NCBI GenBank assembly: GCA_025355995.1 | Contig: JANXYQ010000008.1 | Location: forward strand, 1-64,000 | Direction: 5' to 3' | DNA from: Spirochaetaceae bacterium | Lineage (GTDB): Bacteria > Spirochaetota > Spirochaetia > Treponematales > Rectinemataceae | Length of the DNA stretch: 64,000 nucleotides | Part shown: positions 1-64,000 of the stretch, in pieces | Layout of the letters: each line of letters opens with the position of its first letter | How positions within the stretch are numbered: position 1 is the first letter of the stretch | Notes under the pieces: generated by a model | Told to the model about the DNA's origin: nothing | Databases searched by the model: none | Seen by the model: the letters and a program-made list of their open reading frames with translations, nothing else | Made by a program: the position numbers and the translations under genes

Positions 1-12
1 CCCCCCCCCCCC
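1..12. repeat. Run of twelve C at the window edge
   Basis: Twelve consecutive C residues open the window, 24 bases before the ATG of the HRDC gene. They could be a real homopolymer tract in the DGR leader. They could equally be a contig-end artefact, since poly-G/poly-C ends are common in two-colour short-read assemblies. Nothing to the left is visible. Confidence 0.5.
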
Positions 13-36
13 GCGACTCGGTTGATTGGAGAAAGC

Positions 37-513
37 ATGAGAGTCCAATATGCCTCATTCGTCGTTCCTCCTTATGCGAACAGTCCTGAGCAGGAAGAGC
101 TCAACCGATTCTTGCGCGGCAACCGCGTCGTCGACGTCCGAAAAGAGCTCGTTCAGGGAGAGAACGGACCGAGCTGGCTCTTCCTCGTCGAGTACCTGGA
201 TGCAAGCCCCGCCCGCGACCGGGCCATGGGCGCACCGAAGATAGACTACAAGGAGGTCTTGAGCCCGGAGGACTTCGCGGTCTTCTCGAAGCTCCGCGAC
301 CTGAGGAAATCGGTGGCGGAGGCTCAGGGCCTGCCGATCTACGCGGTATTCACGAACGATCAGCTGGCGACGCTGGCCAAGAATCGGCCGAGAAACCAGG
401 CCGATTTCAAGCGGGTAGAGGGCATCGGGGAAGGCAAGTTCGGTAAATTCGGGGAGCAATTCCTCGCGCTCCTCGCGGAGCTGTCAGGTGAGGCGAGCGG
501 GCCGGCTTTTTGA
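37..513 (+). CDS. HRDC-domain DGR accessory protein
   Basis: A 158-residue protein. Residues about 78-150 form an HRDC (helicase and RNase D C-terminal) nucleic-acid-binding domain, with the typical IYAVFTNDQLATLAK and VEGIGEGKFGKFGEQF segments. Residues 1-75 are a small beta-rich region seen in stand-alone HRDC proteins next to DGR reverse transcriptases. The ATG at 37 is chosen over the upstream TTG at 22 because GGAG lies six bases before it. The gene overlaps the RT gene by 26 bp, so the two are probably translationally coupled. In DGRs an HRDC protein or Avd is the usual nucleic-acid-binding partner. No Avd is visible here, so HRDC may fill that role (inference). Confidence 0.85.
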   Translation: MRVQYASFVVPPYANSPEQEELNRFLRGNRVVDVRKELVQGENGPSWLFLVEYLDASPARDRAMGAPKIDYKEVLSPEDFAVFSKLRDLRKSVAEAQGLPIYAVFTNDQLATLAKNRPRNQADFKRVEGIGEGKFGKFGEQFLALLAELSGEASGPAF

Positions 514-1678
514 CGCGATCTGCGAGCGCGACAACTTCAAGCTCGCCTGGCTGAAGGCCGCCCGAGGCAAGGCCGGCAATGCGGAGGTCCTCGGGTTTCG
601 GAACGGCTTCGATGCCAAGCTCGAGCGCCTGAGAAGCTCCTTCGCTGCGGGCGAGTTCGAGTTCGGGCGTTATAAGTATTTCAAGATCAGCGACCCCAAG
701 GAGCGCCTGATATCCGCCGCCTCCTTCCCCGAGCGCATCGCGCACCACGCGATCATGAACGTCCTCGATCCCGTCTTCGAGCGCTGCCAGATTTGCGACA
801 GCTACGCCTGCAGAGTGGGCAAGGGCACTCGGGCCGCCGTGCTGCGCGCCTTCCATGTCGCCAAGCGTGGCGGCTTCTTCCTGAAGATGGATGTCCGCAA
901 GTATTTCGACTCGATCGACCACCGCAGGCTCCTCGTTTCCCTCGAGCGACTCATCAAGGACGCCCGGGTGCTGGCGGTCCTCGGTCGGATAATCGACTCC
1001 TACGAGACGAGTCCCGGCAAGGGCATCCCCATAGGCAACCTGACGAGCCAGTACTTCGCCAACCACTATCTCGCGGCCCTCGACCATCGAGCGAAGGAGC
1101 GTCTCGGCGCGCGGCACTGGATTCGGTACATGGACGATATCCTCGCGTGCTCCGATCGAAGGGCGATGCTCGACGGGCTTTTTGAAAGCTGCGTCGCCTT
1201 CTGCCGGGAGGAGCTCTCGCTGGAGCTCAAGCCCAAAATCGTCGGGGATCTCTGCGACGGAGCCCCCTTCCTGGGATTTGTCGTGAAGCCGGGCGGGATC
1301 TATCTCTCGGCTAGGCGCAAACGTCGTTTCCGGCGCAAGGCGATGTCCATCGAACACGAGCTTTCCGCTGGGCGTATGTCGGAGCTAGAGGCCGGCGCGA
1401 GGATCGAGGCCATGACGGCGCACTGCCTAGTTGCGCGCGCCCGGGGCTTCCGATACGCTGTATTCCACGGGGGCGTCCTCGGGCGACAACCGCGTGAATC
1501 GCGGCGGCAGCTGGAACAACGACGCGAGGAATCTGCGGTCGGCGAATCGGAACAACAACGACCCCGGCAACCGCAACAACAACCTCGGTTTCCGTCTTGC
1601 CTGTCGCCCCTAGCCCGGTCCGCGACGGAGTCCCGGACCGAACCGGACGGCTCCGGGCCGCGAGATGGTCGCGGCTAA
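488..1678 (+). CDS. DGR-type reverse transcriptase
   Basis: A 396-residue RNA-directed DNA polymerase. The motif A aspartate is D135 in [13 protein letters not shown]. The catalytic YMDD is at residues 214-217. Residues 182-188 read IGNLTSQ; SQ at this place, instead of the SP of retroviral and group II intron enzymes, is the hallmark of diversity-generating retroelement RTs. The fold is complete to about residue 325, ending with the usual DGR C-terminal segment ([16 protein letters not shown]). The start is GTG 488, inside the end of the HRDC gene. Residues from about 330 to 396 are Arg/Gln/Ser-rich. They are an out-of-frame reading of the template repeat and of downstream hairpins, so the tail may be dispensable. 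The enzyme should copy template RNA into A-mutagenised cDNA for a target gene, which lies outside this window. Confidence 0.93.
1470..1613 (+). repeat. DGR template repeat (TR), inside the RT 3' end
   Basis: Read in the +1 frame relative to the RT, this segment encodes the C-terminus of a DGR target of the C-type-lectin/FGE-sulfatase class: [10 protein letters not shown], then RSANRNNN, then [11 protein letters not shown], closed by TAG at 1611-1613. It carries 13 Asn codons (AAC/AAT), the adenine-rich codons through which DGRs create diversity. The GC-rich, adenine-poor end (about 1587-1610) resembles an IMH-like boundary. The left boundary is approximate: homology to targets normally starts near the [11 protein letters not shown] stretch (about 1475-1500). 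The region has no start or domain of its own, so it is a template and not a gene. No matching variable repeat was seen in the window. Confidence 0.88.
1616..1675 (+). ncRNA. Two stem-loops directly after the TR (DGR RNA 3' module)
   Basis: Directly after the TR stop there is a 7-bp stem, CGGTCCG (1616-1622) with CGGACCG (1634-1640). A second 7-bp stem follows, GCCGCGA (1657-1663) with TCGCGGC (1669-1675). An alternative outer pairing, GCCCGG (1613-1618) with CCGGGC (1653-1658), could close the first hairpin. In studied DGRs the RNA next to the TR is structured and is where cDNA synthesis is primed. Assigning that role here is inference. Confidence 0.5.
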
Positions 1679-1685
1679 TATGAGT

Positions 1686-1748
1686 GCCCGCCCCCGTCTG
1701 GTAGACCTCGCGGACGCGAGGGCCGAAGGCCGGGGGCGGGCTTTTTTC
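1686..1748 (+). terminator. Branched rho-independent terminator of the DGR
   Basis: An 11-bp outer stem, GCCCGCCCCCG (1686-1696) with CGGGGGCGGGC (1731-1741), is followed by six T (1742-1747). The enclosed 34 bases hold a further perfect 7-bp hairpin, CCTCGCG/CGCGAGG (1706-1721). The element is thus a branched structure and not a simple hairpin. It closes the HRDC-RT-TR transcript. Confidence 0.8.
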
Positions 1749-1949
1749 ATTCGGCGCCAAGCCAGCGGAACTTACCGCCGCCACAAGGGTGCAACGGCTA
1801 GGCTCATTCGCGGAATAGTGCTACTAGAAAACTTTTAGAAAACGGTGAATGGCAAGGTTCTGTCATCCATTGAAGAAAAGGGCGGCTTTTGCTATATTTT
1901 GGTTCAACTCGTAGAGAGTCATTAATTTTGTGCATTACAGGGGTGTTCA

Positions 1950-2168
1950 ATGAAAGCCGAGCTCACCGCGATCATCGAAGAGGCTCCTGAGGGCGGCTAT
2001 TGGGCTTTCTGCCCAGAGATTCCGGGCGCGAACGGCCAGGGCGAAACAGTCGAGGATGCTCGACAGGACCTGCGCGAAGCCGTCGAGCTTATCCTCGAAG
2101 ACCACCGCGAGGACTTGACCCGCGGCCTTCCGCCTACCGCAATCCGAAGTACCCTGCTCGTGGGATGA
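1950..2168 (+). CDS. hicB: HicB-family antitoxin
   Basis: A 72-residue protein of the type II HicB antitoxin family, with the partial RNase-H-like fold: the N-terminal strand pair MKAELTAIIEE, GGYWAFCPEIPG, and the helix GETVEDARQDLREAVELIL. Known HicB proteins bind and neutralise HicA, and many also bind the operon promoter. This short form ends after the core and carries no obvious DNA-binding domain. Its stop overlaps the hicA start (ATGA at 2165-2168). The AT-rich 200 bp upstream (1749-1949) hold no gene and probably contain the promoter. The antitoxin-first order is one of the two known arrangements. Confidence 0.85.
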   Translation: MKAELTAIIEEAPEGGYWAFCPEIPGANGQGETVEDARQDLREAVELILEDHREDLTRGLPPTAIRSTLLVG

Positions 2169-2347
2169 AGCGTTCAGATCTCGAACGCAGATTGCGGATG
2201 GCTGGCTGCTACCTCAAGCGCGAGGGGGCTTCCCATTCGCTATGGATCAACCCGCAAACGGGAGTCGTCGAGGCGATTCCGCGGCACACGGAGGTCAAGG
2301 AACCCTTGGCGCGAAAGTTCCTGAAGAACCTCTCCGCGGAAGGGTAA
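2165..2347 (+). CDS. hicA: HicA-family mRNA interferase toxin
   Basis: A 60-residue HicA protein with the dsRBD-like fold. It starts MKRSDLERRLRMAGC and has the catalytic-His segment GASHSLW, followed by IPRHTEVKEPLARKFLK. HicA toxins cleave mRNA independently of the ribosome and are held inactive by HicB. The ATG overlaps the hicB stop by four bases, indicating translational coupling. Length and key His are intact, so the toxin is probably functional. The following 180 bp (2348-2527) show no convincing gene. Confidence 0.87.
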   Translation: MKRSDLERRLRMAGCYLKREGASHSLWINPQTGVVEAIPRHTEVKEPLARKFLKNLSAEG

Positions 2348-2527
2348 ATTTGAGCGTCGATGCAAGAGACATTCGGATCGCCAACCGGGACTGCGTCGGT
2401 CCCGGAGTTCGGGTTGCGGTATCTATTTCCAGCTTGTCATTTCCTATATCGGTACGCGATGAGGGCTTGGTTTTTTCGGCCGCAAGAACAGGGGGGCTCT
2501 GCTCGAGCCACCCGCGACTTCTCAGTT

Positions 2528-3127
2528 CTATTCCGCGAACAGGTCCTTCGGATCCACGGAGAATCCTTCGAGCGCCTCCGATGCTATAGGCGATGGCTCA
2601 CTGATCATATCGCGCAGCTCGCCCTCGTCGAAGGTTCCCGGGTCCTTCAGCCTGAAGGCAAGCAGGGAGCGGTTGCCCGGGTCGACGACCCAGTACTCGC
2701 GCACGCCGCGTTTCTCGTAGAGGCGATACTTCTCGTTTAGGTCCTTTTTCGCGGTGGAGGGCGAGAGTATCTCGATGACGAAGTCGGGGGCGCCGCGGGC
2801 GCCCGCCTCCTTAAGCTTGGAGCGATCGCAGAACACCGCGATGTCCGGCTGGACGACTGTGTCCACCTCGTCGTCGGCTTCGTCTCCGGAGGGCAATAAT
2901 ACATCGAAGGGGGCTGCGAAGACTCTGCAGGGCTTGCCTTCGAGGAAGTTTCCGATCCAGCGGGAAAGGCGCTCGCTGTAGAGCTGGTGTACCGTCCTCG
3001 GGGCCGGGCTCATGCTCCAGGCTTGTCCATCGATGAGCTCCCAGCGCTCCCCGTCGTCCCAGTTCCGGTAGTCGCCGTAGGTGAAGCGCCGGTCCAGGTC
3101 CCTCGCAGCGTCCGCCATCGCCTTCAT
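2528..3127 (-). CDS. Uma2-family (DUF820) putative endonuclease
   Basis: A 199-residue protein of the Uma2/DUF820 family, which has a PD-(D/E)XK nuclease fold. Visible core pieces are GERWELIDG near residue 25, the strand VVQPDIAVFCD with its Asp, PDFVIEILSPST with the acidic residue, and the downstream K in the KYRLYEKRGVREYWVVDP stretch. The family is common in cyanobacteria and multicellular bacteria and is often mobile; its biological role is not settled. A GGAGG sits one base before the ATG at 3127 and ten before the ATG at 3118, so the protein may start at its fourth codon. It stands alone. Confidence 0.8.
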   Translation of the reverse strand: MKAMADAARDLDRRFTYGDYRNWDDGERWELIDGQAWSMSPAPRTVHQLYSERLSRWIGNFLEGKPCRVFAAPFDVLLPSGDEADDEVDTVVQPDIAVFCDRSKLKEAGARGAPDFVIEILSPSTAKKDLNEKYRLYEKRGVREYWVVDPGNRSLLAFRLKDPGTFDEGELRDMISEPSPIASEALEGFSVDPKDLFAE

Positions 3128-3208
3128 GCCTCCAGTATAGCATGAACGCCGGCGGACGGCGCCTGCGATTGAGGTCGTGCCGACCCGGCGATACTAGGCG
3201 CCCGAGCC

Positions 3209-4870
3209 TCAGCCGAGGTCGGGTTGCGCTCGCTTGGAATCCTCGCTCTCGCGAGAGCCTGACGCCTTGGGGGCGTCAGGCTTCATCGTCGGGAAAAGTA
3301 TCACGTCGCGGATCGAGTAGGCGTTCGTCAGGAACATCACTATCCGGTCGATGCCTATGCCCATGCCGCCGGTGGGGGGCATCCCCACCTCGAGGCTCGA
3401 CACGAAGTCCTCGTCGAGGGCGTAGGCCTCGTCGTCTCCGAGGGCCTTCTCGCGCTCCTGCTGCTGGAAACGCTCGAGCTGGACGATGGGGTCGTTGAGC
3501 TCGGAGTAGGCGTTGCAGATCTCGCGGCCGTAGACGAAGCCCTCGAAGCGCTCGGTCATCGTCGGGTCGCCGGGCTTCTGCTTCGTGAGCGGCGAGATGT
3601 CGGTCGGGTAGTCCATGACGAAGGTCGGCTGGATGAGGTTCTTCTCGGCGTACTTCTCGAAGGCCGCGTTGAGGATGTCGCCTTTGGTGCAGTCCTGGAG
3701 CATCTTCTTGAGCTCCTCGGTCAGGCCGAGCTCGGTCGCGAGCTTCCTCGCCTCCTCGTCGGTCTTCACCGACGTGAAGTCGGGGCCGCCGTAGGTCCTC
3801 ACGGCGTCGATCATCGTGAGGCGCCGCCACGGCGCCGCGAACTCGAGCTCGGTGCCTTGGTAGTCGACCTTAGTGCCGCCGGTCGCCTTGATCGCGGCGT
3901 GGGAGACGAGGCCCTCGCAGAGCTCCATCATCCCGTTGTAGTCGGTGTAGGCCTGGTAGAGCTCGATCATCGTGAACTCGGGGTTGTGCCGGATGTCGAT
4001 GCCCTCGTTGCGGAAATTCTTGCCCATGTCGTAGACCCGCTCCATGCCGCCGACTATGCAGCGCTTGAGGTAGAGCTCGGTAGCGATGCGCAGGTAGAGC
4101 TGGAGGTCGAGGGCGTTGGACTTCGTCACGAAGGGGCGGGCGGCCGCGCCCGAGGCGATGGTCGCGAGGACGGGGGTCTCGACCTCGATGTACTCGCGGC
4201 CGTCGAGGTATTCGCGGATCGCCGACACGATCCTCGTCCGCTTCTTGAATGTGTCCATCACCTCGGGGTTCATCACGAGGTCGAGGTAGCGGCGCCTATA
4301 GCGGATCTCTGTGTCCTTGAGGCCGTGGTACTTCTCGGGCAGGGGCTCGAGGGACTTGGCGAGGAGGGTGACCTGCTTCGCGTGGACCGAGACCTCTCCG
4401 CGGCGGGTGCGGAAGGCGAAGCCGCTCACGCCCACGATGTCGCCGCGGTCGAGGGCCTTCACGCGCGCGTATTCGTCGGCGCCGAGGTCGTCGATGTTGA
4501 TGTAGAGCTGGATGCGGCCGTCCCGGTCCTGAAGGTCGAGGAAGGAGGCCTTGCCCCCGTCGCGGAAGGACATGATGCGCCCGGCTACGGCTACGTCCTC
4601 GATCCTGACCGTGCCGCTCGCCGGGGCTACCCCGTCGACGACGGCGGCCTTTTCCCGGAGCTCGAAGTCGGCCTTGAGGGCGACGGAGTGGTGGCTCTGG
4701 TCGAATTTGACGATGGCGAAGGGATCGCGGCCCTCGGCCTGGAGTTTAGCCAGTTTCTCGCGGCGCACGAGCTGCTGCTCGTTGAACTCGCGCTCCAGGG
4801 TCGCTTCGTCTTTATCTTCGCTCGGCGTCTCTCTCGCCTGGGGCGCCGTCTTCGACTGTTCCTTGGCCAT
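3209..4870 (-). CDS. lysS: Lysyl-tRNA synthetase, class II
   Basis: A 553-residue class II LysRS that charges tRNA-Lys in the cytoplasm. It has an N-terminal OB-fold anticodon-binding domain (about residues 80-200, VAGRIMSFRDGGKASFLDLQ), class II motif 2 FRNEGIDIRHNPEFT, and motif 3 GGMGIGIDRIVMFLTN near residue 500. The N-terminal 35 residues are a charged extension with low complexity. The C-terminus continues past motif 3 by about 30 polar residues, a small departure from the usual end. Genes on both sides are unrelated, so it is probably transcribed alone. Confidence 0.97.
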   Translation of the reverse strand: MAKEQSKTAPQARETPSEDKDEATLEREFNEQQLVRREKLAKLQAEGRDPFAIVKFDQSHHSVALKADFELREKAAVVDGVAPASGTVRIEDVAVAGRIMSFRDGGKASFLDLQDRDGRIQLYINIDDLGADEYARVKALDRGDIVGVSGFAFRTRRGEVSVHAKQVTLLAKSLEPLPEKYHGLKDTEIRYRRRYLDLVMNPEVMDTFKKRTRIVSAIREYLDGREYIEVETPVLATIASGAAARPFVTKSNALDLQLYLRIATELYLKRCIVGGMERVYDMGKNFRNEGIDIRHNPEFTMIELYQAYTDYNGMMELCEGLVSHAAIKATGGTKVDYQGTELEFAAPWRRLTMIDAVRTYGGPDFTSVKTDEEARKLATELGLTEELKKMLQDCTKGDILNAAFEKYAEKNLIQPTFVMDYPTDISPLTKQKPGDPTMTERFEGFVYGREICNAYSELNDPIVQLERFQQQEREKALGDDEAYALDEDFVSSLEVGMPPTGGMGIGIDRIVMFLTNAYSIRDVILFPTMKPDAPKASGSRESEDSKRAQPDLG

Positions 4871-4947
4871 CTGTCGCTCCGTAATAATCGGCTAGTGGGC
4901 GACATTGTACCGGTAAAGGCGAACTCGATTCAATGACGGGGCGCGGC

Positions 4948-6150
4948 TTATCGCCTCAGCTCGACGAGCCGCGGGCTGCCGAAATCGATGATCCCCTGCC
5001 CGAGGGCGAAATAGCCGAAGATCCCTCGGGAGAAGTCCGATTCGCAGGGGAACTCGCCTACCTGGGTCCCGTTTACGAAGAAACGGCCCCGGCCATCGGC
5101 CACATCGAGGCGGAAGGCGTTCCTCAGCCTTTCTCTGCCGAGCCGCACCGAGGGAGCCTCGACGTCGAGGAGGGGAGAACCCTTGTCGCCGTTCACGAGC
5201 CGGGACACTATCGCCCTTCGGCCCTCGGTGACGCCTATGAGGAAGGCGTCGTTGGAATCATGGCCCAGGTAGACTCCGAAGGGCTGGTCGAGGCTCCCCT
5301 CCTTCCACATCGCCGTCCACTCGACGGAGAAGGGCAGGCCCGAAGGAAGGGCCGGGCCCCAGAGGGTCGCCCGCGCCTCGAGCTTGCCGTCGGACGCCTT
5401 CTTGTGGACGTAATCGACCGGCGCCACCTGGCTCGTCTTCTGTTGGAGGTCCTGGTACCAGAAGAGGCCGGCCCGGGCCAGTGGCTCCGCCAGGCCGAGG
5501 GCGAGGCCGGGGAATTCCCGCTTGAAGGCCGCCGCCGTCTCCGCGGCCTTCGCGGGATCGTAATCTATCGAGTAGCCGTAGTTGAAGCGCCCGTCCTTCG
5601 CGTTCTCCAGCGAGACCTCTATGGTTCCTAGGTCGAGCCCCTGGCCTGCCTTGATGGAGAAGGCGTAGTCCACCTTTATGTCGAGCCAATGGGTGACGGT
5701 GGTCGTCGTGGTGCCCGAGGTGTAGCTATAGGAGTCGATGGGCTGGTAGACCTCGCGGATGTGATAGAGGCCGGGCTCCGCCTCCGCGAAGACCAGGTCG
5801 TCGAAGCCGAGGGTTTCGCCCTCAGCCTTCCAGGCCGACTGGAGGGCCTTGCCCGACCAGAAATCCGACTTCGCGACATTGTTGGCGTACAGGGAGGAGC
5901 TCCGCTCTTGGTTCGCCCCGGGCTCCACTCCCAGCCTTTCTCCCACCTTGTCCAGGATGAGGTAGGGGCTTCCCTGGGGCTTGGCCGTCTTCGTGGCCAA
6001 ATGGATCCTGTAAACCAGGACGCCCTTCGCCCTGGAGGCGGAGGCATCGTCCTTGGCGATTTTGCTCAGGGGTTCGGTGGCGCAGCCCGAGGCCAGGGCC
6101 AGGACGCCGGCCAGGAGCAGGGGAAAGGCCTTTGCTGGTTTGTGTATCAT
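4948..6150 (-). CDS. Predicted lipoprotein with a lectin-like C-terminal domain
   Basis: A 400-residue exported protein. The signal peptide ends in a lipobox (LALASGC, Cys about 23), so it should be a lipoprotein. The middle region is beta-rich, with a Thr-rich turn (SGTTTTTVTHW). Residues about 255-400 look like a concanavalin/LamG-type jellyroll of the 3-keto-disaccharide hydrolase (DUF1080)-like kind: VYLGHDSNDAFLIGV, then FRLDVADGRGRFFVNG, then GYFALGQGIIDFG. No catalytic residues are evident. The ATG at 6150 overlaps the stop of the upstream gene (ATGA), so the two are coupled. Function is unknown; a surface binding role is a guess. Confidence 0.7.
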   Translation of the reverse strand: MIHKPAKAFPLLLAGVLALASGCATEPLSKIAKDDASASRAKGVLVYRIHLATKTAKPQGSPYLILDKVGERLGVEPGANQERSSSLYANNVAKSDFWSGKALQSAWKAEGETLGFDDLVFAEAEPGLYHIREVYQPIDSYSYTSGTTTTTVTHWLDIKVDYAFSIKAGQGLDLGTIEVSLENAKDGRFNYGYSIDYDPAKAAETAAAFKREFPGLALGLAEPLARAGLFWYQDLQQKTSQVAPVDYVHKKASDGKLEARATLWGPALPSGLPFSVEWTAMWKEGSLDQPFGVYLGHDSNDAFLIGVTEGRRAIVSRLVNGDKGSPLLDVEAPSVRLGRERLRNAFRLDVADGRGRFFVNGTQVGEFPCESDFSRGIFGYFALGQGIIDFGSPRLVELRR

Positions 6151-6686
6151 TGCGTCGTATCCTTGAAGTAGCTGATGCAGGAGACGCTCGCCGCAGGGAC
6201 GAATTGCACGTGGCTGCCGTAATACGCTCGCGCGAATACCGCGAGATCGGCGATGAGGTCCGCGCGAGCCAGCAGCTCCGAGCCCGAGCTCAGGGCTGAG
6301 CCAAGGAAGGCGCTGGGGCCGGCGCCCAGGCTGCCTCCCCAGAAGCTCTCGTCGTAATAGAAATAGTACCCGAGCCTAGCCTTGACCGGCACCATGAAAT
6401 TGGCGCTGTTCAGGGGGTCGAAGTAGTGGTAGTAGTCGAGGCCGAAGAATTTCCAGTCCTTGTTCATGCCGCAAAACCCGATGGCATCGTTCATCCCGAT
6501 GATGAAATTGAGCTCGAAGCCAGCGCCTCGAGGCAGGTCTCCCTGGGCGATGAGGGGTATGTTGACGGCGAGCTCTACGCCTCCCGCCCTCCAGCCCTGG
6601 CCCTCCCCGGGGAAGGGGTTCGCGAAGAGGGCCGGCAGGAAGGGCATAGAGAGGAGGAGGCAGAGGGAGAGTCGCCTAACCTTCAT
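6147..6686 (-). CDS. Exported protein, possible small outer-membrane barrel
   Basis: A 179-residue protein with a signal peptide (KVRRLSLCLLLSMPFLPALFA). The mature part alternates in hydrophobicity and is rich in Gly and aromatic residues (LDYYHYFDPL, RLGYYFYYDESFWGG), which suits a beta-barrel. The start at 6686 is chosen because AAGGAG lies six bases upstream; a longer in-frame extension to 6743 lacks a signal peptide. It forms a two-gene unit with the lipoprotein that follows (ATGA overlap). I do not recognise the family. Confidence 0.65.
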   Translation of the reverse strand: MKVRRLSLCLLLSMPFLPALFANPFPGEGQGWRAGGVELAVNIPLIAQGDLPRGAGFELNFIIGMNDAIGFCGMNKDWKFFGLDYYHYFDPLNSANFMVPVKARLGYYFYYDESFWGGSLGAGPSAFLGSALSSGSELLARADLIADLAVFARAYYGSHVQFVPAASVSCISYFKDTTQ

Positions 6687-6769
6687 TTTTGCTCCTTGCT
6701 CGTTTTTTCGGTCGCCTGGCGCAATGATAACAGCATCAACCATATCGCGGTCAAGCCTTCGCGTCCGCC

Positions 6770-7903
6770 CTATTTTAGGACGAGCTCGCCCTCGTGCTCG
6801 ACGACGGCCTCGTGGCCATCGGCCTTCGTCACGACTATCGTGGGCCTGGTCACGAGGCCGTCGAAGTGGATGAGGGCCGGGGCGTCCTCGTCATAGTTGG
6901 CGCCAATCGCGAAGTGGCAGGTCCGGAAGGCTTTCTCGTCCTCGAGCATGTTGCCCGCGACGACGGCCGCGGGATTGAGGCCGATGCCCAGCTCCCCGAT
7001 GTTGCGCGCGTTGCGGATATAGGCCTCCGCCTTGTCGGGGGGCATCGAGCCCTCTCGGCCTAGCTTTCTCGCGGCCTCCTCGCCCGATTCGACGGAGTCC
7101 CGGAGGGCCGCCGCCTCCTCGCCGCCGGTTATCTCGACGACGAAGCCGCCCTCGACGCGGCAGCGTATGGGCTCGCGTATGAGTATATCGCCCCCGAGGC
7201 CCGAGATGGAGCCGTCGAAGACAATGATCCCGTCGGAGGCGCCGAGCTGCGGCGAGACGAACACCTCTCCCGCCGGGAGATTCCCGCCCGAGCCGGGCTC
7301 GGAGAAATCGCCGTCGTCCGATTTCGGCGCCCGGCCCTTCAATCCCACGCGGATGTCCGTCCCGAGGGCGTTCGTGACCCTCGCGTAGATGGCTCCCGAA
7401 AGAGCTCCGGAAACGGCCTTGCAGCTAGCCTTGAGGGCGGCGTAATCGATCCTCACCGTCCTCGCGAACATCGCGCGGGTGGCGCCGGGCGACCAGAAGG
7501 CGCGAAGCGTCTTGGCCCCGTGGAGTTGGTAGTGGAAAATGTGGTCGTAGGCGATGCCGTTCCAGTCGTAGGGGGTCAGGATGCCCTCGCGGTCCTTGCC
7601 GAGCTTCTCGGCCGAGATGGATACGAAGGCGTCGGGCTTGGAATCGAAGGCCGCGATGACGGCGTCCTCGGCGTAGTCCGTCTGGGACTTCGCGGGCTGC
7701 ACGACGAGGGAGGGCTTCGCGCCGGCCGCGGCCGCCGCGTCGTACATCGCCGAGGCTATCTCGAGCGACTCGCGCTCGGGATTGGCGACGATGAGCACCG
7801 TCTCGCCCTCCCTCAGCCTAAGCGAAGAAGCGACGGCTATCCTCGCCGCCTCCGTGAGCCCGGGATAGGTCCCGAAGCCCGACGCGTCCGACATGCTGGT
7901 CAT
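6770..7903 (-). CDS. Aminopeptidase, M29 (leucyl aminopeptidase / AmpS-like) family
   Basis: A 377-residue metallo-aminopeptidase-like protein. The N-terminal half has the family beginning (AARIAVASSLRLREGETVLIVANP). The C-terminal half has the metal-site region: GNLPAGEVFVSPQ, then NIGELGIGLNP, CHFAIG and HFDGLV, supplying Glu, His and Asp ligands. M29 enzymes remove N-terminal residues from peptides using two divalent metals. One usual metal-ligand stretch is diverged here, so specificity cannot be told. It is flanked by exported proteins but has no signal peptide and should be cytoplasmic. Confidence 0.82.
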   Translation of the reverse strand: MTSMSDASGFGTYPGLTEAARIAVASSLRLREGETVLIVANPERESLEIASAMYDAAAAAGAKPSLVVQPAKSQTDYAEDAVIAAFDSKPDAFVSISAEKLGKDREGILTPYDWNGIAYDHIFHYQLHGAKTLRAFWSPGATRAMFARTVRIDYAALKASCKAVSGALSGAIYARVTNALGTDIRVGLKGRAPKSDDGDFSEPGSGGNLPAGEVFVSPQLGASDGIIVFDGSISGLGGDILIREPIRCRVEGGFVVEITGGEEAAALRDSVESGEEAARKLGREGSMPPDKAEAYIRNARNIGELGIGLNPAAVVAGNMLEDEKAFRTCHFAIGANYDEDAPALIHFDGLVTRPTIVVTKADGHEAVVEHEGELVLK

Positions 7904-7934
7904 TGCACAATGAAACGACGGGCGAGCCGGACTG

Positions 7935-8537
7935 TCAAGGAGAACCGCATCCGTCCCAGCGAAGCCGGAGCGAAACGCAGGCCTCGACTCCCGCGGCGAA
8001 GGCGGACATGCCGGCCAAAGGGCCGGCGCCCGTCCCCGAGCTCGCCCCCCGCGCGAGGCGAAAATCAGTGTAGACGAGCTCGGCGTCGATGGCGAGGCTC
8101 GCCCCGAGCGCGCGCCAGGGCAGCTCGGCGAGCCGGGCGGCGAGGCCGAAGCGGTCCGGCCAGGGACCCTCGGTTACGGGAACGAGGGCGCCCGGGGCGC
8201 CGCTCGGGTCGGGAATGCCGAGCTCGCCGAGGGGGAGGAGGCCCCCGACGATGGCGCGGAGGCCGTTGCCGAGCCCCAGCTCGAGGTCGAGGCGCAGGAG
8301 GCCCAGCGAGAGGCCCGCATCGTAGGCGGCGCCCGCGCGCAGGCCACCCTCGAAGGGCGCGAGGCTCGCGCCCAGTAGAAGGCCGCCCGAGCAGCCCTTT
8401 AGCGGGCGGTCGATGCCAAGGAGGGGGCCGGCGGAGAGCTCGGCGAGGAAGCCGAGGCGGCGAGGGGCGGGCTCGCCGGCGGCGGTCAATGACAGCGCTG
8501 CCGCGAGCAGGAGCGCGAGGGCCGGGTTAGGACGCAT
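7935..8537 (-). CDS. Exported protein of unknown function, likely barrel
   Basis: A 200-residue protein with a signal peptide (PALALLLAAALSLTAAG). The body is Gly/Leu/Ala-rich with alternating strands (GLSLGLLRLDLELGLG, SLAIDAELVYTDFRLA). It ends in a strand, VSLRLRW, with a few polar residues after it. The pattern fits a small outer-membrane or periplasmic barrel, but no family is recognised. Very GC-rich codon use makes antisense reading frames long here. This frame is preferred for its signal peptide and orderly spacing to tsaD. Confidence 0.5.
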   Translation of the reverse strand: MRPNPALALLLAAALSLTAAGEPAPRRLGFLAELSAGPLLGIDRPLKGCSGGLLLGASLAPFEGGLRAGAAYDAGLSLGLLRLDLELGLGNGLRAIVGGLLPLGELGIPDPSGAPGALVPVTEGPWPDRFGLAARLAELPWRALGASLAIDAELVYTDFRLARGASSGTGAGPLAGMSAFAAGVEACVSLRLRWDGCGSP

Positions 8538-8590
8538 GGGGCCTCCGCCCCTCTACGCGGTCGGCGGCTTCGGCCGATTGAAGGCCTTCT

Positions 8591-9604
8591 TTATTTCGTG
8601 AGGCGGCGGAAGAGGGGAACGCGCGCGGAAACGCCGAGGTCGAGACCGGAGGACTCGCCCCGCTCGAGGTACTTGCAGGCGATGCCGGCGACCATGGCGC
8701 CGTTGTCGGCGCAGAGCCTGGGAGAGGGGAAGACTGCCTGGATCCCTCCTCGCGCCGCTAGGGACTTTCGGAGATAGGAGTTCGCGGCGACGCCGCCGCC
8801 GGCGACTACCCGCGTGAGGCCGGTATCCTCGACCGCCCGGTACAGGCGGGAGAGGAGGAGGTCTATCGCGGCTCTCTGGAAGGACGCCGCGATGTTGGCG
8901 GGCGTCGCCTCGGCTCCCGGCATCCTGAACAGCTCCAGCTGGCGTACGGCCGCGGTCTTGAGGCCAGAATAGGAGAGGTCGTAGCGGTGCTCGCCCTTGC
9001 GCAGGGAAGGCATGGGGAAGGCGAAGGCGCGGTCGTCCCCGCCTTGGGCCAGGGCGTCTATGGCCGCCCCTCCCGGATAGCCGAAGCCGTAGTGCTTCGC
9101 GACCTTGTCGAAGGCCTCCCCGACCGCGTCGTCTATGGTCGTGCCGAGCACCTCGATGCTGTCGAAGGCCTCGGCCTTGCAGATGATCGTGTGCCCTCCC
9201 GAGACGAGGAGCCCGATGAAGGGGTAGTCGGTCTCGGCTTCGAGCCGTGAGGCGTAGAGGTGGGCGAGTATGTGGTTTACCCCGACGAAGGGCTTGTCGA
9301 TCGCCCAGGCCATGCCCTTCGCGAAGCAGAGCCCGACGAGGAGGGAGCCGACCAGGCCCGGCTTGGCGGTCGCCGCCACTCCGTCGAGCTCGGCGGGGCC
9401 GACTCCCGCCTCGTCGAGGGCTCGCTGGACGACTCCGTGGATCCACTCGCTGTGCTTGCGGCTCGCGATCTCCGGCACTACTCCTCGGTATTTCTCGTGG
9501 AAGGGTATCTGGGTGGCGACTATGTCGGAAAGGATCCGGGAGCCGTCCTCGACGACGGCGGCGGCGCACTCGTCGCAGGAGGACTCAATCCCCAAGACTC
9601 TCAT
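8591..9604 (-). CDS. tsaD: tRNA N6-threonylcarbamoyladenosine synthase subunit TsaD
   Basis: A 337-residue TsaD (Gcp/YgjD) protein, which transfers the threonylcarbamoyl group to A37 of ANN-decoding tRNAs. It opens with the ASKHA-fold segment MRVLGIESSCDECAAAVV. The metal-binding HILAHLYAS (HxxxH type) is near residue 110, and SGGHT and the CADNGAMVAG box follow. Length is normal for bacteria. The start overlaps the end of the upstream deacetylase gene by 20 bp, so they share a transcript. TsaB, TsaC and TsaE partners are not in the window. Confidence 0.96.
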   Translation of the reverse strand: MRVLGIESSCDECAAAVVEDGSRILSDIVATQIPFHEKYRGVVPEIASRKHSEWIHGVVQRALDEAGVGPAELDGVAATAKPGLVGSLLVGLCFAKGMAWAIDKPFVGVNHILAHLYASRLEAETDYPFIGLLVSGGHTIICKAEAFDSIEVLGTTIDDAVGEAFDKVAKHYGFGYPGGAAIDALAQGGDDRAFAFPMPSLRKGEHRYDLSYSGLKTAAVRQLELFRMPGAEATPANIAASFQRAAIDLLLSRLYRAVEDTGLTRVVAGGGVAANSYLRKSLAARGGIQAVFPSPRLCADNGAMVAGIACKYLERGESSGLDLGVSARVPLFRRLTK

Positions 9605-10637
9605 CGTCCTCCGTGGCCTCTTGCACCATGAAGCGCGAGATGGTGGAAAGGGAGAAACCCTCGGCTACGAGCTGGGGGTAGAGGTCGGTGAGGGTCTGCG
9701 CGAGCTCGGCCGACCAGACGTGGCCGATCATGACCGCCGGCCTGTCCTTGGCGGCCTGTTTTTTGCCGTCCTCGACGGCCCGTATCATCGATGCCCGATC
9801 GGGCGTATTGTCGAGGAACACATCGCGCTCCCAGTGTCGGATTCCCTCTCGTCGGACGGCCGCGGCGACCGCCGTGCCCGAGGTGGTGAGTGAATCAAGA
9901 TAATAGATTCCCCGCCGTTTGGCTACCTCCGCCACCGCTTCCATTATTCCGAGGTCCGTAGTGGCGGCCGATCCCATGTGGTTGTTCATGCCGATCGCCC
10001 CCGGCACCGTTCGAAGGTTCGCCTCGACTACGCGCTCGACCTCCGCCCTACCCATTCCGAGGAGGATTGCCCCCGGCCCGGGATCCTGGCCGCCGATAGC
10101 CTGCATGGGCTGATGGAGCATGAGTTCCTTGCCCGCCGCCCGCACGGCCCTGGCCGCCGCCTCGCTGTTTGGCAAGCCTGGGAGGACAGCGATCGTGAGG
10201 GGAAAGGGCAGGCTGAGGAAGGCGTCGAGCTGCTTCAGGCTATATCCGGCGTCGTCGATGATGAAAATCAGGTACCTGGCTTTCGGAGGGGGCAGGGGCT
10301 TGCCGATCGGCCTGTAGCCGGCTGGCTGCAGCGGGATTCGAGCTGGGGCGCTCGGCTTTTCCTCGCTAGCGGGCGCGATGCCAGGCGCATGAGCCGGCGC
10401 CGGAGCGGCCTCTCTCGCCGCCGAAGCCGTCTCGGATGGCGGGGTCTGAGCGGCGCTGGGAGTCGGGAGGGAGCTGCTCCTAAGATAGAAGCCCCCCAGC
10501 AGGGCCGCCAATGCGAGAGCCACGACCGCAAGGGAGGCTAGGACGAAGCTTTGACCGCTGGAGCGCTTAGCGGCGGGGCGGGCCTTATGCCCCTTCGCGC
10601 CCCGCGGCCTCGCGCCTTTCCTCGATGTAGGCGCCAC
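9585..10637 (-). CDS. Divergent polysaccharide deacetylase (YibQ/DUF610-like)
   Basis: A 350-residue membrane-anchored protein. A basic N-terminus (KGHKARPAAKRS) is followed by one transmembrane helix (residues about 30-52), a Pro/Ala-rich linker (55-110) and a NodB-like TIM-barrel domain from about 115. Domain signs are YLIFIIDDAGYS, FPLTIAVLPGLP, KELMLHQPM, MNNHMGS and PAVMIGHVW. The conserved DD and His residues fit the divergent polysaccharide deacetylase family, found near envelope division and hydrolase genes. The substrate is unknown; it probably acts on an envelope glycan outside the membrane. It is coupled to tsaD downstream. Confidence 0.85.
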   Translation of the reverse strand: MAPTSRKGARPRGAKGHKARPAAKRSSGQSFVLASLAVVALALAALLGGFYLRSSSLPTPSAAQTPPSETASAAREAAPAPAHAPGIAPASEEKPSAPARIPLQPAGYRPIGKPLPPPKARYLIFIIDDAGYSLKQLDAFLSLPFPLTIAVLPGLPNSEAAARAVRAAGKELMLHQPMQAIGGQDPGPGAILLGMGRAEVERVVEANLRTVPGAIGMNNHMGSAATTDLGIMEAVAEVAKRRGIYYLDSLTTSGTAVAAAVRREGIRHWERDVFLDNTPDRASMIRAVEDGKKQAAKDRPAVMIGHVWSAELAQTLTDLYPQLVAEGFSLSTISRFMVQEATEDDESLGD

Positions 10638-10688
10638 TATACCGGATGATAGCCGCTATCTGCGGCCGAGTTCAATCGGAAAGGCGCC

Positions 10689-11531
10689 TCACGAGACGTA
10701 CGAGAGGTCGGCCGCTGGCGCGCTCTCCTTGAGCTTGCGAAGGGCGCGCTTTTCGATCTGCCGCACGGTCTCGGGCGAGATGCCTAGCTCGGCGCCTATG
10801 CTCTTGAGGGTGTGCCGCTCGCCGCCCAGGAATTCGAAGCGGTACATGAGGATCCGCCTCTCCTTCTCGAGGAGGAGCTCGAGCATCTCGAGGGTTTCCT
10901 GACGGGCGCAGGTCTTCATCAGCTCGCTGTCGGGGCTGTAGCTGTAGTCCTCGTACACGTCGATGATGGAGCCCGAGTCCTCGCCCCCGTCGTTCTCCAG
11001 GGATACGAGGCTGGCGGCCATCCCGATGACGTCGGCCACCACTTCCTCGGTGACGCGCAGCTCGCGGGCGATCTCTCCCGCCGAAGGCTCGCGCTGGAGG
11101 ATCTGGGTAAGGATGCTGTAGGTCCTCTGGATCCGCTTGAGCAGCTCTTCCTTGCGGTGAGGCAGGCGGATCGCGCGGCGGCTGTTGACGAGGGCGCGGG
11201 TGATGGCCTGCTTGATCCACCATGAGGCGTAGGTCGAGAAACGCACGTTGCGTTCGCCGTCGAATTTCTCCGCGGCCTTGATGAGCCCGACATTCCCTTC
11301 CTGGATGAGGTCGAGCAGGGGCATATCCGGAGTAACGAAGCCGCGGGCGATTTTTACGACTAGGCGCAGATTCGCTTCGATCAGCCTTCGCCTCGCTTCC
11401 TCGTCTCCACTAAAGACACGGCTCGAAAGCTCGCGCTCTTCCTCAGCGGTCAATAGCGCGATGCGCTTGATAACCGAGTAATAGCTCTTGAGTCCGTCGT
11501 CCTGGTTGTTCGATTCATGAATTGGTTTCAT
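10689..11531 (-). CDS. Sigma-70 family RNA polymerase sigma factor (RpoS/RpoH-like group)
   Basis: A 280-residue sigma factor. Region 1.2 (LKSYYSVIKRIALLTAEEE) is followed by regions 2.1-2.4 (NLRLVVKIARGF, LLDLIQEGNVGLIKAAEKFD, RFSTYASWWIKQAITRAL). Region 3 comes next, then region 4.2 with helix-turn-helix HTLKSIGAELGISPETVRQIEKRALRKL. There is no region 1.1, so it is a group 2/3 alternative sigma and not the housekeeping RpoD. Region 2.4 keeps the RpoD-like recognition residues, so it may read similar -10 elements. The ATG at 11531 is preferred (GGAG seven bases upstream) over one 39 bases earlier. Confidence 0.92.
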   Translation of the reverse strand: MKPIHESNNQDDGLKSYYSVIKRIALLTAEEERELSSRVFSGDEEARRRLIEANLRLVVKIARGFVTPDMPLLDLIQEGNVGLIKAAEKFDGERNVRFSTYASWWIKQAITRALVNSRRAIRLPHRKEELLKRIQRTYSILTQILQREPSAGEIARELRVTEEVVADVIGMAASLVSLENDGGEDSGSIIDVYEDYSYSPDSELMKTCARQETLEMLELLLEKERRILMYRFEFLGGERHTLKSIGAELGISPETVRQIEKRALRKLKESAPAADLSYVS

Positions 11532-11918
11532 TCTGTATCTCCGACTATTACTATGCATTTTCCATGCCAAGCAGTCGGTGTCCCAGTTTTCAAATCATAA
11601 TTGCATGTTCTTTCATGAATTAAATAAATCACCGGCTCTTTTGGGGCCGACTTGAGTTCCCATACGTCTATTTAATCACACTTAATGCCCTCTATGCCGT
11701 ATAGAAAATAAGACTATTTCCTAGGGAATCAGGGAAGCGTGGATCTCAGCATGGGAAGCCGACCTGGAATTTGGCGTAGCGGAGGGAAAATCGCGGATAA
11801 AAGTGAAAAGAGCGAGCAGGGCTACTAAAAGAACGACGAACTTACGCATTCACATCTCCGAAGTAAAGGTAGAATATTCCTCAAACCGAGGTCATATCAA
11901 GCGCGTGCAATGCAAAAA
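11532..11918. other. AT-rich intergenic region, upstream of the sigma gene
   Basis: These 387 bp are clearly richer in A+T than their surroundings and hold no convincing gene. Short open frames here lack ribosome sites. The stretch is upstream of the minus-strand sigma gene and downstream of the LysM/M23 gene, so it should carry the sigma promoter and possibly regulatory sites. I could not single out a reliable -35/-10 pair. Confidence 0.4.
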
Positions 11919-13133
11919 CTACGATTTTAGGAATTTTAGCGGATTGAGGGGGTTCCCCTGCCTGAATAAGCCGAAGTGCAGATGCGGTCCCGTGCTATAC
12001 CCCGTGTTTCCCGAAATGCCCAGAACCGAACCCTGAGTCAGGCTCGACCCAATGGAGACCGTAGCGGAGGTCAGGTGGCCATAAAGGGTCTGATATCCGT
12101 TCGCGTGATTCAGTATGACATAATTCCCGTAGTTGGCGTTGTAGCCCGTGTCCGAGACCCTTCCGTCCATCGCCGCCCGCACTGGAGTGCCCACGTTCGT
12201 GACGATATCGATGCCCGCGTGAAAGCGGCGAATTCCGGTGAAGGGGTCGGGCCTGTATCCGAAAAACGAGGAGAGGGGGCCGCGGAGGGGCCAGGCAATT
12301 TTTTGCCCCAGCGCCTGCTTGACGGCCGAGTCGGGGAGGCGGGCTCCGGGGATGAAGAGGCTCTGGCCGGCGACGAGCCGAGAGCTTCCGAGGTCGTTCG
12401 CGTCGACGATCCGCGTCGTGTCGATCTTGTACCGCTTGGCGATGGCCGCGAGGCTGTCGCCCGAGCGCACCTTGAGGATGAGCCCGTTGATATTGGGGAT
12501 GCGCAGCTCCGTCCCCGGCTTGACCGAGGAGGCGCTCGAGATTCCGTTGGCCGAGATTATCGTATCGATATAGAGGCCGAAGCGCTTGGCGATGGCGCCC
12601 AGGGAGTCGCCCGCCCTGACGGTGTAGGTGGACAGCTCGAGGGTCACGGGCGCCGGGGGGAGGGGACTCGAGTCCTGATCGCCGGCGGCCCCGTTGGAGA
12701 GCTCGGGGGAGACGAAATCGAGGAGGAGGTTCTGGGACGAGTCCTCCTGGGGGAGGAGCCCCGTCTTGGGCAGGGGAAAGGCGGGTCCCCTGGCGAGGGC
12801 CGCGATAAGGAAGCCGATGGCGGCGGCTCCGCCGAGGGCGAGGCCGAGGGCTACGGCCAGCTTGGTCCTGGCCGAACCCCGCATCTGGGAGGCGAGGGAG
12901 CGGAGGCTCAGCTGGAGCTTGAAGCGGAGCCCGGCGAGCAGGCCGCGGAGCCGCGAGCCGGGTCTGACGCCTAGCTTCGAGCTTCGGCCTAGGCGCTTCG
13001 AGGCTCGTCCCGAAACCGCCGCCTCGCGAGGGGCTTCGCCGATGAGGGGATAATACGGTTTCGCTCGGGCGGCCTGCGCGCGCTCGGGCCGGCGGCGCCT
13101 GCCTACTTTTTGACGGGCTATTATGCTTTCCAT
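11919..13133 (-). CDS. LysM and M23 peptidase-domain cell-wall hydrolase
   Basis: A 404-residue protein. A basic cytoplasmic segment (1-85) precedes one transmembrane helix (about 90-112). Two LysM peptidoglycan-binding domains follow (YTVRAGDSLGAIAKRFGL at about 170 and KVRSGDSLAAIAKRYKI at about 217). An M23 (LytM/lysostaphin-like) endopeptidase domain ends the protein. The zinc ligands are visible in RFHAGIDI and in GPHLHFGLF, so the enzyme should be active on peptide crosslinks or act as an amidase activator. It is divergent from lepB with only 60 bp between. Confidence 0.93.
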   Translation of the reverse strand: MESIIARQKVGRRRRPERAQAARAKPYYPLIGEAPREAAVSGRASKRLGRSSKLGVRPGSRLRGLLAGLRFKLQLSLRSLASQMRGSARTKLAVALGLALGGAAAIGFLIAALARGPAFPLPKTGLLPQEDSSQNLLLDFVSPELSNGAAGDQDSSPLPPAPVTLELSTYTVRAGDSLGAIAKRFGLYIDTIISANGISSASSVKPGTELRIPNINGLILKVRSGDSLAAIAKRYKIDTTRIVDANDLGSSRLVAGQSLFIPGARLPDSAVKQALGQKIAWPLRGPLSSFFGYRPDPFTGIRRFHAGIDIVTNVGTPVRAAMDGRVSDTGYNANYGNYVILNHANGYQTLYGHLTSATVSIGSSLTQGSVLGISGNTGYSTGPHLHFGLFRQGNPLNPLKFLKS

Positions 13134-13151
13134 GGCTTCGTACCTGTCTTA

Positions 13152-13180
13152 TCGACAATTCACGGGGTCGACATTATAGT
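13152..13180 (+). promoter_or_regulatory. Probable sigma-70 promoter of the lepB operon
   Basis: TCGACA (13152-13157), a 17-base spacer and TATAGT (13175-13180) form a good sigma-70 promoter. Transcription would begin about seven bases before the lepB ATG at 13194, giving a very short or nearly absent leader. GGAAG at 13182 may still serve as a ribosome site. Confidence 0.5.
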
Positions 13181-13193
13181 CGGAAGACACTAG

Positions 13194-13712
13194 ATGCGAT
13201 CCTCCAGGCTCCGTCCGGGATGGGCGATACTCTCGGCCGCCCTCATCCTCCTTATAATAAAGGCTTTCGTCCTCGACGCGGCGATCGTGGACGGCCGATC
13301 CATGTACCCGACCCTCGAACCCGGCGCCTTCGTCCTGGTGCTCCGCTGCGCCTACGGCCTGCGCTCGCCGACGGGTTCAGGATACCTGTTGCGCTGGGCC
13401 AGCCCCCGGCGCGGCCAGGTCGTGGCGGCTGCGAGCCCCAGGGACGGCCTGCCCGTGGTCAAGCGGGTGGCGGCCGCGGGGCCGATGGACTTGCGGGTCG
13501 ACGCCGGCCGCCTCGTCGGCCCGGCCCTGGACGCGCCCCTGTCGGCCCAGCAGGAAGCTCGGCTAGGCTCCTCCTTGAGGGTTCCCGAGCTCAGCTTCTT
13601 TCTCCTCGGCGACAACCCCGGCGAATCGCTGGATTCTCGCGACTACGGTCCAGTACCGATTGAGGCCGTCTCGGGAAGGGTGCTAGTCTTCGGCGGATGG
13701 GCCCGACGGTGA
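13194..13712 (+). CDS. lepB: Signal peptidase I
   Basis: A 172-residue type I signal peptidase that releases exported proteins from their signal peptides at the outer face of the inner membrane. One N-terminal transmembrane helix (ILSAALILLIIKAFVL) precedes the nucleophile Ser in GRSMYPTL (about residue 37). The general-base Lys is in VVKRVAA (about 86), and box E is GDNPGESLDSRDYG. The protein is short, with a single anchor as in many Gram-positive and spirochaete SipS-like forms. It is the first gene of a three-gene overlapping operon with a PBP and a DUF115 protein. Confidence 0.93.
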   Translation: MRSSRLRPGWAILSAALILLIIKAFVLDAAIVDGRSMYPTLEPGAFVLVLRCAYGLRSPTGSGYLLRWASPRRGQVVAAASPRDGLPVVKRVAAAGPMDLRVDAGRLVGPALDAPLSAQQEARLGSSLRVPELSFFLLGDNPGESLDSRDYGPVPIEAVSGRVLVFGGWARR

Positions 13713-15550
13713 ATCAACGCAAACTCCGCTATTGGACTGTCTTCGCGGTCCTCGGGCTGTCAGCCCTGTTGGTCGTCGCGCGCTACGGATACCTGGCCGC
13801 CTCGCCCGCGCAGCCGAAGGCGGCGGAATCGGCCGACGCCGAGCGGGGCACGATAGCCGACCGCAACGGCCGCGTCCTCGCGATGGACTCTCCCCTGTAC
13901 AACGTCGCCGTCTGGCGGCCGGAGACCAAGAGGGCCGCCTTCCCCGGCGAGGCCGCGAGGCTCGCGGCCATAACGGGAGTCTCCGAGTCCGAGATCATGG
14001 ACCGCTGGTCCAAGGGCGCCTCCGATTTCTTCTACCTGACGAAGCGCGCCCTGCCCCAGGTCGCGCGCTCGGTGCAGGAGGCCAAGGAAGGGGGCGCCTT
14101 CGAAGGGGTCGTCGTGGAGAAGGTGCCGGGGAGGCTCTATCCCGAGAAGCGCCTTGCCTCGCACCTCGTCGGCTTCGTCGGCGACGGCAACTCCGGCCTG
14201 GCGGGCATGGAGAAGCGCGGCGAGGACGAGCTCCTCGGCGAGGGGAGGAGCCTCACGCTGACGATAGACGCCGACGTCCAGTTCTCGCTCGAGGCCATCG
14301 CCCGCAAGGCCATGGCCTCGACGGGCGCGGAGGCCGTAATGCTCCTGGCGGCCGACGCGAAGACGGGCGAGATCCTCTCCTACGTCGCGATGCCCGACTT
14401 CGATCCCAACGACTACTCCGCCTCTCCCGAGGAGGCCTGGTACGATTGGCCGAGCGTCTATCATTACGAGCCCGGCTCGGTCTTCAAGGTCTTCACCATG
14501 GCCTCGGTGCTGGACCTGGGCGGGGCCGACGCCAACACCACCTTCACCTGCGACGGCGCCTATCATAAAGTCACGCCCTCGGGGGAGAAGATCACGATCA
14601 AGTGCCTCGAGGTCCACGGCACGGTCAATATAGAGAAGATACTCGAGTTCTCCTGCAACGCCGGCGCGGCCTACGCCTCGGACCGGGTCGAGTCGGTGGA
14701 TTTCTACGATAGGCTGCGAGGCTTCGGCTTCGGGTCGCGCACCGGCATCGTCGTGCCGGGCGAGACGCCCGGGCTCCTCCGCTCGCCGGAGACCTGGTCC
14801 CTGCGCTCCAAGCCGACCATCGGCATGGGCCAGGAGATCTTCGTGTCGGCGATCCAGATGACGGCGGCCGCCACGGCCATAGCCAACGGCGGAGTCCTCA
14901 TGAAGCCCCAGGTCGTGAAGCGCGCCCTCGAGCGCGACGGCAAGGTGGCATACGCGAACGAGCCCCAGCCGGTGCGGCGGGTAGTCTCCGCCGAGACGGC
15001 CTCCGCCATCCTCGCCGCCATGGAGGCGGCCTCCAGCGAGGCGGGGACGGGCAAGCGAGCCAAGATCGCCGACGTCAGGATGGCGGTCAAGACGGGGACG
15101 GCCCAGATGATCGACCCCGCCACCCAGCGCTACTCGGAGAAGGACTACATCGCCTCGACCCTCGCCATCTTCCCCGCCGACGACCCTCGGGTCATCGTCT
15201 ACCTCGCCATCGTGAAGCCCTCGCTCGGCCCCTCCTATTACGGCGGGCGCATCGCCGCCCCCCTCGTGAAGGAGGTGGCGGAGGCCGTCCTCAACGTCAC
15301 CGGGATCCCCCGCGGCGCGAACCCGACCATCGCCCATCCGGGCGCCGTGACCCTCCCCGCCATCGTGCCGGTCGCGATAGGCGACACCATGCCCAACCTC
15401 ACGGGCGTGCCCAAGCGCCTCCTCATGCCCCTGCTCGCGCGCAAGGACATCAAGGTCAGGATGAGCGGCGAGGGCTACGTCGTGAGCCAGAGTCCGGCAC
15501 CCGGCGCGGCCGTCTCGGTCGGGACCGAGGTGGTCCTGGAGTTCCGTTGA
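13697..15550 (+). CDS. ftsI: Class B penicillin-binding protein with C-terminal PASTA domain
   Basis: A 617-residue FtsI/SpoVD-type transpeptidase. One N-terminal transmembrane helix (about 12-32) is followed by the pedestal (ERGTIADRNGRVLAMDSP). The transpeptidase domain has SVFK (Ser 261 nucleophile), SCN in EFSCNAG, and KTGT (465-468). A single PASTA domain (about 560-617, MPNLTGVPKRLL) ends the protein. It crosslinks peptidoglycan, most likely in septal or cylindrical growth. The ATG at 13697 overlaps lepB by 16 bp; a GTG at 13709 forming a GTGA overlap is an alternative start. The gene symbol is by family; a PbpA/MrdA role cannot be excluded. Confidence 0.92.
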   Translation: MGPTVNQRKLRYWTVFAVLGLSALLVVARYGYLAASPAQPKAAESADAERGTIADRNGRVLAMDSPLYNVAVWRPETKRAAFPGEAARLAAITGVSESEIMDRWSKGASDFFYLTKRALPQVARSVQEAKEGGAFEGVVVEKVPGRLYPEKRLASHLVGFVGDGNSGLAGMEKRGEDELLGEGRSLTLTIDADVQFSLEAIARKAMASTGAEAVMLLAADAKTGEILSYVAMPDFDPNDYSASPEEAWYDWPSVYHYEPGSVFKVFTMASVLDLGGADANTTFTCDGAYHKVTPSGEKITIKCLEVHGTVNIEKILEFSCNAGAAYASDRVESVDFYDRLRGFGFGSRTGIVVPGETPGLLRSPETWSLRSKPTIGMGQEIFVSAIQMTAAATAIANGGVLMKPQVVKRALERDGKVAYANEPQPVRRVVSAETASAILAAMEAASSEAGTGKRAKIADVRMAVKTGTAQMIDPATQRYSEKDYIASTLAIFPADDPRVIVYLAIVKPSLGPSYYGGRIAAPLVKEVAEAVLNVTGIPRGANPTIAHPGAVTLPAIVPVAIGDTMPNLTGVPKRLLMPLLARKDIKVRMSGEGYVVSQSPAPGAAVSVGTEVVLEFR

Positions 15551-17376
15551 CCACGCGCGAGGCCAACCTGGAAGCCCTGGGGCGGCGCTTTCCCGAGCTG
15601 GCCTCCCTCGTCGCGGCCGCGGAGGAAATCGAGCTCGAGCCGCTTAAGGCCGCTACCGGCGAGCCTAGCGCCCGCCTGCCCGGCGGACTCCTCCACTCGA
15701 GCCGCGATCCCCGGGCCGAGGCTCGGCGGATCGCCGAGGCCTCCGCGAGCTCCGGCGCCGACACCACGGCCCTCCTGGGCTTCGGCCTGGGCTATATCGC
15801 GGAGGCCCTCCTCGAGGGCGGCGCCGAGCGCGTCATCGCCTGCGAGGCGGAGCCCGGCGCCCTCAAGGCAGCCTTCGGCCTCCGCGACCTCGGCACCCTC
15901 CTCGCCGACGAGAGGCTGGGCTTCGTGGTGGGCGGCGAGCCCGAGGGCCTGATCTCCGCCCTCGAGCTTTCCGGCGGCGCGAATGCCGCCGTCCTCGAGC
16001 TCAAGGCGGCGACCCTGGCGCGGGGAGAGTGGTTCGATAGGGCTCGCCGCGCGGCAGAGCGCTGGAACTCCAAGGGCGCGGTCAACGAGAATACCCTGCG
16101 ACGCTTCGGCAGGCTCTGGGTCCGCAATCTCTCGCGCAACCTGTGGGCGGCCGCGGCCTTTCCGGGGGTTGAGCGCCTAACGGGCCTCTTCGCGGGCGAG
16201 GCCGCCGCCCCGCCGATCCCGGCCCTCGTCCTCGCCGCGGGACCGAGCCTCGACCTTGTCCTCCCCCATATCGGAGAAATCTCGAAGCGCGCCCTCGTCG
16301 TCTGCGTGGACACTGCGTTGCGCAGCCTCCTGCGCTTCGGCATGGAGCCCGACTTCCTCGTCGTCGTCGATCCCCAATATTGGAACTGGCGTCACCTCGC
16401 GGGGCTCACGTCGCCCTCCTCCTTCCTCGTCTCGGAGACGGCGGCCTGGCCCGCCATCTTCCGCGGGGAGCAGCGGGGGACCTTCCTCGGAGGCTCCCTC
16501 TTCCCTTTAGGCCGCAGGATAGAGGCCCTCGCCGGGGCCAAGGGGCACCTGGGCGCGGGCGGCTCGGTGGCGACGAGCGCCTGGGACCTCTGCCGCATCA
16601 TGGGCTGCTCCGCCGCCTGGATGGCCGGCCTCGACCTGGCCTTCCCCGGCGGGCAGACCCACGCCAAGGCGAGCCTCTTCGAGCAGCGCGCCCTCGCGTC
16701 GGGGGAGCGACTCGCGCCGGCCTCGAGCGCCCAGGCGGAGGCCCTTGTCGGCGGCTCGAGCTTCGAGGCTCCCTCCGCCGAGGGCGGGACCGTGCGCACG
16801 GACCAGCGCATGACGCTCTACGCCTGGTGGTTCGAGAGCCGCCTCTCGCGGCCCCTCTCCCCGCCCACGCTCTCGCTGAGCCCCGGCGGTCTCGGCATTC
16901 CCGGCCTGGCCGTCGGCAGCGTCGAGGAGCTCCTCTCCCTGCCCGACCGTCGCGGCGAGATCGACGCCCGCCTCGAGCGGGCCGCCGCCATGCAGGCCGA
17001 GGCCCAGGCGGGAGGCCGGCCCTCGGACTGCGTCGCCGAGGGGCTCGCCGGGCTGCGCACGGAGCTCGAGGCCATCGCTCGAATCGCAGAGGGAGCGCGA
17101 GCGGCCGCGCGCGAGGGTCGGACTGCCTTCGCGGCGGGGGAAGACTGCCGCGGCTGCCTCGCCGTCCTCGAGAGCGCGGACAGGGCCCTTCTCGAGGAGG
17201 ATGCGCGGGACATCGCGGGCTTCCTGCTGCCGCCCCTGGCCGAGATCCTGGGCGCGAAGGCCCGCGACCTCGGCGACGGCCTCGAGCGCTCGGAGCGGCT
17301 CTACGAGAGGCTGGCCGAATCGGCCCGCTACCACCTCGGCGTCCTCCGCGACGCCCGATTCGGCTACAAAAATTAA
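15547..17376 (+). CDS. DUF115 / motility-accessory-factor-like protein
   Basis: A 609-residue protein with the DUF115 (MptE-like, Maf-type) domain at about residues 205-440. It has PALVLAAGPSLDLVLPHIG, VVCVDTALRSLLRFG and PDFLVVVDPQYWNWRH. Maf-family members are implicated in flagellin glycosylation, adding nonulosonic acids in other bacteria, and the pterin-enzyme relative binds nucleotide substrates. Here the domain is preceded by about 200 residues of a less conserved region (TALLGFGLGYIAEALLEGGAERVIACEAE) and followed by a helical tail. The start is TTG 15547, which overlaps the PBP stop as TTGA. A role in glycosylating flagellar or surface proteins is inference. Confidence 0.82.
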   Translation: MTTREANLEALGRRFPELASLVAAAEEIELEPLKAATGEPSARLPGGLLHSSRDPRAEARRIAEASASSGADTTALLGFGLGYIAEALLEGGAERVIACEAEPGALKAAFGLRDLGTLLADERLGFVVGGEPEGLISALELSGGANAAVLELKAATLARGEWFDRARRAAERWNSKGAVNENTLRRFGRLWVRNLSRNLWAAAAFPGVERLTGLFAGEAAAPPIPALVLAAGPSLDLVLPHIGEISKRALVVCVDTALRSLLRFGMEPDFLVVVDPQYWNWRHLAGLTSPSSFLVSETAAWPAIFRGEQRGTFLGGSLFPLGRRIEALAGAKGHLGAGGSVATSAWDLCRIMGCSAAWMAGLDLAFPGGQTHAKASLFEQRALASGERLAPASSAQAEALVGGSSFEAPSAEGGTVRTDQRMTLYAWWFESRLSRPLSPPTLSLSPGGLGIPGLAVGSVEELLSLPDRRGEIDARLERAAAMQAEAQAGGRPSDCVAEGLAGLRTELEAIARIAEGARAAAREGRTAFAAGEDCRGCLAVLESADRALLEEDARDIAGFLLPPLAEILGAKARDLGDGLERSERLYERLAESARYHLGVLRDARFGYKN

Positions 17377-17427
17377 GGTTTTGCGCGGAATTGCCGAAAA
17401 TATCCTTGGAGGGTAAAAGCTCCACCA

Positions 17428-17464
17428 CGGTATGCTACCTGACGTCCAGGCATACCGTTTTTTT
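17428..17464 (+). terminator. Rho-independent terminator of the lepB-PBP-DUF115 operon
   Basis: A perfect 8-bp stem, CGGTATGC (17428-17435) with GCATACCG (17450-17457), is followed directly by seven T. It lies 50 bp after the DUF115 stop. Confidence 0.92.
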
Positions 17465-17669
17465 ATGCCCCGCCCGGCGATCGCGTCGGGTTCGTCGAAG
17501 GCATGGACTAAGGCCGGGGTCCTTCTCCGACGGCGTCTATACCGTTACATCGTGGACCCTCGCCTTCAGGACCTTCTCCAGGAAGTCAGGCGCTTAAGGG
17601 CTTTTCGCGGCCATGTTTCGACTCCATCGCATTGCCTATCCCTCGTCATATACAGTACTTTCTCCGCTT

Positions 17670-18566
17670 ATGGAAGAAATGATCAAGGCGACGCCCATCC
17701 TCGAGGTGCGCGACCTGCGCAAGTCCTACGGCAAGGTCAAGGCGGTGGACGGCATCAGCTTCGCCGTTCGCGAGGGCAGCTGCTTCGGCATCCTGGGCCC
17801 CAACGGCGCAGGCAAGACGACCGCGATCGAGGTCATCGAGACGATACACGATCCCGATTCGGGGACCATCCTCTACCGCGGCGAGGCAGTGGCCCGCTCG
17901 TTCAAGGAAAACATAGGCATCCAGTTCCAGGACACATCCCTCCAGGAATTCCTCACGGTGCGCGAGACGCTCGAGCTCTTCTCCAAGCTCTACCCGAGGC
18001 CTCGGCCCATGGACGAGATCATCGCGGACTGCTCCCTCGAGGAATTCATAGACCGCGACAACCGCAAGCTCTCCGGGGGCCAGCGCCAGCGCATGCTCCT
18101 CGGCATAGCCCTCGTGAATAACCCCGACCTGCTTTTCCTCGACGAGCCGACTACCGGCCTCGATCCCCACGCGCGGCGCAATTTCTGGCGCCTCGTCCAG
18201 GGCATCAAGGCCCAGGGCAAGACAGTCATCCTCACCACGCACTACATGGACGAGGCCGAATACCTCTGCGACGACATCATCGTGATGGACCACGGGCACA
18301 TCATCGAGTCGGGCCGGCCCCGCGAACTCCTGCTTAAGCACTTCGGCGAGGCGGTGATCCGCGTGCCCGAGGCGGCAGTCCCGGCCGGCGCCGCATTCAG
18401 CTGCCCCGCCGAGAGCGAGGAGGGCTTCGTTTCCCTGACCTGCGCGGATACCGACGCGACCCTGCGAGAGCTCGTCGCGGCGGGCGTGGACCTGCGCGGC
18501 GTGCTCGTCGAGCGGCGGAATCTCGACGATCTCTTCCTCAAACTCACCGGATCGGGGTTGGATTAA
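17670..18566 (+). CDS. ABC transporter ATP-binding protein (ABC-2 type exporter)
   Basis: A 298-residue ATPase of the DrrA/multidrug and lipid exporter group. It has Walker A GPNGAGKTT, the signature LSGGQRQRM, Walker B LLFLDEPTTGLD and the switch His in TTHYMDEAEYL. Residues about 225-298 form the usual C-terminal extension of this subfamily. The start is uncertain: ATG 17670, ATG 17679 and ATG 17613 are all in frame, and none has a well-spaced ribosome site. The permease follows after one base, so the two form one transporter. The substrate is unknown; drug, lipid or bacteriocin export are all possible. Confidence 0.92.
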   Translation: MEEMIKATPILEVRDLRKSYGKVKAVDGISFAVREGSCFGILGPNGAGKTTAIEVIETIHDPDSGTILYRGEAVARSFKENIGIQFQDTSLQEFLTVRETLELFSKLYPRPRPMDEIIADCSLEEFIDRDNRKLSGGQRQRMLLGIALVNNPDLLFLDEPTTGLDPHARRNFWRLVQGIKAQGKTVILTTHYMDEAEYLCDDIIVMDHGHIIESGRPRELLLKHFGEAVIRVPEAAVPAGAAFSCPAESEEGFVSLTCADTDATLRELVAAGVDLRGVLVERRNLDDLFLKLTGSGLD

Positions 18567-18567
18567 C

Positions 18568-19593
18568 ATGCAGAAATTCTGGGCAGTTTTCGTCGCTAGA
18601 AATCTCGAGTTCTTTCGCGACAGGTCGACGCTGATCTTCAACCTGGTCTTCCCCATCATCCTCATCTTCGGCTTCGCCTTCGCCTTCCCGGGGGGAGGGG
18701 GCACGACGTTCAAGATCGGCACCGTGGGCGAGGCGCCCGCCGCCGGAAGCGCTTCCGACGTCGCCTTCCTGCACTACAAGAACCTGCAGCTCGTCCCCTA
18801 CGCCTCGCTCGAGCAGCCCCTCGACAGGCTGGCGCATCACCAGATCGACATGGTGATCGACTATTCGAAGGGCGAGTACTACGTCAACGACGCATCCGCC
18901 AACGGCTACGTCCTAGAGAAGATGCTCCTGCCCGCGAACTCGGGGAAGGCCGCGGGGGCGGTCGTCTTCGCGAAAAAGACCGTGACCGGAGCACCCATAC
19001 GCTACGTCGACTGGTTCATCCCGGGCGTCATCGGCATCAACATCCTCTTCGGCAGTCTCTCCGGCGTCGGCTTCGTCATCGTGCGCTACCGCCGCAACGG
19101 GGTGCTCAAGCGCTTCAAGGCCACGCCCCTCTCCGCCTTCCAGTTCGTCAGCGCCCAGGTGCTGTCGCGCTTCTTCATCGTCGCCTTCATCTCGGCGGTC
19201 ATCTTCACCGGAACCGACCTCGTGCTCCATTTCCGCATGGCCGGGTCCTGGGGTCTGCTCGCCCTCGTCAATGCGCTCGCGATCCTGTGCATGATCTCGA
19301 TCGGCCTCGTCTTTGCCTCCAGGATCAAGAGCGAGGAAGTCGCGGGCGGCATCATGAACCTCATCACCTGGCCGATGATGATCCTCTCCGGAGTCTTCTT
19401 TTCCCTCGAGGGCACTCCCCGCGCAATGCAGGTCGCCTCTCGGGCCTTCCCGATCACCTACTACATCGAGGCCTCGCGGGCGATCATGCTCGACGGGGCC
19501 GGCTTCGCGCAGGTCGCCGGGGACCTCGGCGTGCTCGCGGCCATGACCTTAGTCTTCCTAGCGGCGGCGGCAGCCCTCTTCAAGTGGGAGTAG
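18568..19593 (+). CDS. ABC-2 type transporter permease
   Basis: A 341-residue integral membrane protein and partner of the preceding ATPase. One N-terminal helix (LIFNLVFPIILIFGFAFAFP) is followed by an extracytoplasmic domain of about 110 residues. Five further helices follow (GVIGINILFGSLSGVGFVIV, then ILCMISIGLVFASRI, MMILSGVFFSLEG and LGVLAAMTLVFLAAAAALF). The architecture fits the ABC2_membrane_3 family. The large loop between helices 1 and 2 is typical of exporters with a periplasmic substrate-contact domain. Confidence 0.92.
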   Translation: MQKFWAVFVARNLEFFRDRSTLIFNLVFPIILIFGFAFAFPGGGGTTFKIGTVGEAPAAGSASDVAFLHYKNLQLVPYASLEQPLDRLAHHQIDMVIDYSKGEYYVNDASANGYVLEKMLLPANSGKAAGAVVFAKKTVTGAPIRYVDWFIPGVIGINILFGSLSGVGFVIVRYRRNGVLKRFKATPLSAFQFVSAQVLSRFFIVAFISAVIFTGTDLVLHFRMAGSWGLLALVNALAILCMISIGLVFASRIKSEEVAGGIMNLITWPMMILSGVFFSLEGTPRAMQVASRAFPITYYIEASRAIMLDGAGFAQVAGDLGVLAAMTLVFLAAAAALFKWE

Positions 19594-19611
19594 GCATCTC
19601 ACGGAAAATGG

Positions 19612-19651
19612 TTGACGAAATGGGTTAAATATGATATTGATAATCATTATC
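19612..19651 (+). promoter_or_regulatory. fur promoter with a near-perfect Fur box
   Basis: GATATTGATAATCATTATC (19633-19651) differs from the classic 19-bp Fur box GATAATGATAATCATTATC at one position. It overlaps a likely -10 element TATTGA (19635-19640), placed 17 bases after TTGACG (19612-19617). Repression by Fe-bound Fur would block RNA polymerase, so fur is probably autoregulated. An AAGGAGG ribosome site follows before the ATG at 19668. Confidence 0.88.
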
Positions 19652-19667
19652 TAAAAGGAGGACTGCC

Positions 19668-20108
19668 ATGAGCGAGCGCGAGGTGCTCGAAGTCTATCTT
19701 CGGGAGAGAGGGCAGAAGATGACCTCTCCCCGCGAGACCGTGCTCGACGCCTTCCTCAAGCTCGAGCGGCACGTCACCGCGGAGGAGCTCCTCGCCGCCG
19801 CCCGGCGCATCGACCCGGGAATCGGACAGGCCACCGTCTTCCGGACGATTAAGCTGCTAGCGGAGGCTGGGCTGGCCCGCGAAGCCTGTCCCGACGACGG
19901 GGCGCGGCGTTTCGAGCACGCCTATCGGCACGAGCATCATGACCACCTCGTCTGCGTCGAGTGCGGCGCGGTGGTGGAGTTCAAGGACGAGGCCATCGAG
20001 CGGGCCCAGCAGGCGGTCTATCGAAGGCACGGCTATGCGCCGAGCGGCCACAGGATGGAGCTCCTCGGCCTCTGCCCGGACTGCGCGAAGGCTTCGAAGC
20101 GAAAATAG
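19668..20108 (+). CDS. fur: Fur-family ferric uptake regulator
   Basis: A 146-residue Fur-family repressor. The N-terminal winged helix (GQKMTSPRETVLDAFLKL, ATVFRTIKLLAEAG) is followed by the metal-sensing segment EHAYRHEHHDHLVCVECG, with structural zinc Cys pairs CVEC and CPDC. The His/Asp cluster fits a Fur or Zur-type sensor. The upstream box and the following feo genes support an iron role. It precedes feoA by 78 bp, interrupted by a terminator-like hairpin. Confidence 0.93.
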   Translation: MSEREVLEVYLRERGQKMTSPRETVLDAFLKLERHVTAEELLAAARRIDPGIGQATVFRTIKLLAEAGLAREACPDDGARRFEHAYRHEHHDHLVCVECGAVVEFKDEAIERAQQAVYRRHGYAPSGHRMELLGLCPDCAKASKRK

Positions 20109-20111
20109 GCG

Positions 20112-20141
20112 GCCCGTGGCCTCGCCTGCGGGCTTTTTTTT
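20112..20141 (+). terminator. Terminator or attenuator between fur and feoA
   Basis: GCCCG (20112-20116) pairs with CGGGC (20129-20133), with an inner GGC/GCC extension, followed by eight T. It ends the fur transcript or partly limits read-through into feoAB. Confidence 0.65.
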
Positions 20142-20152
20142 CCGCGAACGCC

Positions 20153-20165
20153 GATAACGGTTATC
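20153..20165. promoter_or_regulatory. Palindrome upstream of feoA (possible operator)
   Basis: GATAACGGTTATC is a perfect 13-bp inverted repeat, 21 bp before the feoA ATG. It resembles a shortened Fur-type operator (GATAAN-TTATC halves). An iron-dependent operator is inference. Confidence 0.4.
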
Positions 20166-20186
20166 AACTAACCGGAGGAGATATCC

Positions 20187-20429
20187 ATGGTCGTTTCGGA
20201 TGCCCGCGCAGGGTCGGAATTCCGCGTCCTGCGCGTGACCCTCGGCAAGGAGGTGGGCAAGCGCCTCGCCGACATGGGCTTCACCGAGGGCGCCGAGGGG
20301 CAGGTGGTGCGGAGCGGCTTTCGGCTCGGAGGCGCTTTCCGCGGCCCCTTCCAGGTGCGGATCCGGGGCTACGACATTCTCCTCAGGCGCAGCGAGGCGG
20401 CCGGCATCGAGATCGAGGTCGGGTCGTGA
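20187..20429 (+). CDS. feoA: Ferrous iron transport protein A
   Basis: An 80-residue FeoA with the SH3-like fold: LGKEVGKRLADMGFTEG, then GAFRGPFQVRIRGYDILLRRSEA. FeoA is a small cytosolic partner that interacts with FeoB. A strong ribosome site (GGAGGAG) precedes the ATG. The stop overlaps the feoB start (GTGA at 20426-20429), indicating coupled expression. Confidence 0.92.
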   Translation: MVVSDARAGSEFRVLRVTLGKEVGKRLADMGFTEGAEGQVVRSGFRLGGAFRGPFQVRIRGYDILLRRSEAAGIEIEVGS

Positions 20430-22561
20430 GCTTCGACGCCAGGGGAGCGGTCCCGGTACGGCCGCTGCGCATAGCCCTCGCCGGCAATCCCAACGCGGGC
20501 AAGACCAGCCTGTTCAACGCCCTCACCGGCGCCCACCGCAAGGTCGGCAACTATCCCGGCGTGACCGTGGAGAAGAGGGAGGGCTCGCGCTTCCGGAACG
20601 GCCGCGAGTACGTGTTCATCGACCTTCCGGGTATCTACAGCCTGACCGCATACTCGATCGACGAGGTCGTCGCCCGCGATTTCCTCCTGGACGAACGGCC
20701 CGACCTCATCATAGACGTGCTCGACTCGACCAACCTCGAGCGCAACCTCTACCTCTGCCTCCAGTTCCAGGAGCTCGGTATTCCCGTGGTCGGGGCGCTC
20801 AACATGAGCGACGAGGCCGAAGCCAAGGGCATCACGGTAGACGAGAAGGCCCTCTCAGCCCTCCTCGGCCTCACGATGGCCAAGACCGTCGGCACGAAGG
20901 GCTCGGGCATCGAAGGCCTCCTGGACCTCGTGGACCGCGCGGTCGCGGGCTGGGTGAAGGCGAGCGGGCCCGCGCTTCCGCGATCGATCCGCTACGGAGA
21001 CGAGATCGAGGCGCGCATCGAACCGATCGAGGCGGCCATCGCGGCCGACCCCCTCTTCGCCGCGCGTTTCCCCCCGCGCTGGATGGCGGTGAAGCTGATC
21101 GAGAAGGACGCCGACGCCCGTGAGAGGCTATCGGGCCATCGTGACGCGGCTGGCGTCGAGGCCCTCGCGGCCTCGGCGGTCGCCTGGATCGAGAAGCACT
21201 ACGCGAGAGACGCCGAGATAGTCGTCTCCGAGCGCCGATACGGGTATATCAGGGGCGCCGCGAGGGAGGCCATCTCCCGCTTCGGCAAGCCCGATTTCTC
21301 CCTCACCGAGGCGATCGACGCGATCATCATGAACCGCTTCCTCGCCCTGCCCATCTTCGCGGCGATCCTCTGGGGAGTGTTCCAGCTGACCTTCAAGCTA
21401 GGCGCCTACCCGATGGGCTGGCTGGAGTCCGCCTTCGCCTGGCTCGGCGGGGCCGCGACCTCGGCCCTGCCCGCCGGCATACTGCGCTCCCTCGTCGTGG
21501 AGGGGATCATCGGAGGGGTGGGCTCGGTCTTCTCCTTCGTGCCCCTCATCGTCATCCTCTTCTTCCTCCTCTCGGTGCTCGAGGACGTCGGCTATATGTC
21601 GAGGGCCGCGTTCGCGACCGACCGGCTCCTTCACTCCTTCGGCCTCCACGGCCAGTCGGTCTTCCCGCTGATGCTCGGTTTCGGCTGTTCGGTGCCGGCG
21701 ATCATGGCCGCGCGCACGCTCAAGAGTCCGCGGGACAGGATCGCGACCATCCTCGCCATCCCCTTCATGAGCTGCGGCGCGAAACTGCCGGTCTACGTTC
21801 TCCTGTCCGCCGCCTTCTTTCCCAAGAACCCGGGGGCCGTCGTCATGCTGGTCTACGCCATCGGGGTCTCCCTTTCCCTCGCCTCGGCCTGGGTGCTGAG
21901 CAAGACCGCCCTTCGGGGCGACCCGACTCCCTTCGTGATGGAGCTGCCTCCCTATCGGGCGCCGACCCTGAGCGGCCTGCTCTGGCACGTCGGTGAGAAG
22001 ACCCAGTCCTACGTGAAGAAGGCGGGTACCGTGATCCTGGCCTCGGCCATCCTCGTATGGGCGATCACGAGCTTCCCGGTATACAGGCCGGCGCCGGGCC
22101 TCGCGGACTCGGGAACGAGGGCCGAGGCGGCGATGGAGCAGAGCTTCGCCGGCAGGATCGGTAAATTCATCGAACCCGCGTTCAAGCCCCTCGGCTTCGA
22201 CTGGAAGATAGGCGTCGCGACCGTCACGGGCTTCACGGCGAAGGAAGTCATCGTCTCGACCCTCGGCGTCCTCTACAAGGTCCGGGGCGGGGAGGGCGCG
22301 GGGAGCTCCGGACTGAGGGCGGCCCTCGCGGCCGATCCCGTATTCAGCCCCCTGGTGGCCTTCGTCCTGATGCTCTTCACCTTGATCATCCCGCCCTGCT
22401 TCGCGGCGCTCGCGACCATCAGGGCCGAGCTAGGATGGAAGTGGCTGGGCTTCTCCGTCGCCTTCATGCTGATCCTGGGTTGGGGCCTGGGAGTCGCCGT
22501 CTACCAGGTCGGCTCCCTTCTGGCCCTGGCGGCGCCTCTCGCGGCGGGGGGCGCCGCGTGA
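20426..22561 (+). CDS. feoB: Ferrous iron transport protein B
   Basis: A 711-residue FeoB, the inner-membrane Fe(II) permease. An N-terminal G domain (residues about 10-170) has GNPNAGKTS, the G2/G3 region with DLPG, and NMSD. It is followed by the helical GDI-like region. The membrane domain with two Gate motifs follows: RAAFATDRLLHSFGLHGQSVFPLMLGFGCSVPAIM and the second half with TGFTAKEVIVSTLG. The GTG start overlaps the feoA stop. The end overlaps the next small gene (GTGA), giving a tight feoA-feoB-accessory operon. Confidence 0.95.
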   Translation: MSFDARGAVPVRPLRIALAGNPNAGKTSLFNALTGAHRKVGNYPGVTVEKREGSRFRNGREYVFIDLPGIYSLTAYSIDEVVARDFLLDERPDLIIDVLDSTNLERNLYLCLQFQELGIPVVGALNMSDEAEAKGITVDEKALSALLGLTMAKTVGTKGSGIEGLLDLVDRAVAGWVKASGPALPRSIRYGDEIEARIEPIEAAIAADPLFAARFPPRWMAVKLIEKDADARERLSGHRDAAGVEALAASAVAWIEKHYARDAEIVVSERRYGYIRGAAREAISRFGKPDFSLTEAIDAIIMNRFLALPIFAAILWGVFQLTFKLGAYPMGWLESAFAWLGGAATSALPAGILRSLVVEGIIGGVGSVFSFVPLIVILFFLLSVLEDVGYMSRAAFATDRLLHSFGLHGQSVFPLMLGFGCSVPAIMAARTLKSPRDRIATILAIPFMSCGAKLPVYVLLSAAFFPKNPGAVVMLVYAIGVSLSLASAWVLSKTALRGDPTPFVMELPPYRAPTLSGLLWHVGEKTQSYVKKAGTVILASAILVWAITSFPVYRPAPGLADSGTRAEAAMEQSFAGRIGKFIEPAFKPLGFDWKIGVATVTGFTAKEVIVSTLGVLYKVRGGEGAGSSGLRAALAADPVFSPLVAFVLMLFTLIIPPCFAALATIRAELGWKWLGFSVAFMLILGWGLGVAVYQVGSLLALAAPLAAGGAA

Positions 22562-22791
22562 ACGAAACTCTGCAGGCCGTCCTTGTCGCCGCCGCCGTGG
22601 CCCTCGCCGCCGCCTACGCGCTTCGCCGCGCCTATAAAGCGGCTCGCGGTCGAGGTTCAGCCTGCTGCGACTCCGACCCCGGCTCGGCCTCCTGCTGCGA
22701 CGGCTGCGAGGGTTGCCCCGGCGCGGCGGAGTGCGCGGATCGCGCGGATCGCGCGCCGCTTTCGCCCGCGAACCGCCGCGATCGGGCCTAA
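22558..22791 (+). CDS. FeoB-associated Cys-rich membrane protein
   Basis: A 77-residue protein with one transmembrane helix (LQAVLVAAAVALAAAYALRR) followed by a Cys-rich tail (ACCDSD, CCDGCEGCPGAAEC). This matches the small FeoB-associated Cys-rich family that follows feoB in many anaerobes. Some authors compare it with FeoC, but a role is not established. It starts at GTG 22558 inside the feoB stop. It is too short for confident functional claims beyond context. Confidence 0.8.
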   Translation: MNETLQAVLVAAAVALAAAYALRRAYKAARGRGSACCDSDPGSASCCDGCEGCPGAAECADRADRAPLSPANRRDRA

Positions 22792-22831
22792 GGACCTTTT
22801 TCCCGGCCCTGAGGCGGGCTATACTCCGGGT

Positions 22832-23389
22832 ATGGATTACGCACGAAGCCATTTCGCCTATCTCGCCCGCTACAATCGCGGCGCCAACACTGCCCTGGTC
22901 GGCCACCTGTCCGCGTTGCCGGCCAGCGAGATATCCAAGCCCCGAGGCTCCTATTTCGGCTCGATCCAGGGGATCCTCGACCATACGATCATGTGCGACA
23001 TCAACTGGCTGAGGCGCTTCCGCGAGCTCTTCGCCTCCGACGAGCCCTTGAACCGGCCGCGCCTCGCGCCGGCCGGCCATGCCTGGACCGTCTTCGAATT
23101 CCCCGTCTTCGAGGAGTTCCGGAGGGAGAGGGCGGTCGTCGACGCGATCTTCGAGGATTGGGTCGCGTTAGCCGACACCGACCGCTTCGGCGAGGTCCTG
23201 GCCTACTCGGACTCGCACGGCTCGCCCCGGCGCTATTACATGCACGAGGCCCTGGACCACGTCTTCAACCACCAGACGCACCATCGGGGGCAGGTCTCGC
23301 AGATCCTCGACGAGCTGGGCATCGAGCACGACTATTCCAATCTCGTCGGCTGCGCCGCGGCGCCCGGCGAGAGCCCCGCCGCGCCGTAG
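22832..23389 (+). CDS. DinB-family protein
   Basis: A 185-residue four-helix-bundle protein of the DinB/YfiT metal-dependent family. Likely metal His residues lie in LDHTIMCD (about residue 51) and in HVFNHQTHHRGQ (about 145-155). Family members are thiol-dependent or hydrolase-like enzymes, often of unknown substrate. The last 58 bp overlap the 3' end of the convergent tocopherol-cyclase-like gene. Confidence 0.85.
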   Translation: MDYARSHFAYLARYNRGANTALVGHLSALPASEISKPRGSYFGSIQGILDHTIMCDINWLRRFRELFASDEPLNRPRLAPAGHAWTVFEFPVFEEFRRERAVVDAIFEDWVALADTDRFGEVLAYSDSHGSPRRYYMHEALDHVFNHQTHHRGQVSQILDELGIEHDYSNLVGCAAAPGESPAAP

Positions 23390-24372
23390 CTCGGCACCCG
23401 CCCGAACAGGAGGCGGGTGTCCCCGACGAGCTCGAGGCCCGCGCCCGGGGCTTCGTCCTCGAACAGGACCCTTCCCGAAACGACCCACCTCAGTCCGATG
23501 GACGCGTCGACGCTCTCGGAGATGCGGCGGGTCAGCGAACCCTTGACGGGAGCGCGCAGGAGGCCGCCGCGCGAGCGCGTGGCCGAGATCTCGAGGCGCG
23601 AGGCGCCGCGGGAGACGACGAGGCCGATCGAGCCGTCGTCGAGGGCGAGCTCCGAGAGCCGCGCTCCCGTGTACGTGGCCTCGCGCAGGGGCCGGCCCCC
23701 CAGGGAGCCGACGCAGAGGAAGCCCGTGAAGGCCGAGCCCATCCAGGGGATGTCGGCGATCGAGAGCATGAAGGAGTCGCCCTCGGCCTCGAAGTTGTTG
23801 GACTGCATCCAGATCCAGCTGGAGGGCATGGAACTGCCCCAGTCCTTCTCGATGTAGCCCCGGCCCGGCCCGGAGCTTCCGTCGAGCCGGACGCGGCGGG
23901 CGCCCGCCGTGAAGCCTCCCCGCACGCGGTGGTCCAGGGACACGAGGCCGTGGCGGCATTCCATAAAAGGCGCGAAGGAGAAGGGGCCCATGACGCCAGG
24001 CGATAATAGCCGCGTCGGGAGGCGCCCGAAGGGGCCGAAGGAGAGCTCGCCCTTGAAGCTCCCCTCCTCGCCCTCGAGGTCGAGTACCAGCCCTGATTCC
24101 GAGAAGCGGCTCCCGCCCACGCGGAGCTCCAGCCGGTCCTCGGCTCCGAAGAATTCCTCGAGCGGATACTGGAACCACCAGGTCCTTCCCGTCCTACCCT
24201 CGATGGCCTGGACGAAGGAATAGCCCTCGCCCTCGCGCTCGCCGCGAGAGATTCCGGGGATGAAGGACCAGGCCTCCGAGCGGTCGGCCGAGACCTGCTT
24301 GAAGTACCAGCCCTCGAAGTAGCTGCGTTTCTTGCGCGCTCCCTGGTAGGGCGCCGATCTCCATGGGTTCAT
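23332..24372 (-). CDS. Tocopherol-cyclase-like family protein
   Basis: A 346-residue protein with the tocopherol cyclase family pattern. It starts GARKKRSYFEGWYFKQVS and has WWFQYPLEEFFG. RGYIEKDWGSSMPSSWIWMQSNNF is the most conserved stretch, and MGSAFTGFLCVGSLGG follows. Plant and cyanobacterial members cyclise tocopherol precursors. Bacterial members outside cyanobacteria, including spirochaetes and Firmicutes, have no known role and probably bind a lipid or isoprenoid. It is convergent with DinB, with a 58-bp overlap. Confidence 0.8.
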   Translation of the reverse strand: MNPWRSAPYQGARKKRSYFEGWYFKQVSADRSEAWSFIPGISRGEREGEGYSFVQAIEGRTGRTWWFQYPLEEFFGAEDRLELRVGGSRFSESGLVLDLEGEEGSFKGELSFGPFGRLPTRLLSPGVMGPFSFAPFMECRHGLVSLDHRVRGGFTAGARRVRLDGSSGPGRGYIEKDWGSSMPSSWIWMQSNNFEAEGDSFMLSIADIPWMGSAFTGFLCVGSLGGRPLREATYTGARLSELALDDGSIGLVVSRGASRLEISATRSRGGLLRAPVKGSLTRRISESVDASIGLRWVVSGRVLFEDEAPGAGLELVGDTRLLFGRVPSYGAAGLSPGAAAQPTRLE

Positions 24373-24479
24373 GGATGGAAGGTACTGCCCGGGACGGCGC
24401 CGGACAAGCGCGGAGGCCCGCCCTCGCTTGCCCCGCGTCGGTCGGCGGCGCTAGAATGGCGCCAGATCGGAGGGACCGC

Positions 24480-25046
24480 ATGCACAGCCGCGAAGAGGCC
24501 CTAGAGCTTTGGCGAAAGAACAACGACGACGACTATCTATACAGGCACGCTCTGTCGGTCGAGGCGACGATGCGCCGTTTCGCCGTCAAGTACGGCGAGG
24601 ATCCCGAGTACTGGGGCCTCGTTGGGCTCCTGCACGACATAGACTACCAGAAGTACCCCGAGGAGCATCTCAAGCATGCCCGCGAGCTGCTCGAGCCCGC
24701 GGGCTATCCCGAGGGCTTCATCCGCGCGGTCCTGAGCCACGGCTTCGGCATCTGCACCGAAGTCGAGCCCGTCAACGCGATGGAGAAGACCCTCTTCGCG
24801 ATAGACGAGCTCACGGGCTTCATATCAGCCTGCGTCCTGATGCGGCCCTCGAAGAGCGTCCTCGACATCGAGGCGAAATCCGTGAGGAAGAAGTGGGGCA
24901 CCGCCGCCTTCGCCGCCAAGATCCGCCGCGACATAATCCAGAAGGGAGCCGACATGCTCGGCCTGCCCCTCGACGAGGTGATCCAAGAGACCATCCTGGC
25001 CCTGCGTCCCGTCGCCGCCGAGATCGGGCTCAAGGGCAACCTCTAG
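24480..25046 (+). CDS. HD-domain phosphohydrolase
   Basis: A 188-residue HD-superfamily protein. The metal-binding residues are visible in YRHALSVEATMR, LLHDIDYQKYPEEH (HD pair near residue 47) and SHGFGI. NAMEKTLFAIDELTGF supplies the final Asp. It resembles YpgQ/HDIG-type hydrolases that act on nucleotides. The substrate is unknown. Its last four bases overlap the convergent SRPBCC gene. Confidence 0.85.
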   Translation: MHSREEALELWRKNNDDDYLYRHALSVEATMRRFAVKYGEDPEYWGLVGLLHDIDYQKYPEEHLKHARELLEPAGYPEGFIRAVLSHGFGICTEVEPVNAMEKTLFAIDELTGFISACVLMRPSKSVLDIEAKSVRKKWGTAAFAAKIRRDIIQKGADMLGLPLDEVIQETILALRPVAAEIGLKGNL

Positions 25047-25492
25047 GCGGCCCCGCCTTTCGCCAGGTAGGCGGGTAGCGTCGTTCCCAGGAGCTCGGCC
25101 CAGCCGGCACGGTACTCCTCAGCGGTCGCAGCCTCGAGCGAACCGAGGATGGAATGCGCCAGGCTGAGCCTAGTGCCGGCGGGCAGCGGCTCCAGCCTGA
25201 ATTCCATCACGCCGAGGACCGCACCGTCCATGCCCATGGGCCCCTCGAGTCTCAGCCTGCGGGGCGGGTCGATGAAAGTCACCGTCGCGTAGAGGGCGGC
25301 CGATCCGCCGCCCCAGTCCTCGTAAAAACGACCGCCGATCCTCGGCTCGAAGCCCACGGTCGATCCCTCGCGGAAGCGATGATCCCACCACCGGCCGATC
25401 TCGGCGGTCAGGGCGGAGAAGACCCGCCCGGGCGGCGCCTCGAGCTCACAGGCGAATTCGATCTCGTACAGCTCAGGTCCACCCATGCCCAC
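25043..25492 (-). CDS. SRPBCC (AHSA1/START-like) family protein
   Basis: A 149-residue helix-grip protein: YEIEFACELEAPPGRVFSAL, then FEPRIGGRFYEDWG, then the C-terminal helix AEEYRAGWAELLGTTLPAYLAKG. The family binds hydrophobic ligands or assists Hsp90-type chaperones, and AHSA1-like members are often stress-associated. The gene is separated by 14 bp from the next minus-strand gene upstream (25507-25800), suggesting co-transcription. Confidence 0.82.
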   Translation of the reverse strand: MGMGGPELYEIEFACELEAPPGRVFSALTAEIGRWWDHRFREGSTVGFEPRIGGRFYEDWGGGSAALYATVTFIDPPRRLRLEGPMGMDGAVLGVMEFRLEPLPAGTRLSLAHSILGSLEAATAEEYRAGWAELLGTTLPAYLAKGGAA

Positions 25493-25506
25493 TCCCCCGC
25501 GGCCGG

Positions 25507-25800
25507 CTACAGCGCGCGGACCAGCTCGTCCTCCATGCCTCCGAAGACCGAGGCGAATTCCATCATCACGGCCTCGTAGCCCTTGTCGTCCCAGAGCTTG
25601 AGCGCGAATTGCTCCTCGTCCGCCAGCGAATCGAATTTCGCCACGAAGCGGTACTCGTCCTGGGGACCGGCGATGTTGCCCCAGATCTCGGTTCCCTTGA
25701 CCTGGGGCTGCTTGGCCCAGAATTCGATAAGGCCCTTGGCTGCTCCCTCCATCTTATCCCAGTCTCGCTCGACTCGCGCGTGGCGGATCAAGTACACCAT
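25507..25800 (-). CDS. Small dimeric alpha/beta-barrel (NIPSNAP/ABM-like) protein
   Basis: A 97-residue protein. Its pattern (VYLIRHARVERDWDKMEGA, TEIWGNIAGPQDEYRFVAKF, then a helix ADEEQFALKLWDD) fits a ferredoxin-like dimeric barrel such as NIPSNAP or antibiotic-monooxygenase-like proteins. The exact family is uncertain. It sits upstream of the SRPBCC gene in the same direction. Confidence 0.6.
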   Translation of the reverse strand: MVYLIRHARVERDWDKMEGAAKGLIEFWAKQPQVKGTEIWGNIAGPQDEYRFVAKFDSLADEEQFALKLWDDKGYEAVMMEFASVFGGMEDELVRAL

Positions 25801-25983
25801 GGCATGGCCTCCCGGAAAAATAGTATTATCTTAATATAGTGAAAGCCAAGAATGAGGAAAGGCTAAAGTTCGACACCCCCTCGCCGGCCCCAGCTTCGGG
25901 ATTACCTCGACCCTCGCGTGCCGTCGGCGCGTTCGACGCGAAAGGTTGACCAAGCCGCGCCCATCGAGCGATAATCCCCGACC

Positions 25984-27315
25984 ATGCTTGAGAAAATCAG
26001 CGAGAAATTCAGCGATATCGCCCGTGCCCTGAGCGGAAAGGCCTCGATCAGCGAGAAGAACGTCGAGGAGGCGGTGGAGCAGATCAAGCTCGCCCTCCTG
26101 GACGCGGACGTCAACCTGCGCGTGGTCCGCCGCTTCGTCAACGCGACGTTGGAGGAGGCCAAGGGCGAGAAGGTCCTGAAGGCCGTGAGCCCGGGGCAGC
26201 AGTTCACCAAGATAGTCTACGACCGCATGGTCGGCCTCCTCGGCGACACTCGGCAGGACCTCCAATTGAGGGGGCCGGACACGCAGAGCGTGGTCCTCCT
26301 CCTCGGCCTCCAGGGCTCGGGAAAGACCACGAGCGCCGCCAAGCTGGCTTTCAGCCTCAAGAACAAGGGGCGGCGCGTCCTCCTCGCGGCCTGCGACCTC
26401 CAGCGCCCCGCCGCCATCGAGCAGCTCTCGGTCCTGGGAGCCCAGATCGGCGTCGACGTCTACAAAGAGGACTCCAAGGACGCCGTAAAGGTGGCCAAGA
26501 ACGCCCTCGACAAGGCCAAGCGCGAGCTTTACGACGTCCTCATCGTGGACACCGCGGGCCGGCTCAACATCGACGAGGAGCTCATGGGCGAGCTCGCGCG
26601 CGTGCGCGACGCCGTGAAGCCCCTCGAGTCCCTGCTCGTGGCGGATTCGATGACCGGCCAGGCGGCGGCGGACATCGCCAAGTCCTTCGACGAGAAGATC
26701 GGAATCACCGGCGTCATCCTCTCCAAGTTCGACTCCGACGCCAGGGGCGGCGCGGCCCTCTCCCTCAAGTCCGTGACCGGCAAGCCGATCAAGTTCATCG
26801 GCACGAGCGAGAGGATGGACGGGCTCGAGCCCTTCTACCCCGAGCGCATAGCGGGCCGGATCCTGGGCATGGGCGACGTCGTCGGCCTCGTCGAGAAGGC
26901 TCAGGCGGTCTTCGACCAGAAGCAGACCGCGGAGCTCGAGCGCAAGATGGCGAACGAGAGCCTGAGCCTCGAGGACTACCTCGAGCAGCTCCAGAGCATG
27001 AAGAAGATGGGCTCGATGAAGGGACTCCTGGAGATGCTTCCCGGCCTCGCGGGTCAGATCGACGAGGAGAGGATCGACGAGGCCGGCCTCAGGCGCGAGG
27101 AGGCGATCCTGCGCTCCATGACCAAGAAGGAGAGGAAAAACCACCTCATCATCGGGCCCAGCCGCCGCACGCGCATCGCCAAGGGCTCGGGCACCTCGGT
27201 CGCCGAAATCAACCGCCTGCTCAAGAAATTCGAGAAGACCCGGCTCATGATGAAGAAGATGACCAAGAACAAGAAATACCAGCAGCAGATGATGGGCGGC
27301 GGCAAGGCTCAGTGA
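25984..27315 (+). CDS. ffh: Signal recognition particle protein Ffh
   Basis: A 443-residue SRP54 homologue that targets nascent membrane proteins to FtsY and SecYEG. It has an N-domain (1-90), a G-domain with GLQGSGKTTSAAKL, DTAGRLNIDE and the TKFD-like SKFDSDARGG. A Met-rich M-domain follows (about 320-443; MKKMGSMKGLLEMLPG, then GTSVAEINRLLKKFEKTR), which binds SRP RNA and signal peptides. The C-terminus is short and Met/Lys-rich. The usual rpsP-rimM-trmD cluster does not follow; the neighbours are a haem protein and rpmB. Confidence 0.97.
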   Translation: MLEKISEKFSDIARALSGKASISEKNVEEAVEQIKLALLDADVNLRVVRRFVNATLEEAKGEKVLKAVSPGQQFTKIVYDRMVGLLGDTRQDLQLRGPDTQSVVLLLGLQGSGKTTSAAKLAFSLKNKGRRVLLAACDLQRPAAIEQLSVLGAQIGVDVYKEDSKDAVKVAKNALDKAKRELYDVLIVDTAGRLNIDEELMGELARVRDAVKPLESLLVADSMTGQAAADIAKSFDEKIGITGVILSKFDSDARGGAALSLKSVTGKPIKFIGTSERMDGLEPFYPERIAGRILGMGDVVGLVEKAQAVFDQKQTAELERKMANESLSLEDYLEQLQSMKKMGSMKGLLEMLPGLAGQIDEERIDEAGLRREEAILRSMTKKERKNHLIIGPSRRTRIAKGSGTSVAEINRLLKKFEKTRLMMKKMTKNKKYQQQMMGGGKAQ

Positions 27316-27411
27316 GACTGCCGAAAGCCAGGGATCGCGGCAAGATCGTCCTTTTCATTTTTCCCCGGATCCGCGATAGTACAAGCAACATCCAGGCGGG
27401 AGGTTCTACAC

Positions 27412-27948
27412 ATGAATAGCCGAATCGGCGCGGTGGTCGCGGTCTCGATCGCTTTTGTCCTGGCATCGCTCCCTGCCTTCTCGCAGGGCAAGGACCCCCT
27501 CAAGGGACTCAGCCCCCGGATAGCGGCCGTCGCCAACGGCCCGTCGGGCCTCAAATGGGTCGGGGGAAACCAGGAAAACCCGCTCATGCATCCCGGATTC
27601 GACTGCATCGCCTGCCACGCGAAGGGGGAGGGCCCCCGGTTCTTGGTCGCGGGCACCGTCTATACGAACCTCGACGAGAAGGACGACTACTTCGGCGTGG
27701 AGGGAGCGACCGTGCAGCTCGTCGATGCGAAGGGCAAAAAGGCCGAGCTCGCTACGAACCTAGCCGGCAATTTCTTCCTGAACGCCCGCTCAGCCTCCTT
27801 GGTCGCCCCATTCAGCGTAAAAGTGCTCGTGGGCAAGGCCGAGAGGGCGATGGGTTCTCAGGCGCCCAGCGGCGATTGCGCCTCCTGCCACACCGCTAAA
27901 GGGCAAAACGGCGCTCCGGGCCGCATAATGGCCCCCGGGAAGCCTTGA
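27412..27948 (+). CDS. Exported two-haem c-type cytochrome-like protein
   Basis: A 178-residue protein with a signal peptide (VVAVSIAFVLASLPAFS). It has two CXXCH haem-c motifs, CIACH (about residue 64) and CASCH (about 161), one near each end. Between them lies a beta-rich segment like a carboxypeptidase-regulatory domain (VAGTVYTNLDEKDD, EGATVQLVDAKGK, TNLAGNFFL). It may carry electrons or bind haem in the periplasm. No cytochrome maturation genes are in view. The ribosome site is GGGAGG before the ATG. Confidence 0.78.
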   Translation: MNSRIGAVVAVSIAFVLASLPAFSQGKDPLKGLSPRIAAVANGPSGLKWVGGNQENPLMHPGFDCIACHAKGEGPRFLVAGTVYTNLDEKDDYFGVEGATVQLVDAKGKKAELATNLAGNFFLNARSASLVAPFSVKVLVGKAERAMGSQAPSGDCASCHTAKGQNGAPGRIMAPGKP

Positions 27949-28002
27949 CCCTCGGGCTCGGCCTCGATATACTCCCCATACCAATTCGATCGGAGCACTA
28001 GA

Positions 28003-28194
28003 ATGGCTAGAAGATGCGAAATTTGCGGCAAAGGCACGACGTTCGGAAATACCGTTTCCCACTCTAAGAATCGCACGAGGCGGACCTGGCGTCCCAACCT
28101 CCTGTCGGTCAGGACTTTGGTTAACGGCAGCGTCTCCAACCTCAAGATCTGCACTCGTTGCCTCAAGGCAGGCAAGGTAGTCAAGGTAGTCTGA
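28003..28194 (+). CDS. rpmB: 50S ribosomal protein L28
   Basis: A 63-residue L28. MARRCEICGKGTTFGNTVSHS, RRTWRPNLLSV and the C-terminal CTRCLKAGKV are family hallmarks. Four cysteines in two CxxC pairs make this the zinc-binding (C+) paralogue form. It is followed by a hairpin (GCCGGG/CCCGGC, 28201-28221) and a strong terminator. Confidence 0.95.
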   Translation: MARRCEICGKGTTFGNTVSHSKNRTRRTWRPNLLSVRTLVNGSVSNLKICTRCLKAGKVVKVV

Positions 28195-28234
28195 TGCACG
28201 GCCGGGATAGATAAACCCGGCTAGAATAATGGAT

Positions 28235-28259
28235 CCGCCCCTCCTGGGGCGGTTTTTTT
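28235..28259 (+). terminator. Rho-independent terminator after rpmB
   Basis: A perfect 7-bp stem, CCGCCCC (28235-28241) with GGGGCGG (28246-28252), has a TCCT loop and seven T immediately after. Confidence 0.93.
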
Positions 28260-28350
28260 AGCTCCAAAAAGCCGGATGCGGTACCGGACGCGCCGAGGCT
28301 TTTCGGAGTATACTCTCGCGATTCCCCGATCCCCGCGCTGGAGGTCTCCC

Positions 28351-29199
28351 TTGCCTGAGCTCCCCGACCTCGTGCATATCGTCAAGACTCTCGGGCCCGC
28401 GGTCGAAGGCCGACGCATATCCCATTCCACGGTCAAGAACCCGATCGTGCTGCGCGTCCTCGTACCCGGGGACTTCCCGGACCTCGTCGCGGGCAAGACG
28501 ATCGTCAGCCTTCTTCGGCACGGCCCCTTCCTGAAATTCAACCTGGGGGACTTGGACCTCGTCATGCATCTGATGCTCGCCGGCAGGCTCAGGCTTTCGG
28601 GTCCCGGGGAGAGGGCCCTGGCGGCGACCGCCTTTAGCTTCGAGCTCGAGGAGGGCCTGAGCCTCCATTACGGGGACGAAAAATCCATGGGCAAGGTCTA
28701 CCTCGGCCCGGCCGGGAGCTTCGAGGCGATTCCGGGCTACCTGACCCAGGGCATCGACGTGACGAGCCCGGCCTTCACCTTCGAGGCCTTCAACGAGCTC
28801 ATATTGAAGAAGCGCTGCCAGGCGCGGGTCTTCATTATGGACCAGACCTGCCTCTCCGCCATCGGCAACGCCTACGCGGACGAGATTCTCTTCGAGGCCA
28901 AGATCCATCCCAAGGCGCCCTGCTATTCCCTTGGCCCCGACCGTCGACGGGCCCTCTACGACGCCGTAAAATCGGTCCTGACCTGGGGCATCGAGGAGGT
29001 CGCCAAGGCCGGTCTTCCCCTCGAGGACAAGGCCCGCGACCACATGCGCGTGCGGGGAAGGGCGGGCGAGAATTGCCCCCGCTGCGGACAGACGATCCGA
29101 AGGACGGGCGTGCTCGGCTTCGATTCCTTCTTCTGCCCGAGTTGCCAGCCCGACCTGACCGGCCGCGGCCTCGATTGGACGAAGCTTTCGAGGAAGTGA
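28351..29199 (+). CDS. mutM: Formamidopyrimidine-DNA glycosylase family (Fpg/MutM or Nei-like)
   Basis: A 282-residue base-excision repair glycosylase. The start is TTG 28351 with GGAGG upstream. After Met removal it begins PELPDL, which supplies the N-terminal Pro nucleophile and catalytic Glu. Other signs are FLKFNLGDLDLVMHLMLAGRL, the H2TH region (QTCLSAIGNAYADEILFEAKIHP) and the C-terminal zinc finger (CPRCGQTIRR...CPSCQ). It should excise oxidised purines and nick abasic sites. Whether it is Fpg or Nei in specificity cannot be told. Confidence 0.92.
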   Translation: MPELPDLVHIVKTLGPAVEGRRISHSTVKNPIVLRVLVPGDFPDLVAGKTIVSLLRHGPFLKFNLGDLDLVMHLMLAGRLRLSGPGERALAATAFSFELEEGLSLHYGDEKSMGKVYLGPAGSFEAIPGYLTQGIDVTSPAFTFEAFNELILKKRCQARVFIMDQTCLSAIGNAYADEILFEAKIHPKAPCYSLGPDRRRALYDAVKSVLTWGIEEVAKAGLPLEDKARDHMRVRGRAGENCPRCGQTIRRTGVLGFDSFFCPSCQPDLTGRGLDWTKLSRK

Positions 29200-29216
29200 G
29201 ACGGTTCGCTCTCCCC

Positions 29217-29897
29217 TTATCCGCGCTCGACGAGGGCCTCCAGGGACTCCCTCCGAAGTATCCTGATCAGCCTCCCGTCGACGGCGATCAGGCCCTCGCG
29301 CGCCATCGAGCCGAGCTCGCGCGAGAGGGAGGGGCGCGTCACGCCGAAAGCCTCGGCCATCTTCTCCTTCGAGTCGGGAAGGAGGACCGCGCCCGCGCGC
29401 ATGGACTGCCTGAGGAGCCAGTCGGCCAGGCGCTCGCGCAGGGTGGCGAACTGCAGGAGCCTGAAGCGCTCCGAGAGGGCCGCGACGCGCGAGCCCGAGT
29501 CGGCCAGGAAATTGAGCAGTATCCTCCTGTTTCCCTGGCAGAGGTCCATCACCGTCTCGCGGCCGAGCACGGCGGCCCTGACCTCCTCGAGCGAGCGGAC
29601 CGTGACCGGCAGCTGGGGGTCGGGAGCGAAGAGGATGGCGGAGGCGAGGGGCTCGGGTGCGGCGATGGTCTCCACGCGGACGGTCTTGCCGGAGTAGCTC
29701 TGCATCTCCGCCGAGACGGAGCCCTCGAGGAGGATCCACAGCGAGTCGTAGGAGCTGCCGGCGAGGAGGAGTATCGATCCGGCGGGGAAGCTCCGCGCGG
29801 CCTGATCGGACGATCCCAGGAGCCTCTCGAGCTCCTCGACTCCGACGCCGTCGAAGAGGCTGCTGGTGGCCAGGATGGCGAGGTCGCGCTTCTGCAT
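29217..29897 (-). CDS. Crp/Fnr-family transcriptional regulator
   Basis: A 226-residue regulator with an N-terminal cyclic-nucleotide-type sensor barrel (LLAGSSYDSLWILLEGSVSAEM). A C-terminal winged helix follows (SKEKMAEAFGVTRPSLSRELGSMAREGLI). It lacks an obvious N-terminal Cys cluster, so it is not a typical Fe-S Fnr; the ligand is unknown. It is convergent with fpg (17-bp gap) and divergent from crcB, with 53 bp between starts where its operator could lie. Confidence 0.88.
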   Translation of the reverse strand: MQKRDLAILATSSLFDGVGVEELERLLGSSDQAARSFPAGSILLLAGSSYDSLWILLEGSVSAEMQSYSGKTVRVETIAAPEPLASAILFAPDPQLPVTVRSLEEVRAAVLGRETVMDLCQGNRRILLNFLADSGSRVAALSERFRLLQFATLRERLADWLLRQSMRAGAVLLPDSKEKMAEAFGVTRPSLSRELGSMAREGLIAVDGRLIRILRRESLEALVERG

Positions 29898-29950
29898 GGC
29901 ATTCGAGTTTACTAGACAAAGCCGGTCTCGGCCATTATCGTCTACGCCTT

Positions 29951-30340
29951 ATGATCGACATGCTGTACGTTTTCCTGGGCGGAGGGATCGGCGCCGGGTG
30001 TCGCTGGCTCGTATCCCGAGCCTCAGCCGCCCTGCTGGGCGACCGTTTTCCCTGGGGCACCCACATCGTGAACCTCTTCGGCTGCTTCTGCATCGGCCTG
30101 GCCCTGGGCCTCGTGGAGCGCGGCTTCGGTTCCAGGCGCTTCAAGCCCCTCGCCGTAGCGGGCTTCCTGGGCGGCCTGACCACCTTCTCCACCTTCGCCT
30201 ACGAGACCATCGATTTCCTTCGCAAGGGCGCCTACCTGAAGGCGGCCGCCAATTTCTCCCTCGACGCCTTCGGAGGCTTGGCCCTGGCGAGCCTCGGCCT
30301 CGCCCTCGGCCTCTACCTCGGGGAAAGGATGGCCCGTTAG
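29951..30340 (+). CDS. crcB: Fluoride channel CrcB/FluC
   Basis: A 129-residue dual-topology fluoride exporter with four transmembrane helices. The family motifs are GGGIGAGCRWLVS, PWGTHIVNLFGCFCIGLALG (polar-track Asn) and the signature GFLGGLTTFSTFAYE. It protects cells from fluoride. No fluoride riboswitch is evident in the short upstream region. It ends 4 bp inside the convergent next gene. Confidence 0.95.
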   Translation: MIDMLYVFLGGGIGAGCRWLVSRASAALLGDRFPWGTHIVNLFGCFCIGLALGLVERGFGSRRFKPLAVAGFLGGLTTFSTFAYETIDFLRKGAYLKAAANFSLDAFGGLALASLGLALGLYLGERMAR

Positions 30341-31839
30341 CCGAGGCACTCGGCGTAGCGGCAATAATCCTCGCTGGCCATGCCAAAGTCGGGTAGGCGG
30401 GGCACCAGGCGGGAATCCACGATGCGGCCTACCCGCGAGGCGATGCGCGAGAAGACGAAATAGCCGAGGTCGGCCCAGGAGTAGGGCACGTTGATCCTCG
30501 AGCAGTAGGCGTCGCGGTGCACGGTCTCGAAGGCGAAGCCGGGGGGCAGGAGGGCCAGCTCCGCGGCCTTGAGCTCCAGGAAGCGGTCTCGCGCCTTCGC
30601 CGCCACCTTCCGCTTGAGCGCGAGGAAATCCCTCTTCTCGCTCTGGAGGAGGAGGTCGCCACCCATGACCATATCCTCGAAGTCCCGCCTGAATTTATCG
30701 CCGTTTATCTCCATGAAGCGGAGGAATCGGGAGCGCGAGATGTAGCCGTAGTCGCAGCGTGGCCCGCCGTAGCTCCCGATCACTATCGTGATGAGCTCCT
30801 GGAGATAGAGCATGAGCTTGTGCGCGTTCCTGAGGAAGCGATAGTCGGGGTCCATGTCGAGGTGGGCGTCCGGCGCGTCGAAACCGATCTCCTCGAGGGA
30901 ATAGCCCCGGCAGCGCATGGCCCCGACGTAGTCGTAGACCCTGTTGACGAAATATTTCATCGAGAAGACCCAGTCGGGGGGGGAGAGGAAGCGCCCCTGG
31001 GGCAGGGTCCTGCGGCAATAGGCCTCGAATGGCTTGGATCCGATCACCGCGCCGGCGAGGACCCTCTCCCCGCCCTCGGCGATTATGCTCAGGCGCTCGG
31101 AGCCCGCGCGTAGCTTCGCGTAGCTGGGCTTGCTGCCCTTCAGGCCGAGGAAGTTCTCGAAGATGCGGCCGTCGGGCTCGGCCTGCACGAGGGAAAACAG
31201 GGCTTCCCTTATCTCGACGTGGTCCTTTATCACGCTGATGCTGCGCTCGTTGCTCTTGTAGAAGCGGGCGTTCGCCTCGCGGATCCACTCGTCCTCGTGG
31301 GCCAGCCGGGCCGCGACCTCCTTCGCCTTGAGGATGGTGTAGCCGGGGTCTATCTCGAGGTCGATGCCGAAGAGCTCGCGCAGCCGGGCCTTGACCGCGC
31401 CGAGGCCCTTGGCCAGGCCGTCCATATCCGCCTTGGCGAGGCCGTTGCCCGTAACTATGTTGAGGTCGACGTCGGTGCAGTGCTGGACGCCCATGTCGTT
31501 GTAGCTCGAGAAGAGCCGCCCGAGGCCGAACATGAACAGCTCGCTCGCCACCTTGGGCTTGAGCGAGGGGAGGAAGATCAGCCTGATCCAGAGGACGACG
31601 ACGAAGCGGTAGAGCTCGGCGCGGGGGCGCAGGTAGTCTTCGGTGACCGTCCGGGGATCGAGGCGCTGGAAGTCGGCGTTGCGGATGGCGCGGTTGCGCT
31701 CGGTGAAGACATCGACGATGAAGCGCTCGAGCTCGGCGGGGGAGGCTCCCGCGGCGGCTAGTTCGTTGAGCCTGGCGTGCGCCTCGGCTATCGATGCGGT
31801 CGGCCTATTCGCCGCGCCCGCCTGAGCTGTCTTGCCCAT
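30337..31839 (-). CDS. Nucleotidyltransferase-fold protein of unknown function
   Basis: A 500-residue protein. A GlnD/DUF294-like nucleotidyltransferase signature lies at about residues 104-132: LFMFGLGRLFSSYND followed by TDVDLNIV, giving the G-x-R/S and D-x-D pattern. Later parts are helical and contain DMDPDYRFLRNAHKLMLYLQEL. The substrate is unknown: second-messenger, protein or RNA nucleotidylation are all possible. Relatives are known to me from spirochaetes, but I recognise no named function. It is monocistronic and convergent with crcB (4-bp overlap). Confidence 0.65.
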   Translation of the reverse strand: MGKTAQAGAANRPTASIAEAHARLNELAAAGASPAELERFIVDVFTERNRAIRNADFQRLDPRTVTEDYLRPRAELYRFVVVLWIRLIFLPSLKPKVASELFMFGLGRLFSSYNDMGVQHCTDVDLNIVTGNGLAKADMDGLAKGLGAVKARLRELFGIDLEIDPGYTILKAKEVAARLAHEDEWIREANARFYKSNERSISVIKDHVEIREALFSLVQAEPDGRIFENFLGLKGSKPSYAKLRAGSERLSIIAEGGERVLAGAVIGSKPFEAYCRRTLPQGRFLSPPDWVFSMKYFVNRVYDYVGAMRCRGYSLEEIGFDAPDAHLDMDPDYRFLRNAHKLMLYLQELITIVIGSYGGPRCDYGYISRSRFLRFMEINGDKFRRDFEDMVMGGDLLLQSEKRDFLALKRKVAAKARDRFLELKAAELALLPPGFAFETVHRDAYCSRINVPYSWADLGYFVFSRIASRVGRIVDSRLVPRLPDFGMASEDYCRYAECLG

Positions 31840-31894
31840 AGTTCGGTTATTCTCGCGTGCCTGAGGGAATTGGTCAATAATAATCCTCTGAGGC

Positions 31895-32677
31895 TTAAAT
31901 CTCGATCTCCAGCGAGTCCCAGGCAGGCCTCGCGCCCACGTCGGCCCCGCGTTGCGCGCAATAATCCTCGAGCTCCTCGTGGGTGGACTCGTGGTTCATG
32001 TGCGTGAGCCAGGTCCGCTTCGCCCCGATGCGTTTCGCGGCGTCCATGCCTTGGTCCAGGCTGAAGTGGGTCTCGTGGGGCTTCCGGCGCAGCCCGTTGA
32101 TGACCAGGACCTCCACTCCCGCGAGGAGGGGGAGGGAGGCGGCGGGCAGGTCGGAGCAGTCGGTGATATAGGCGAACCTGCCGGTCCTCCACCCGAGTAT
32201 GGGCAGAACGCCGTGGGAAACGGGAATCGGGACGAAGTCCATCCCGCCGGCGGACAGGGGACCCGTCGCCAACCTGAGGTCCACGCGGGGCTTGCCCCCT
32301 CCGGCCTGGGTCTCGCGGAAAATGTACGCGAACCGCTCCCTGGTCTCGGCGAGGGTCTCGGCGTTGCCGTAGACGGGGAGGATTCGGTCCTTCGTGAGGG
32401 GCCGCACGTCGTCGAGGCCGTTGACGTGGTCGGCGTGGGCGTGGGTGAGGAGGAGGGCGTCGATGCTCGAGATGCCCGCCCTGAGCGCCTGGAGGCGGAA
32501 CTCGGGGCCCGCGTCCACGACGACCGCCGCGGCTCCGCCATGGACGCGGCCGGACTCTATGAGGACGGAGGCCCTGTATCTCTTGTCGCGCGGATCGCTC
32601 GAGGCGCAGACGCGGCAGGAGCAGCCTATGACGGGCACGCCGAAGCTGGTGCCCGTGCCCAGGAAGAGGACTCGCAT
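31895..32677 (-). CDS. MBL-fold hydrolase, PhnP-like
   Basis: A 260-residue metallo-beta-lactamase-fold protein. It has GTGTSFGVPVIGCSCRVCAS (Cys-rich N-terminal zinc site as in PhnP), the metal motif THAHADHVNGLDD, then SHGVLPILGW, ITDCSD and HMNHESTH. PhnP is a phosphodiesterase acting on phosphoribosyl cyclic phosphate. Here no other phn genes are visible, so the substrate is open. The start at 32677 gives the usual MRVLFLGTGTS beginning; 36 extra bases upstream are possible. Confidence 0.87.
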   Translation of the reverse strand: MRVLFLGTGTSFGVPVIGCSCRVCASSDPRDKRYRASVLIESGRVHGGAAAVVVDAGPEFRLQALRAGISSIDALLLTHAHADHVNGLDDVRPLTKDRILPVYGNAETLAETRERFAYIFRETQAGGGKPRVDLRLATGPLSAGGMDFVPIPVSHGVLPILGWRTGRFAYITDCSDLPAASLPLLAGVEVLVINGLRRKPHETHFSLDQGMDAAKRIGAKRTWLTHMNHESTHEELEDYCAQRGADVGARPAWDSLEIEI

Positions 32678-32945
32678 GCCGGGAGTATCGCCCGCCCCGG
32701 CATCCCGGTTCAAGGGAGGCTGAGAAGTATGAATGCGATACCTTCTTCATGCTGCCGGGGGCGGGGCCTGTCGCCCTACATCATTTCGAAAACTGGTACT
32801 GCATCCAGGCCGTCCAGGCTGCTTTATGGCGAGGATTCTGCTGTAGGCTTCAAGCCCGCCATATGCGTGGATGCATCGGCAGTAATTTCCAGTGCAAACA
32901 ACTCGACTCCAAGCCCTCGTTTATCCGACAGCCTTAACGACCTGG

Positions 32946-34316
32946 CTAACGCTCCGGGAAGGCGGGCGGGTCGTAGTCGCGCTCGGCCCTGATCCTGACC
33001 AGGTGGACGTAGTCCTTGGGCACCCGCGCCATGATGGCCTCGACGCTGGTCTCGGCGTCGCTCTCGAAGGCCGCGATCCTGAATTCGCCCGATTCCTCGA
33101 AGTAGGGCGCTAGGACGGCCACGTGATAGTGCCGAGAGAGGCCGGGGATGGCGCCGCCCGACTTGCGGGAAAGGCTCGCGAGATAGACGGACCCGGGCTC
33201 GCGCAGGGCGAGGACGTAGAGCAGGGCCTTGAGGCCGGCCGTCTCGTAGCCGAGGTCGAGCTGGTAGGCGGGGTAGGGGAAGTAGGCCGAGCTTCCGTTC
33301 ACCGCCGAGGCGGCCCCCGGGGGAGCCACGAGGGCGAAGGGCGATATCCGCACGTCGCTCTCGACGAGGCCGTGGGAGCGCGAGGGGTAGCGCGCGTCGA
33401 GGAGCGCTACGGCGATATTGCGGGTCCAGTCGAGCCCGAAGAAGGGATCGAGGTCCGTCTCGAAGCGCTCGGCGGCCGTCGTCGCGCGCGCCTCGAGGTG
33501 CCTGGCGGCGAGGGCGTGGGGGTCGAGGAGGCGGCCGGTCAGCGGTCCGTAGAAGCCGTCCGCCACCCAGGCGGCGAAGCCCGAGCAGTTCAAGCCGGCG
33601 GGCGCGGCCTGGGGCTGGCCCGTCGCGATGTAAACGGGCCTGCCATCGGCGTCGAGGGCCCCGTCGTCGCCGTAGCGCAGGGAGGGGAGGCGGCGCCGCG
33701 TCTCCGCGACGAAGGCGCGCGCGTCGCGATAGAGCCCCGGCCTGGGCGCGAAGAGGCCCCAGTCGACCAGGCTCCCGGTCCAGGAGGCGATTTCGGCCAT
33801 AGTCGCGACGAAGGCCCTCTCGAAGGGGACGGGCAGGGGGACCTCGAGGTTGAGGACCCCGCCGTAGACGACGAGGTCGAGCTTGCTGCGGTCGCCATCG
33901 GGGTATATGCGGATGAAGGTTCCCGGATCGCTGCGCAGGAAAACCTTGGCCTGGATGGGCCTCCCGTCGGGAGACGAGCGCTTGAGGATCCAGCTGCCCC
34001 TGGTATAGAGCGGCGCGGCGCCAGCCGCTCGCGCGCCCGCGCCAGGCGCGGGAGTGGCCTCGAGGGCGTTGGCGATCGCGTAGAAATAGCCGCCCGAGCG
34101 AGTCGCCGAGAGCCTAAACGAGGTAGTATCCTCGCTTACCGTTGTGGGCGCCCTCCTCAGGAGCTCCTGCTCGGGAGCCGAGAAGAAGCCGGTCCAATAG
34201 GCGGACCTGAGCTCGGCGCTCTCCGGGAAGCCGTCGATGGGCGCCGGCCGGCCTGCCTGCGCCCCGAGGGAGGCGCAGGCGAGGAGGAGGGCGGCCGAGA
34301 GGGGAATGCATTTCAT
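32946..34316 (-). CDS. Exported protein with NlpC/P60-like Cys motif
   Basis: A 456-residue exported protein with signal peptide KCIPLSAALLLACASLGAQA. In the middle is GLNCSGFAAWVADG, like the catalytic Cys segment of NlpC/P60 or CHAP amidases (DCSGF). Near the C-terminus, SRHYHVAVLAPYF has His residues that could complete a Cys-His pair. The family is unknown to me. An envelope peptidase-like role is inference. An in-frame extension upstream to 34445 has no signal peptide and is rejected. The 268 bp to the left (32678-32945) hold no gene that I can support. Confidence 0.55.
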   Translation of the reverse strand: MKCIPLSAALLLACASLGAQAGRPAPIDGFPESAELRSAYWTGFFSAPEQELLRRAPTTVSEDTTSFRLSATRSGGYFYAIANALEATPAPGAGARAAGAAPLYTRGSWILKRSSPDGRPIQAKVFLRSDPGTFIRIYPDGDRSKLDLVVYGGVLNLEVPLPVPFERAFVATMAEIASWTGSLVDWGLFAPRPGLYRDARAFVAETRRRLPSLRYGDDGALDADGRPVYIATGQPQAAPAGLNCSGFAAWVADGFYGPLTGRLLDPHALAARHLEARATTAAERFETDLDPFFGLDWTRNIAVALLDARYPSRSHGLVESDVRISPFALVAPPGAASAVNGSSAYFPYPAYQLDLGYETAGLKALLYVLALREPGSVYLASLSRKSGGAIPGLSRHYHVAVLAPYFEESGEFRIAAFESDAETSVEAIMARVPKDYVHLVRIRAERDYDPPAFPER

Positions 34317-34418
34317 CGTAGTTAATTGTCGGCGGGCGAGGCGGCGCACTTCAGTCCCTAGGGCCTCGCGCCGATATTCGAAATCGACAGCTCGCCGTAA
34401 ACACTGGAGTCTCACATA

Positions 34419-35516
34419 ATGCGTCCCCCGCGTTTCAGTTTCCACCCGGTCCTCCTCGCCGTCATCGGCGTCGCCTCGGGCGCCATAGCGCTCGGAGCAT
34501 CCACTCTCGTACCTCGGTCCGGGGGACTGCCCCCCGGGGCAACGCCGAAATTGGGCTCCTCCCTCGCGCAGCCGATAGTCGAGCGCCGCGGCGGAGCCCT
34601 CCAGTCGGTCCCGTACTCGCCGGGCAGGCGCAACCGCTGGTTCCCCGCCCTCTACGAGCCGGAGAGGGCGGCCGAGCCCAGGAACCTCGACGTCGGCGTC
34701 GTCGATCCGCGGAGCTCGGGCGAGTTCGATCGCTCCTCCCTCATTCCCGCGCTCGCGAACAACCAGATACTCGCCTTTTACGGCAAGCCCGACTCCAAGT
34801 CCATGGGCATCCTCGGGGAGTACCCGAAGGAGGAGCTCGCCGGCCTCCTGGAGGGTTACGCGAGGCTCTACGACGAGCAGAACGGCGACGCGGGCGTAGT
34901 TCCCGCCTTTTACCTAATATACGGCACCTGCTGGCCGGGCGGCGAGATCGGCTATCTCAAGGATTCGGTCGTCCAGGACTATATCGAGTTCGCGAGCTCG
35001 AGGGGCATGCTCGTGTTCATAGACCACCAGATCGGGAAGTACCCGGTCGCCGACGCCGTGAATCGCCTCCTGCCCTGGCTCAGGTACCCCAACGCGCACA
35101 TAGCCCTCGACCCCGAGTGGAGGACCGACTCCCCGATGAAGGTGATAGGCACGGTGAGCGCGGAGGAGATCAACGCGGCCGAGGAGGCCATGAGCGCATA
35201 TATGGGAGCGGAGGGCATCCCGGGCGGCAAGATGCTCGTCATCCACCAGTTTCAGGACAAGATGATAGCCGATAGGGAGAGGGTGAGGGCCGATTACGAC
35301 GGCGTCCTCCTGATCCACACGGCCGACGGCTTCGGGCCTCCCGCCCTCAAGCGCTGGAGCTATTCGACCAACGCCAAGGCCGAAAATATGCCCCTCAAGG
35401 GCTTCAAGCTGTTCTTTAAAACAGGAGTCGAGGGCGCTGGTTACGACGATCCCCTCCTCCTTCCCTCGGAAGTGCTCGCCATGGAGCCCCAGCCCCGCCT
35501 CGTCATTTATCAGTGA
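34419..35516 (+). CDS. Membrane-anchored or exported protein of unknown function
   Basis: A 365-residue protein with one N-terminal hydrophobic segment (LLAVIGVASGAIALGAS) as signal or anchor. The rest is soluble and alternates beta strands with helices (NQILAFYGKPDSKSMGI, then GMLVFIDHQIGKYP, then NAHIALDPEWR, GGKMLVIHQFQDKM and YDGVLLIHTADGFG). This looks like a TIM-barrel-type enzyme with acidic residues at strand ends. I recognise no family. It is divergent from the NlpC-like gene (102 bp between starts). Confidence 0.6.
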   Translation: MRPPRFSFHPVLLAVIGVASGAIALGASTLVPRSGGLPPGATPKLGSSLAQPIVERRGGALQSVPYSPGRRNRWFPALYEPERAAEPRNLDVGVVDPRSSGEFDRSSLIPALANNQILAFYGKPDSKSMGILGEYPKEELAGLLEGYARLYDEQNGDAGVVPAFYLIYGTCWPGGEIGYLKDSVVQDYIEFASSRGMLVFIDHQIGKYPVADAVNRLLPWLRYPNAHIALDPEWRTDSPMKVIGTVSAEEINAAEEAMSAYMGAEGIPGGKMLVIHQFQDKMIADRERVRADYDGVLLIHTADGFGPPALKRWSYSTNAKAENMPLKGFKLFFKTGVEGAGYDDPLLLPSEVLAMEPQPRLVIYQ

Positions 35517-35604
35517 AATCCGCCGGGGGAGTAGTCGCCGCCTCCACTCGGCGCTATTTTAAATGGGCTGGCTTCTCATCGGAACGCATCCCTAGGAGGA
35601 TATT

Positions 35605-38600
35605 GTGACGAACTATCGAAAGACAGTCTCTGCGATCGCGCTTTGCCTTGCGATCGGGGCGATCCCGGCTTTCGCGTACGATCCACCTGCGGGCGGCTCC
35701 CTTTTCCCGATGCTCGGCTCGGCCCAGGCCCTCGCTTACGGCCCCTCCGTGACCGCGCTAGACGCCCCCTGGGCTGACAGGCTCAACCCCGCCGCCTCGG
35801 CCGGGCAACAGCGCCCCGTGCTGGACGCCGGCTATACGGCCCTCGTGGACCTCGGCGGGGGCTCTCAGGGCTTCGGCAGCGCCGCCGCCCTCGGCCTTTC
35901 CCTGCCCAAGCCCTACGCCGTGTGGAGCTTCGGCCTCGATTTCGTCTCCACGCCCGACGCGATGACCGACCTTCCCCTCGGGACGGTCGTGGATTTCCGG
36001 GGCGGCATAGCCAAGGACCTCTTCCCGGACTTCTACGTCGGCGCTGCCCTCGACCTCACCCTCGGCAAGGACGGGACGGGCGCCTATCCCTGGGGCGCGG
36101 GCCTCGATCTGGGCGTCACCAAGAAGCTAGGCGACAAGGGCGTCTTCAAGGACCTCCGCTGGGGCGCCGTCCTCTCGGGAATGGGCAAGCCCTTCAGCGC
36201 CGCGGTATCCATGCCCTTTACCCTCTCCGGCGGCGCGCGGGCCTATCTCGTGCGCACCGACGACTGGAAGATCGGGGTCGGCGCCGATCTCTCCCTTCCG
36301 AGCTTCCAGGACCTCGGCTTCGGCCTCTCCACTGGCATATCCTTCCGCGACGTCGTGACCCTCCGCGCGAATTGGGACCAGGACCTGCGGGAGCTCCTCG
36401 ACGGCTCGAAGCGGAGCCTCCTGCCCGCCTTCGGGCTTTCCGCCGTCATCCCGCTTAATAGCTCGTCCAAGGGCTCCCTGCTCTCCAAGCAGGGCTTCGA
36501 CCAGGCGGAGCTCAGGCCCGCACTCTCGGCCGCCCCCCTCTACGGCGGCATCTGGGCCCTCGGCGCCAGCGCTTCCCTCCCTCTCGGCGTCGTCGACAAG
36601 AACCCGCCCAAGATCGTAGCGAGCTTCCCCGCCTCGAAGTTCGGCCCGGCCTATATCTCCCCCAACAACGACGGCGTGCAGGATTCCCTCGAGATCCCCG
36701 TCAAGATCACGGACCAGCGCTACGTGGTCGGCTGGAACCTCTCCATCGCGAACGACAAGGGCGAGGTCGTCCGCAAGATTTTCAACAAGGAATCCAGGCC
36801 CGAGACCGAGGGCTTCAAGGGCCTGATGGATCGGCTAACGTATATAAAGAAGGGCGTGGCCGTCCCCGACAAGCTCGTGTGGAACGGCGTAGCGGATTCC
36901 GGCCAGGTCGTGCCCGACGGCGCCTACCAGGCGACCATAGAGGCCGTCGACGACAACGGCAACCTCGGCAGCGCGGGCCCCTTCCCCGTGGTCGTGGACA
37001 ACACGCCGCCTTCCCTCGAGCTCTCCGTCCCCGAGAATCCCTCGGTGTTCAGCCCCGACGGCGACGGGAACAAGGACACCCTCCTTGTTAAGATCTCCGG
37101 CACGCCCGAGGACCTCTGGTCCGCCCAGGCCGCCGACGCCTCCGGCAAGGCGGTCAGGACCCTCAAGTTCGAGAATTCGGCGCCGGCGGACTGGACTTGG
37201 GACGGCAAGGGAGACGACGGCAAGGTCGTGCCCGACGGCGTCTACTCCTTCTCGATCTCGGCGACCGACAGGGCCGGCAACTCCGCGTCCAAGCGCGTCG
37301 ACAACATCATCGTCAACACCCAGCAGCCCCCCGTCGGCCTCGTGATCGACCTGGCTACCTTCAGCCCGAACGGGGACGGGGTCAAGGACGTCGTCACGCT
37401 CTTCCCCAGCGTGCCTGTCAAGACCGGCGTCGTATCCTGGCGCCTGTCCGTCCTCGACAAGGGCAAGCGCGAGGTCTGGTTCGTCGAAGGCAAGGACGCC
37501 GCCTCGCTCAAGGACCGCGTGGCCTTCGACGGGCGCGACGCCTCGATGAAGACGCTGCCCGAAGGCCAATACCAGGCCCAGGTCTCGGTCACCTACCTCA
37601 ACGGCTACAATCCCAAGGCGAGCTCGCCTAACTTTATCCTCGACGTCACGCCTCCCTCGGGCTCGGTGAGCGCCGACAGGCCGGCCTTCAACCCCGCCGG
37701 GGCCCAGGGCCAGAACAGCGTCCACTTCCTCGAGAAGGGCGTGAAAGAAGCCAAGTGGAGCGGCGAAGTAGTCGGGAGCGACGGCAAGGTCGCGCGAAGC
37801 TTCTCCTTCTCCCCCCTGCCCGACCCGGACGTGGAATGGGACGGTACCGACGATTCCGGCAAGCCCGTCGCCGACGGCGTCTATACCTACAGGCTCAAGG
37901 CCCTGGACGGCGCCGGCAACTCCTTCGCCACGGCCCCCGTCTCGGTGTCCGTAGACACGGCGAAGAAGGCGGTCCGGCTCGTGTCCGACCTCAAGGCCTT
38001 CAGCCCGCTGCCGGGCAGCGCCAAGGACAGGCTCACCCTGACCGCCCAGGTGCAATCCAACGACAAGGTCCGTTCTTACGAGCTCTCGATAGTGGCCCTC
38101 GACGTCCCCGCCAGCGCCGGCCTCGCGGCCGGCTCCGCGGTGCGCTCATGGAAGGACAGCAAGGGCGTGCCGGCGACCTTCACCTGGGACGGGACGACCG
38201 ATGCCAAGGCTAAGGCCCCCGACGGCCGCTACGCCGCGAGGCTCGCGGTCTCCTACCTCAACGGCGACGCGGCCGACGCGGCCACGCCTGGCTTCGCGGT
38301 CGACACCGTCGCGCCCTCGATCAGCGTGGGCGCGGCTCCCCTGCTTTTCTCTCCGACCGAGGGCAGCAAGATCCGCGTCGTGCGCTTCTCCCAGAAATCG
38401 GCGCCCGGCGACGATTGGGCCGGCGTCCTCTCGGGGCCCGACGGCAAGAGCGTGCGGACCTGGGCTTGGAAGGGCCAGGCTTCCGACTTCGTCTGGGACG
38501 GCACCGACGAGGCCGGCAATACGGTGGCCGACGGCAGCTACCGCTACGATGTCGCCTCTGCCGACGCGGCAGGGAACAAGGGCTCGGCCTCCGTCCCTGC

Positions 38601-39738
38601 CATCGTCGTCGACCAGCGCCCGGTCCAGGTCTTCGTCACCGCCTCCGAGTCGGGCATCTCGCCCAACGGCGACGGCTACAAGGACACGGTCACCTTCAAT
38701 CTCATAGTCAAGCTCCGCGAAGGCATCGCAGACTGGCGCTTCGCCCTGGTCGACAAGGGCGGGGTGGAGAGGAGCGTCTTCGCAGGCAAGGGCGAGGTGC
38801 CCAACAAGATTGTATGGGACGGCCGAGACTCCTCCGGGACCGTGGTCCAGGGCGAGTATACCGGCGTGTTCTCGGTCAATTACCAGAAGGGCGATATCGC
38901 CGAGGCGAGGACGGGCAAGATATTCGTGAATCTCGAGGCGCCCAAGGCCCAAGTGAGCCTGACTCCCGACGTGTTCAGCCCCGACAACGACGGCAATGCC
39001 GACGACCTGACGATTGGCCTCGACGTGTCCGGCGCGAGCGAGATCGCGGAGTGGAGATTCGAGGTCCGCGAGCTCGCCGTGGTGGAGGGAGCCAAGCCCG
39101 GCTCCAAGCCAGCCGACAGGCTCTTCAAGTCCTGGGGCGGCACGGGAGCGCCGGCCAAGTCCTTCATCTGGGACGGCCGCTCCGACAAGGGCGAGCTCGT
39201 CGAGTCCGCCACCGATTACCCCTTCATATTCACCGTCCGCGACGTCCTGGGCAACTCCTCGAGGGTGGAGGGCGCCATCTCCGTCGACGTCCTCGTGATC
39301 CGCGACGGCGACCGGCTCAAGATCAAGGTGCCCTCCATCGTGTTCAGGCCCAACGGCGCCGACTTCACCGGCCTCGACGCGGACACGGTGGGCAACAACG
39401 CGAAGGTCATCAAGCGCATCGCGCAGATCCTCAACAAGTTCAGGGACTACGGCATCCTCATCGAGGGCCACGCGAACAGCGAGGGCAAGATAGGCGGCTA
39501 CAGCGCGACCGCCGTCGCGAACGAGGAGACCAAGGAGCTCCTGCCCCTGTCCACCGGGAGGGCCGAGCTCGTCAAGAAGCTCCTCGCCGACAACGGCGTC
39601 GATCCCAAGCGGCTCTCCACCAAGGGCATGGGCTCGGCTGAGCCGGTCGTGGACTTCAAGGACGCCCAGAACCGCTGGAAGAATAGGCGAGTGGAGTTCA
39701 TCCTCATAAAGAGCCAGGCGGCCGCCTCGGGGCAGTAG
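35605..39738 (+). CDS. Large outer-membrane OmpA protein with FlgD-like Ig repeats
   Basis: A 1377-residue exported protein. It has a signal peptide (SAIALCLAIGAIPAFA). Residues about 25-330 are a beta-barrel-like, Gly-rich region (PorV/UPF0164-like, inference). About eight Ig-like repeats follow, marked by motifs such as ISPNNDGVQD, FSPDGDGNKD, FSPNGDGVKD, ISPNGDGYKD and FSPDNDGNAD. A C-terminal OmpA peptidoglycan-binding domain (about 1245-1375; IEGHANSEG, NRRVEFIL) ends the protein. It should tie the outer membrane to the cell wall and present repeats at the surface or in the periplasm. The start is GTG 35605 with AGGAGGA four bases before. A terminator follows. Confidence 0.85.
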   Translation: MTNYRKTVSAIALCLAIGAIPAFAYDPPAGGSLFPMLGSAQALAYGPSVTALDAPWADRLNPAASAGQQRPVLDAGYTALVDLGGGSQGFGSAAALGLSLPKPYAVWSFGLDFVSTPDAMTDLPLGTVVDFRGGIAKDLFPDFYVGAALDLTLGKDGTGAYPWGAGLDLGVTKKLGDKGVFKDLRWGAVLSGMGKPFSAAVSMPFTLSGGARAYLVRTDDWKIGVGADLSLPSFQDLGFGLSTGISFRDVVTLRANWDQDLRELLDGSKRSLLPAFGLSAVIPLNSSSKGSLLSKQGFDQAELRPALSAAPLYGGIWALGASASLPLGVVDKNPPKIVASFPASKFGPAYISPNNDGVQDSLEIPVKITDQRYVVGWNLSIANDKGEVVRKIFNKESRPETEGFKGLMDRLTYIKKGVAVPDKLVWNGVADSGQVVPDGAYQATIEAVDDNGNLGSAGPFPVVVDNTPPSLELSVPENPSVFSPDGDGNKDTLLVKISGTPEDLWSAQAADASGKAVRTLKFENSAPADWTWDGKGDDGKVVPDGVYSFSISATDRAGNSASKRVDNIIVNTQQPPVGLVIDLATFSPNGDGVKDVVTLFPSVPVKTGVVSWRLSVLDKGKREVWFVEGKDAASLKDRVAFDGRDASMKTLPEGQYQAQVSVTYLNGYNPKASSPNFILDVTPPSGSVSADRPAFNPAGAQGQNSVHFLEKGVKEAKWSGEVVGSDGKVARSFSFSPLPDPDVEWDGTDDSGKPVADGVYTYRLKALDGAGNSFATAPVSVSVDTAKKAVRLVSDLKAFSPLPGSAKDRLTLTAQVQSNDKVRSYELSIVALDVPASAGLAAGSAVRSWKDSKGVPATFTWDGTTDAKAKAPDGRYAARLAVSYLNGDAADAATPGFAVDTVAPSISVGAAPLLFSPTEGSKIRVVRFSQKSAPGDDWAGVLSGPDGKSVRTWAWKGQASDFVWDGTDEAGNTVADGSYRYDVASADAAGNKGSASVPAIVVDQRPVQVFVTASESGISPNGDGYKDTVTFNLIVKLREGIADWRFALVDKGGVERSVFAGKGEVPNKIVWDGRDSSGTVVQGEYTGVFSVNYQKGDIAEARTGKIFVNLEAPKAQVSLTPDVFSPDNDGNADDLTIGLDVSGASEIAEWRFEVRELAVVEGAKPGSKPADRLFKSWGGTGAPAKSFIWDGRSDKGELVESATDYPFIFTVRDVLGNSSRVEGAISVDVLVIRDGDRLKIKVPSIVFRPNGADFTGLDADTVGNNAKVIKRIAQILNKFRDYGILIEGHANSEGKIGGYSATAVANEETKELLPLSTGRAELVKKLLADNGVDPKRLSTKGMGSAEPVVDFKDAQNRWKNRRVEFILIKSQAAASGQ

Positions 39739-39763
39739 CACCGGGAGAGGCGCCAACATAAAA

Positions 39764-39812
39764 GGCCGTCCGGCCGCGACTACGGTCGCGAATCCCGGAC
39801 GGCCCTCTTTTC
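39764..39812. terminator. Bidirectional terminator between OmpA gene and nitroreductase
   Basis: GGCCGTCCGG (39764-39773) pairs with CCGGACGGCC (39795-39804), with an inner CGCGAC/GTCGCG stem in the loop. CTCTTTT follows, and A-rich bases precede it. It can end both the OmpA gene (+) and the nitroreductase (-). Confidence 0.85.
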
Positions 39813-39898
39813 AAAGCCGATGAACGCTATTCCATGGGGCGCTACGAGCGAGCTCTGCGATCCATATCTGGCTGTACGGGGGATCGGGCGGCGATTCC

Positions 39899-40459
39899 CT
39901 ACCTGAATATCCTGGTGACGCCCTTCTTGCGCGGGTAGGCGGCGGCGTCCTGTCCCGCCTTGTTGCCGATGGTGAGGCCGAAGAAGGGGGCGTAGCCGGA
40001 GGGGAGCTGGAGCTCGGACCTGTAGAGCTGCAGCGTGTCGCGGTTGCCGAGGAAGCCGACGTAGCTTATCCAGCAGGAGCCGAGGCCCAGGGACTCGCAG
40101 GCGAGCATGATGTTCTGCCCGGCGCAGGCGCAATTCTCCCTGGCATGGTGATCCGCGACCTCCCCAGAGACAATGATGACAGTCGGCGCCCTGCGGAAGA
40201 TGGCGGCGTTGGGCGTCGAGGCGATTTCCTGGGCCTTCTCGTCCTTTACGAAGCGCGCCTCGTCGATGATCCAGCCGTTGACCTTATCGATCATCTGGGG
40301 ATTCTGGAGGATGGTGAAGAACCAGTTTTGCGTGTTCTTAGCGCTAGGCGCGTAGACCCCGGCCTCGAGCACGGACTTGAGCTCCTCGTCCGTTATCTGC
40401 TCGCCCGCGAAGCTCCGCACGCTCCTGCGCTTCTTGATGTTCATGATGACTTCGTTCAT
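39899..40459 (-). CDS. Nitroreductase family protein
   Basis: A 186-residue FMN-dependent nitroreductase-type protein. IKKRRSVRSFAGEQITDEEL at the N-terminus has the phosphate-contacting Arg/Ser motif of the family. PSAKNTQNWFF and GLGSCWISYVGFLGN are further conserved pieces. It likely reduces quinones, nitro compounds or a flavin using NAD(P)H. The C-terminus is short (KGVTRIFR). Confidence 0.92.
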   Translation of the reverse strand: MNEVIMNIKKRRSVRSFAGEQITDEELKSVLEAGVYAPSAKNTQNWFFTILQNPQMIDKVNGWIIDEARFVKDEKAQEIASTPNAAIFRRAPTVIIVSGEVADHHARENCACAGQNIMLACESLGLGSCWISYVGFLGNRDTLQLYRSELQLPSGYAPFFGLTIGNKAGQDAAAYPRKKGVTRIFR

Positions 40460-40534
40460 CGCTCGCCCTCCGGGGTAATTCTAGCATGTCCCTGGCCAGC
40501 ATACCGTACTGCCGGCCGTCGTGCCACGGGGGAG

Positions 40535-41287
40535 TCAGGCGGGGAAGTGCTCGATATCGCCGGGCCTCATGGTCTTGCCCAGGAGTATCGTCAGGTAGCC
40601 GCCCTCCTCGGGTTGCGAGCCGCCCCTCATCCAGCCTTCCTCGAGGACGAGGAGAAGGGGGTTCGAGGGAGGGTCCTCGCCGGGGGGAGCTTCGGCCGCG
40701 TACTCGGTGATGATCGCGGCGGCGCGGGTATCCGCCGCCTCTCCGTAGAGGCTCTTGCCCGAGCCCGCGGGCGAGTACAGGAGCTTGCGGCTCCTCGGCT
40801 GACCGCTTTCGCTGTCAGTCTCCTCGACCTCCGGCACGTCCGGGTAGGGGGCGTATTCGAGGTCGCAGGACTTGAAGTCCTCCGGGTCCGGAGGGGGGAG
40901 GAACAGCCAAGTGTTTCCGGAGTCAATCAGCTCGTCGCGGGTGCCGCAGCGAAGCCCCTCGGGGATGAAGTACAGGCGCAGCTCGAAGGCGCCCTCGAGC
41001 TCGGCGAGGGTCAGGTAGAGGGGGCCCGTGCCGTCCTTGGTCAGCTCGATGAAGCGGTACTCACCGAGCCTTGCGCCGTCCTCGCGGCCTCGCAGGATGA
41101 AGCTCCGCACCTCGCCGACGGCGTAGTCCGACCCCGCGTCCTTGCCCGCCGCGAGCTCGAGGTCGAAGGCCTCGGCGTCGCGGAGGCTCACGAAGTCGCC
41201 GGCCTTGACGGCCTTCCAGTAGGCGCCCTCGTCCTTCCCGGAGGCCGCCGCGCTGGCCGGCGAGTTGCGCGATCTCATTCTTGCCAT
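40535..41287 (-). CDS. DUF4178-like protein of the DUF350 cluster
   Basis: A 250-residue cytoplasmic protein with no signal peptide or membrane segment. Residues about 20-130 (GDFVSLRDAEAFDLELAAG, then EYRFIELTKDGTGPLYLTLAE) resemble DUF4178 beta-barrel-like domains. The second half is rich in Pro and acidic residues and ends LLGKTMRPGDIEHFPA. It lies in a three-gene minus-strand unit with a small exported protein (13-bp overlap) and a DUF350 membrane protein. DUF350/DUF4178 genes often cluster in envelope-associated loci. Function unknown. Confidence 0.55.
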   Translation of the reverse strand: MARMRSRNSPASAAASGKDEGAYWKAVKAGDFVSLRDAEAFDLELAAGKDAGSDYAVGEVRSFILRGREDGARLGEYRFIELTKDGTGPLYLTLAELEGAFELRLYFIPEGLRCGTRDELIDSGNTWLFLPPPDPEDFKSCDLEYAPYPDVPEVEETDSESGQPRSRKLLYSPAGSGKSLYGEAADTRAAAIITEYAAEAPPGEDPPSNPLLLVLEEGWMRGGSQPEEGGYLTILLGKTMRPGDIEHFPA

Positions 41288-41982
41288 TTCCTGCGACGGA
41301 CTGCCCTCGCGATCGCGGATGCGACGAGAAGCAGGACGAGCACTCCGAAGGCTAGACTTAGGAAGCTCGGGCGATGGCTCACGTACACGGGAGTCCCGCC
41401 CCAGTAGTAGCCGCGATCGTACATGGCGTTGTCGATGGCTGCGTCGGATAGGGCGTCGAAGAGGATCCAGGTGCCGAGGCCGGGATGCAGGTAGCCGTAT
41501 CCGCCGAGGGCCTGGTTGTAGACGATGTTGACGTTGCGGCCGCCGATGACGGCGCTGTTCGGTATGTAGCTGGGCCTGACGGGGGGCTCCGCCGCGAAGG
41601 TCGTCGCGTAATCCTTCGCGTAGCTGCTCTTGAATGCCGCGCTAGCCTCGGACTTGCTCGAGAAGAGGGTGCCGTTGCGCCTCGCGGAGTCGAAGAGGCC
41701 GCGCTGCCGGGAGACGCTCGCGCGGGATCCCGAGATGCCGCCGAGCCGAGGCGTCGAGGACGCGAACGGGCTGGCCTTGAGCGCGGGCTTGACTGCGCTT
41801 CCCCATCCCGAGAGGGACCTCGTCCCGCCTATCGAGCGCAGGCTCCCTATGGAGCGGAGGGAAGGGGCGGACTTGAAGCCGCCGCCCTTGAAGCCGCCGC
41901 GCGCGAAGGCGCTTGCGGCGGGCAGGAGGGCGAGGGCGGCCGCGAGCGCGGCCGCGAGGATCCTGGTTCTAGCGTTGATCAT
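41275..41982 (-). CDS. Exported, Gly/Ser-rich, single-pass membrane protein
   Basis: A 235-residue protein. It has a signal peptide (LAAALAAALALLPAASAFA), then a Gly/Ser/Arg-rich basic stretch (RGGFKGGGFKSAPS; SLRSIGSLRSIGGTRSLSG). A domain follows with tyrosine-rich pieces (YGYLHPGLGTWILFD, DRGYYWGGTPVYVS). A C-terminal transmembrane helix (LAFGVLVLLLVASAIAR) ends in a basic tail. It lies eight bases after the DUF350 gene. The family is not recognised beyond its position in this cluster. Confidence 0.55.
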   Translation of the reverse strand: MINARTRILAAALAAALALLPAASAFARGGFKGGGFKSAPSLRSIGSLRSIGGTRSLSGWGSAVKPALKASPFASSTPRLGGISGSRASVSRQRGLFDSARRNGTLFSSKSEASAAFKSSYAKDYATTFAAEPPVRPSYIPNSAVIGGRNVNIVYNQALGGYGYLHPGLGTWILFDALSDAAIDNAMYDRGYYWGGTPVYVSHRPSFLSLAFGVLVLLLVASAIARAVRRRKWQE

Positions 41983-41989
41983 GGCGGGC

Positions 41990-42874
41990 CTAGCCTAGCT
42001 GGGAGCGCACGAGCGCCGCGAATATGGCCGCGACCGCGACGAAGCTGAGCGCGGACACCGCGCCCGCCGCCACGTTGCCCTGCCGCGAGACCTCGTCGGC
42101 CAGGTCCGCCTTGGGAAGGAGGACGAGGGCCGATAGGGCGCGGGCGGCCGCGAGCAGCACGAGGCCGCAGGCGCCGACCGCGACCGTCACGAGGAGCTCG
42201 GCGCCTATGTCGCTTCCCGCGCCGGCGAGGGCGGCCTGCAGGACGAGGCCGGCGGCCGCGAAGAAGCCGCCGACGCTGATTCCCGCGGCGGTGTTCTTGC
42301 CCGCGCCCAGGCTCTTGACGGCGTCGAAGCGGGCGATTGCCTTGTAGAGGAGCCAGGATAGGAGGAGGAAGACCTGACCGGCCGCCCAGTAGACCGCGAT
42401 GTCGAGGAGTTCGAGGAGGTAGGAGTCGCTCCGCCCCTGCATGACGCCGGCGATGACGAAGCCGTTGGCGACGAGGAGGCCGGCGAAGGCGAAACCCGCG
42501 CCGAGGTTGCGCTCGGCGACGATCTGGGAGTCGAGCCTGAGGCCCGGGAGGATGAGCTTCCCGCCCAGCGCCATGCTGACGCGCATCAGGATTATAGCCG
42601 CCAGGCCCGAGGTGCCGAGGTCGAGCACGTTGTCGAGCAGCGAGGGCCCGAGGTTGGAGAAGGCCCCGGCGAGGGCTACGGCGAGGCCGAGCATGTATCC
42701 TACGAAGAGCACCCCGAAAGCCGGGTTGTCCTTCTGCGTCAACTCCTCGTCGTCCTTGATGCCAGGCGTCGAGAGGTCGAATACGAATTTTCCCAGGAAG
42801 AATAGGACGAGGGCCGCGGCGAAGTAGGGGACGATCCCCAGCATCGCGGCGAAGGCGGATACCATCGAGGGCAT
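41990..42874 (-). CDS. DUF350-family (two-repeat) integral membrane protein
   Basis: A 294-residue protein with about eight transmembrane helices in two repeats of the DUF350/UPF0719 type. The first carries NPAFGVLFVGYMLGLAVALAG near residue 55. The second carries KNTAAGISVGGFFAAAGLVL near residue 180. Function is unknown; such proteins cluster with DUF4178 proteins and often with membrane-stress genes in other bacteria. It is the first gene of the three-gene unit ending at 40535. Confidence 0.75.
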   Translation of the reverse strand: MPSMVSAFAAMLGIVPYFAAALVLFFLGKFVFDLSTPGIKDDEELTQKDNPAFGVLFVGYMLGLAVALAGAFSNLGPSLLDNVLDLGTSGLAAIILMRVSMALGGKLILPGLRLDSQIVAERNLGAGFAFAGLLVANGFVIAGVMQGRSDSYLLELLDIAVYWAAGQVFLLLSWLLYKAIARFDAVKSLGAGKNTAAGISVGGFFAAAGLVLQAALAGAGSDIGAELLVTVAVGACGLVLLAAARALSALVLLPKADLADEVSRQGNVAAGAVSALSFVAVAAIFAALVRSQLG

Positions 42875-42956
42875 TGCAAGCTCCTGGCGCGCCGGCGTGG
42901 TGTGGGGAAGCCGTAGCCTTCCCCCAACTGACCCGGCAACTAAACATCAGTGACTG

Positions 42957-42992
42957 CGCCTAAAAACCTAGGCTTCGCGGGGGTTTTTGGCG
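42957..42992 (-). terminator. A/T-rich hairpin after the antiporter gene
   Basis: CGCC-T-AAAAACC (42957-42968) pairs with GGTTTTTGGCG (42982-42992) with one bulged base, forming an 11-bp stem with an A/T-rich centre. It lies 130 bp past the end of the minus-strand antiporter gene and could stop its transcription. It also lies about 80 bp upstream of the DUF350 start. The rest of 42875-43123 holds no gene. Confidence 0.55.
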
Positions 42993-43123
42993 CACAACCG
43001 CATGAATAATTGCCGGATCAGCGAATCCCGGCGAATGCGCTCGGTCGCAAATATACTCAGTTTCGGAGACCCGAGGAAAGTGGCAGGAGGGATAACGAGG
43101 AATTTGTTATAGTGGGCTATCGC

Positions 43124-45601
43124 TCAACGCGCCTTGCCATCCTCGCCGCCGTCGAGATCCAGCCGTTCGGCGATACGCCCTCCCTTGAGCAGCCTGGCGA
43201 TCTCCCCGAGGATCTTGAGGTGCTCCTCGGGGCTCTGGGAGGCAGGCGCGCAGAGCAGGACCACGAGGCGGGCGGGCGACTCGATGGACAGCAGGTGCAG
43301 GCCCTCCCGGCAGGCGCCGAAGAAGACCAGGGGCTCCGTCGCCTCCTCGACGTGGGCATGGAGGAGGAGGACTCCCGGCTCGAGCTCGATGGGCTGCTTT
43401 TGGGCGATGTCGGTGAACACCGCGGCGAGCCGCGCGAGGGCCTTCTTGTCCGAGTCGAAATGGCTGCGCAGGAGCTCGCGTATCGCGTCGTTGATCGAGG
43501 TCTCGCTCATCCGGGGCTTGACCCTGCCCGACGCCAAGGCACGCTCGAAGATGTCGCCCGCGAGGCCCTTCTCGTCCATGGGACCCGAACCGACCGCCGC
43601 GTCGACGCCCTCGGGAAGGTAGAAGAGGAGCATCGGCAAGTCGGGCCTCTCCTCGCCGATCCGGTGGGGAAGCTTCTCGACCGCCGGGTGCCAGGCGGCC
43701 TCGCCCGGCCTCGCGCTGAAGAGGACGAAGGCCTGGGAGGCCGATCCCTGGGCGCCCAGGACCTGGGCGAAGGTCTTCCAGGAGTCCATCTCGACCACCT
43801 GGGCGTGCAGGCGCGAGCGGACGGAACCCATGGCCTCGATCACAGCGGGGCCGTTGGGCCTCTGGGCGTAGACGGTCAGGCGGGCGCCCGTCTGCGAGAC
43901 CAGGTTCGCGAGGTAGGCGAGGCCCCTGCGGAATCCCGGGTGCCGCTCGACGAGCGGGGGAAGCATGAGGATGACCTGCGACACGTTGTTCAGGGGCCTG
44001 GTTATCCGCGCGACGACGACTAGCTCAGTAGCCCCGCGGATGACCTGCTCGATCGCGCTGCCGAAGAAGGCGTGCGCCAGCTTCGGGGCCTTGTTCCACC
44101 CGATCACTATGGCGCCCGCCCGGTCCTCGAGCGAGGCCTGGATGATCCCCTCGGATACGTTGACGCTCACCCTCGTCGCCGGGATCACGGGCACGCCGGC
44201 GGACACGCCCTGGACGACCGCCTGGGCCAGGCTGTTCTCGGCCTTGGCGATCTCCAGCCGCGTGTTGGCGGATTCCGGCACGACCGCTACCGGGTAGACC
44301 GGCTCCTCGCTCCGCTTGGCGCGGAGGAGGAAGGCGAGGGCGAGGAGGTCGCGGATCGACGAGGGGTTGGAAATGGCTACCAGCACGCGCTCGAGGGAGC
44401 GGTCCGAGTGGGTTTGGCGATCCTCGCAGGCGGCGGCGAGGCGCTTCCCCGCTCGCTGGGTGGCTAGGGGACCGACGAAGCAGCTCGCGATGATGAGGAA
44501 GATCGCCCCGTTGAGGACCGATTGGCTGAAGAGCCCCAGCTTGTAGCCGACCAGGGCGGCGGCGAGGACCGCGGCCGCGTGGTTGACCGAGAGGCCGAAG
44601 AGCATGTGCCTCTCGTCCCTTCGATAGCCGAGGATCAGGCCGGCCCCGCTGGCGGCCAGCCACTTCGAGGCGATGTTGAGGGCGACCATCGCGAGGGCGA
44701 CGCCCAGGGCGGCGACGCTCCCGAACACGGCGGTGGGGTCGGCGAGCACGCCGATGTACACCATGAAGAAGGGCACGAAGAGGGCGTCGCCGACGAATTT
44801 CACGCGATTCATGAGCACGCCCGACTCGGGTATGAAGCGGTTCAGGAGTAGGCCGGCCAGGAAGGCGCCGATTATCGGCTCCAGGCCGGCGAGGCGGGCG
44901 GTGAAGGCGCAGATGAAGACGAGGGCGATAACGAACACGAACTCGATGGTCCCGTCGGGCTTCACCTTGCGGAAGAAGAGCTCGGCGGCCTTGGGGAGAA
45001 GGAGGACCGATAGCAGGGCCCAGACCACTACGGCGCCGAGCATCTTCCCCCAGGTCAGCCAATCGCCTCCGTCGTGCGAGACGCGGGCCACGACCGCGAG
45101 GATGCCCATCGTGGTCGTGTCGGTGAGGATGACGGCGCTGACCGCGGCGACGACGGAGCGCTGTCGCGTCAAGCCGAGCTTCGAGACTATCGGATAGGGG
45201 ACCAGCGTGTAGGAAGAGAATACGCAACCGAACAGGACCGCCGAGAGTATGCCCATCCCGAAGAGGGAAAGTCCCGTGGCGATCCCGACGGCGAAGGGCA
45301 GGCCGAAGGTGAAGGCGTAGAAGACGAGCGAGGACCTGCGCTCGCGCCGCAGCTGGGCTATGTCTATCTCGGCCCCCGCCACGAAGAAGACGTACATGAG
45401 GCCTATGGTGCCGAGGAACTCGATGGCCGAGTCCTTGGCGATGAGGTTGAGCGCGTGGGGACCGACTAAGACTCCCGCGAGGGCGAGCCCGACGATGCCC
45501 GGCAGGCGAATCCGCTCGGCCAGGAAGGGCGCCACGAGGATTATCACGAGCACGAGGGAGAAAATGCCCGCGGGGTCCGATATCGGAAGGGTAAAAGACA
45601 T
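43124..45601 (-). CDS. CPA2-type cation:proton antiporter fused to Usp-like and EIIA-like domains
   Basis: An 825-residue protein. Residues about 10-390 hold 12-13 membrane helices of the Na+/H+ or K+/H+ exchanger (CPA2) type (LAERIRLPGIVGLALAGVLVGP, GLMYVFFVAGAEIDIAQL). Residues about 400-690 look like two UspA-like nucleotide-binding domains (ERVLVAISNP, DRAGAIVIGWNKAP). Residues about 690-815 resemble PTS EIIA type-2 (SINDAIRELL, PGVLLLHAHVEE with His 748/750). The EIIA part could be phosphorylatable and regulate transport (inference). The ATG at 45601 is chosen because it starts just before the first helix; the upstream frame lacks a membrane pattern. Confidence 0.85.
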   Translation of the reverse strand: MSFTLPISDPAGIFSLVLVIILVAPFLAERIRLPGIVGLALAGVLVGPHALNLIAKDSAIEFLGTIGLMYVFFVAGAEIDIAQLRRERRSSLVFYAFTFGLPFAVGIATGLSLFGMGILSAVLFGCVFSSYTLVPYPIVSKLGLTRQRSVVAAVSAVILTDTTTMGILAVVARVSHDGGDWLTWGKMLGAVVVWALLSVLLLPKAAELFFRKVKPDGTIEFVFVIALVFICAFTARLAGLEPIIGAFLAGLLLNRFIPESGVLMNRVKFVGDALFVPFFMVYIGVLADPTAVFGSVAALGVALAMVALNIASKWLAASGAGLILGYRRDERHMLFGLSVNHAAAVLAAALVGYKLGLFSQSVLNGAIFLIIASCFVGPLATQRAGKRLAAACEDRQTHSDRSLERVLVAISNPSSIRDLLALAFLLRAKRSEEPVYPVAVVPESANTRLEIAKAENSLAQAVVQGVSAGVPVIPATRVSVNVSEGIIQASLEDRAGAIVIGWNKAPKLAHAFFGSAIEQVIRGATELVVVARITRPLNNVSQVILMLPPLVERHPGFRRGLAYLANLVSQTGARLTVYAQRPNGPAVIEAMGSVRSRLHAQVVEMDSWKTFAQVLGAQGSASQAFVLFSARPGEAAWHPAVEKLPHRIGEERPDLPMLLFYLPEGVDAAVGSGPMDEKGLAGDIFERALASGRVKPRMSETSINDAIRELLRSHFDSDKKALARLAAVFTDIAQKQPIELEPGVLLLHAHVEEATEPLVFFGACREGLHLLSIESPARLVVLLCAPASQSPEEHLKILGEIARLLKGGRIAERLDLDGGEDGKAR

Positions 45602-45694
45602 TCCCTTGATTCTATGGCGGATATCGCGTCGAGGCAAGGAGCTTCCATAATTCACTCGGTAGAGGGATAATGCCGCGAGCGAAAAGGAGGCATC

Positions 45695-45898
45695 ATGTCG
45701 AACGATTCCTATGGACGCAGGGGCGGCGCCGCCGCTAACGGGGCTTCCGGCGGCCTGTACGGCCTCGGCCTCATCGGCGCGGCCGTCTATTTCATCGGCC
45801 ACGCCGCGACCTTCTGGCTGGGGGTGCTGGGTTTCCTGAAGGCCCTGGTCTGGCCGGCCTTCGTCGTCTACGAGCTCATGAAGCACCTGGGGATGTAG
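45695..45898 (+). CDS. Small membrane protein
   Basis: A 67-residue protein. A polar Gly-rich N-terminus is followed by two hydrophobic segments (GLGLIGAAVYFIGHAATFWLGVLG and LVWPAFVVYELM). A strong AAGGAGG seven bases upstream of the ATG supports translation. It is divergent from the antiporter (93 bp) and convergent with murB. Function unknown. Confidence 0.7.
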   Translation: MSNDSYGRRGGAAANGASGGLYGLGLIGAAVYFIGHAATFWLGVLGFLKALVWPAFVVYELMKHLGM

Positions 45899-45916
45899 GG
45901 CCGGATCTCCGAGCTC

Positions 45917-46867
45917 TCAGAATTCCCCTACCATCAGCACCTCGCGCTCGAGCCTGGCGCCGAGCCGCTCGAGGGCCACGCCTTGCGCGAGCTCGATGAG
46001 GGACCGCATGTCGGCCCCGGTCGCGGTGCCCGCGTTGACGAAGATGTTGGCGTGCCATTGCGAGACCATCGCGTCCCCGACGCGCTTCCCGCGCAGGCCG
46101 AGGCGGTCGAGGATGACGCCGGTCGGCGCGCCGAGCGAGCGGTCGTTCTTGAAGACCGAGCCCGCCGAGGGCAGGCGGTAGTGCCCCTTGGCCTCGCGGT
46201 CTGCGCGGCGCTCGCGCATGACGCGCGCGATGCGCGGAACGGCCTCGTCGCCGGCGGGCGCCAGGCGGAAGGCCGCCTCCAGGACGAGCTCGCCGGCCGC
46301 CGGGCCGCCGGGCTGGTAGGGCGAGCGCTTGTAATCCCAGCCCGGCCCCGGGGCGGGGCGGCGGGCGACCCGGCCTAGGCCGGCGTCGAGGGAATCGACC
46401 CAGGCGAGCGTCCGCGAGATCTCCGCGTCGTAGCAGCGGGCGTTCATGAACACGGCACCGCCGACCGAGCCCGGCATGCCCGCGAAATCCTCGAGGCCGC
46501 CCAAGCCCCGGCCGAGTGCCTCGAGGCAGAGCTCGTCCATGGGGAGCCCGCAGCCCGCGACGAGGATGGGCGAGCTTTCCGGCCCGCGCTCGAGCCTCGA
46601 CGTGCGGAGGCGCGAGGTATCCATCACGAGGCCCCGGATGCCCCCGTCCCCGACGAGGACGTTCGCGCCGCCGCCGAGGACGAAGAGGGGCAGGCCTTCG
46701 GCGCGGGCGGCCGCAAGGAGCGCGGCCGCGGCCGCCGCGTCCTCCGGGACGAGGTAGGCGTCGGCGGGGCCGCCGATCCGAAAAGTCGTGTGGAGGGACA
46801 TCGGCTCACCCCATGTAACCTTCGCCCTTATATTGATTTTTTGTATGAAGTCACTTAGTGTGGGCAT
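45917..46867 (-). CDS. murB: UDP-N-acetylenolpyruvoylglucosamine reductase
   Basis: A 316-residue type II MurB, the FAD/NADPH enzyme that makes UDP-MurNAc in peptidoglycan synthesis. It has PMSLHTTFRIGGPADAYLV, the FAD-binding LFVLGGGANVLVGDGGIRG and GLEDFAGMPGSVGGAVFMNA. YKRSPYQPG is the type IIb loop, with PSAGSVFKND and HANIFVNAGTATG later. Length is normal. It is divergent from cysS with only 35 bp between starts. The N-terminal 22 residues before the HTTFRIGG core contain AT-rich codons, but similar extensions exist in treponemal MurB, so the first ATG is kept. Confidence 0.95.
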   Translation of the reverse strand: MPTLSDFIQKINIRAKVTWGEPMSLHTTFRIGGPADAYLVPEDAAAAAALLAAARAEGLPLFVLGGGANVLVGDGGIRGLVMDTSRLRTSRLERGPESSPILVAGCGLPMDELCLEALGRGLGGLEDFAGMPGSVGGAVFMNARCYDAEISRTLAWVDSLDAGLGRVARRPAPGPGWDYKRSPYQPGGPAAGELVLEAAFRLAPAGDEAVPRIARVMRERRADREAKGHYRLPSAGSVFKNDRSLGAPTGVILDRLGLRGKRVGDAMVSQWHANIFVNAGTATGADMRSLIELAQGVALERLGARLEREVLMVGEF

Positions 46868-46902
46868 GAGCCGATACTACCCGCTGCACCCGGAGGCAGT
46901 CC

Positions 46903-48330
46903 ATGCCCGCACTACGCCTGTATAACACCCTCGGCCGCGAGCTCCAGGAGTTCAAGCCCCTCGAGCCCGGCAAGGTCGGCTTCTACGGCTGCGGCCCCAC
47001 CGTCTACGATTACGCCCACATCGGCAACCTCCGGGCCTACGTCCTCCACGACACCCTCGTCCGCAGCCTCCGCTTCCTCGGCTACGAGGTGAAGCACGTG
47101 ATGAACATCACCGACGTCGGCCACCTCTCCGGGGACCTCGACACCGGCGAGGACGTGATGCTCAAACGGGCGCAGGAGCGGGGCAAGTCGCCCTACGAGA
47201 TCGCCGAGTTCTATACCGAGGCCTTTTTCAAGGATACCGGGAGGCTGAACGTCCGGCGTCCCGACGTGGTCTGCAAGGCCACCGAGCACGTCCAGGAGAT
47301 GATCGCGCTGATCAAGCGCATCGAGGCCAATGGCTTCACCTACCAGTCCGGGGGCAATCTCTATTTCGACGTGACCAAGTTCCCTAAATACGGCGAGCTC
47401 GCCCTCATCAAGCTGGAGGACCTCAAGGCAGGCGCCCGCGTGGAGGTGGATCCCAACAAGCGCAATCCCGCCGACTTCGCGCTCTGGTTCACCAAATCCA
47501 AGTTCGAGAACCAGGCGATGATCTGGGAGAGCCCCTGGGGCCGCGGCTACCCCGGCTGGCATATCGAGTGCTCGGCCATGAGCATGAAGTACCTGGGCGA
47601 GCAGTTCGACATCCACGCTGGAGGGATCGATCACATCCCCATCCACCATACGAACGAGATTGCCCAGAGCGAGGCCGCGACAGGCCGCAAGTGGGTTAAT
47701 TATTGGCTTCACAACGAGTTCCTTATCACTTCGAGCGGCAAAATGGCCAAGTCGAAGGGCGGCTTCCTCACCCTCCAAACCCTCGTCGACGCCGGCTACC
47801 ATCCGCTCGACTACCGGTATTTCCTCCTGGGCGCGCACTATCGGTCCCAGCTGCAGTTTTCCTACGAGGCCCTGGACTCGGCCAAGGCCTCCCGCAGGTC
47901 CCTGGTCGACACGATCATAGCGCTCAAGGAAAAGCTGGGAACGGCGTCGCCGGCGGCCTCCCTCGGACCCAAGGCGAAGAGTTATATGGAAGCTTTCACC
48001 GCGCATCTCTGCCAGGACCTAGCGACGCCCCGCGCCATCGCCGAGCTCTGGGGTCTGGTTCGAGACAACGACCTTCCCCCGGCGGAAGCCTTGGCGGCCG
48101 CCAATGAGATGGACGGGGTCCTCGGCCTCGACCTCTCCAAGTCCGAGCGCGCCGCGTCGGCGACGGCGGACCCGGCACTCGCCTCCGAGATCGATGGCCT
48201 CGTGGCCGAGCGCGTAGCGGCCAAGCAAGCCAAGGACTGGGCCCGAGCGGACGCGATCAGGGCCGAACTCAAATCCAAGGGCGTCCTCCTCGAGGACTCC
48301 CCCGCCGGCACGACCTGGAGGCTCGAATGA
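46903..48330 (+). CDS. cysS: Cysteinyl-tRNA synthetase
   Basis: A 475-residue class Ia CysRS. The HIGH motif is in YDYAHIGNLRAYV (about residue 34), zinc ligands in FYGCGP and HIECSAM, and the KMSKS motif in GKMAKSKGGF (about 283). The C-terminal anticodon-binding region holds a helical DALR-like domain and ends KGVLLEDSPAGTTWRLE, the usual closing pattern. The ribosome site is GGAGG eight bases upstream. Confidence 0.97.
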   Translation: MPALRLYNTLGRELQEFKPLEPGKVGFYGCGPTVYDYAHIGNLRAYVLHDTLVRSLRFLGYEVKHVMNITDVGHLSGDLDTGEDVMLKRAQERGKSPYEIAEFYTEAFFKDTGRLNVRRPDVVCKATEHVQEMIALIKRIEANGFTYQSGGNLYFDVTKFPKYGELALIKLEDLKAGARVEVDPNKRNPADFALWFTKSKFENQAMIWESPWGRGYPGWHIECSAMSMKYLGEQFDIHAGGIDHIPIHHTNEIAQSEAATGRKWVNYWLHNEFLITSSGKMAKSKGGFLTLQTLVDAGYHPLDYRYFLLGAHYRSQLQFSYEALDSAKASRRSLVDTIIALKEKLGTASPAASLGPKAKSYMEAFTAHLCQDLATPRAIAELWGLVRDNDLPPAEALAAANEMDGVLGLDLSKSERAASATADPALASEIDGLVAERVAAKQAKDWARADAIRAELKSKGVLLEDSPAGTTWRLE

Positions 48331-48367
48331 GCCCCTCGGTCCGAGCGTAACCCGAGGGTCGCGGGAA

Positions 48368-48901
48368 TTGTTTTCAAGTAGCGGCCCTCCGGGCCCCGAG
48401 GACATCCGTCGCCTCTACGACGCTGTCGCCCCCCTCCTCCTTCGGATAACCGCTCGCATAGCCGGCAGTTCGGAGGCGGCCGAGGACATCGTCCACGACG
48501 CCTTCGCGCGCCTGGTCGAGAAGGCCATTCCCTTCCCGACCATCGATGACGCCAAGTACTGGCTCATACGGGTCGCGAAGAACGGCGCCCTCAATTACGC
48601 GAAGCGTAAGGGCCGGGAGGCGAAAGCCTACGAGCGCTGGTGGCGGGGCGAGAAGGAGAGCTCCGGGGGCGCCGACGAGGTCGTCCTCAGGAGCGAGTCC
48701 GCTGAGGAGCTGAAGCGGGGGCTGGAGTCCCTTCCGGAGGGCCTCAAGGCGGTCCTGGTTCTAAAGGAGTACGGCGGCTTGAACTACAAGGAGATAGGTC
48801 GCGCGCTCGGTATCAGCGAGGGTAACGTCAAGGTCCGCGCTTTCAGGGCCCGCGAAGCCCTGTTCGCCAAGCTCGGGGAGGGTTCCAAGAATGTGTCCTG
48901 A
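48368..48901 (+). CDS. ECF-type sigma factor
   Basis: A 177-residue extracytoplasmic-function sigma factor. Region 2 is at about residues 15-80 (AEDIVHDAFARLVEKAIPF, then DDAKYWLIRVAKNGALNYAKRK). Region 4.2 is at about 125-170 (LPEGLKAVLVLKEYGGLNYKEIGRALGISEGNVKVRAFRAREAL). The start is TTG 48368; no better start was found. The 3' end overlaps the anti-sigma gene by 11 bp. It heads a four-gene overlapping operon and should be controlled by that anti-sigma protein. Confidence 0.9.
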   Translation: MFSSSGPPGPEDIRRLYDAVAPLLLRITARIAGSSEAAEDIVHDAFARLVEKAIPFPTIDDAKYWLIRVAKNGALNYAKRKGREAKAYERWWRGEKESSGGADEVVLRSESAEELKRGLESLPEGLKAVLVLKEYGGLNYKEIGRALGISEGNVKVRAFRAREALFAKLGEGSKNVS

Positions 48902-49484
48902 CCGCGATCTCGTTTCCGCCTACGTCGACGGCGAAGTGCCGAGTCCCTGGCGCGAGCGCCTCGAGGAGCACTTCGGCTCCTGCGCGGATTGTGCCGCCCT
49001 CGCAGCGAGCTACGCGAGGCTCGGGCAGAGGCTTACGTCCGAGCTCGACCCGGACGAGGACGAGGCGCTCCAACGAGGGCGCTCCCGGCTCGACTCCCTC
49101 CTCCAGGGCCTCGCTCCCGGCGGCGAGCCTCGCGTCGAGGCGCGCCCGGCTCGGCCCCGCTACGTCAACCTTCCCCTGCCCCTCGCCGCCGCCGCCGCCC
49201 TCCTCGTGCTACTCCTGAGCGGGGCGACCGCCCTCCTCGCCCTCCGGCCGAGCAAGGCCGCCGAGATCCGGACCGTCGCCTCCGGCGAGATCAGCCCGCT
49301 CGGCTCCCAGGCTCAGCCCGCCAGCATGGACGAGCTCCTCCGCTATCTCGACGCTCGCGACGGGCAGGTGACGCTGACCATCAACCTGCCGACCGGAGCG
49401 ACCTTCGGCAGCGCGGGCAAGCCCGTGATAATGCGCTCCGGCCAAGCCGTCAGCGGGACGCCCGTGGGGGGAAGCTCCCCTTGA
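48891..49484 (+). CDS. Zinc-finger (ZAS) anti-sigma factor
   Basis: A 197-residue membrane-spanning anti-sigma factor. The N-terminal ZAS domain is visible: LVSAYVDGEVPSPWRERLEEHF followed by HFGSCADC, giving H-x3-C-x2-C. One transmembrane helix (LPLAAAAALLVLLLSGATALLAL, about 85-110) follows a linker. The periplasmic part is about 85 residues (ITINLPTGATFGSAGKPVIM). It should hold the upstream ECF sigma at the membrane until an envelope signal releases it. Overlaps at both ends indicate one mRNA. Confidence 0.88.
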   Translation: MCPDRDLVSAYVDGEVPSPWRERLEEHFGSCADCAALAASYARLGQRLTSELDPDEDEALQRGRSRLDSLLQGLAPGGEPRVEARPARPRYVNLPLPLAAAAALLVLLLSGATALLALRPSKAAEIRTVASGEISPLGSQAQPASMDELLRYLDARDGQVTLTINLPTGATFGSAGKPVIMRSGQAVSGTPVGGSSP

Positions 49485-49984
49485 GACTGAAGCTAGCCTG
49501 CCTCGCCCTCGCCGGTTTCGCCTCCCTCCCCCTCGCCCTCGGGGCGCAGGGCATACCCGAGGCCCTGAAGGACAAGGCCCTGATCGTCAGGGTGGTGGCC
49601 GTCGTCTCCGCGGCCCCCGAGGCTTCGCCCGGACCTGCCCCCGCCGGTGAGCTCGTCGCGCCGAAGCCCTGGCAGGCGCAGAGCGCCAAGTATACGATGC
49701 CAGGCACTCCCGTCCCCTTCAAGCTCGTCGGATCCAACGTCGCGATAATCGTCCAGATCACTCCCTTCGAGCAGGATGACGGCAAGGGAGTCACCCTCAT
49801 CGCCCAGGGGCAGGTCTGGGTGCGGCCGGCCGAGGGCGGCCTCTCCTACCACACGACCATCGATACTTTGTCGGTGCTGTTCGGCGAGACGGTCCTCTTC
49901 TTCCCCCTAGGCCTCGGTCCCGAGGGCAGGGCGGCCATGCGGCTGGAGATATCCGTGGTCCGCGCCGCGGACGCGGATAAGTGA
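49481..49984 (+). CDS. Exported protein of the ECF operon, unknown function
   Basis: A 167-residue exported protein with a signal peptide (KLACLALAGFASLPLALGAQG). The mature part is beta-rich (IIVQITPFEQDDGKGVTLIAQGQVWV; LSYHTTIDTLSVLFGETVLFFPLG). The start is TTG 49481, overlapping the anti-sigma stop as TTGA, and its own stop overlaps the next GTG start. Coupling to the ECF/anti-sigma pair suggests an envelope-stress-related periplasmic role. No family recognised. Confidence 0.6.
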   Translation: MRLKLACLALAGFASLPLALGAQGIPEALKDKALIVRVVAVVSAAPEASPGPAPAGELVAPKPWQAQSAKYTMPGTPVPFKLVGSNVAIIVQITPFEQDDGKGVTLIAQGQVWVRPAEGGLSYHTTIDTLSVLFGETVLFFPLGLGPEGRAAMRLEISVVRAADADK

Positions 49985-51693
49985 GCCTCGAGCTCCCGCC
50001 CGCATCGAGTCTCCGCGGCCCGCGATCGCCCCGCAGGGGTTCCAGGCGCCGCGCCCTCGCCCTGAGCCTCGCGGCGATCGCCGCCGTCCTCGCCGTTTCA
50101 ATCGCCTCGTTTTCGGTTTTCAGGCTCCTGGCGCGGCCCCGCCTCGAGCTCATCGAGCCGGCCATCGGCGAGAGCGGCGGCGTGATCTCGTTGGAGGGAA
50201 GCAACTTCGGCTCCTCTAGGGGCGACTCGTGGATAGACGTCGATGGGACTATTCCCACGGCCTCCTCTTACTTGTCGTGGGACGACAGGCTGGTCCGCCT
50301 CCGCCTTCCCGCAGCCTTCGACTCGGGCCTCCTCCACGTGGTCACCCGGCAGGGCAGGTCCAACCCGAAGCTCTTCATGAACCGCGCGCGCCTGCCCGTC
50401 CTCGCCTCCGGCGAGAGGCCGGGCGCCTCTCCCTACATCGCCTCGATCTCCCCCGACGAGGGGCCGGTAGGGTCCCTCGTGGTCGTCACGGGCCTCGGCT
50501 TCGGCCCCGGCAAGGACGGTTCCGAAGTGCGTTTCTCCTGGGCCTCGGAGGGAGAGGGCGGCAAGCCGCCGGGCGATATGTCCTCCCCTCTCTTCGTCTC
50601 GCCGGGCGACGCCGACTTCGGCTACGAGCTCTGGTCCGACAAGGAACTCCGGCTCCGCGTGCCTGACGGGGCCATCTCGGGCTCGGTCTATATAGCCTCG
50701 GACAAGGGCATGAGCAACGCGGTCTTCTTCCACGTCTCCGAGCCCGCCGGCTCGAAGCGCTACTTCTCCAGGACTAGCTATTCGATCTCGCAGGCGGTGA
50801 GCGTCTCCAAGATCAAGGCCTCGGGTCCTGCCGAGCTCTACCTCTGGACGCCCCTGCCGGTCCGCTCGGCCTCCCAACGACTGGTCAAGCTCCTCGGCAG
50901 GGAACCCGAGCCCATGATAGGCGACTATCGCGGGAACGCGCTCTTCCGCTTCGCCGACCTGGCGACGGGCAGGGACAGGTCGATAAGCCAATCCTTCCTC
51001 GTGCAGACCTTCGCGGTCGAGGCGACGATAGATCCCGACAGGCCCGCGGCGAAACCGCAGAACCCGCCGGCCCTCATGGCCGCCTATACTTCCCCGGACG
51101 ATCTCGTGCCCGCCGCGGCCCCGGCCGTCCAAGATCTGGCCAAGAAGATCCTCCGCGGCGAGAGGGGTAACTGGCGGGCCGCCCGCCTGGTCTGGGACTG
51201 GCTGATCAAGAATGTCGCCTGGAACGACCGCCGCCAGCGCGAGCGAGCCGTCGACGCGATCTCCGACAAGAGCGCCGATTCCTATTCCTACGCCATCCTC
51301 GCCTGCGCCCTCCTCCGCGCGGCCGGCCTGCCCAGCCTTCCCGTCGCCGGCTACCTGGTCGACCCGAGCCGCAGGGCGGTTCGGCATTATTGGGTCGAGG
51401 CCTATGTCTACGGCCTCGGCTGGGTCCCCCTCGACCCCATCCTCGGCTCCGGCGCCTCGCCCGGGGGACTACGCGCACCCTGGGAAGACCGGACCCGCTA
51501 CTTCGGCGGCCTCGACGAGCGGCATATCGCCTTCTCCCGGGGCTTCTCGAGCCTCGCCCCCCTGAGCCCCTCCGGCCGCCGAGTGGCCAAGGACAGGCGC
51601 TGGTCTTTCCAGAGCTTCTACGAGGAAGCCTCGGGCGCCCTCGACGCCTACAGCTCCTATTGGAGCGACATCGAAGTCACGGGCATGTACTGA
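49981..51693 (+). CDS. Transglutaminase-fold protein with IPT/TIG domains, catalytic Cys replaced
   Basis: A 570-residue protein with one N-terminal transmembrane helix (ALALSLAAIAAVLAVSIAS). Two IPT/TIG-like Ig domains follow (LELIEPAIGESGGVISLEGSNFG; ASISPDEGPVGSLVVVTGLGFG). The C-terminal part (about 370-500) is transglutaminase-like: SADSYSYAILACALLRAAGL, RHYWVEAYVYGLGWVPLDPILG. The usual catalytic Cys of GxCxxYA is Ser here (position ADSYSYA), while the His and Asp are kept. It may be inactive or act in binding. It is the last gene of the ECF operon. Confidence 0.8.
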   Translation: MSLELPPASSLRGPRSPRRGSRRRALALSLAAIAAVLAVSIASFSVFRLLARPRLELIEPAIGESGGVISLEGSNFGSSRGDSWIDVDGTIPTASSYLSWDDRLVRLRLPAAFDSGLLHVVTRQGRSNPKLFMNRARLPVLASGERPGASPYIASISPDEGPVGSLVVVTGLGFGPGKDGSEVRFSWASEGEGGKPPGDMSSPLFVSPGDADFGYELWSDKELRLRVPDGAISGSVYIASDKGMSNAVFFHVSEPAGSKRYFSRTSYSISQAVSVSKIKASGPAELYLWTPLPVRSASQRLVKLLGREPEPMIGDYRGNALFRFADLATGRDRSISQSFLVQTFAVEATIDPDRPAAKPQNPPALMAAYTSPDDLVPAAAPAVQDLAKKILRGERGNWRAARLVWDWLIKNVAWNDRRQRERAVDAISDKSADSYSYAILACALLRAAGLPSLPVAGYLVDPSRRAVRHYWVEAYVYGLGWVPLDPILGSGASPGGLRAPWEDRTRYFGGLDERHIAFSRGFSSLAPLSPSGRRVAKDRRWSFQSFYEEASGALDAYSSYWSDIEVTGMY

Positions 51694-51700
51694 GCGGGGC

Positions 51701-52594
51701 CTACCCGCCCGAGCTCCGATAGGCGCGAGGTCCCAGGCCGAAGCGGGCTGAAAAGGCGCGCGAGAAATAGTTCGCGTCCTCGAACCCGCAATCGCCTGCG
51801 ATGTCCGTCACGGAACGGACGCTATTCGATAGAAGCCGGGCTGCCCTGTCCAGCCTCAGTCCGATCAGGTAGCGGTAGGGCGGGATGCCGTAGGCCGTCT
51901 TGAATCGCCTGATGAACTGGTTGACGGACAGGCCCGCCCGCCTCGCGGCCTCCGCCAGCGAGACTTCCTCCGACAGCCCCGATTCGAGGTAGGCGACGCC
52001 GGCGCCCAGCGCCACGAGATCCCTGGCCGCCGCGCCGGGGACGGCGAGATAGCGCCGGCTCAGGCCGACGGCCAGATTCACGAAGAGGTTCCTGTAGACC
52101 AAGGCGAAGCCGGGCTTCCTGAGCCTCGCTTCTTCCTCGAGCCGGGCCGCCTCGGCCTCCAGGTCCTGGAGTTCCGCTGGCCCCAGCCTTAGGGCGCTGC
52201 GATAGCCCTTCCTCGCGCGCAGGCGCGGCTCGTGCACGAAGAGGGCGTGGAAGCCCGGGAGGGCGACCAACTCGGTCCCCGACAGCGCTGCCGGATCGAA
52301 GCCGAAGTTATACATCGACAGGGCTTCGCAGCGGCGGAAGCCGTGGGTGACGCCGGCATGTATGACGAAGACGTCCGCCGCGTGGACCAGGCGGCAGTAG
52401 CCGTCCGCGTCATGGAGTCCCTCTCCGCCCGTCATTACGACGAGCTCGGAATAATCGTGGGCGTGCAGGGGGAAGTCCGATCCGTCCAGGAATGCCCGGC
52501 TGAAGGTGAAGGGCAACGATGCGTCGATCGCCTCATCGGCCAGTTTATAGGTTTGATAGCTCAGGATGGTGATAAAGTGAAGATAAACCTCCAT
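51701..52594 (-). CDS. AraC-family transcriptional regulator
   Basis: A 297-residue regulator. The N-terminal cupin-like sensor (SDFPLHAHDYSELVVMTGGEG) is followed by a C-terminal double helix-turn-helix: SLAEAARRAGLSVNQFIRRFKTAYGIPPYRYL and VTDIAGDCGFEDANYFSRAFSARFGLGP. It is divergent from the UroD-like gene (57 bp between starts), the usual layout for a regulator of its neighbour. The ligand may be a sugar or small organic compound (inference). Confidence 0.92.
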   Translation of the reverse strand: MEVYLHFITILSYQTYKLADEAIDASLPFTFSRAFLDGSDFPLHAHDYSELVVMTGGEGLHDADGYCRLVHAADVFVIHAGVTHGFRRCEALSMYNFGFDPAALSGTELVALPGFHALFVHEPRLRARKGYRSALRLGPAELQDLEAEAARLEEEARLRKPGFALVYRNLFVNLAVGLSRRYLAVPGAAARDLVALGAGVAYLESGLSEEVSLAEAARRAGLSVNQFIRRFKTAYGIPPYRYLIGLRLDRAARLLSNSVRSVTDIAGDCGFEDANYFSRAFSARFGLGPRAYRSSGG

Positions 52595-52651
52595 AAAGTC
52601 AAGGATACTTCTATCCGCTGACGCTATCCTCGTGAGCGCGGGAGGGAGACC

Positions 52652-53734
52652 ATGCGTACGTTTAAAGATGACATGGATGCGGCGAAACGGAGGGTGGAGG
52701 CCTGGTGGGAGGGAGAGATCTTGGATCGGCCCGCCCTGGCGGTAACCGCTCCCATGGAGCCGCGCTACTGCCTCCCGGTGGCTCAGGCAAAGGACCTGGA
52801 CGCGCTCTGGACCGATCCGCGGGTCGTCATCCCCCGCCTTGAGAACAGTATGGCCGCTACCTGGTTCGGGGGCGAGGCCTTTCCCGTCCTCTTTCCGGTG
52901 AGCACGAACTTGGTTAGCATCACCTGCAAATTCCTCGGCGCGGAGAACACCTACGTCGACGACTATACTACCTGGTCCAAGCCCTTTCTCCGCAGCCTCA
53001 GCGACCGCCCGACCCTCCGATTCGACCCGAGCAATCCCTGGTGGAAGAAGACTATCGCCCTCCTCGAGGCTGGAGTCTCACGGATCGCGGAACGCGGCCT
53101 GGCCTGCTACCTCGGGAATCCCGATCTCAACGGCCCCACCGAGATCCTGGCGGGGATACGCGGCGCCCAGGAGCTGGCCCTGGATTTCTACGACGCGCCC
53201 GAGTCGATCCGGCCGGCGATACGCGAGGTCCAGGACGCCTGGTTCGAGGCCTGGGAAGGGACGAGGGCGATAACCGGAAAGTCGGGCGGCTCGTTCTTCT
53301 GGATGGGCATCTGGTCATCGCTGCCCGCGGTCGACCTGCAGAGCGACGTCTCCTGTCTCATCTCCCCGGAGCACTTCAAGGTCTACTTCCTCGACTTCAT
53401 CCGCGAGCAGACCGAGCGCATCGAGCGGACCGTCTACCATCTGGACGGCCCCGGGGCCGTCCGCCACCTGGACAGCATCCTCGCCCTGCCGAAGCTATCG
53501 GCGGTCCAGTGGGTCCAGGGCGCCGGCGCGGGCCCCCTCACCGGATGGCTCCACGTCATGCGACGCATCCTCGATGGGGGGAAACCGGTCTTCGCCTCCT
53601 GCGAGCCCGAGGAGGCCCTGCCCCTGCTCAAGGCCCTGGGCGGGAAGGGCGTCTTCCTGAGCGCTAGGTGCTCCAGCGTCGAGGAGGGCGAGCGGCTGCT
53701 CGACAGCGCCGCGCTCTGGGCGGGAGGTCATTGA
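52652..53734 (+). CDS. Uroporphyrinogen decarboxylase-fold protein (UroD/MtbA-like)
   Basis: A 360-residue protein. The pattern is that of UroD-fold proteins of corrinoid or sugar-catabolic loci (KDDMDAAKRRVEAWWEGEILDRPALAV; FVNFIREQ-like LDFIREQTERIERTVYHLDGPGAVRHLDSIL). VVWLQ-like SAVQWVQGAGAGPLTGW follows in the C-terminal half. The family includes methyl-transfer and hydrolase-like enzymes; no haem genes are nearby, so a haem role is unlikely. It is divergent from an AraC regulator and followed by glyA after 54 bp. Confidence 0.75.
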   Translation: MRTFKDDMDAAKRRVEAWWEGEILDRPALAVTAPMEPRYCLPVAQAKDLDALWTDPRVVIPRLENSMAATWFGGEAFPVLFPVSTNLVSITCKFLGAENTYVDDYTTWSKPFLRSLSDRPTLRFDPSNPWWKKTIALLEAGVSRIAERGLACYLGNPDLNGPTEILAGIRGAQELALDFYDAPESIRPAIREVQDAWFEAWEGTRAITGKSGGSFFWMGIWSSLPAVDLQSDVSCLISPEHFKVYFLDFIREQTERIERTVYHLDGPGAVRHLDSILALPKLSAVQWVQGAGAGPLTGWLHVMRRILDGGKPVFASCEPEEALPLLKALGGKGVFLSARCSSVEEGERLLDSAALWAGGH

Positions 53735-53788
53735 GGCGGCCGATTCTTTGAGGTATCATGCCCCCATCCCGAAGCCGCTGGAGGCGCC

Positions 53789-55072
53789 ATGTCCCTGATT
53801 GAGAAGCAGGATCCCGAGCTCTACGAGGCTATGCGGCTCGAGATCGCGAGGCAGAGCGACAATCTCGAGCTGATCGCCAGCGAGAACTACTGCTCCCGGG
53901 CGGTGATGGAAGCCGCGGGATCGGTCCTCACCAACAAGTACGCGGAGGGCTACCCGGGCAAGCGCTACTACGGCGGCTGCGAGTTCGTCGACATGGCGGA
54001 GAACCTCGCCCGGGAGCGGGCCAAGGCCCTGTTCGGCTCCGATCACGCCAACGTCCAGCCCCACTCGGGCTCCCAGGCCAACATGGGCGTGTACTTCGCC
54101 GCCGTCAAGCCGGGCGACACCATCCTCGGGATGAACCTCTCCCACGGCGGGCACCTGACGCACGGCTCTCCCGTATCCTTCTCCGGCAAGCTCTACAACG
54201 TCGTCTCCTACGGCGTGGACAAGGATACCGAGACCATCGATTACGACGAGCTCGCCCGGGTCGCCCGCGAGTCCAGGCCCAAGATCATCATTGCCGGCGC
54301 CTCGGCTTATTCCCGCATCATCGATTTCGCCCGCTTCCGCGCCGTTGCGGACGAGGTCGGCGCCCTCCTCATGGTCGATATGGCTCACATCGCGGGACTC
54401 GTCGCCGCGGGGCTCCACCCGAGCCCGATCAAGCTCGCGCATTTCACGACGACCACGACGCACAAGACCCTTCGCGGCCCGCGCGGAGGCATGATCCTCG
54501 TCGGGAAGGACGGCGACAACACGGTGGGCGCCATGGCGCCGAAGGGCGACAGGCCCAAGCTCTGGTCCGAGGTCATCGATGGCAACGTGATGCCGGGCAT
54601 CCAGGGCGGTCCCCTCATGCACATCATCGCCGCCAAGGCGGTAGCCCTGAAAGAGGCGCACGGGCCCGATTTCAAGGTCTACATGCAGAACGTCGTGAGG
54701 AACGCCGCGGCGATGGCCGCGGCCCTGACCGCGGGAGGCGGGCGCATCGTCTCCGGTGGCACCGATAACCATCTCATGCTCGTTGACCTGAACGGCCTCG
54801 GCATCACCGGCAAGGAAGCCGAGAAATGGCTGGACGAAGCCAATATCACCGTCAACAAGAACGGAATACCCTTCGACCAGAAGAGTCCCTTCGTGACCTC
54901 GGGAATCCGCGTAGGCACTCCTGCCCTCACTACCCGGGGCATGGGCGTTCCGGAGATGCAGGAAGTGGCTGGCTACATTATGGAGGTCCTCAAGGCCAAG
55001 GGAGAGTCGAGGGTCCTCGCCGGCGTCAAGGAGAAGGTGCTTCGCTTGACGGCTCGATTCCCCTTGCCGTAA
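53789..55072 (+). CDS. glyA: Serine hydroxymethyltransferase
   Basis: A 427-residue PLP enzyme that converts serine and tetrahydrofolate to glycine and methylene-THF. It has [47 protein letters not shown] and the PLP-Lys region [30 protein letters not shown] closes the C-terminal part. GGAGG precedes the ATG. Length and motifs are complete. Confidence 0.98.
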
Positions 55073-55243
55073 TTGCTTATCATACAAAGAGCACAAGGAT
55101 ATTCGCGAATATGAGGGCAGGCTGCGCGCTAAGAGGTCTCCCCTGCCCTCGCCGAATATTTTTCGTTCGGCGGCCTGACGTTTATGAGAATCTTCCTCGC
55201 GGCGATATGATACGATTAGCCGATTTCGCAACGGTTCCTTTAA
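55073..55243. other. Hairpin-rich region after glyA
   Basis: GAGGGCAG (55113-55120) pairs with CTGCCCTC (55143-55150) as an 8-bp stem, and GCCGAA (55151-55156) pairs with TTCGGC (55166-55171) directly after. The loop of the second hairpin contains five T. It probably helps end glyA transcription. No gene is supported. Confidence 0.4.
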
Positions 55244-55273
55244 TTGACAGCGCGTAGAGGCCGATTCTATACT
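55244..55273 (+). promoter_or_regulatory. Sigma-70 promoter of the dual-cNMP regulator
   Basis: TTGACA (55244-55249), an 18-base spacer and TATACT (55268-55273) form a strong promoter, 40 bases before the ATG at 55314. It is flanked by a 9-bp inverted repeat: ACGGTTCCT (55231-55239) and AGGAACCGT (55294-55302). Confidence 0.7.
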
Positions 55274-55313
55274 TAAGCCCAAGTCGGCTACCGAGGAACC
55301 GTCAGGATACACG

Positions 55314-56546
55314 ATGGATAGTCCGCTTCAGCTTTCGTTCGTCAACTTCAAAAAGGACTCATATATCATCGTGGAGGGGAAGCAGAACGCCGAGCGCTTC
55401 TTCATCATACGATCCGGAAAGGTACGCATCGCTAAGGACGTCGAAGTCGTCGAGGAGGAGGGCGGCAACACCCTCGGTCCCGGCGATTCCTTCGGCGTCG
55501 TCTCGACGATGTCCAACCACAGCCACATAGAGACGGCGCAGGCGGTGACCGACTGCACGCTGATATCGGTGCATCGCGACCAGTACGGCCCCCTCATAGA
55601 GAAGAACACTCCCGTCGCCATGAAGATCATCATGGCCTTCTCCAAGCGCATGAGGTATCTCGACGAAGCCCTGACCCGCATAACGCTCAAGAACACCGCC
55701 GAGGCCGATCCCTCCCACCTCTTCCGCGTCGCGGAGTACTACGCCAAGCAAAGCCTCTACAACCAGGCCTTCTACGCCTACTACCAGTACCTCAAGCACT
55801 GTCCCCACGGCCAGCACGTCGAGGTCGCCAAGGAGAGGCTCGCGAAGATCAAGCCCTACTCGAAGGCCGTCTACCTCGACGGCTCCACCGAGGAGTTCAA
55901 CCGCTTCTACCCCAAGGACACGATGGTCTTCAGCGAGGGCATGCCCGGCTCTGAGCTCTACATCATCCAGAAGGGCTCGGTGAAGATCACCAAGATCGTC
56001 GACCAGAACGAGGTGCTGCTCGCGGTGCTCAAGGTCGGTGACATCTTCGGCGAGATGGCCCTTCTCGAGAACAAGCCCAGGTCGGCAAACGCGGTCGCCT
56101 TCGAGGACGCTTACCTCCTCGCGGTCAACAAGGCCAATTTCGAGCGCATGGTCTCCACCCAGCCCCAGATTGTCACAAGGCTCACGACCCTCCTGGCCGA
56201 GCGCATCTGGTTCATCTACAAGCAGCTAGCCAATACCCTGCTCTCGGATCCCCTGGGCAGGCTCTACGACGCCCTCCTCATCCAGCTCGAGAAGAACCGC
56301 GTGCCCCTCAAGGCCGGCTCCGCCTACGGCTTCGACTTCGGCCCCAAGGAGCTCATCGGCATGGTGGGCCTCCCTCAGAACGAGGGCACCCTCGTCCTGC
56401 ACAAGCTCCTCGAGAACAACAAGATCCGCTTGGTCGAGAACAAGATCATGGCCATGGACGTGACCGAGATCGAGAAGCAGACCGAGTACTACCGCAAGAT
56501 GCAGAAGATCGAGAAGTCGAGAAAAGACGCCCAGCTCGCGCGCTGA
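55314..56546 (+). CDS. Regulator with two cyclic-nucleotide-binding domains
   Basis: A 410-residue protein with two cNMP-binding-type beta barrels: residues about 5-125 (FFIIRSGKVRIAKDVEVV, LGPGDSFG) and 190-310 (ELYIIQKGSVKITKI, GDIFGEMALLENKPRSANAVA). A TPR-like helical linker lies between (HLFRVAEYYAKQSLYNQAFYAYYQYL). The second barrel has the canonical E-x-A/R phosphate cassette (GEMALLENKPRSA), the first a degenerate one. Residues 315-390 resemble a Crp-type winged helix (PKELIGMVGLPQNEGTLVLHKL). It could be a cAMP- or c-di-GMP-responsive regulator. The protein is typical of treponemes. It shares one base with queG. Confidence 0.85.
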   Translation: MDSPLQLSFVNFKKDSYIIVEGKQNAERFFIIRSGKVRIAKDVEVVEEEGGNTLGPGDSFGVVSTMSNHSHIETAQAVTDCTLISVHRDQYGPLIEKNTPVAMKIIMAFSKRMRYLDEALTRITLKNTAEADPSHLFRVAEYYAKQSLYNQAFYAYYQYLKHCPHGQHVEVAKERLAKIKPYSKAVYLDGSTEEFNRFYPKDTMVFSEGMPGSELYIIQKGSVKITKIVDQNEVLLAVLKVGDIFGEMALLENKPRSANAVAFEDAYLLAVNKANFERMVSTQPQIVTRLTTLLAERIWFIYKQLANTLLSDPLGRLYDALLIQLEKNRVPLKAGSAYGFDFGPKELIGMVGLPQNEGTLVLHKLLENNKIRLVENKIMAMDVTEIEKQTEYYRKMQKIEKSRKDAQLAR

Positions 56547-57478
56547 TGCTCCCTTACGATATCCTATCAGCCTCGCTTCGCGAGGCTGGCGTCACCGCCC
56601 ACGGCCCGGTCGGAGGGGCCCAACTTAGGGACGCCTGCGCCGGGATGCCGCGCGAGCTCGCCTCGCGCCTCTGCGTCGACCGCGCCGGCGGCGCCGCCGG
56701 AGTCGCCCTCGCCTACGGCGAGGGACCCGCCCACGGCGATCCGGGCGCGGCCTGGTCCGGCCATGCGGGCCCCCTCGCCCGGCTCGCGCGCTTCGCCCGC
56801 GCTGATTGGTATGCGGAGCTCGGCTCCAGGCTCAAGGCGGCGGCCGCGCTATGCCGCACCCGCCTGCGAGACGCCGGCCACGACCCCGGAGCCCCGGGCG
56901 AGTGGCGCTATTTCGTCAATTCGCGGCTACCGGAGCGGCGCCTCGCCCTCGCCGCGGGCCTCGGGAAGCTCGGCCGCCACGGCCTGGTCATGCTTCCGGA
57001 GCGGGGAAGCGCGGTCGTCCTCGGCCTTCTCCTCCTCCCCGTCCGATTCCCCATCCCCGACCGGGAGGGTGAGCCTCCGTCCCGGGCCTTCGATCCTTCC
57101 TGCGAGGGATGCGGCGCCTGTCTCCGTGCCTGCCCCACCGGCGCCATAAAGGCCTCCGGGTTTGCTAGGGAGCTTTGCCTACAGAATTGGAGTTCGGTGC
57201 CGGGGAGCCTGCCTGCGGCCGTAGAGGAGGCCTGGGGCGATAGGCTCTATGGCTGCGACTCCTGCCAGGAGGCCTGTCCGCGCTTCGCACCGGACCCCGC
57301 CGCCTCGACGCGGCGCGGCTGCCTGGGGCCGGGCCTGCCCGCCGGATGGCTCGCAGCGGCCTCCGGGCCTGAGATCAGGGCTGCCCTCAAGGGAAGCGCG
57401 CTCGGCATGGGCTGGATAGCCGTCGAAGCCCTGCGCAGGAACGCCGCCCTCGCCTTGCGCCATAAAACTTCGCCTTGA
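56546..57478 (+). CDS. queG: Epoxyqueuosine reductase QueG-like, 4Fe-4S protein
   Basis: A 310-residue protein of the QueG type, which uses B12 and two 4Fe-4S clusters to reduce epoxyqueuosine in tRNA. Cluster ligands are CEGCGACLRACPTGAI and YGCDSCQEACP. The N-terminal part (about residues 60-170) has DUF1730-type features (ADWYAELGSRLKAAAAL, GLGKLGRHGLVML). It lacks the C-terminal HEAT-repeat domain of longer QueG enzymes. The gene name is by family; other two-cluster reductases are possible. It starts in the last base of the regulator stop. Confidence 0.8.
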   Translation: MLPYDILSASLREAGVTAHGPVGGAQLRDACAGMPRELASRLCVDRAGGAAGVALAYGEGPAHGDPGAAWSGHAGPLARLARFARADWYAELGSRLKAAAALCRTRLRDAGHDPGAPGEWRYFVNSRLPERRLALAAGLGKLGRHGLVMLPERGSAVVLGLLLLPVRFPIPDREGEPPSRAFDPSCEGCGACLRACPTGAIKASGFARELCLQNWSSVPGSLPAAVEEAWGDRLYGCDSCQEACPRFAPDPAASTRRGCLGPGLPAGWLAAASGPEIRAALKGSALGMGWIAVEALRRNAALALRHKTSP

Positions 57479-57530
57479 ATTTGACTCCCACCGGGTCGCG
57501 CGCCTACACTAGTGGATATCGGAGGACTAG

Positions 57531-58028
57531 ATGGAAGCCTCTAACGCCAATCAGTACCTGACCTTCACCTTGGATAACGAGCAGTATGCCATCGGCGTCG
57601 CCAAGGTTCGCGAGGTGCTCGAGCACACTAAGATCACGAAGCTGCCGCGCACCGCCGAATTCATGAAGGGAATCATCAACCTTCGGGGCGCGGGCGTGCC
57701 CGTCATCGACCTCAGGCTCAAATTCGGCCTTCCCGAGACGCCCATCACCAAGGATACGAGCATTATCGTGATGGAGGTCGAAAGCCTGGACGGCAACATC
57801 GTCGTGGGAGCCCTGGCCGACGCGGTCCACGAGGTCGTCGACATCGAGGAGAAATCCATCGAGCCGGCCCCCCGCTTCGGGACGCGCCTCTCCGCGGAGT
57901 TCATCAAAGGCGTGGGCAAGAAGGACGATCTATTCATCATCCTCCTCGACATCGACAGGATCTTCAACGCGGAGGAGATTTCGGTGATCGCGGCCGAGAA
58001 AGAGGAGAGCGCGGCGGTAGCCGAATAG
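57531..58028 (+). CDS. cheW: Chemotaxis coupling protein CheW
   Basis: A 165-residue CheW with the SH3-like fold: QYLTFTLDNEQYAIGVAKVREVLE, KLPRTAEFMKGIINLRGAGVPVIDLRLKFGLP and the tail KKDDLFIILLDIDRIF. It links chemoreceptors to CheA at the membrane. GGAGG is placed before the ATG at 57531. No cheA or receptor gene is next to it, so it is an isolated coupling gene. Confidence 0.95.
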   Translation: MEASNANQYLTFTLDNEQYAIGVAKVREVLEHTKITKLPRTAEFMKGIINLRGAGVPVIDLRLKFGLPETPITKDTSIIVMEVESLDGNIVVGALADAVHEVVDIEEKSIEPAPRFGTRLSAEFIKGVGKKDDLFIILLDIDRIFNAEEISVIAAEKEESAAVAE

Positions 58029-58096
58029 AGCCTTCGCCGCCCTTTCGCCAGGATGCCTCTTTCCGACCCGGCCCGTCGTCCGCATAATAGGTAGCG

Positions 58097-59758
58097 ATGC
58101 GTGTCAAGCCAAGGCTCTATTCGGGCGGCATTTTCCGCCGGCAGTTCTTCGCCCTCTTCGGTACGACCATCTTCTTCTTCGGCGCCACCTGCCTCGCCCT
58201 GCTCCAGGGGACGGGAAAGGCCATCATCGATCGCCAGGTCGAGGTATCCACCGCCTACCGCGACGAGGTCCGGTCCAGGGTGGTCGATTGGCTCTCGGAG
58301 CGCAGCTCGGACGTCCAGTATTTCGCGAGGAGCCTCGACGCCGAGGAGGGCTCGCTCTCCCCGGCTAGGGCCGCCTCGAGCCTCTCGCTCTTCGTCGGCG
58401 TGGAGTCGATATTCCGCGAGGCCATCCTGGTGGCGCCGGACGGGATGGTCGTCGCGAGCAAGTCGGGTCCGGCCAAGGCGCTGACGAGCGTCGCCGACAG
58501 GGATTATTTCAAGGCCGCTTTGGCGGGGGGCAGCTTCGTGAGCGGCGTCATCCGCGGCCGGAGGACCGGCTCGGCGGAGATCGCCGTCTCCTCCTCCCTC
58601 AGGCCCGGTTCGCGGGGGCCGGGCTCGCCCGGCTACGTCGTCGTCGGCTTCCTCCCCCTGGAGGCGGTATCGGCCATCGTGGAAGACGTAAGCCTCAGGG
58701 ACATGGGCCTAGCCTATCTCGTCGACGACGAAGGGCGCGTCGTATCCTCCCCCGCCTACATCAAGGCCTACAAGGAGCTCGGCTCCGAGGCCGCGGGCGC
58801 GAGCGTCGACAACCTCGCCGCGCGCGAGCTCAGGGCCGGGCGGCAGGGGTCGGGGACCTACGTCGGCTACGAGGGAACGAGCGTCGTCGGCGCCTATACG
58901 AAGATCCAGCCGATCGGCCTCGGCCTCGTCGTGGAGCTCTCCCGCGACAGGGCGCTCCGGCCGGTGACCACCGTCCTGGAATCCGGGCTCATTTTCCTCA
59001 TCATCGCCCTCGCCCTCCTCGCCCTGGTCTCGGTCTTCCTGAGCGGCAGGCTCGTGGCCCCGATCCGCGCGCTCGCGGACGCGGCCGACGCCGTCATCCG
59101 GGAGAAGGACTACGAGCCCCTGGATTTCAGGACGGGCACCGAGCTCGACCAGCTCGTCGAGCTCTTCAACCGGATGTCGGCGGTCATCCGCGAGCGCGAG
59201 GAGAGCCTCAAGGACAGCGCCGCCCGGGACAGCCTCACGGGCCTGTACAACCACGCCCGCATCGAGGAATTCCTCGACCTTGAGATCCGGCGCAAGCGCC
59301 GCGCGGGCGGCGAGGTGACCTTCGTCATGCTCGATATCGATTTCTTCAAGCGCGTGAACGACGATTTCGGGCACCTTGCCGGCGACGAGGTGCTCAGGGG
59401 GATCGCCACCATCCTCGAGGACTCGGTCCGGGGCGGCGACATAGCCGGTCGGTACGGCGGAGAGGAATTCTCCGTGATCCTGGACGCCCGCTCCTACGAG
59501 GAGGTGGCCGTCTTCTGCGAGCGGATACGGAAGCGGGTAGCCGAGAGCTCCTTCGCCTCCGAAGGCAGCCATGTCCGGGTGACGGTCAGCCTCGGGTGGA
59601 CGCGGCAATCGGCGGAGGGCCTGGGGCCCTACGACTTCGTGCGCAGCGCCGATCGCGCCCTCTATTCCGCCAAGGAGGCTGGCCGGGACAAGGTCGTCGG
59701 CCTCGTGGGCCGGGAGGGGAGCGCCTATTCCGATGGGCGACCGGACGCGGCCGGATAG
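58097..59758 (+). CDS. Membrane diguanylate cyclase with dCache, HAMP and GGDEF
   Basis: A 553-residue protein. One transmembrane helix near 15-38 precedes an extracytoplasmic dCache sensor (about 40-285; VFREAILVAPDGMVVASKSG). A second helix (about 293-315; GLIFLIIALALLALVSVFL) is followed by HAMP (about 316-370) and GGDEF (about 385-540). The active site is YGGEEF. RGGD five residues before it is the inhibitory I-site (RxxD). It should make c-di-GMP in response to an external ligand. It is close to cheW, consistent with motility control. Confidence 0.93.
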   Translation: MRVKPRLYSGGIFRRQFFALFGTTIFFFGATCLALLQGTGKAIIDRQVEVSTAYRDEVRSRVVDWLSERSSDVQYFARSLDAEEGSLSPARAASSLSLFVGVESIFREAILVAPDGMVVASKSGPAKALTSVADRDYFKAALAGGSFVSGVIRGRRTGSAEIAVSSSLRPGSRGPGSPGYVVVGFLPLEAVSAIVEDVSLRDMGLAYLVDDEGRVVSSPAYIKAYKELGSEAAGASVDNLAARELRAGRQGSGTYVGYEGTSVVGAYTKIQPIGLGLVVELSRDRALRPVTTVLESGLIFLIIALALLALVSVFLSGRLVAPIRALADAADAVIREKDYEPLDFRTGTELDQLVELFNRMSAVIREREESLKDSAARDSLTGLYNHARIEEFLDLEIRRKRRAGGEVTFVMLDIDFFKRVNDDFGHLAGDEVLRGIATILEDSVRGGDIAGRYGGEEFSVILDARSYEEVAVFCERIRKRVAESSFASEGSHVRVTVSLGWTRQSAEGLGPYDFVRSADRALYSAKEAGRDKVVGLVGREGSAYSDGRPDAAG

Positions 59759-59803
59759 CGGGCGTTTCTTTTTTCTTCGCCCCGTTTCTGCTACACTGAA
59801 GCC

Positions 59804-61153
59804 GTGATCGACCTAACGAGCTACGTCAACAAGACGGTACCCTTCAAATTCAATGGCGTCGAGCTGCGCTTCGACCTGTCCCACGCCCTCTTCTCGTCCT
59901 TCGATATCGACGTCGGGACGCGGCTCCTCCTCAAGACGGCGGCTCGCGATCCGGCGCTCGCCTCGGCGCGGCGGATCCTCGACGAGGGCTGCGGGGTGGG
60001 GGTGATCGGGCTCTGCGCCGCCAAGGCCTTCCCCGAGGCCGAAGTGGTCCTGCGCGACCGGGACAGTCTCGCGGTCGCCTTTGCGGAGCGCAACAGGCTC
60101 GCCAACAAGCTGAAAGGCGTCACCGCCTGGACCGATCCGGCCACGGGCTAGGCGCGCGCCGCCAAGAGCGCCCCGCGGGTCGAGCTCGGCCTCATCGCCG
60201 ACGGCCTCGAATTCGGCCCGGGCGAGGACCGAGGCTACGATTTCGTCTTCTCGAACCTCCCGGCCAAGGCGGGCGCCCCCGTCCTGGCGCGCTTTTTCGA
60301 CCGCCTCTCGGGCAGGCGCGGCAGACCCCTCCTCGTGCCCGGCGGGCGGGCGGGGATAGTCATCGTGAACCCCCTCGCCGAGGCCGCCGCGGCCTGGATC
60401 GCCGATTCGGCCCTCACGGTCGTGGCGGAGGCGCGGGGAAGCATGCATAAGGTCTATATCGTCGAGCGGCCTGGCGATTCCAGGAGCGAAGCGGCGGCGG
60501 ATGCCTCCGGCGCGGATCCCTCCGGCGCGGGGCCGGAGCTCGAGGCCTATCTTCGCGACGAGGCGCGCTTCAAGCTCGCGGATTCCTCGTATCGCGCCAA
60601 GGGTTTCTGGGGCCTGCCCGAGTTCGATACCCCGAGCTACGGCAGCGCCGTGGCAGCCGACCTGGCCTCCCGCGCCTGCGCCGGCGTCCGCGACGCCCTG
60701 TTCATCGATCCGGGCGTCGGCCACATGGCGATCTGGGCCGCCCGGGAGCTAGGGGTGAGGCGCGTAACCGCCGCCTCGCGCGACGCCCTGTCGCTGAGGG
60801 CCGTCGGGATCAACCTCTCCGCCCTGCCCGAGCGCTCCCGGCCCTCCTACGATAGCCTCGACGCGTTGGGCGCGGCCGAGCTCCCCTCCGACGCCTTCGA
60901 CCTCGTCGTCGAGAGCCCGGATGTGGTGCCCGAGCGGGATTGGATCGGCCCGGCCTGGGCCCTGGCGGAGCGCGTCCTTCGGCGGGGTGGGGTTTACCTC
61001 GCGTACTGCTCGCCCACGGAGATGACCCGGCTCGAGAAGCGAAGGCCCTCGGGAGGGCTCGAGGAGGCGGCCGGGGGCGGGCGAGCCCGATGGAGCCTCC
61101 TCGGCCAGAAGCGAAAGAAGGGCTTCATCGCCTCGGCGTGGCGGAAAGGTTAG
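59804..61153 (+). pseudogene. Two-domain RsmC-like methyltransferase with an in-frame TAG
   Basis: One continuous frame of 450 codons, interrupted only by TAG at 60149-60151. The first part has the SAM-binding motif I (RILDEGCGVGVIGLCAAK) and acidic motif II (VVLRDRDSLAVA). After the stop the frame continues with VFSNLPAKAG, the NPPx-like catalytic region, then a second, degenerate methyltransferase-like domain (FIDPGVGHMAIWAARELG). The whole resembles RsmC/RlmG-type rRNA guanine methyltransferases. The product without read-through is 115 residues. It could be a recent nonsense mutation, a sequencing error or a recoded stop; the rest of the frame is intact. Confidence 0.75.
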
Positions 61154-61155
61154 GC

Positions 61156-61200
61156 GCCGGCGTATCCTCGCCGGCGTATCCTCGCCGGTGGGGATACGCC
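61156..61200. repeat. 14-bp tandem repeat with a hairpin
   Basis: GCCGGCGTATCCTC occurs twice in tandem (61156-61169 and 61170-61183), then a partial third copy. GGCGTATCC (61173-61181) pairs with GGATACGCC (61192-61200) in a 9-bp stem; the first copy can pair in its place. It lies directly after the methyltransferase stop. No T run follows, so it is not a classic terminator. Confidence 0.6.
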
Positions 61201-61283
61201 ATGCCAACACGATGGGCGCTTTCAGTGAATAATTTTTTGCGCGGGAATTTGCATTGACAGGCTACTGATACTATTATTGTCCT

Positions 61284-62024
61284 ATGACGAAGACTGAAAC
61301 CGCTATTCTCGATTCCAAGACTCCCGAGGACTACATCGACAGGTCCCTCAAGGCCCGCCTTCCCCCCGCCGCCAAGGCCAAGCTCGCGCGGCTCTGGATG
61401 GAGACGACGGGTTATACGAAAGAGGACATATTGCGGGCGCGCAACCGGCACCCCTACTGGAAGCGCAAGAAGATGGAGGGCTCGGCCGAGCGGACCCGCC
61501 GCCGCCTCGCCGCCCACGACTATTCGGGCGGGGCCTCGGTGCAGTGGGACCGGGCCCTCGTGACCGAGTTCCTGGGCCTCAACCGCAAGGGAGTCGACGG
61601 GCGCTACGTCCAGAAGGACTGGCAGCTCGCGGAGCGATTCGGCGCCACGATCCCCTCGATCCAATACATGAGGCGCAAGCTCAGCAAGGTCGAGCTCCTC
61701 CTGGGCTCCCGCGCCTCGCAGGGCAGGGTAGTCGAATACCTCCTCCGCGCCGAGTCCGTGCTCTCGAGGGGCAAGGAGGCCGTCGAGGAGCTCGAGGCCG
61801 GCCGCAGGGCAAGCGCGAAGATCGCCCGTCCTTCCGCTACGAAATCAAAGGCCAGGAAAATCTCCGGCAAGTCGGCCTCCGCGAAGGGCGCCGGAGCGAA
61901 AAAAGCCGCGGTAAAAAGGGCCGAGCCTCCTAAGGCAGCGCGGCGCTCGGGGACGAAAAAAGGCGGCAAGCCGGCCAAGTCAGCTGCGCCCAAAAAGGCC
62001 GCGAGGAAAGCGCCCAAGAAATAG
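61284..62024 (+). CDS. Protein with a Lys/Ala-rich histone-H1-like tail
   Basis: A 246-residue protein. Residues about 1-165 form a helical domain of unknown family (YIDRSLKARLPPAAKAKLARLW, then KEDILRARNRHPYWKRKKM, TIPSIQYMRRKLSKVE). The last 80 residues are almost only Lys, Ala, Ser, Pro and Gly (KSKARKISGKSASAKGAGAKK...), as in H1-like nucleoid proteins. It probably binds DNA or RNA (inference). No Shine-Dalgarno is seen before ATG 61284. A TTGACA lies at 61254-61259, only 24 bases upstream, which would place transcription start close to the ATG. Confidence 0.65.
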   Translation: MTKTETAILDSKTPEDYIDRSLKARLPPAAKAKLARLWMETTGYTKEDILRARNRHPYWKRKKMEGSAERTRRRLAAHDYSGGASVQWDRALVTEFLGLNRKGVDGRYVQKDWQLAERFGATIPSIQYMRRKLSKVELLLGSRASQGRVVEYLLRAESVLSRGKEAVEELEAGRRASAKIARPSATKSKARKISGKSASAKGAGAKKAAVKRAEPPKAARRSGTKKGGKPAKSAAPKKAARKAPKK

Positions 62025-62046
62025 CCTGGTTTTTTTCTGATATCAG

Positions 62047-62078
62047 AGGACCGCGGGCGGAGGCTCGCGGTCCTTTAT
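62047..62078 (+). terminator. Terminator-like hairpin after the H1-like gene
   Basis: AGGACCGCG (62047-62055) pairs with CGCGGTCCT (62066-62074), followed by TTATTA. Just before it are T7 (62030-62036) and the 10-bp palindrome CTGATATCAG (62037-62046). It stops the plus-strand transcript, since no T run follows on the minus strand. Confidence 0.7.
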
Positions 62079-62161
62079 TATGAAACCGCACCTGAGCCGC
62101 CTCGACCCTGTCGCGCCTGCATTCCTAAGTGAGAAAAACTCCAGATTGCCACGCGGGCTCC

Positions 62162-64000
62162 CTAGGAGCCCGCTGACTCGCCGAAGGGATTCGCGCGGGC
62201 GAGGACCTCCCTGATCGGCGCGTTGCGCGGGTCCAGCAGGCCGGGATCGGCCTCGACGAGGGCGAAGGCCTCGGCCCTGGCCTCCTCGAGGACGAGCGCG
62301 TCGCGGATGGGGTCGGCAATGGACAGCCTGAGGTAGCCGGACTGGGCGGTGCCGGCGATCTCGCCCGGGCCGCGGATGCGCAGGTCCTCTTCGGCTAGGG
62401 CGAAGCCGTCGCTCGTGCCGAGCATCGCCTTGAGCCGCGACTTGGCCTCCTCGGTGATGTCGTCGGAGTAGACCAGGAAGCAGTAGGACTGCTCCGTCCC
62501 GCGGCCGACGCGGCCGCGCAGCTGGTGGAGGGCCGCCAGGCCGAAGCGCTCGGCATGCTCGACGACCATGGCCGCCGCGTTGGGCACGTCGACTCCGACC
62601 TCCACGACGCTCGTCGCGACGAGGAGCTTGGTCGAGCCCTTCGCGAAAGCCTCCATCGCGGCACGCTTCGCCTCTTCCTTGAGGCGCGAGTGGATGAGGC
62701 CGACCTCGAATTCCGGATAGATCTCCTTCTTCAGCCTCTCCTCCATGGCTATCGCGTTCTTCAGCTCCAGTTTCTCGGACTCGCCGATGAGCGGATAGAC
62801 GAAATAGGCCTGGCGCCCGGCGGCGAGGAGGCGCCGCACGAAATCGTAGACCTTCGACTCGTTGCCGGCCTTGGCCAGGTGGGTGACGACGCTCTTGCGC
62901 CCCGGCGGCATGGTCCGAATCGCCGAGACGGAGAGATCGCCGAAGACCGTCAACGCCAGGGTCCTCGGTATGGGCGTCGCCGTCATCAGGAGGAGGTCGG
63001 GCATGGGGCCCTTCCTCGATAGGGCGAGGCGTTGGAGGACGCCGAAGCGGTGCTGCTCGTCGACCACCACGAGCCTGAGGCTCCTGTACTCGACCGAGTC
63101 GGAGAAGAGGGCCTGGGTTCCGAGGACCAGGTCCACCTCGCCCGACCTCAGGGCCGCGAGGAGGGGAGGGCGGGCGGCGTCGTCGACGTTGCCCGAGAGG
63201 AAGGCGAGGCGGACGCCGAGGGGCTCGAGGAGGCGCGCTGCCGTCGCGGCGTGCTGTCGCGCGAGGAGCTCGGTCGGGGCCATGATAGCCGCCTGCCCGC
63301 CCGCCTCGATCGCGTCGAGGCAGGCGAGGAAGGCTACGAGCGTCTTGCCGGAGCCGACGTCGCCCTGCAGGAGGCGGGCCATGGGACGCGGCGAGGCCAT
63401 GTCGGCCGCGATCTCCGCCGCCGACTCGACCTGGCCGCTCGTGAGCTCGAAGGGAAGGCGCTCGATCAGCCGCCTCTTGAGCAGGCCCTTCGGCGCGCGG
63501 CGCTCGACCTGGACCTCTCGGCGGCGCATCGCCCGGCGGGCCACGGCGAGCTGGAAATAGAACAGCTCCTCGAAGATGAGGCTCGCGCGCGCGGCCGCGA
63601 GCTCGTCGGCGCCGATGGGGAAATGGACCGCGCGCAGGGCCTCGCGCTTGGGCATGAGCCGCCTCCGCTCGCGCAGCGGGGCGGGCAGCTCCTCCTCGAC
63701 CTTGGCGCCGTAGTCGGCCAGGGCCCCCTTTACGACTCGCCTGACCTGGCCCTGGTTCAGGCCCTCGGTGAGCGAATAGACGGGGAGGATGCCCGATGCC
63801 GGAAGGCCGTCCCCTCCGAGGCTCTCGACCTCGAAGGACGAAGACTGGATGTCGCCGTAGCGGAAGCCGAACTTGCCCGTGACGACCAGCCTGGAGCCAA
63901 TCGGCAGCTGGTTTTCGAGGTAGGGCCGGTTGAAGCAGACGAGGACGGCGCTCGAGCTCTCGTCGCGGACCGTCACCTTGAGAGTGCGCATGCGGCCGAA
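62162..64000 (-). CDS. recG: ATP-dependent DNA helicase RecG (5' end outside the window)
   Basis: The C-terminal 612 residues of RecG, a branch-migrating helicase that remodels stalled forks and Holliday junctions. The frame is open to the window edge, so the N-terminus (part of the wedge/OB region) lies beyond 64000. Visible parts are the OB stretch (VTVRDESSSAVLVCFNRPYL), Walker A GDVGSGKT, DEQH box VVDEQHRFG, motif III TATPIPRTLALT and motif VI GRVGRG. The C-terminal end is intact. Bacterial RecG is about 690 residues, so roughly 80-130 residues are missing. Confidence 0.95.
   Translation of the reverse strand, partial: FGRMRTLKVTVRDESSSAVLVCFNRPYLENQLPIGSRLVVTGKFGFRYGDIQSSSFEVESLGGDGLPASGILPVYSLTEGLNQGQVRRVVKGALADYGAKVEEELPAPLRERRRLMPKREALRAVHFPIGADELAAARASLIFEELFYFQLAVARRAMRRREVQVERRAPKGLLKRRLIERLPFELTSGQVESAAEIAADMASPRPMARLLQGDVGSGKTLVAFLACLDAIEAGGQAAIMAPTELLARQHAATAARLLEPLGVRLAFLSGNVDDAARPPLLAALRSGEVDLVLGTQALFSDSVEYRSLRLVVVDEQHRFGVLQRLALSRKGPMPDLLLMTATPIPRTLALTVFGDLSVSAIRTMPPGRKSVVTHLAKAGNESKVYDFVRRLLAAGRQAYFVYPLIGESEKLELKNAIAMEERLKKEIYPEFEVGLIHSRLKEEAKRAAMEAFAKGSTKLLVATSVVEVGVDVPNAAAMVVEHAERFGLAALHQLRGRVGRGTEQSYCFLVYSDDITEEAKSRLKAMLGTSDGFALAEEDLRIRGPGEIAGTAQSGYLRLSIADPIRDALVLEEARAEAFALVEADPGLLDPRNAPIREVLARANPFGESAGS

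Follow-up and report, generated by a model that had tools for sequence, protein, structure and literature searches.

An in-frame stop codon in a methyltransferase gene

We found that a gene predicted to encode a tandem SAM-dependent methyltransferase, at positions 59804-61153 (forward strand) of the window (the whole stretch of DNA analyzed, 64,000 nucleotides), is interrupted by a single in-frame TAG codon, and that this codon is best explained as a probable nonsense mutation of recent origin; the chromosomal gene is otherwise well kept. The source genome is a 4.50 Mb draft of 138 contigs, 95.13% complete. The features of the locus are shown in Table 1.

Table 1. Features of the interrupted methyltransferase gene
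Feature	Positions	Strand	Description
Promoter-like -10 box TACACT	59792-59797	+	Ends 6 nt ahead of the GTG start; putative function
ORF ahead of the TAG	59804-60151	+	115 residues: beginning of methyltransferase domain 1, SAM motif included, followed by TAG
DEGCGVG, SAM-binding motif I, residues 60-66	59981-60001	+	D60, G62, G64 and G66 invariant in 21 of 21 aligned proteins
In-frame TAG, codon 116	60149-60151	+	Variable loop; Ala/Glu in the four nearest relatives
Continuation of the frame	60152-61153	+	333 codons and terminal TAG; remainder of domain 1 and all of domain 2
NLPAKAG, residues 151-157, position of catalytic motif IV	60254-60274	+	N151, P153, A154, K155, A156 and G157 invariant in 21 of 21 aligned proteins
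GTG, earliest in-frame ATG/GTG/TTG after the TAG	60335-61153	+	272-aa ORF without NLPAKAG
PGVG, residues 303-306, degenerate motif I of domain 2	60710-60721	+	P303, G304 and G306 invariant in 21 of 21 aligned proteins

Translation of the 450 codons gave 448 sense codons, the TAG at codon 116, and the terminal TAG at 61151-61153. The preliminary description had claimed exactly this, one TAG in an otherwise open frame, and no other stop was found; its placement of the motifs was also right: DxGxGxG precedes the TAG, and NLPAKAG and the second Rossmann domain follow it. The GC content of codon positions 1, 2, and 3 is gene-like on both sides of the TAG (0.66/0.46/0.90 before, 0.72/0.57/0.89 after), and homologues continue through this position as one chain. 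These features set the region apart from a frame that is open by chance. Other same-frame ORF pairs that we checked in the window (FeoB/DinB, MurB/Na-H exchanger) were separate genes, not broken ones; because such pairs can prove to be different genes, a frame that stays open past a stop says little by itself, and the argument rests on the homology.

The TAG borders a GC palindrome, GGCGCGCGCC, and lies in a loop between the helix 88-100 and the strand 125-128 of the AlphaFold model. In the alignment, this loop is rich in indels, varies in length, and is absent from many homologues. A comparison with relatives at this codon, which the preliminary description had proposed, gave GCC, GCG, and GCC (Ala) and GAA (Glu) in the four nearest ones, and none of the 29 other aligned loci had a stop codon at the position. 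A special residue would not be expected at this site.

Protein family and fold

The 115-residue part matched the Pfam family MTS (PF05175, 3.1e-17), and for the 333-residue part neither Pfam nor NCBIfam gave a match at E <= 1. AlphaFold, run on the read-through window protein with five relatives, returned two Rossmann-type halves (pLDDT 84.3, pTM 0.84). By the model, by Foldseek, and by superposition, a tandem two-domain Rossmann fold extends over the full length, as it does in RsmC (16S rRNA m2G1207 methyltransferase; PDB 3dmf, 2zul, 2pjd) and in RlmG (23S rRNA m2G1835 methyltransferase; PDB 4dcm). Superposition on RsmC 3dmf aligned 352 residues of model residues 5-449 (VIA Z 28.5, rmsd 4.4), with a Foldseek E value of 2.5e-15; the same number of residues was aligned with RlmG (Z 27.6, rmsd 4.6), at a structural identity of 8%. 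On this evidence, the predicted product of the intact gene is a SAM-dependent methyltransferase of two tandem domains that fold like RsmC and RlmG.

The order of the two domains is the reverse of that in RsmC and RlmG. These enzymes carry their catalytic motifs in the C-terminal domain, and the motif of RsmC is NPPFH. In the window protein, motif I and the motif-IV-like NxPAKAG of its family are both in the N-terminal domain, which is the recognizable catalytic one, and the C-terminal domain is degenerate; the residue that precedes PGxG at the motif-I position of domain 2 is Asn in 14 proteins, Glu in six, and Asp in one of the 21. The sequence matches agree with this order: the N-terminal domain of the window protein (profile 17-160) matches the C-terminal domain of RsmC (chain 194-339), and a match was also found to the C-terminal domain of RlmG (chain 182-301). 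The profile reaches solved relatives only through the N-terminal domain (about 10-186). Its best sequence match was MJ0882 (PDB 1dus; E 7.9e-20), a single-domain MTS methyltransferase that superposes over 190 residues (Z 22.7, rmsd 2.9); unlike the window protein, MJ0882 (194 residues) has no second domain.

In the scan against the NCBIfam equivalogs, the 115-residue piece scored 39.1 bits against a cut-off of 295 for RsmC and 34 against 468 for RlmG, and the 333-residue piece had no match; the two pieces were scored separately, which lowers the scores. From the fold match, the reversed order of the domains, and the motif pattern, the intact protein probably works like a tandem RNA methyltransferase, but we do not assign it to RsmC or RlmG. 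The conserved spirochaete family that it represents is of some interest, as it combines the RsmC/RlmG fold with a recognizable catalytic domain in the N-terminal half. Nothing on this methyltransferase family, or on the reading through of amber codons in the lineage, appeared among the literature listings examined, which included PMC7056703 and PMC4119055.

Conservation of the gene and state of the interrupted copy

A search with the part behind the TAG found homologues in 41 of 58 genomes. Within the family, the source genome included, the figure is 28 of 30, and the two genomes without a match have completeness values of 79% and 69%. In 38 of the 41 genomes, the homologue sits in one uninterrupted frame of 410 codons or more. 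The three exceptions are the source genome itself, G054, whose matches fall on two contigs, and G022, which has a frameshift. The interrupted homologue of G022 (L023:776-2073) either was broken independently of the window gene or reflects a mistake in the assembly.

Invariant columns were defined from 28 relatives, with L023 left out because of its frameshift, and the window gene kept all of them, 19 of 19 before the TAG and 19 of 19 after it. Private changes were counted at sites where two outgroups agree. Behind the TAG (184 sites), the window gene and its closest relative each had 17 private amino-acid changes; before it (89 sites), they had one and four, respectively. Private nucleotide changes behind the TAG, at codon positions 1/2/3, were similar in the two, 19/15/27 in the window gene and 16/17/38 in the closest relative; the third-position share is nominally slightly lower in the window gene. 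By these measures, the sequence behind the TAG shows no visible decay. The stop may be of recent origin, a sequence error, or without harm to the cell.

The promoter-like box is also still kept at the interrupted copy. A TANNNT box was located 4-9 nt ahead of the start in 11 of the 24 loci examined, the one in the source genome among them, and the distance was 6 or 7 nt in each of the 11; in 2,000 shuffles the mean was 1.1 loci and the maximum five. This suggests a conserved sign of leaderless transcription in the methyltransferase gene family.

Expected termination at the TAG codon

The preliminary description had also proposed a check of the genome for amber suppressor tRNA or Pyl genes, and searches for PylS and for CUA tRNAs found none. 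A search for PylS (TIGR02367) gave no match in the 95.13% complete draft, and none of the 30 family genomes had one above the cut-off of 178; three had weak partial matches (19.7-20.5 bits). MttB (PF06253), the one methylamine methyltransferase family searched for, had no match in the genome either. Release factor RF1 was present (496.6 bits; cut-off 423.25). None of the 40 Rfam tRNA matches (RF00005), all of which were read by ARAGORN, had a CUA anticodon, in a detected set that is incomplete (Ile GAT and Cys GCA were not found) and from which a divergent tRNA-Pyl could escape. A pattern for a CUA anticodon loop gave six matches (control pattern, 14 + 14). Those that fall inside tRNAs are all in tRNAs of other anticodons, and ARAGORN found no CUA tRNA at any of the six loci. 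A pyrrolysine or suppressor reading of the TAG was rejected on the lack of PylS, MttB, and a CUA tRNA and the presence of RF1.

TAG is a common terminator in the window, where it ends 19 of the 49 gene-like ORFs, picked by composition, or 17 of 47 when the two pieces of the methyltransferase gene are left out. Thus, neither the rarity of TAG nor the loss of RF1 that mark an amber-reassigned genome was found. The conservation of the stop among orthologues that marks programmed readthrough was also lacking at the 29 other loci, and the RNA behind the TAG folds no better than its shuffles (z = 0.32). Taken together, these results lead us to expect ordinary termination at the codon.

Explanations for the interrupted frame

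In a recent nonsense allele, RF1 would stop translation at the TAG and release a product of 115 residues, the first half of domain 1. The SAM loop would be kept and the NxPAKAG segment and domain 2 lost, so the truncated product should be inactive. The locus has a private inactivating stop and intact orthologues in relatives, as nonsense pseudogenes have; other bacterial nonsense-allele pseudogenes likewise show one private in-frame stop in a frame that is otherwise kept, and only the gene differs. Two points count against a nonsense allele. The gene is kept in 28 of the 30 family genomes, and the two misses are incomplete, so its loss would be unusual; and a base-call error would leave the frame just as free of decay. 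We infer that the base is real and the allele recent. The preliminary description had offered three options, a recent mutation, an error, or a stop that is read through. The first two fit all the data, with no decay behind the TAG, uninterrupted relatives, and a retained promoter-like box, and the third had no support in any test that was run, from the missing PylS, MttB, and CUA tRNA to the ordinary RNA fold and the site itself, which holds no conserved residue.

It is possible, at a lower probability than a nonsense mutation, that the TAG is a consensus or base-call error, or the base of a minority strain, in the draft assembly, and that the living population has an intact gene. The copy departs from an intact gene at one codon only; no decay follows, and the promoter-like box is in place. 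The assembly is fragmented and incomplete, the gene is retained across the family, and the TAG abuts the GC palindrome. Against this, the codons of the four nearest relatives are all at least two bases away from TAG, so a single wrong base would suffice only if the true codon were yet another one, and nothing else looked broken among the selection of ORF pairs checked in the window. Whether nonsense allele or error, the locus is of little importance beyond its main use, which is to be kept out of counts of amber recoding.

Translational readthrough, in which the TAG would be read as an amino acid to give a 449-residue enzyme, is unlikely. The frame behind the TAG is conserved as in functional relatives, and the variable loop would tolerate an inserted residue, but the recoding tests described above speak against it, as does the use of TAG to end the methyltransferase gene itself. 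It keeps a small probability because the assembly is a draft of 138 contigs, about 95% complete, in which some tRNAs were not detected. It is slightly more improbable still that a near-cognate tRNA, or a suppressor tRNA that went unseen because the draft lacks it, reads the TAG at this site at a useful frequency and so supplies a low dose of the full-length methyltransferase; if true, a gene that looks leaderless would have acquired a new, private readthrough switch. Least credible, and very unlikely, is a gene that works as two pieces, an N-terminal chain of 115 residues and a chain of 272 residues restarted from the GTG at 60335. That codon is present and in frame, but it lies about 180 bases downstream of the TAG, and no Shine-Dalgarno-like stretch was seen ahead of it by eye. 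It is also beyond the NxPAKAG segment: residues 117-177, with the invariant motif, would be in neither piece, which makes a two-piece enzyme unlikely.

Neighboring and other genes of the window

Elsewhere in the window, a 360-aa protein at 52652-53734 has, by eye, the look of a uroporphyrinogen decarboxylase-like methyltransferase, with no Pfam match at 0.01. The upstream neighbor of the interrupted gene encodes a dCache-HAMP-GGDEF protein; downstream are a gene for a Lys-rich protein and then recG (recG by eye), and the dCache-HAMP-GGDEF, Lys-rich, and recG-like neighbors recur beside homologues. The gene at 61284-62024 encodes a protein of 246 aa whose tail is rich in Lys and Ala and for which Pfam gave no match. 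Conservation of its N-terminal ~163 residues next to the methyltransferase was seen in 14 of the 30 loci L001-L030, and recG is often the following gene.
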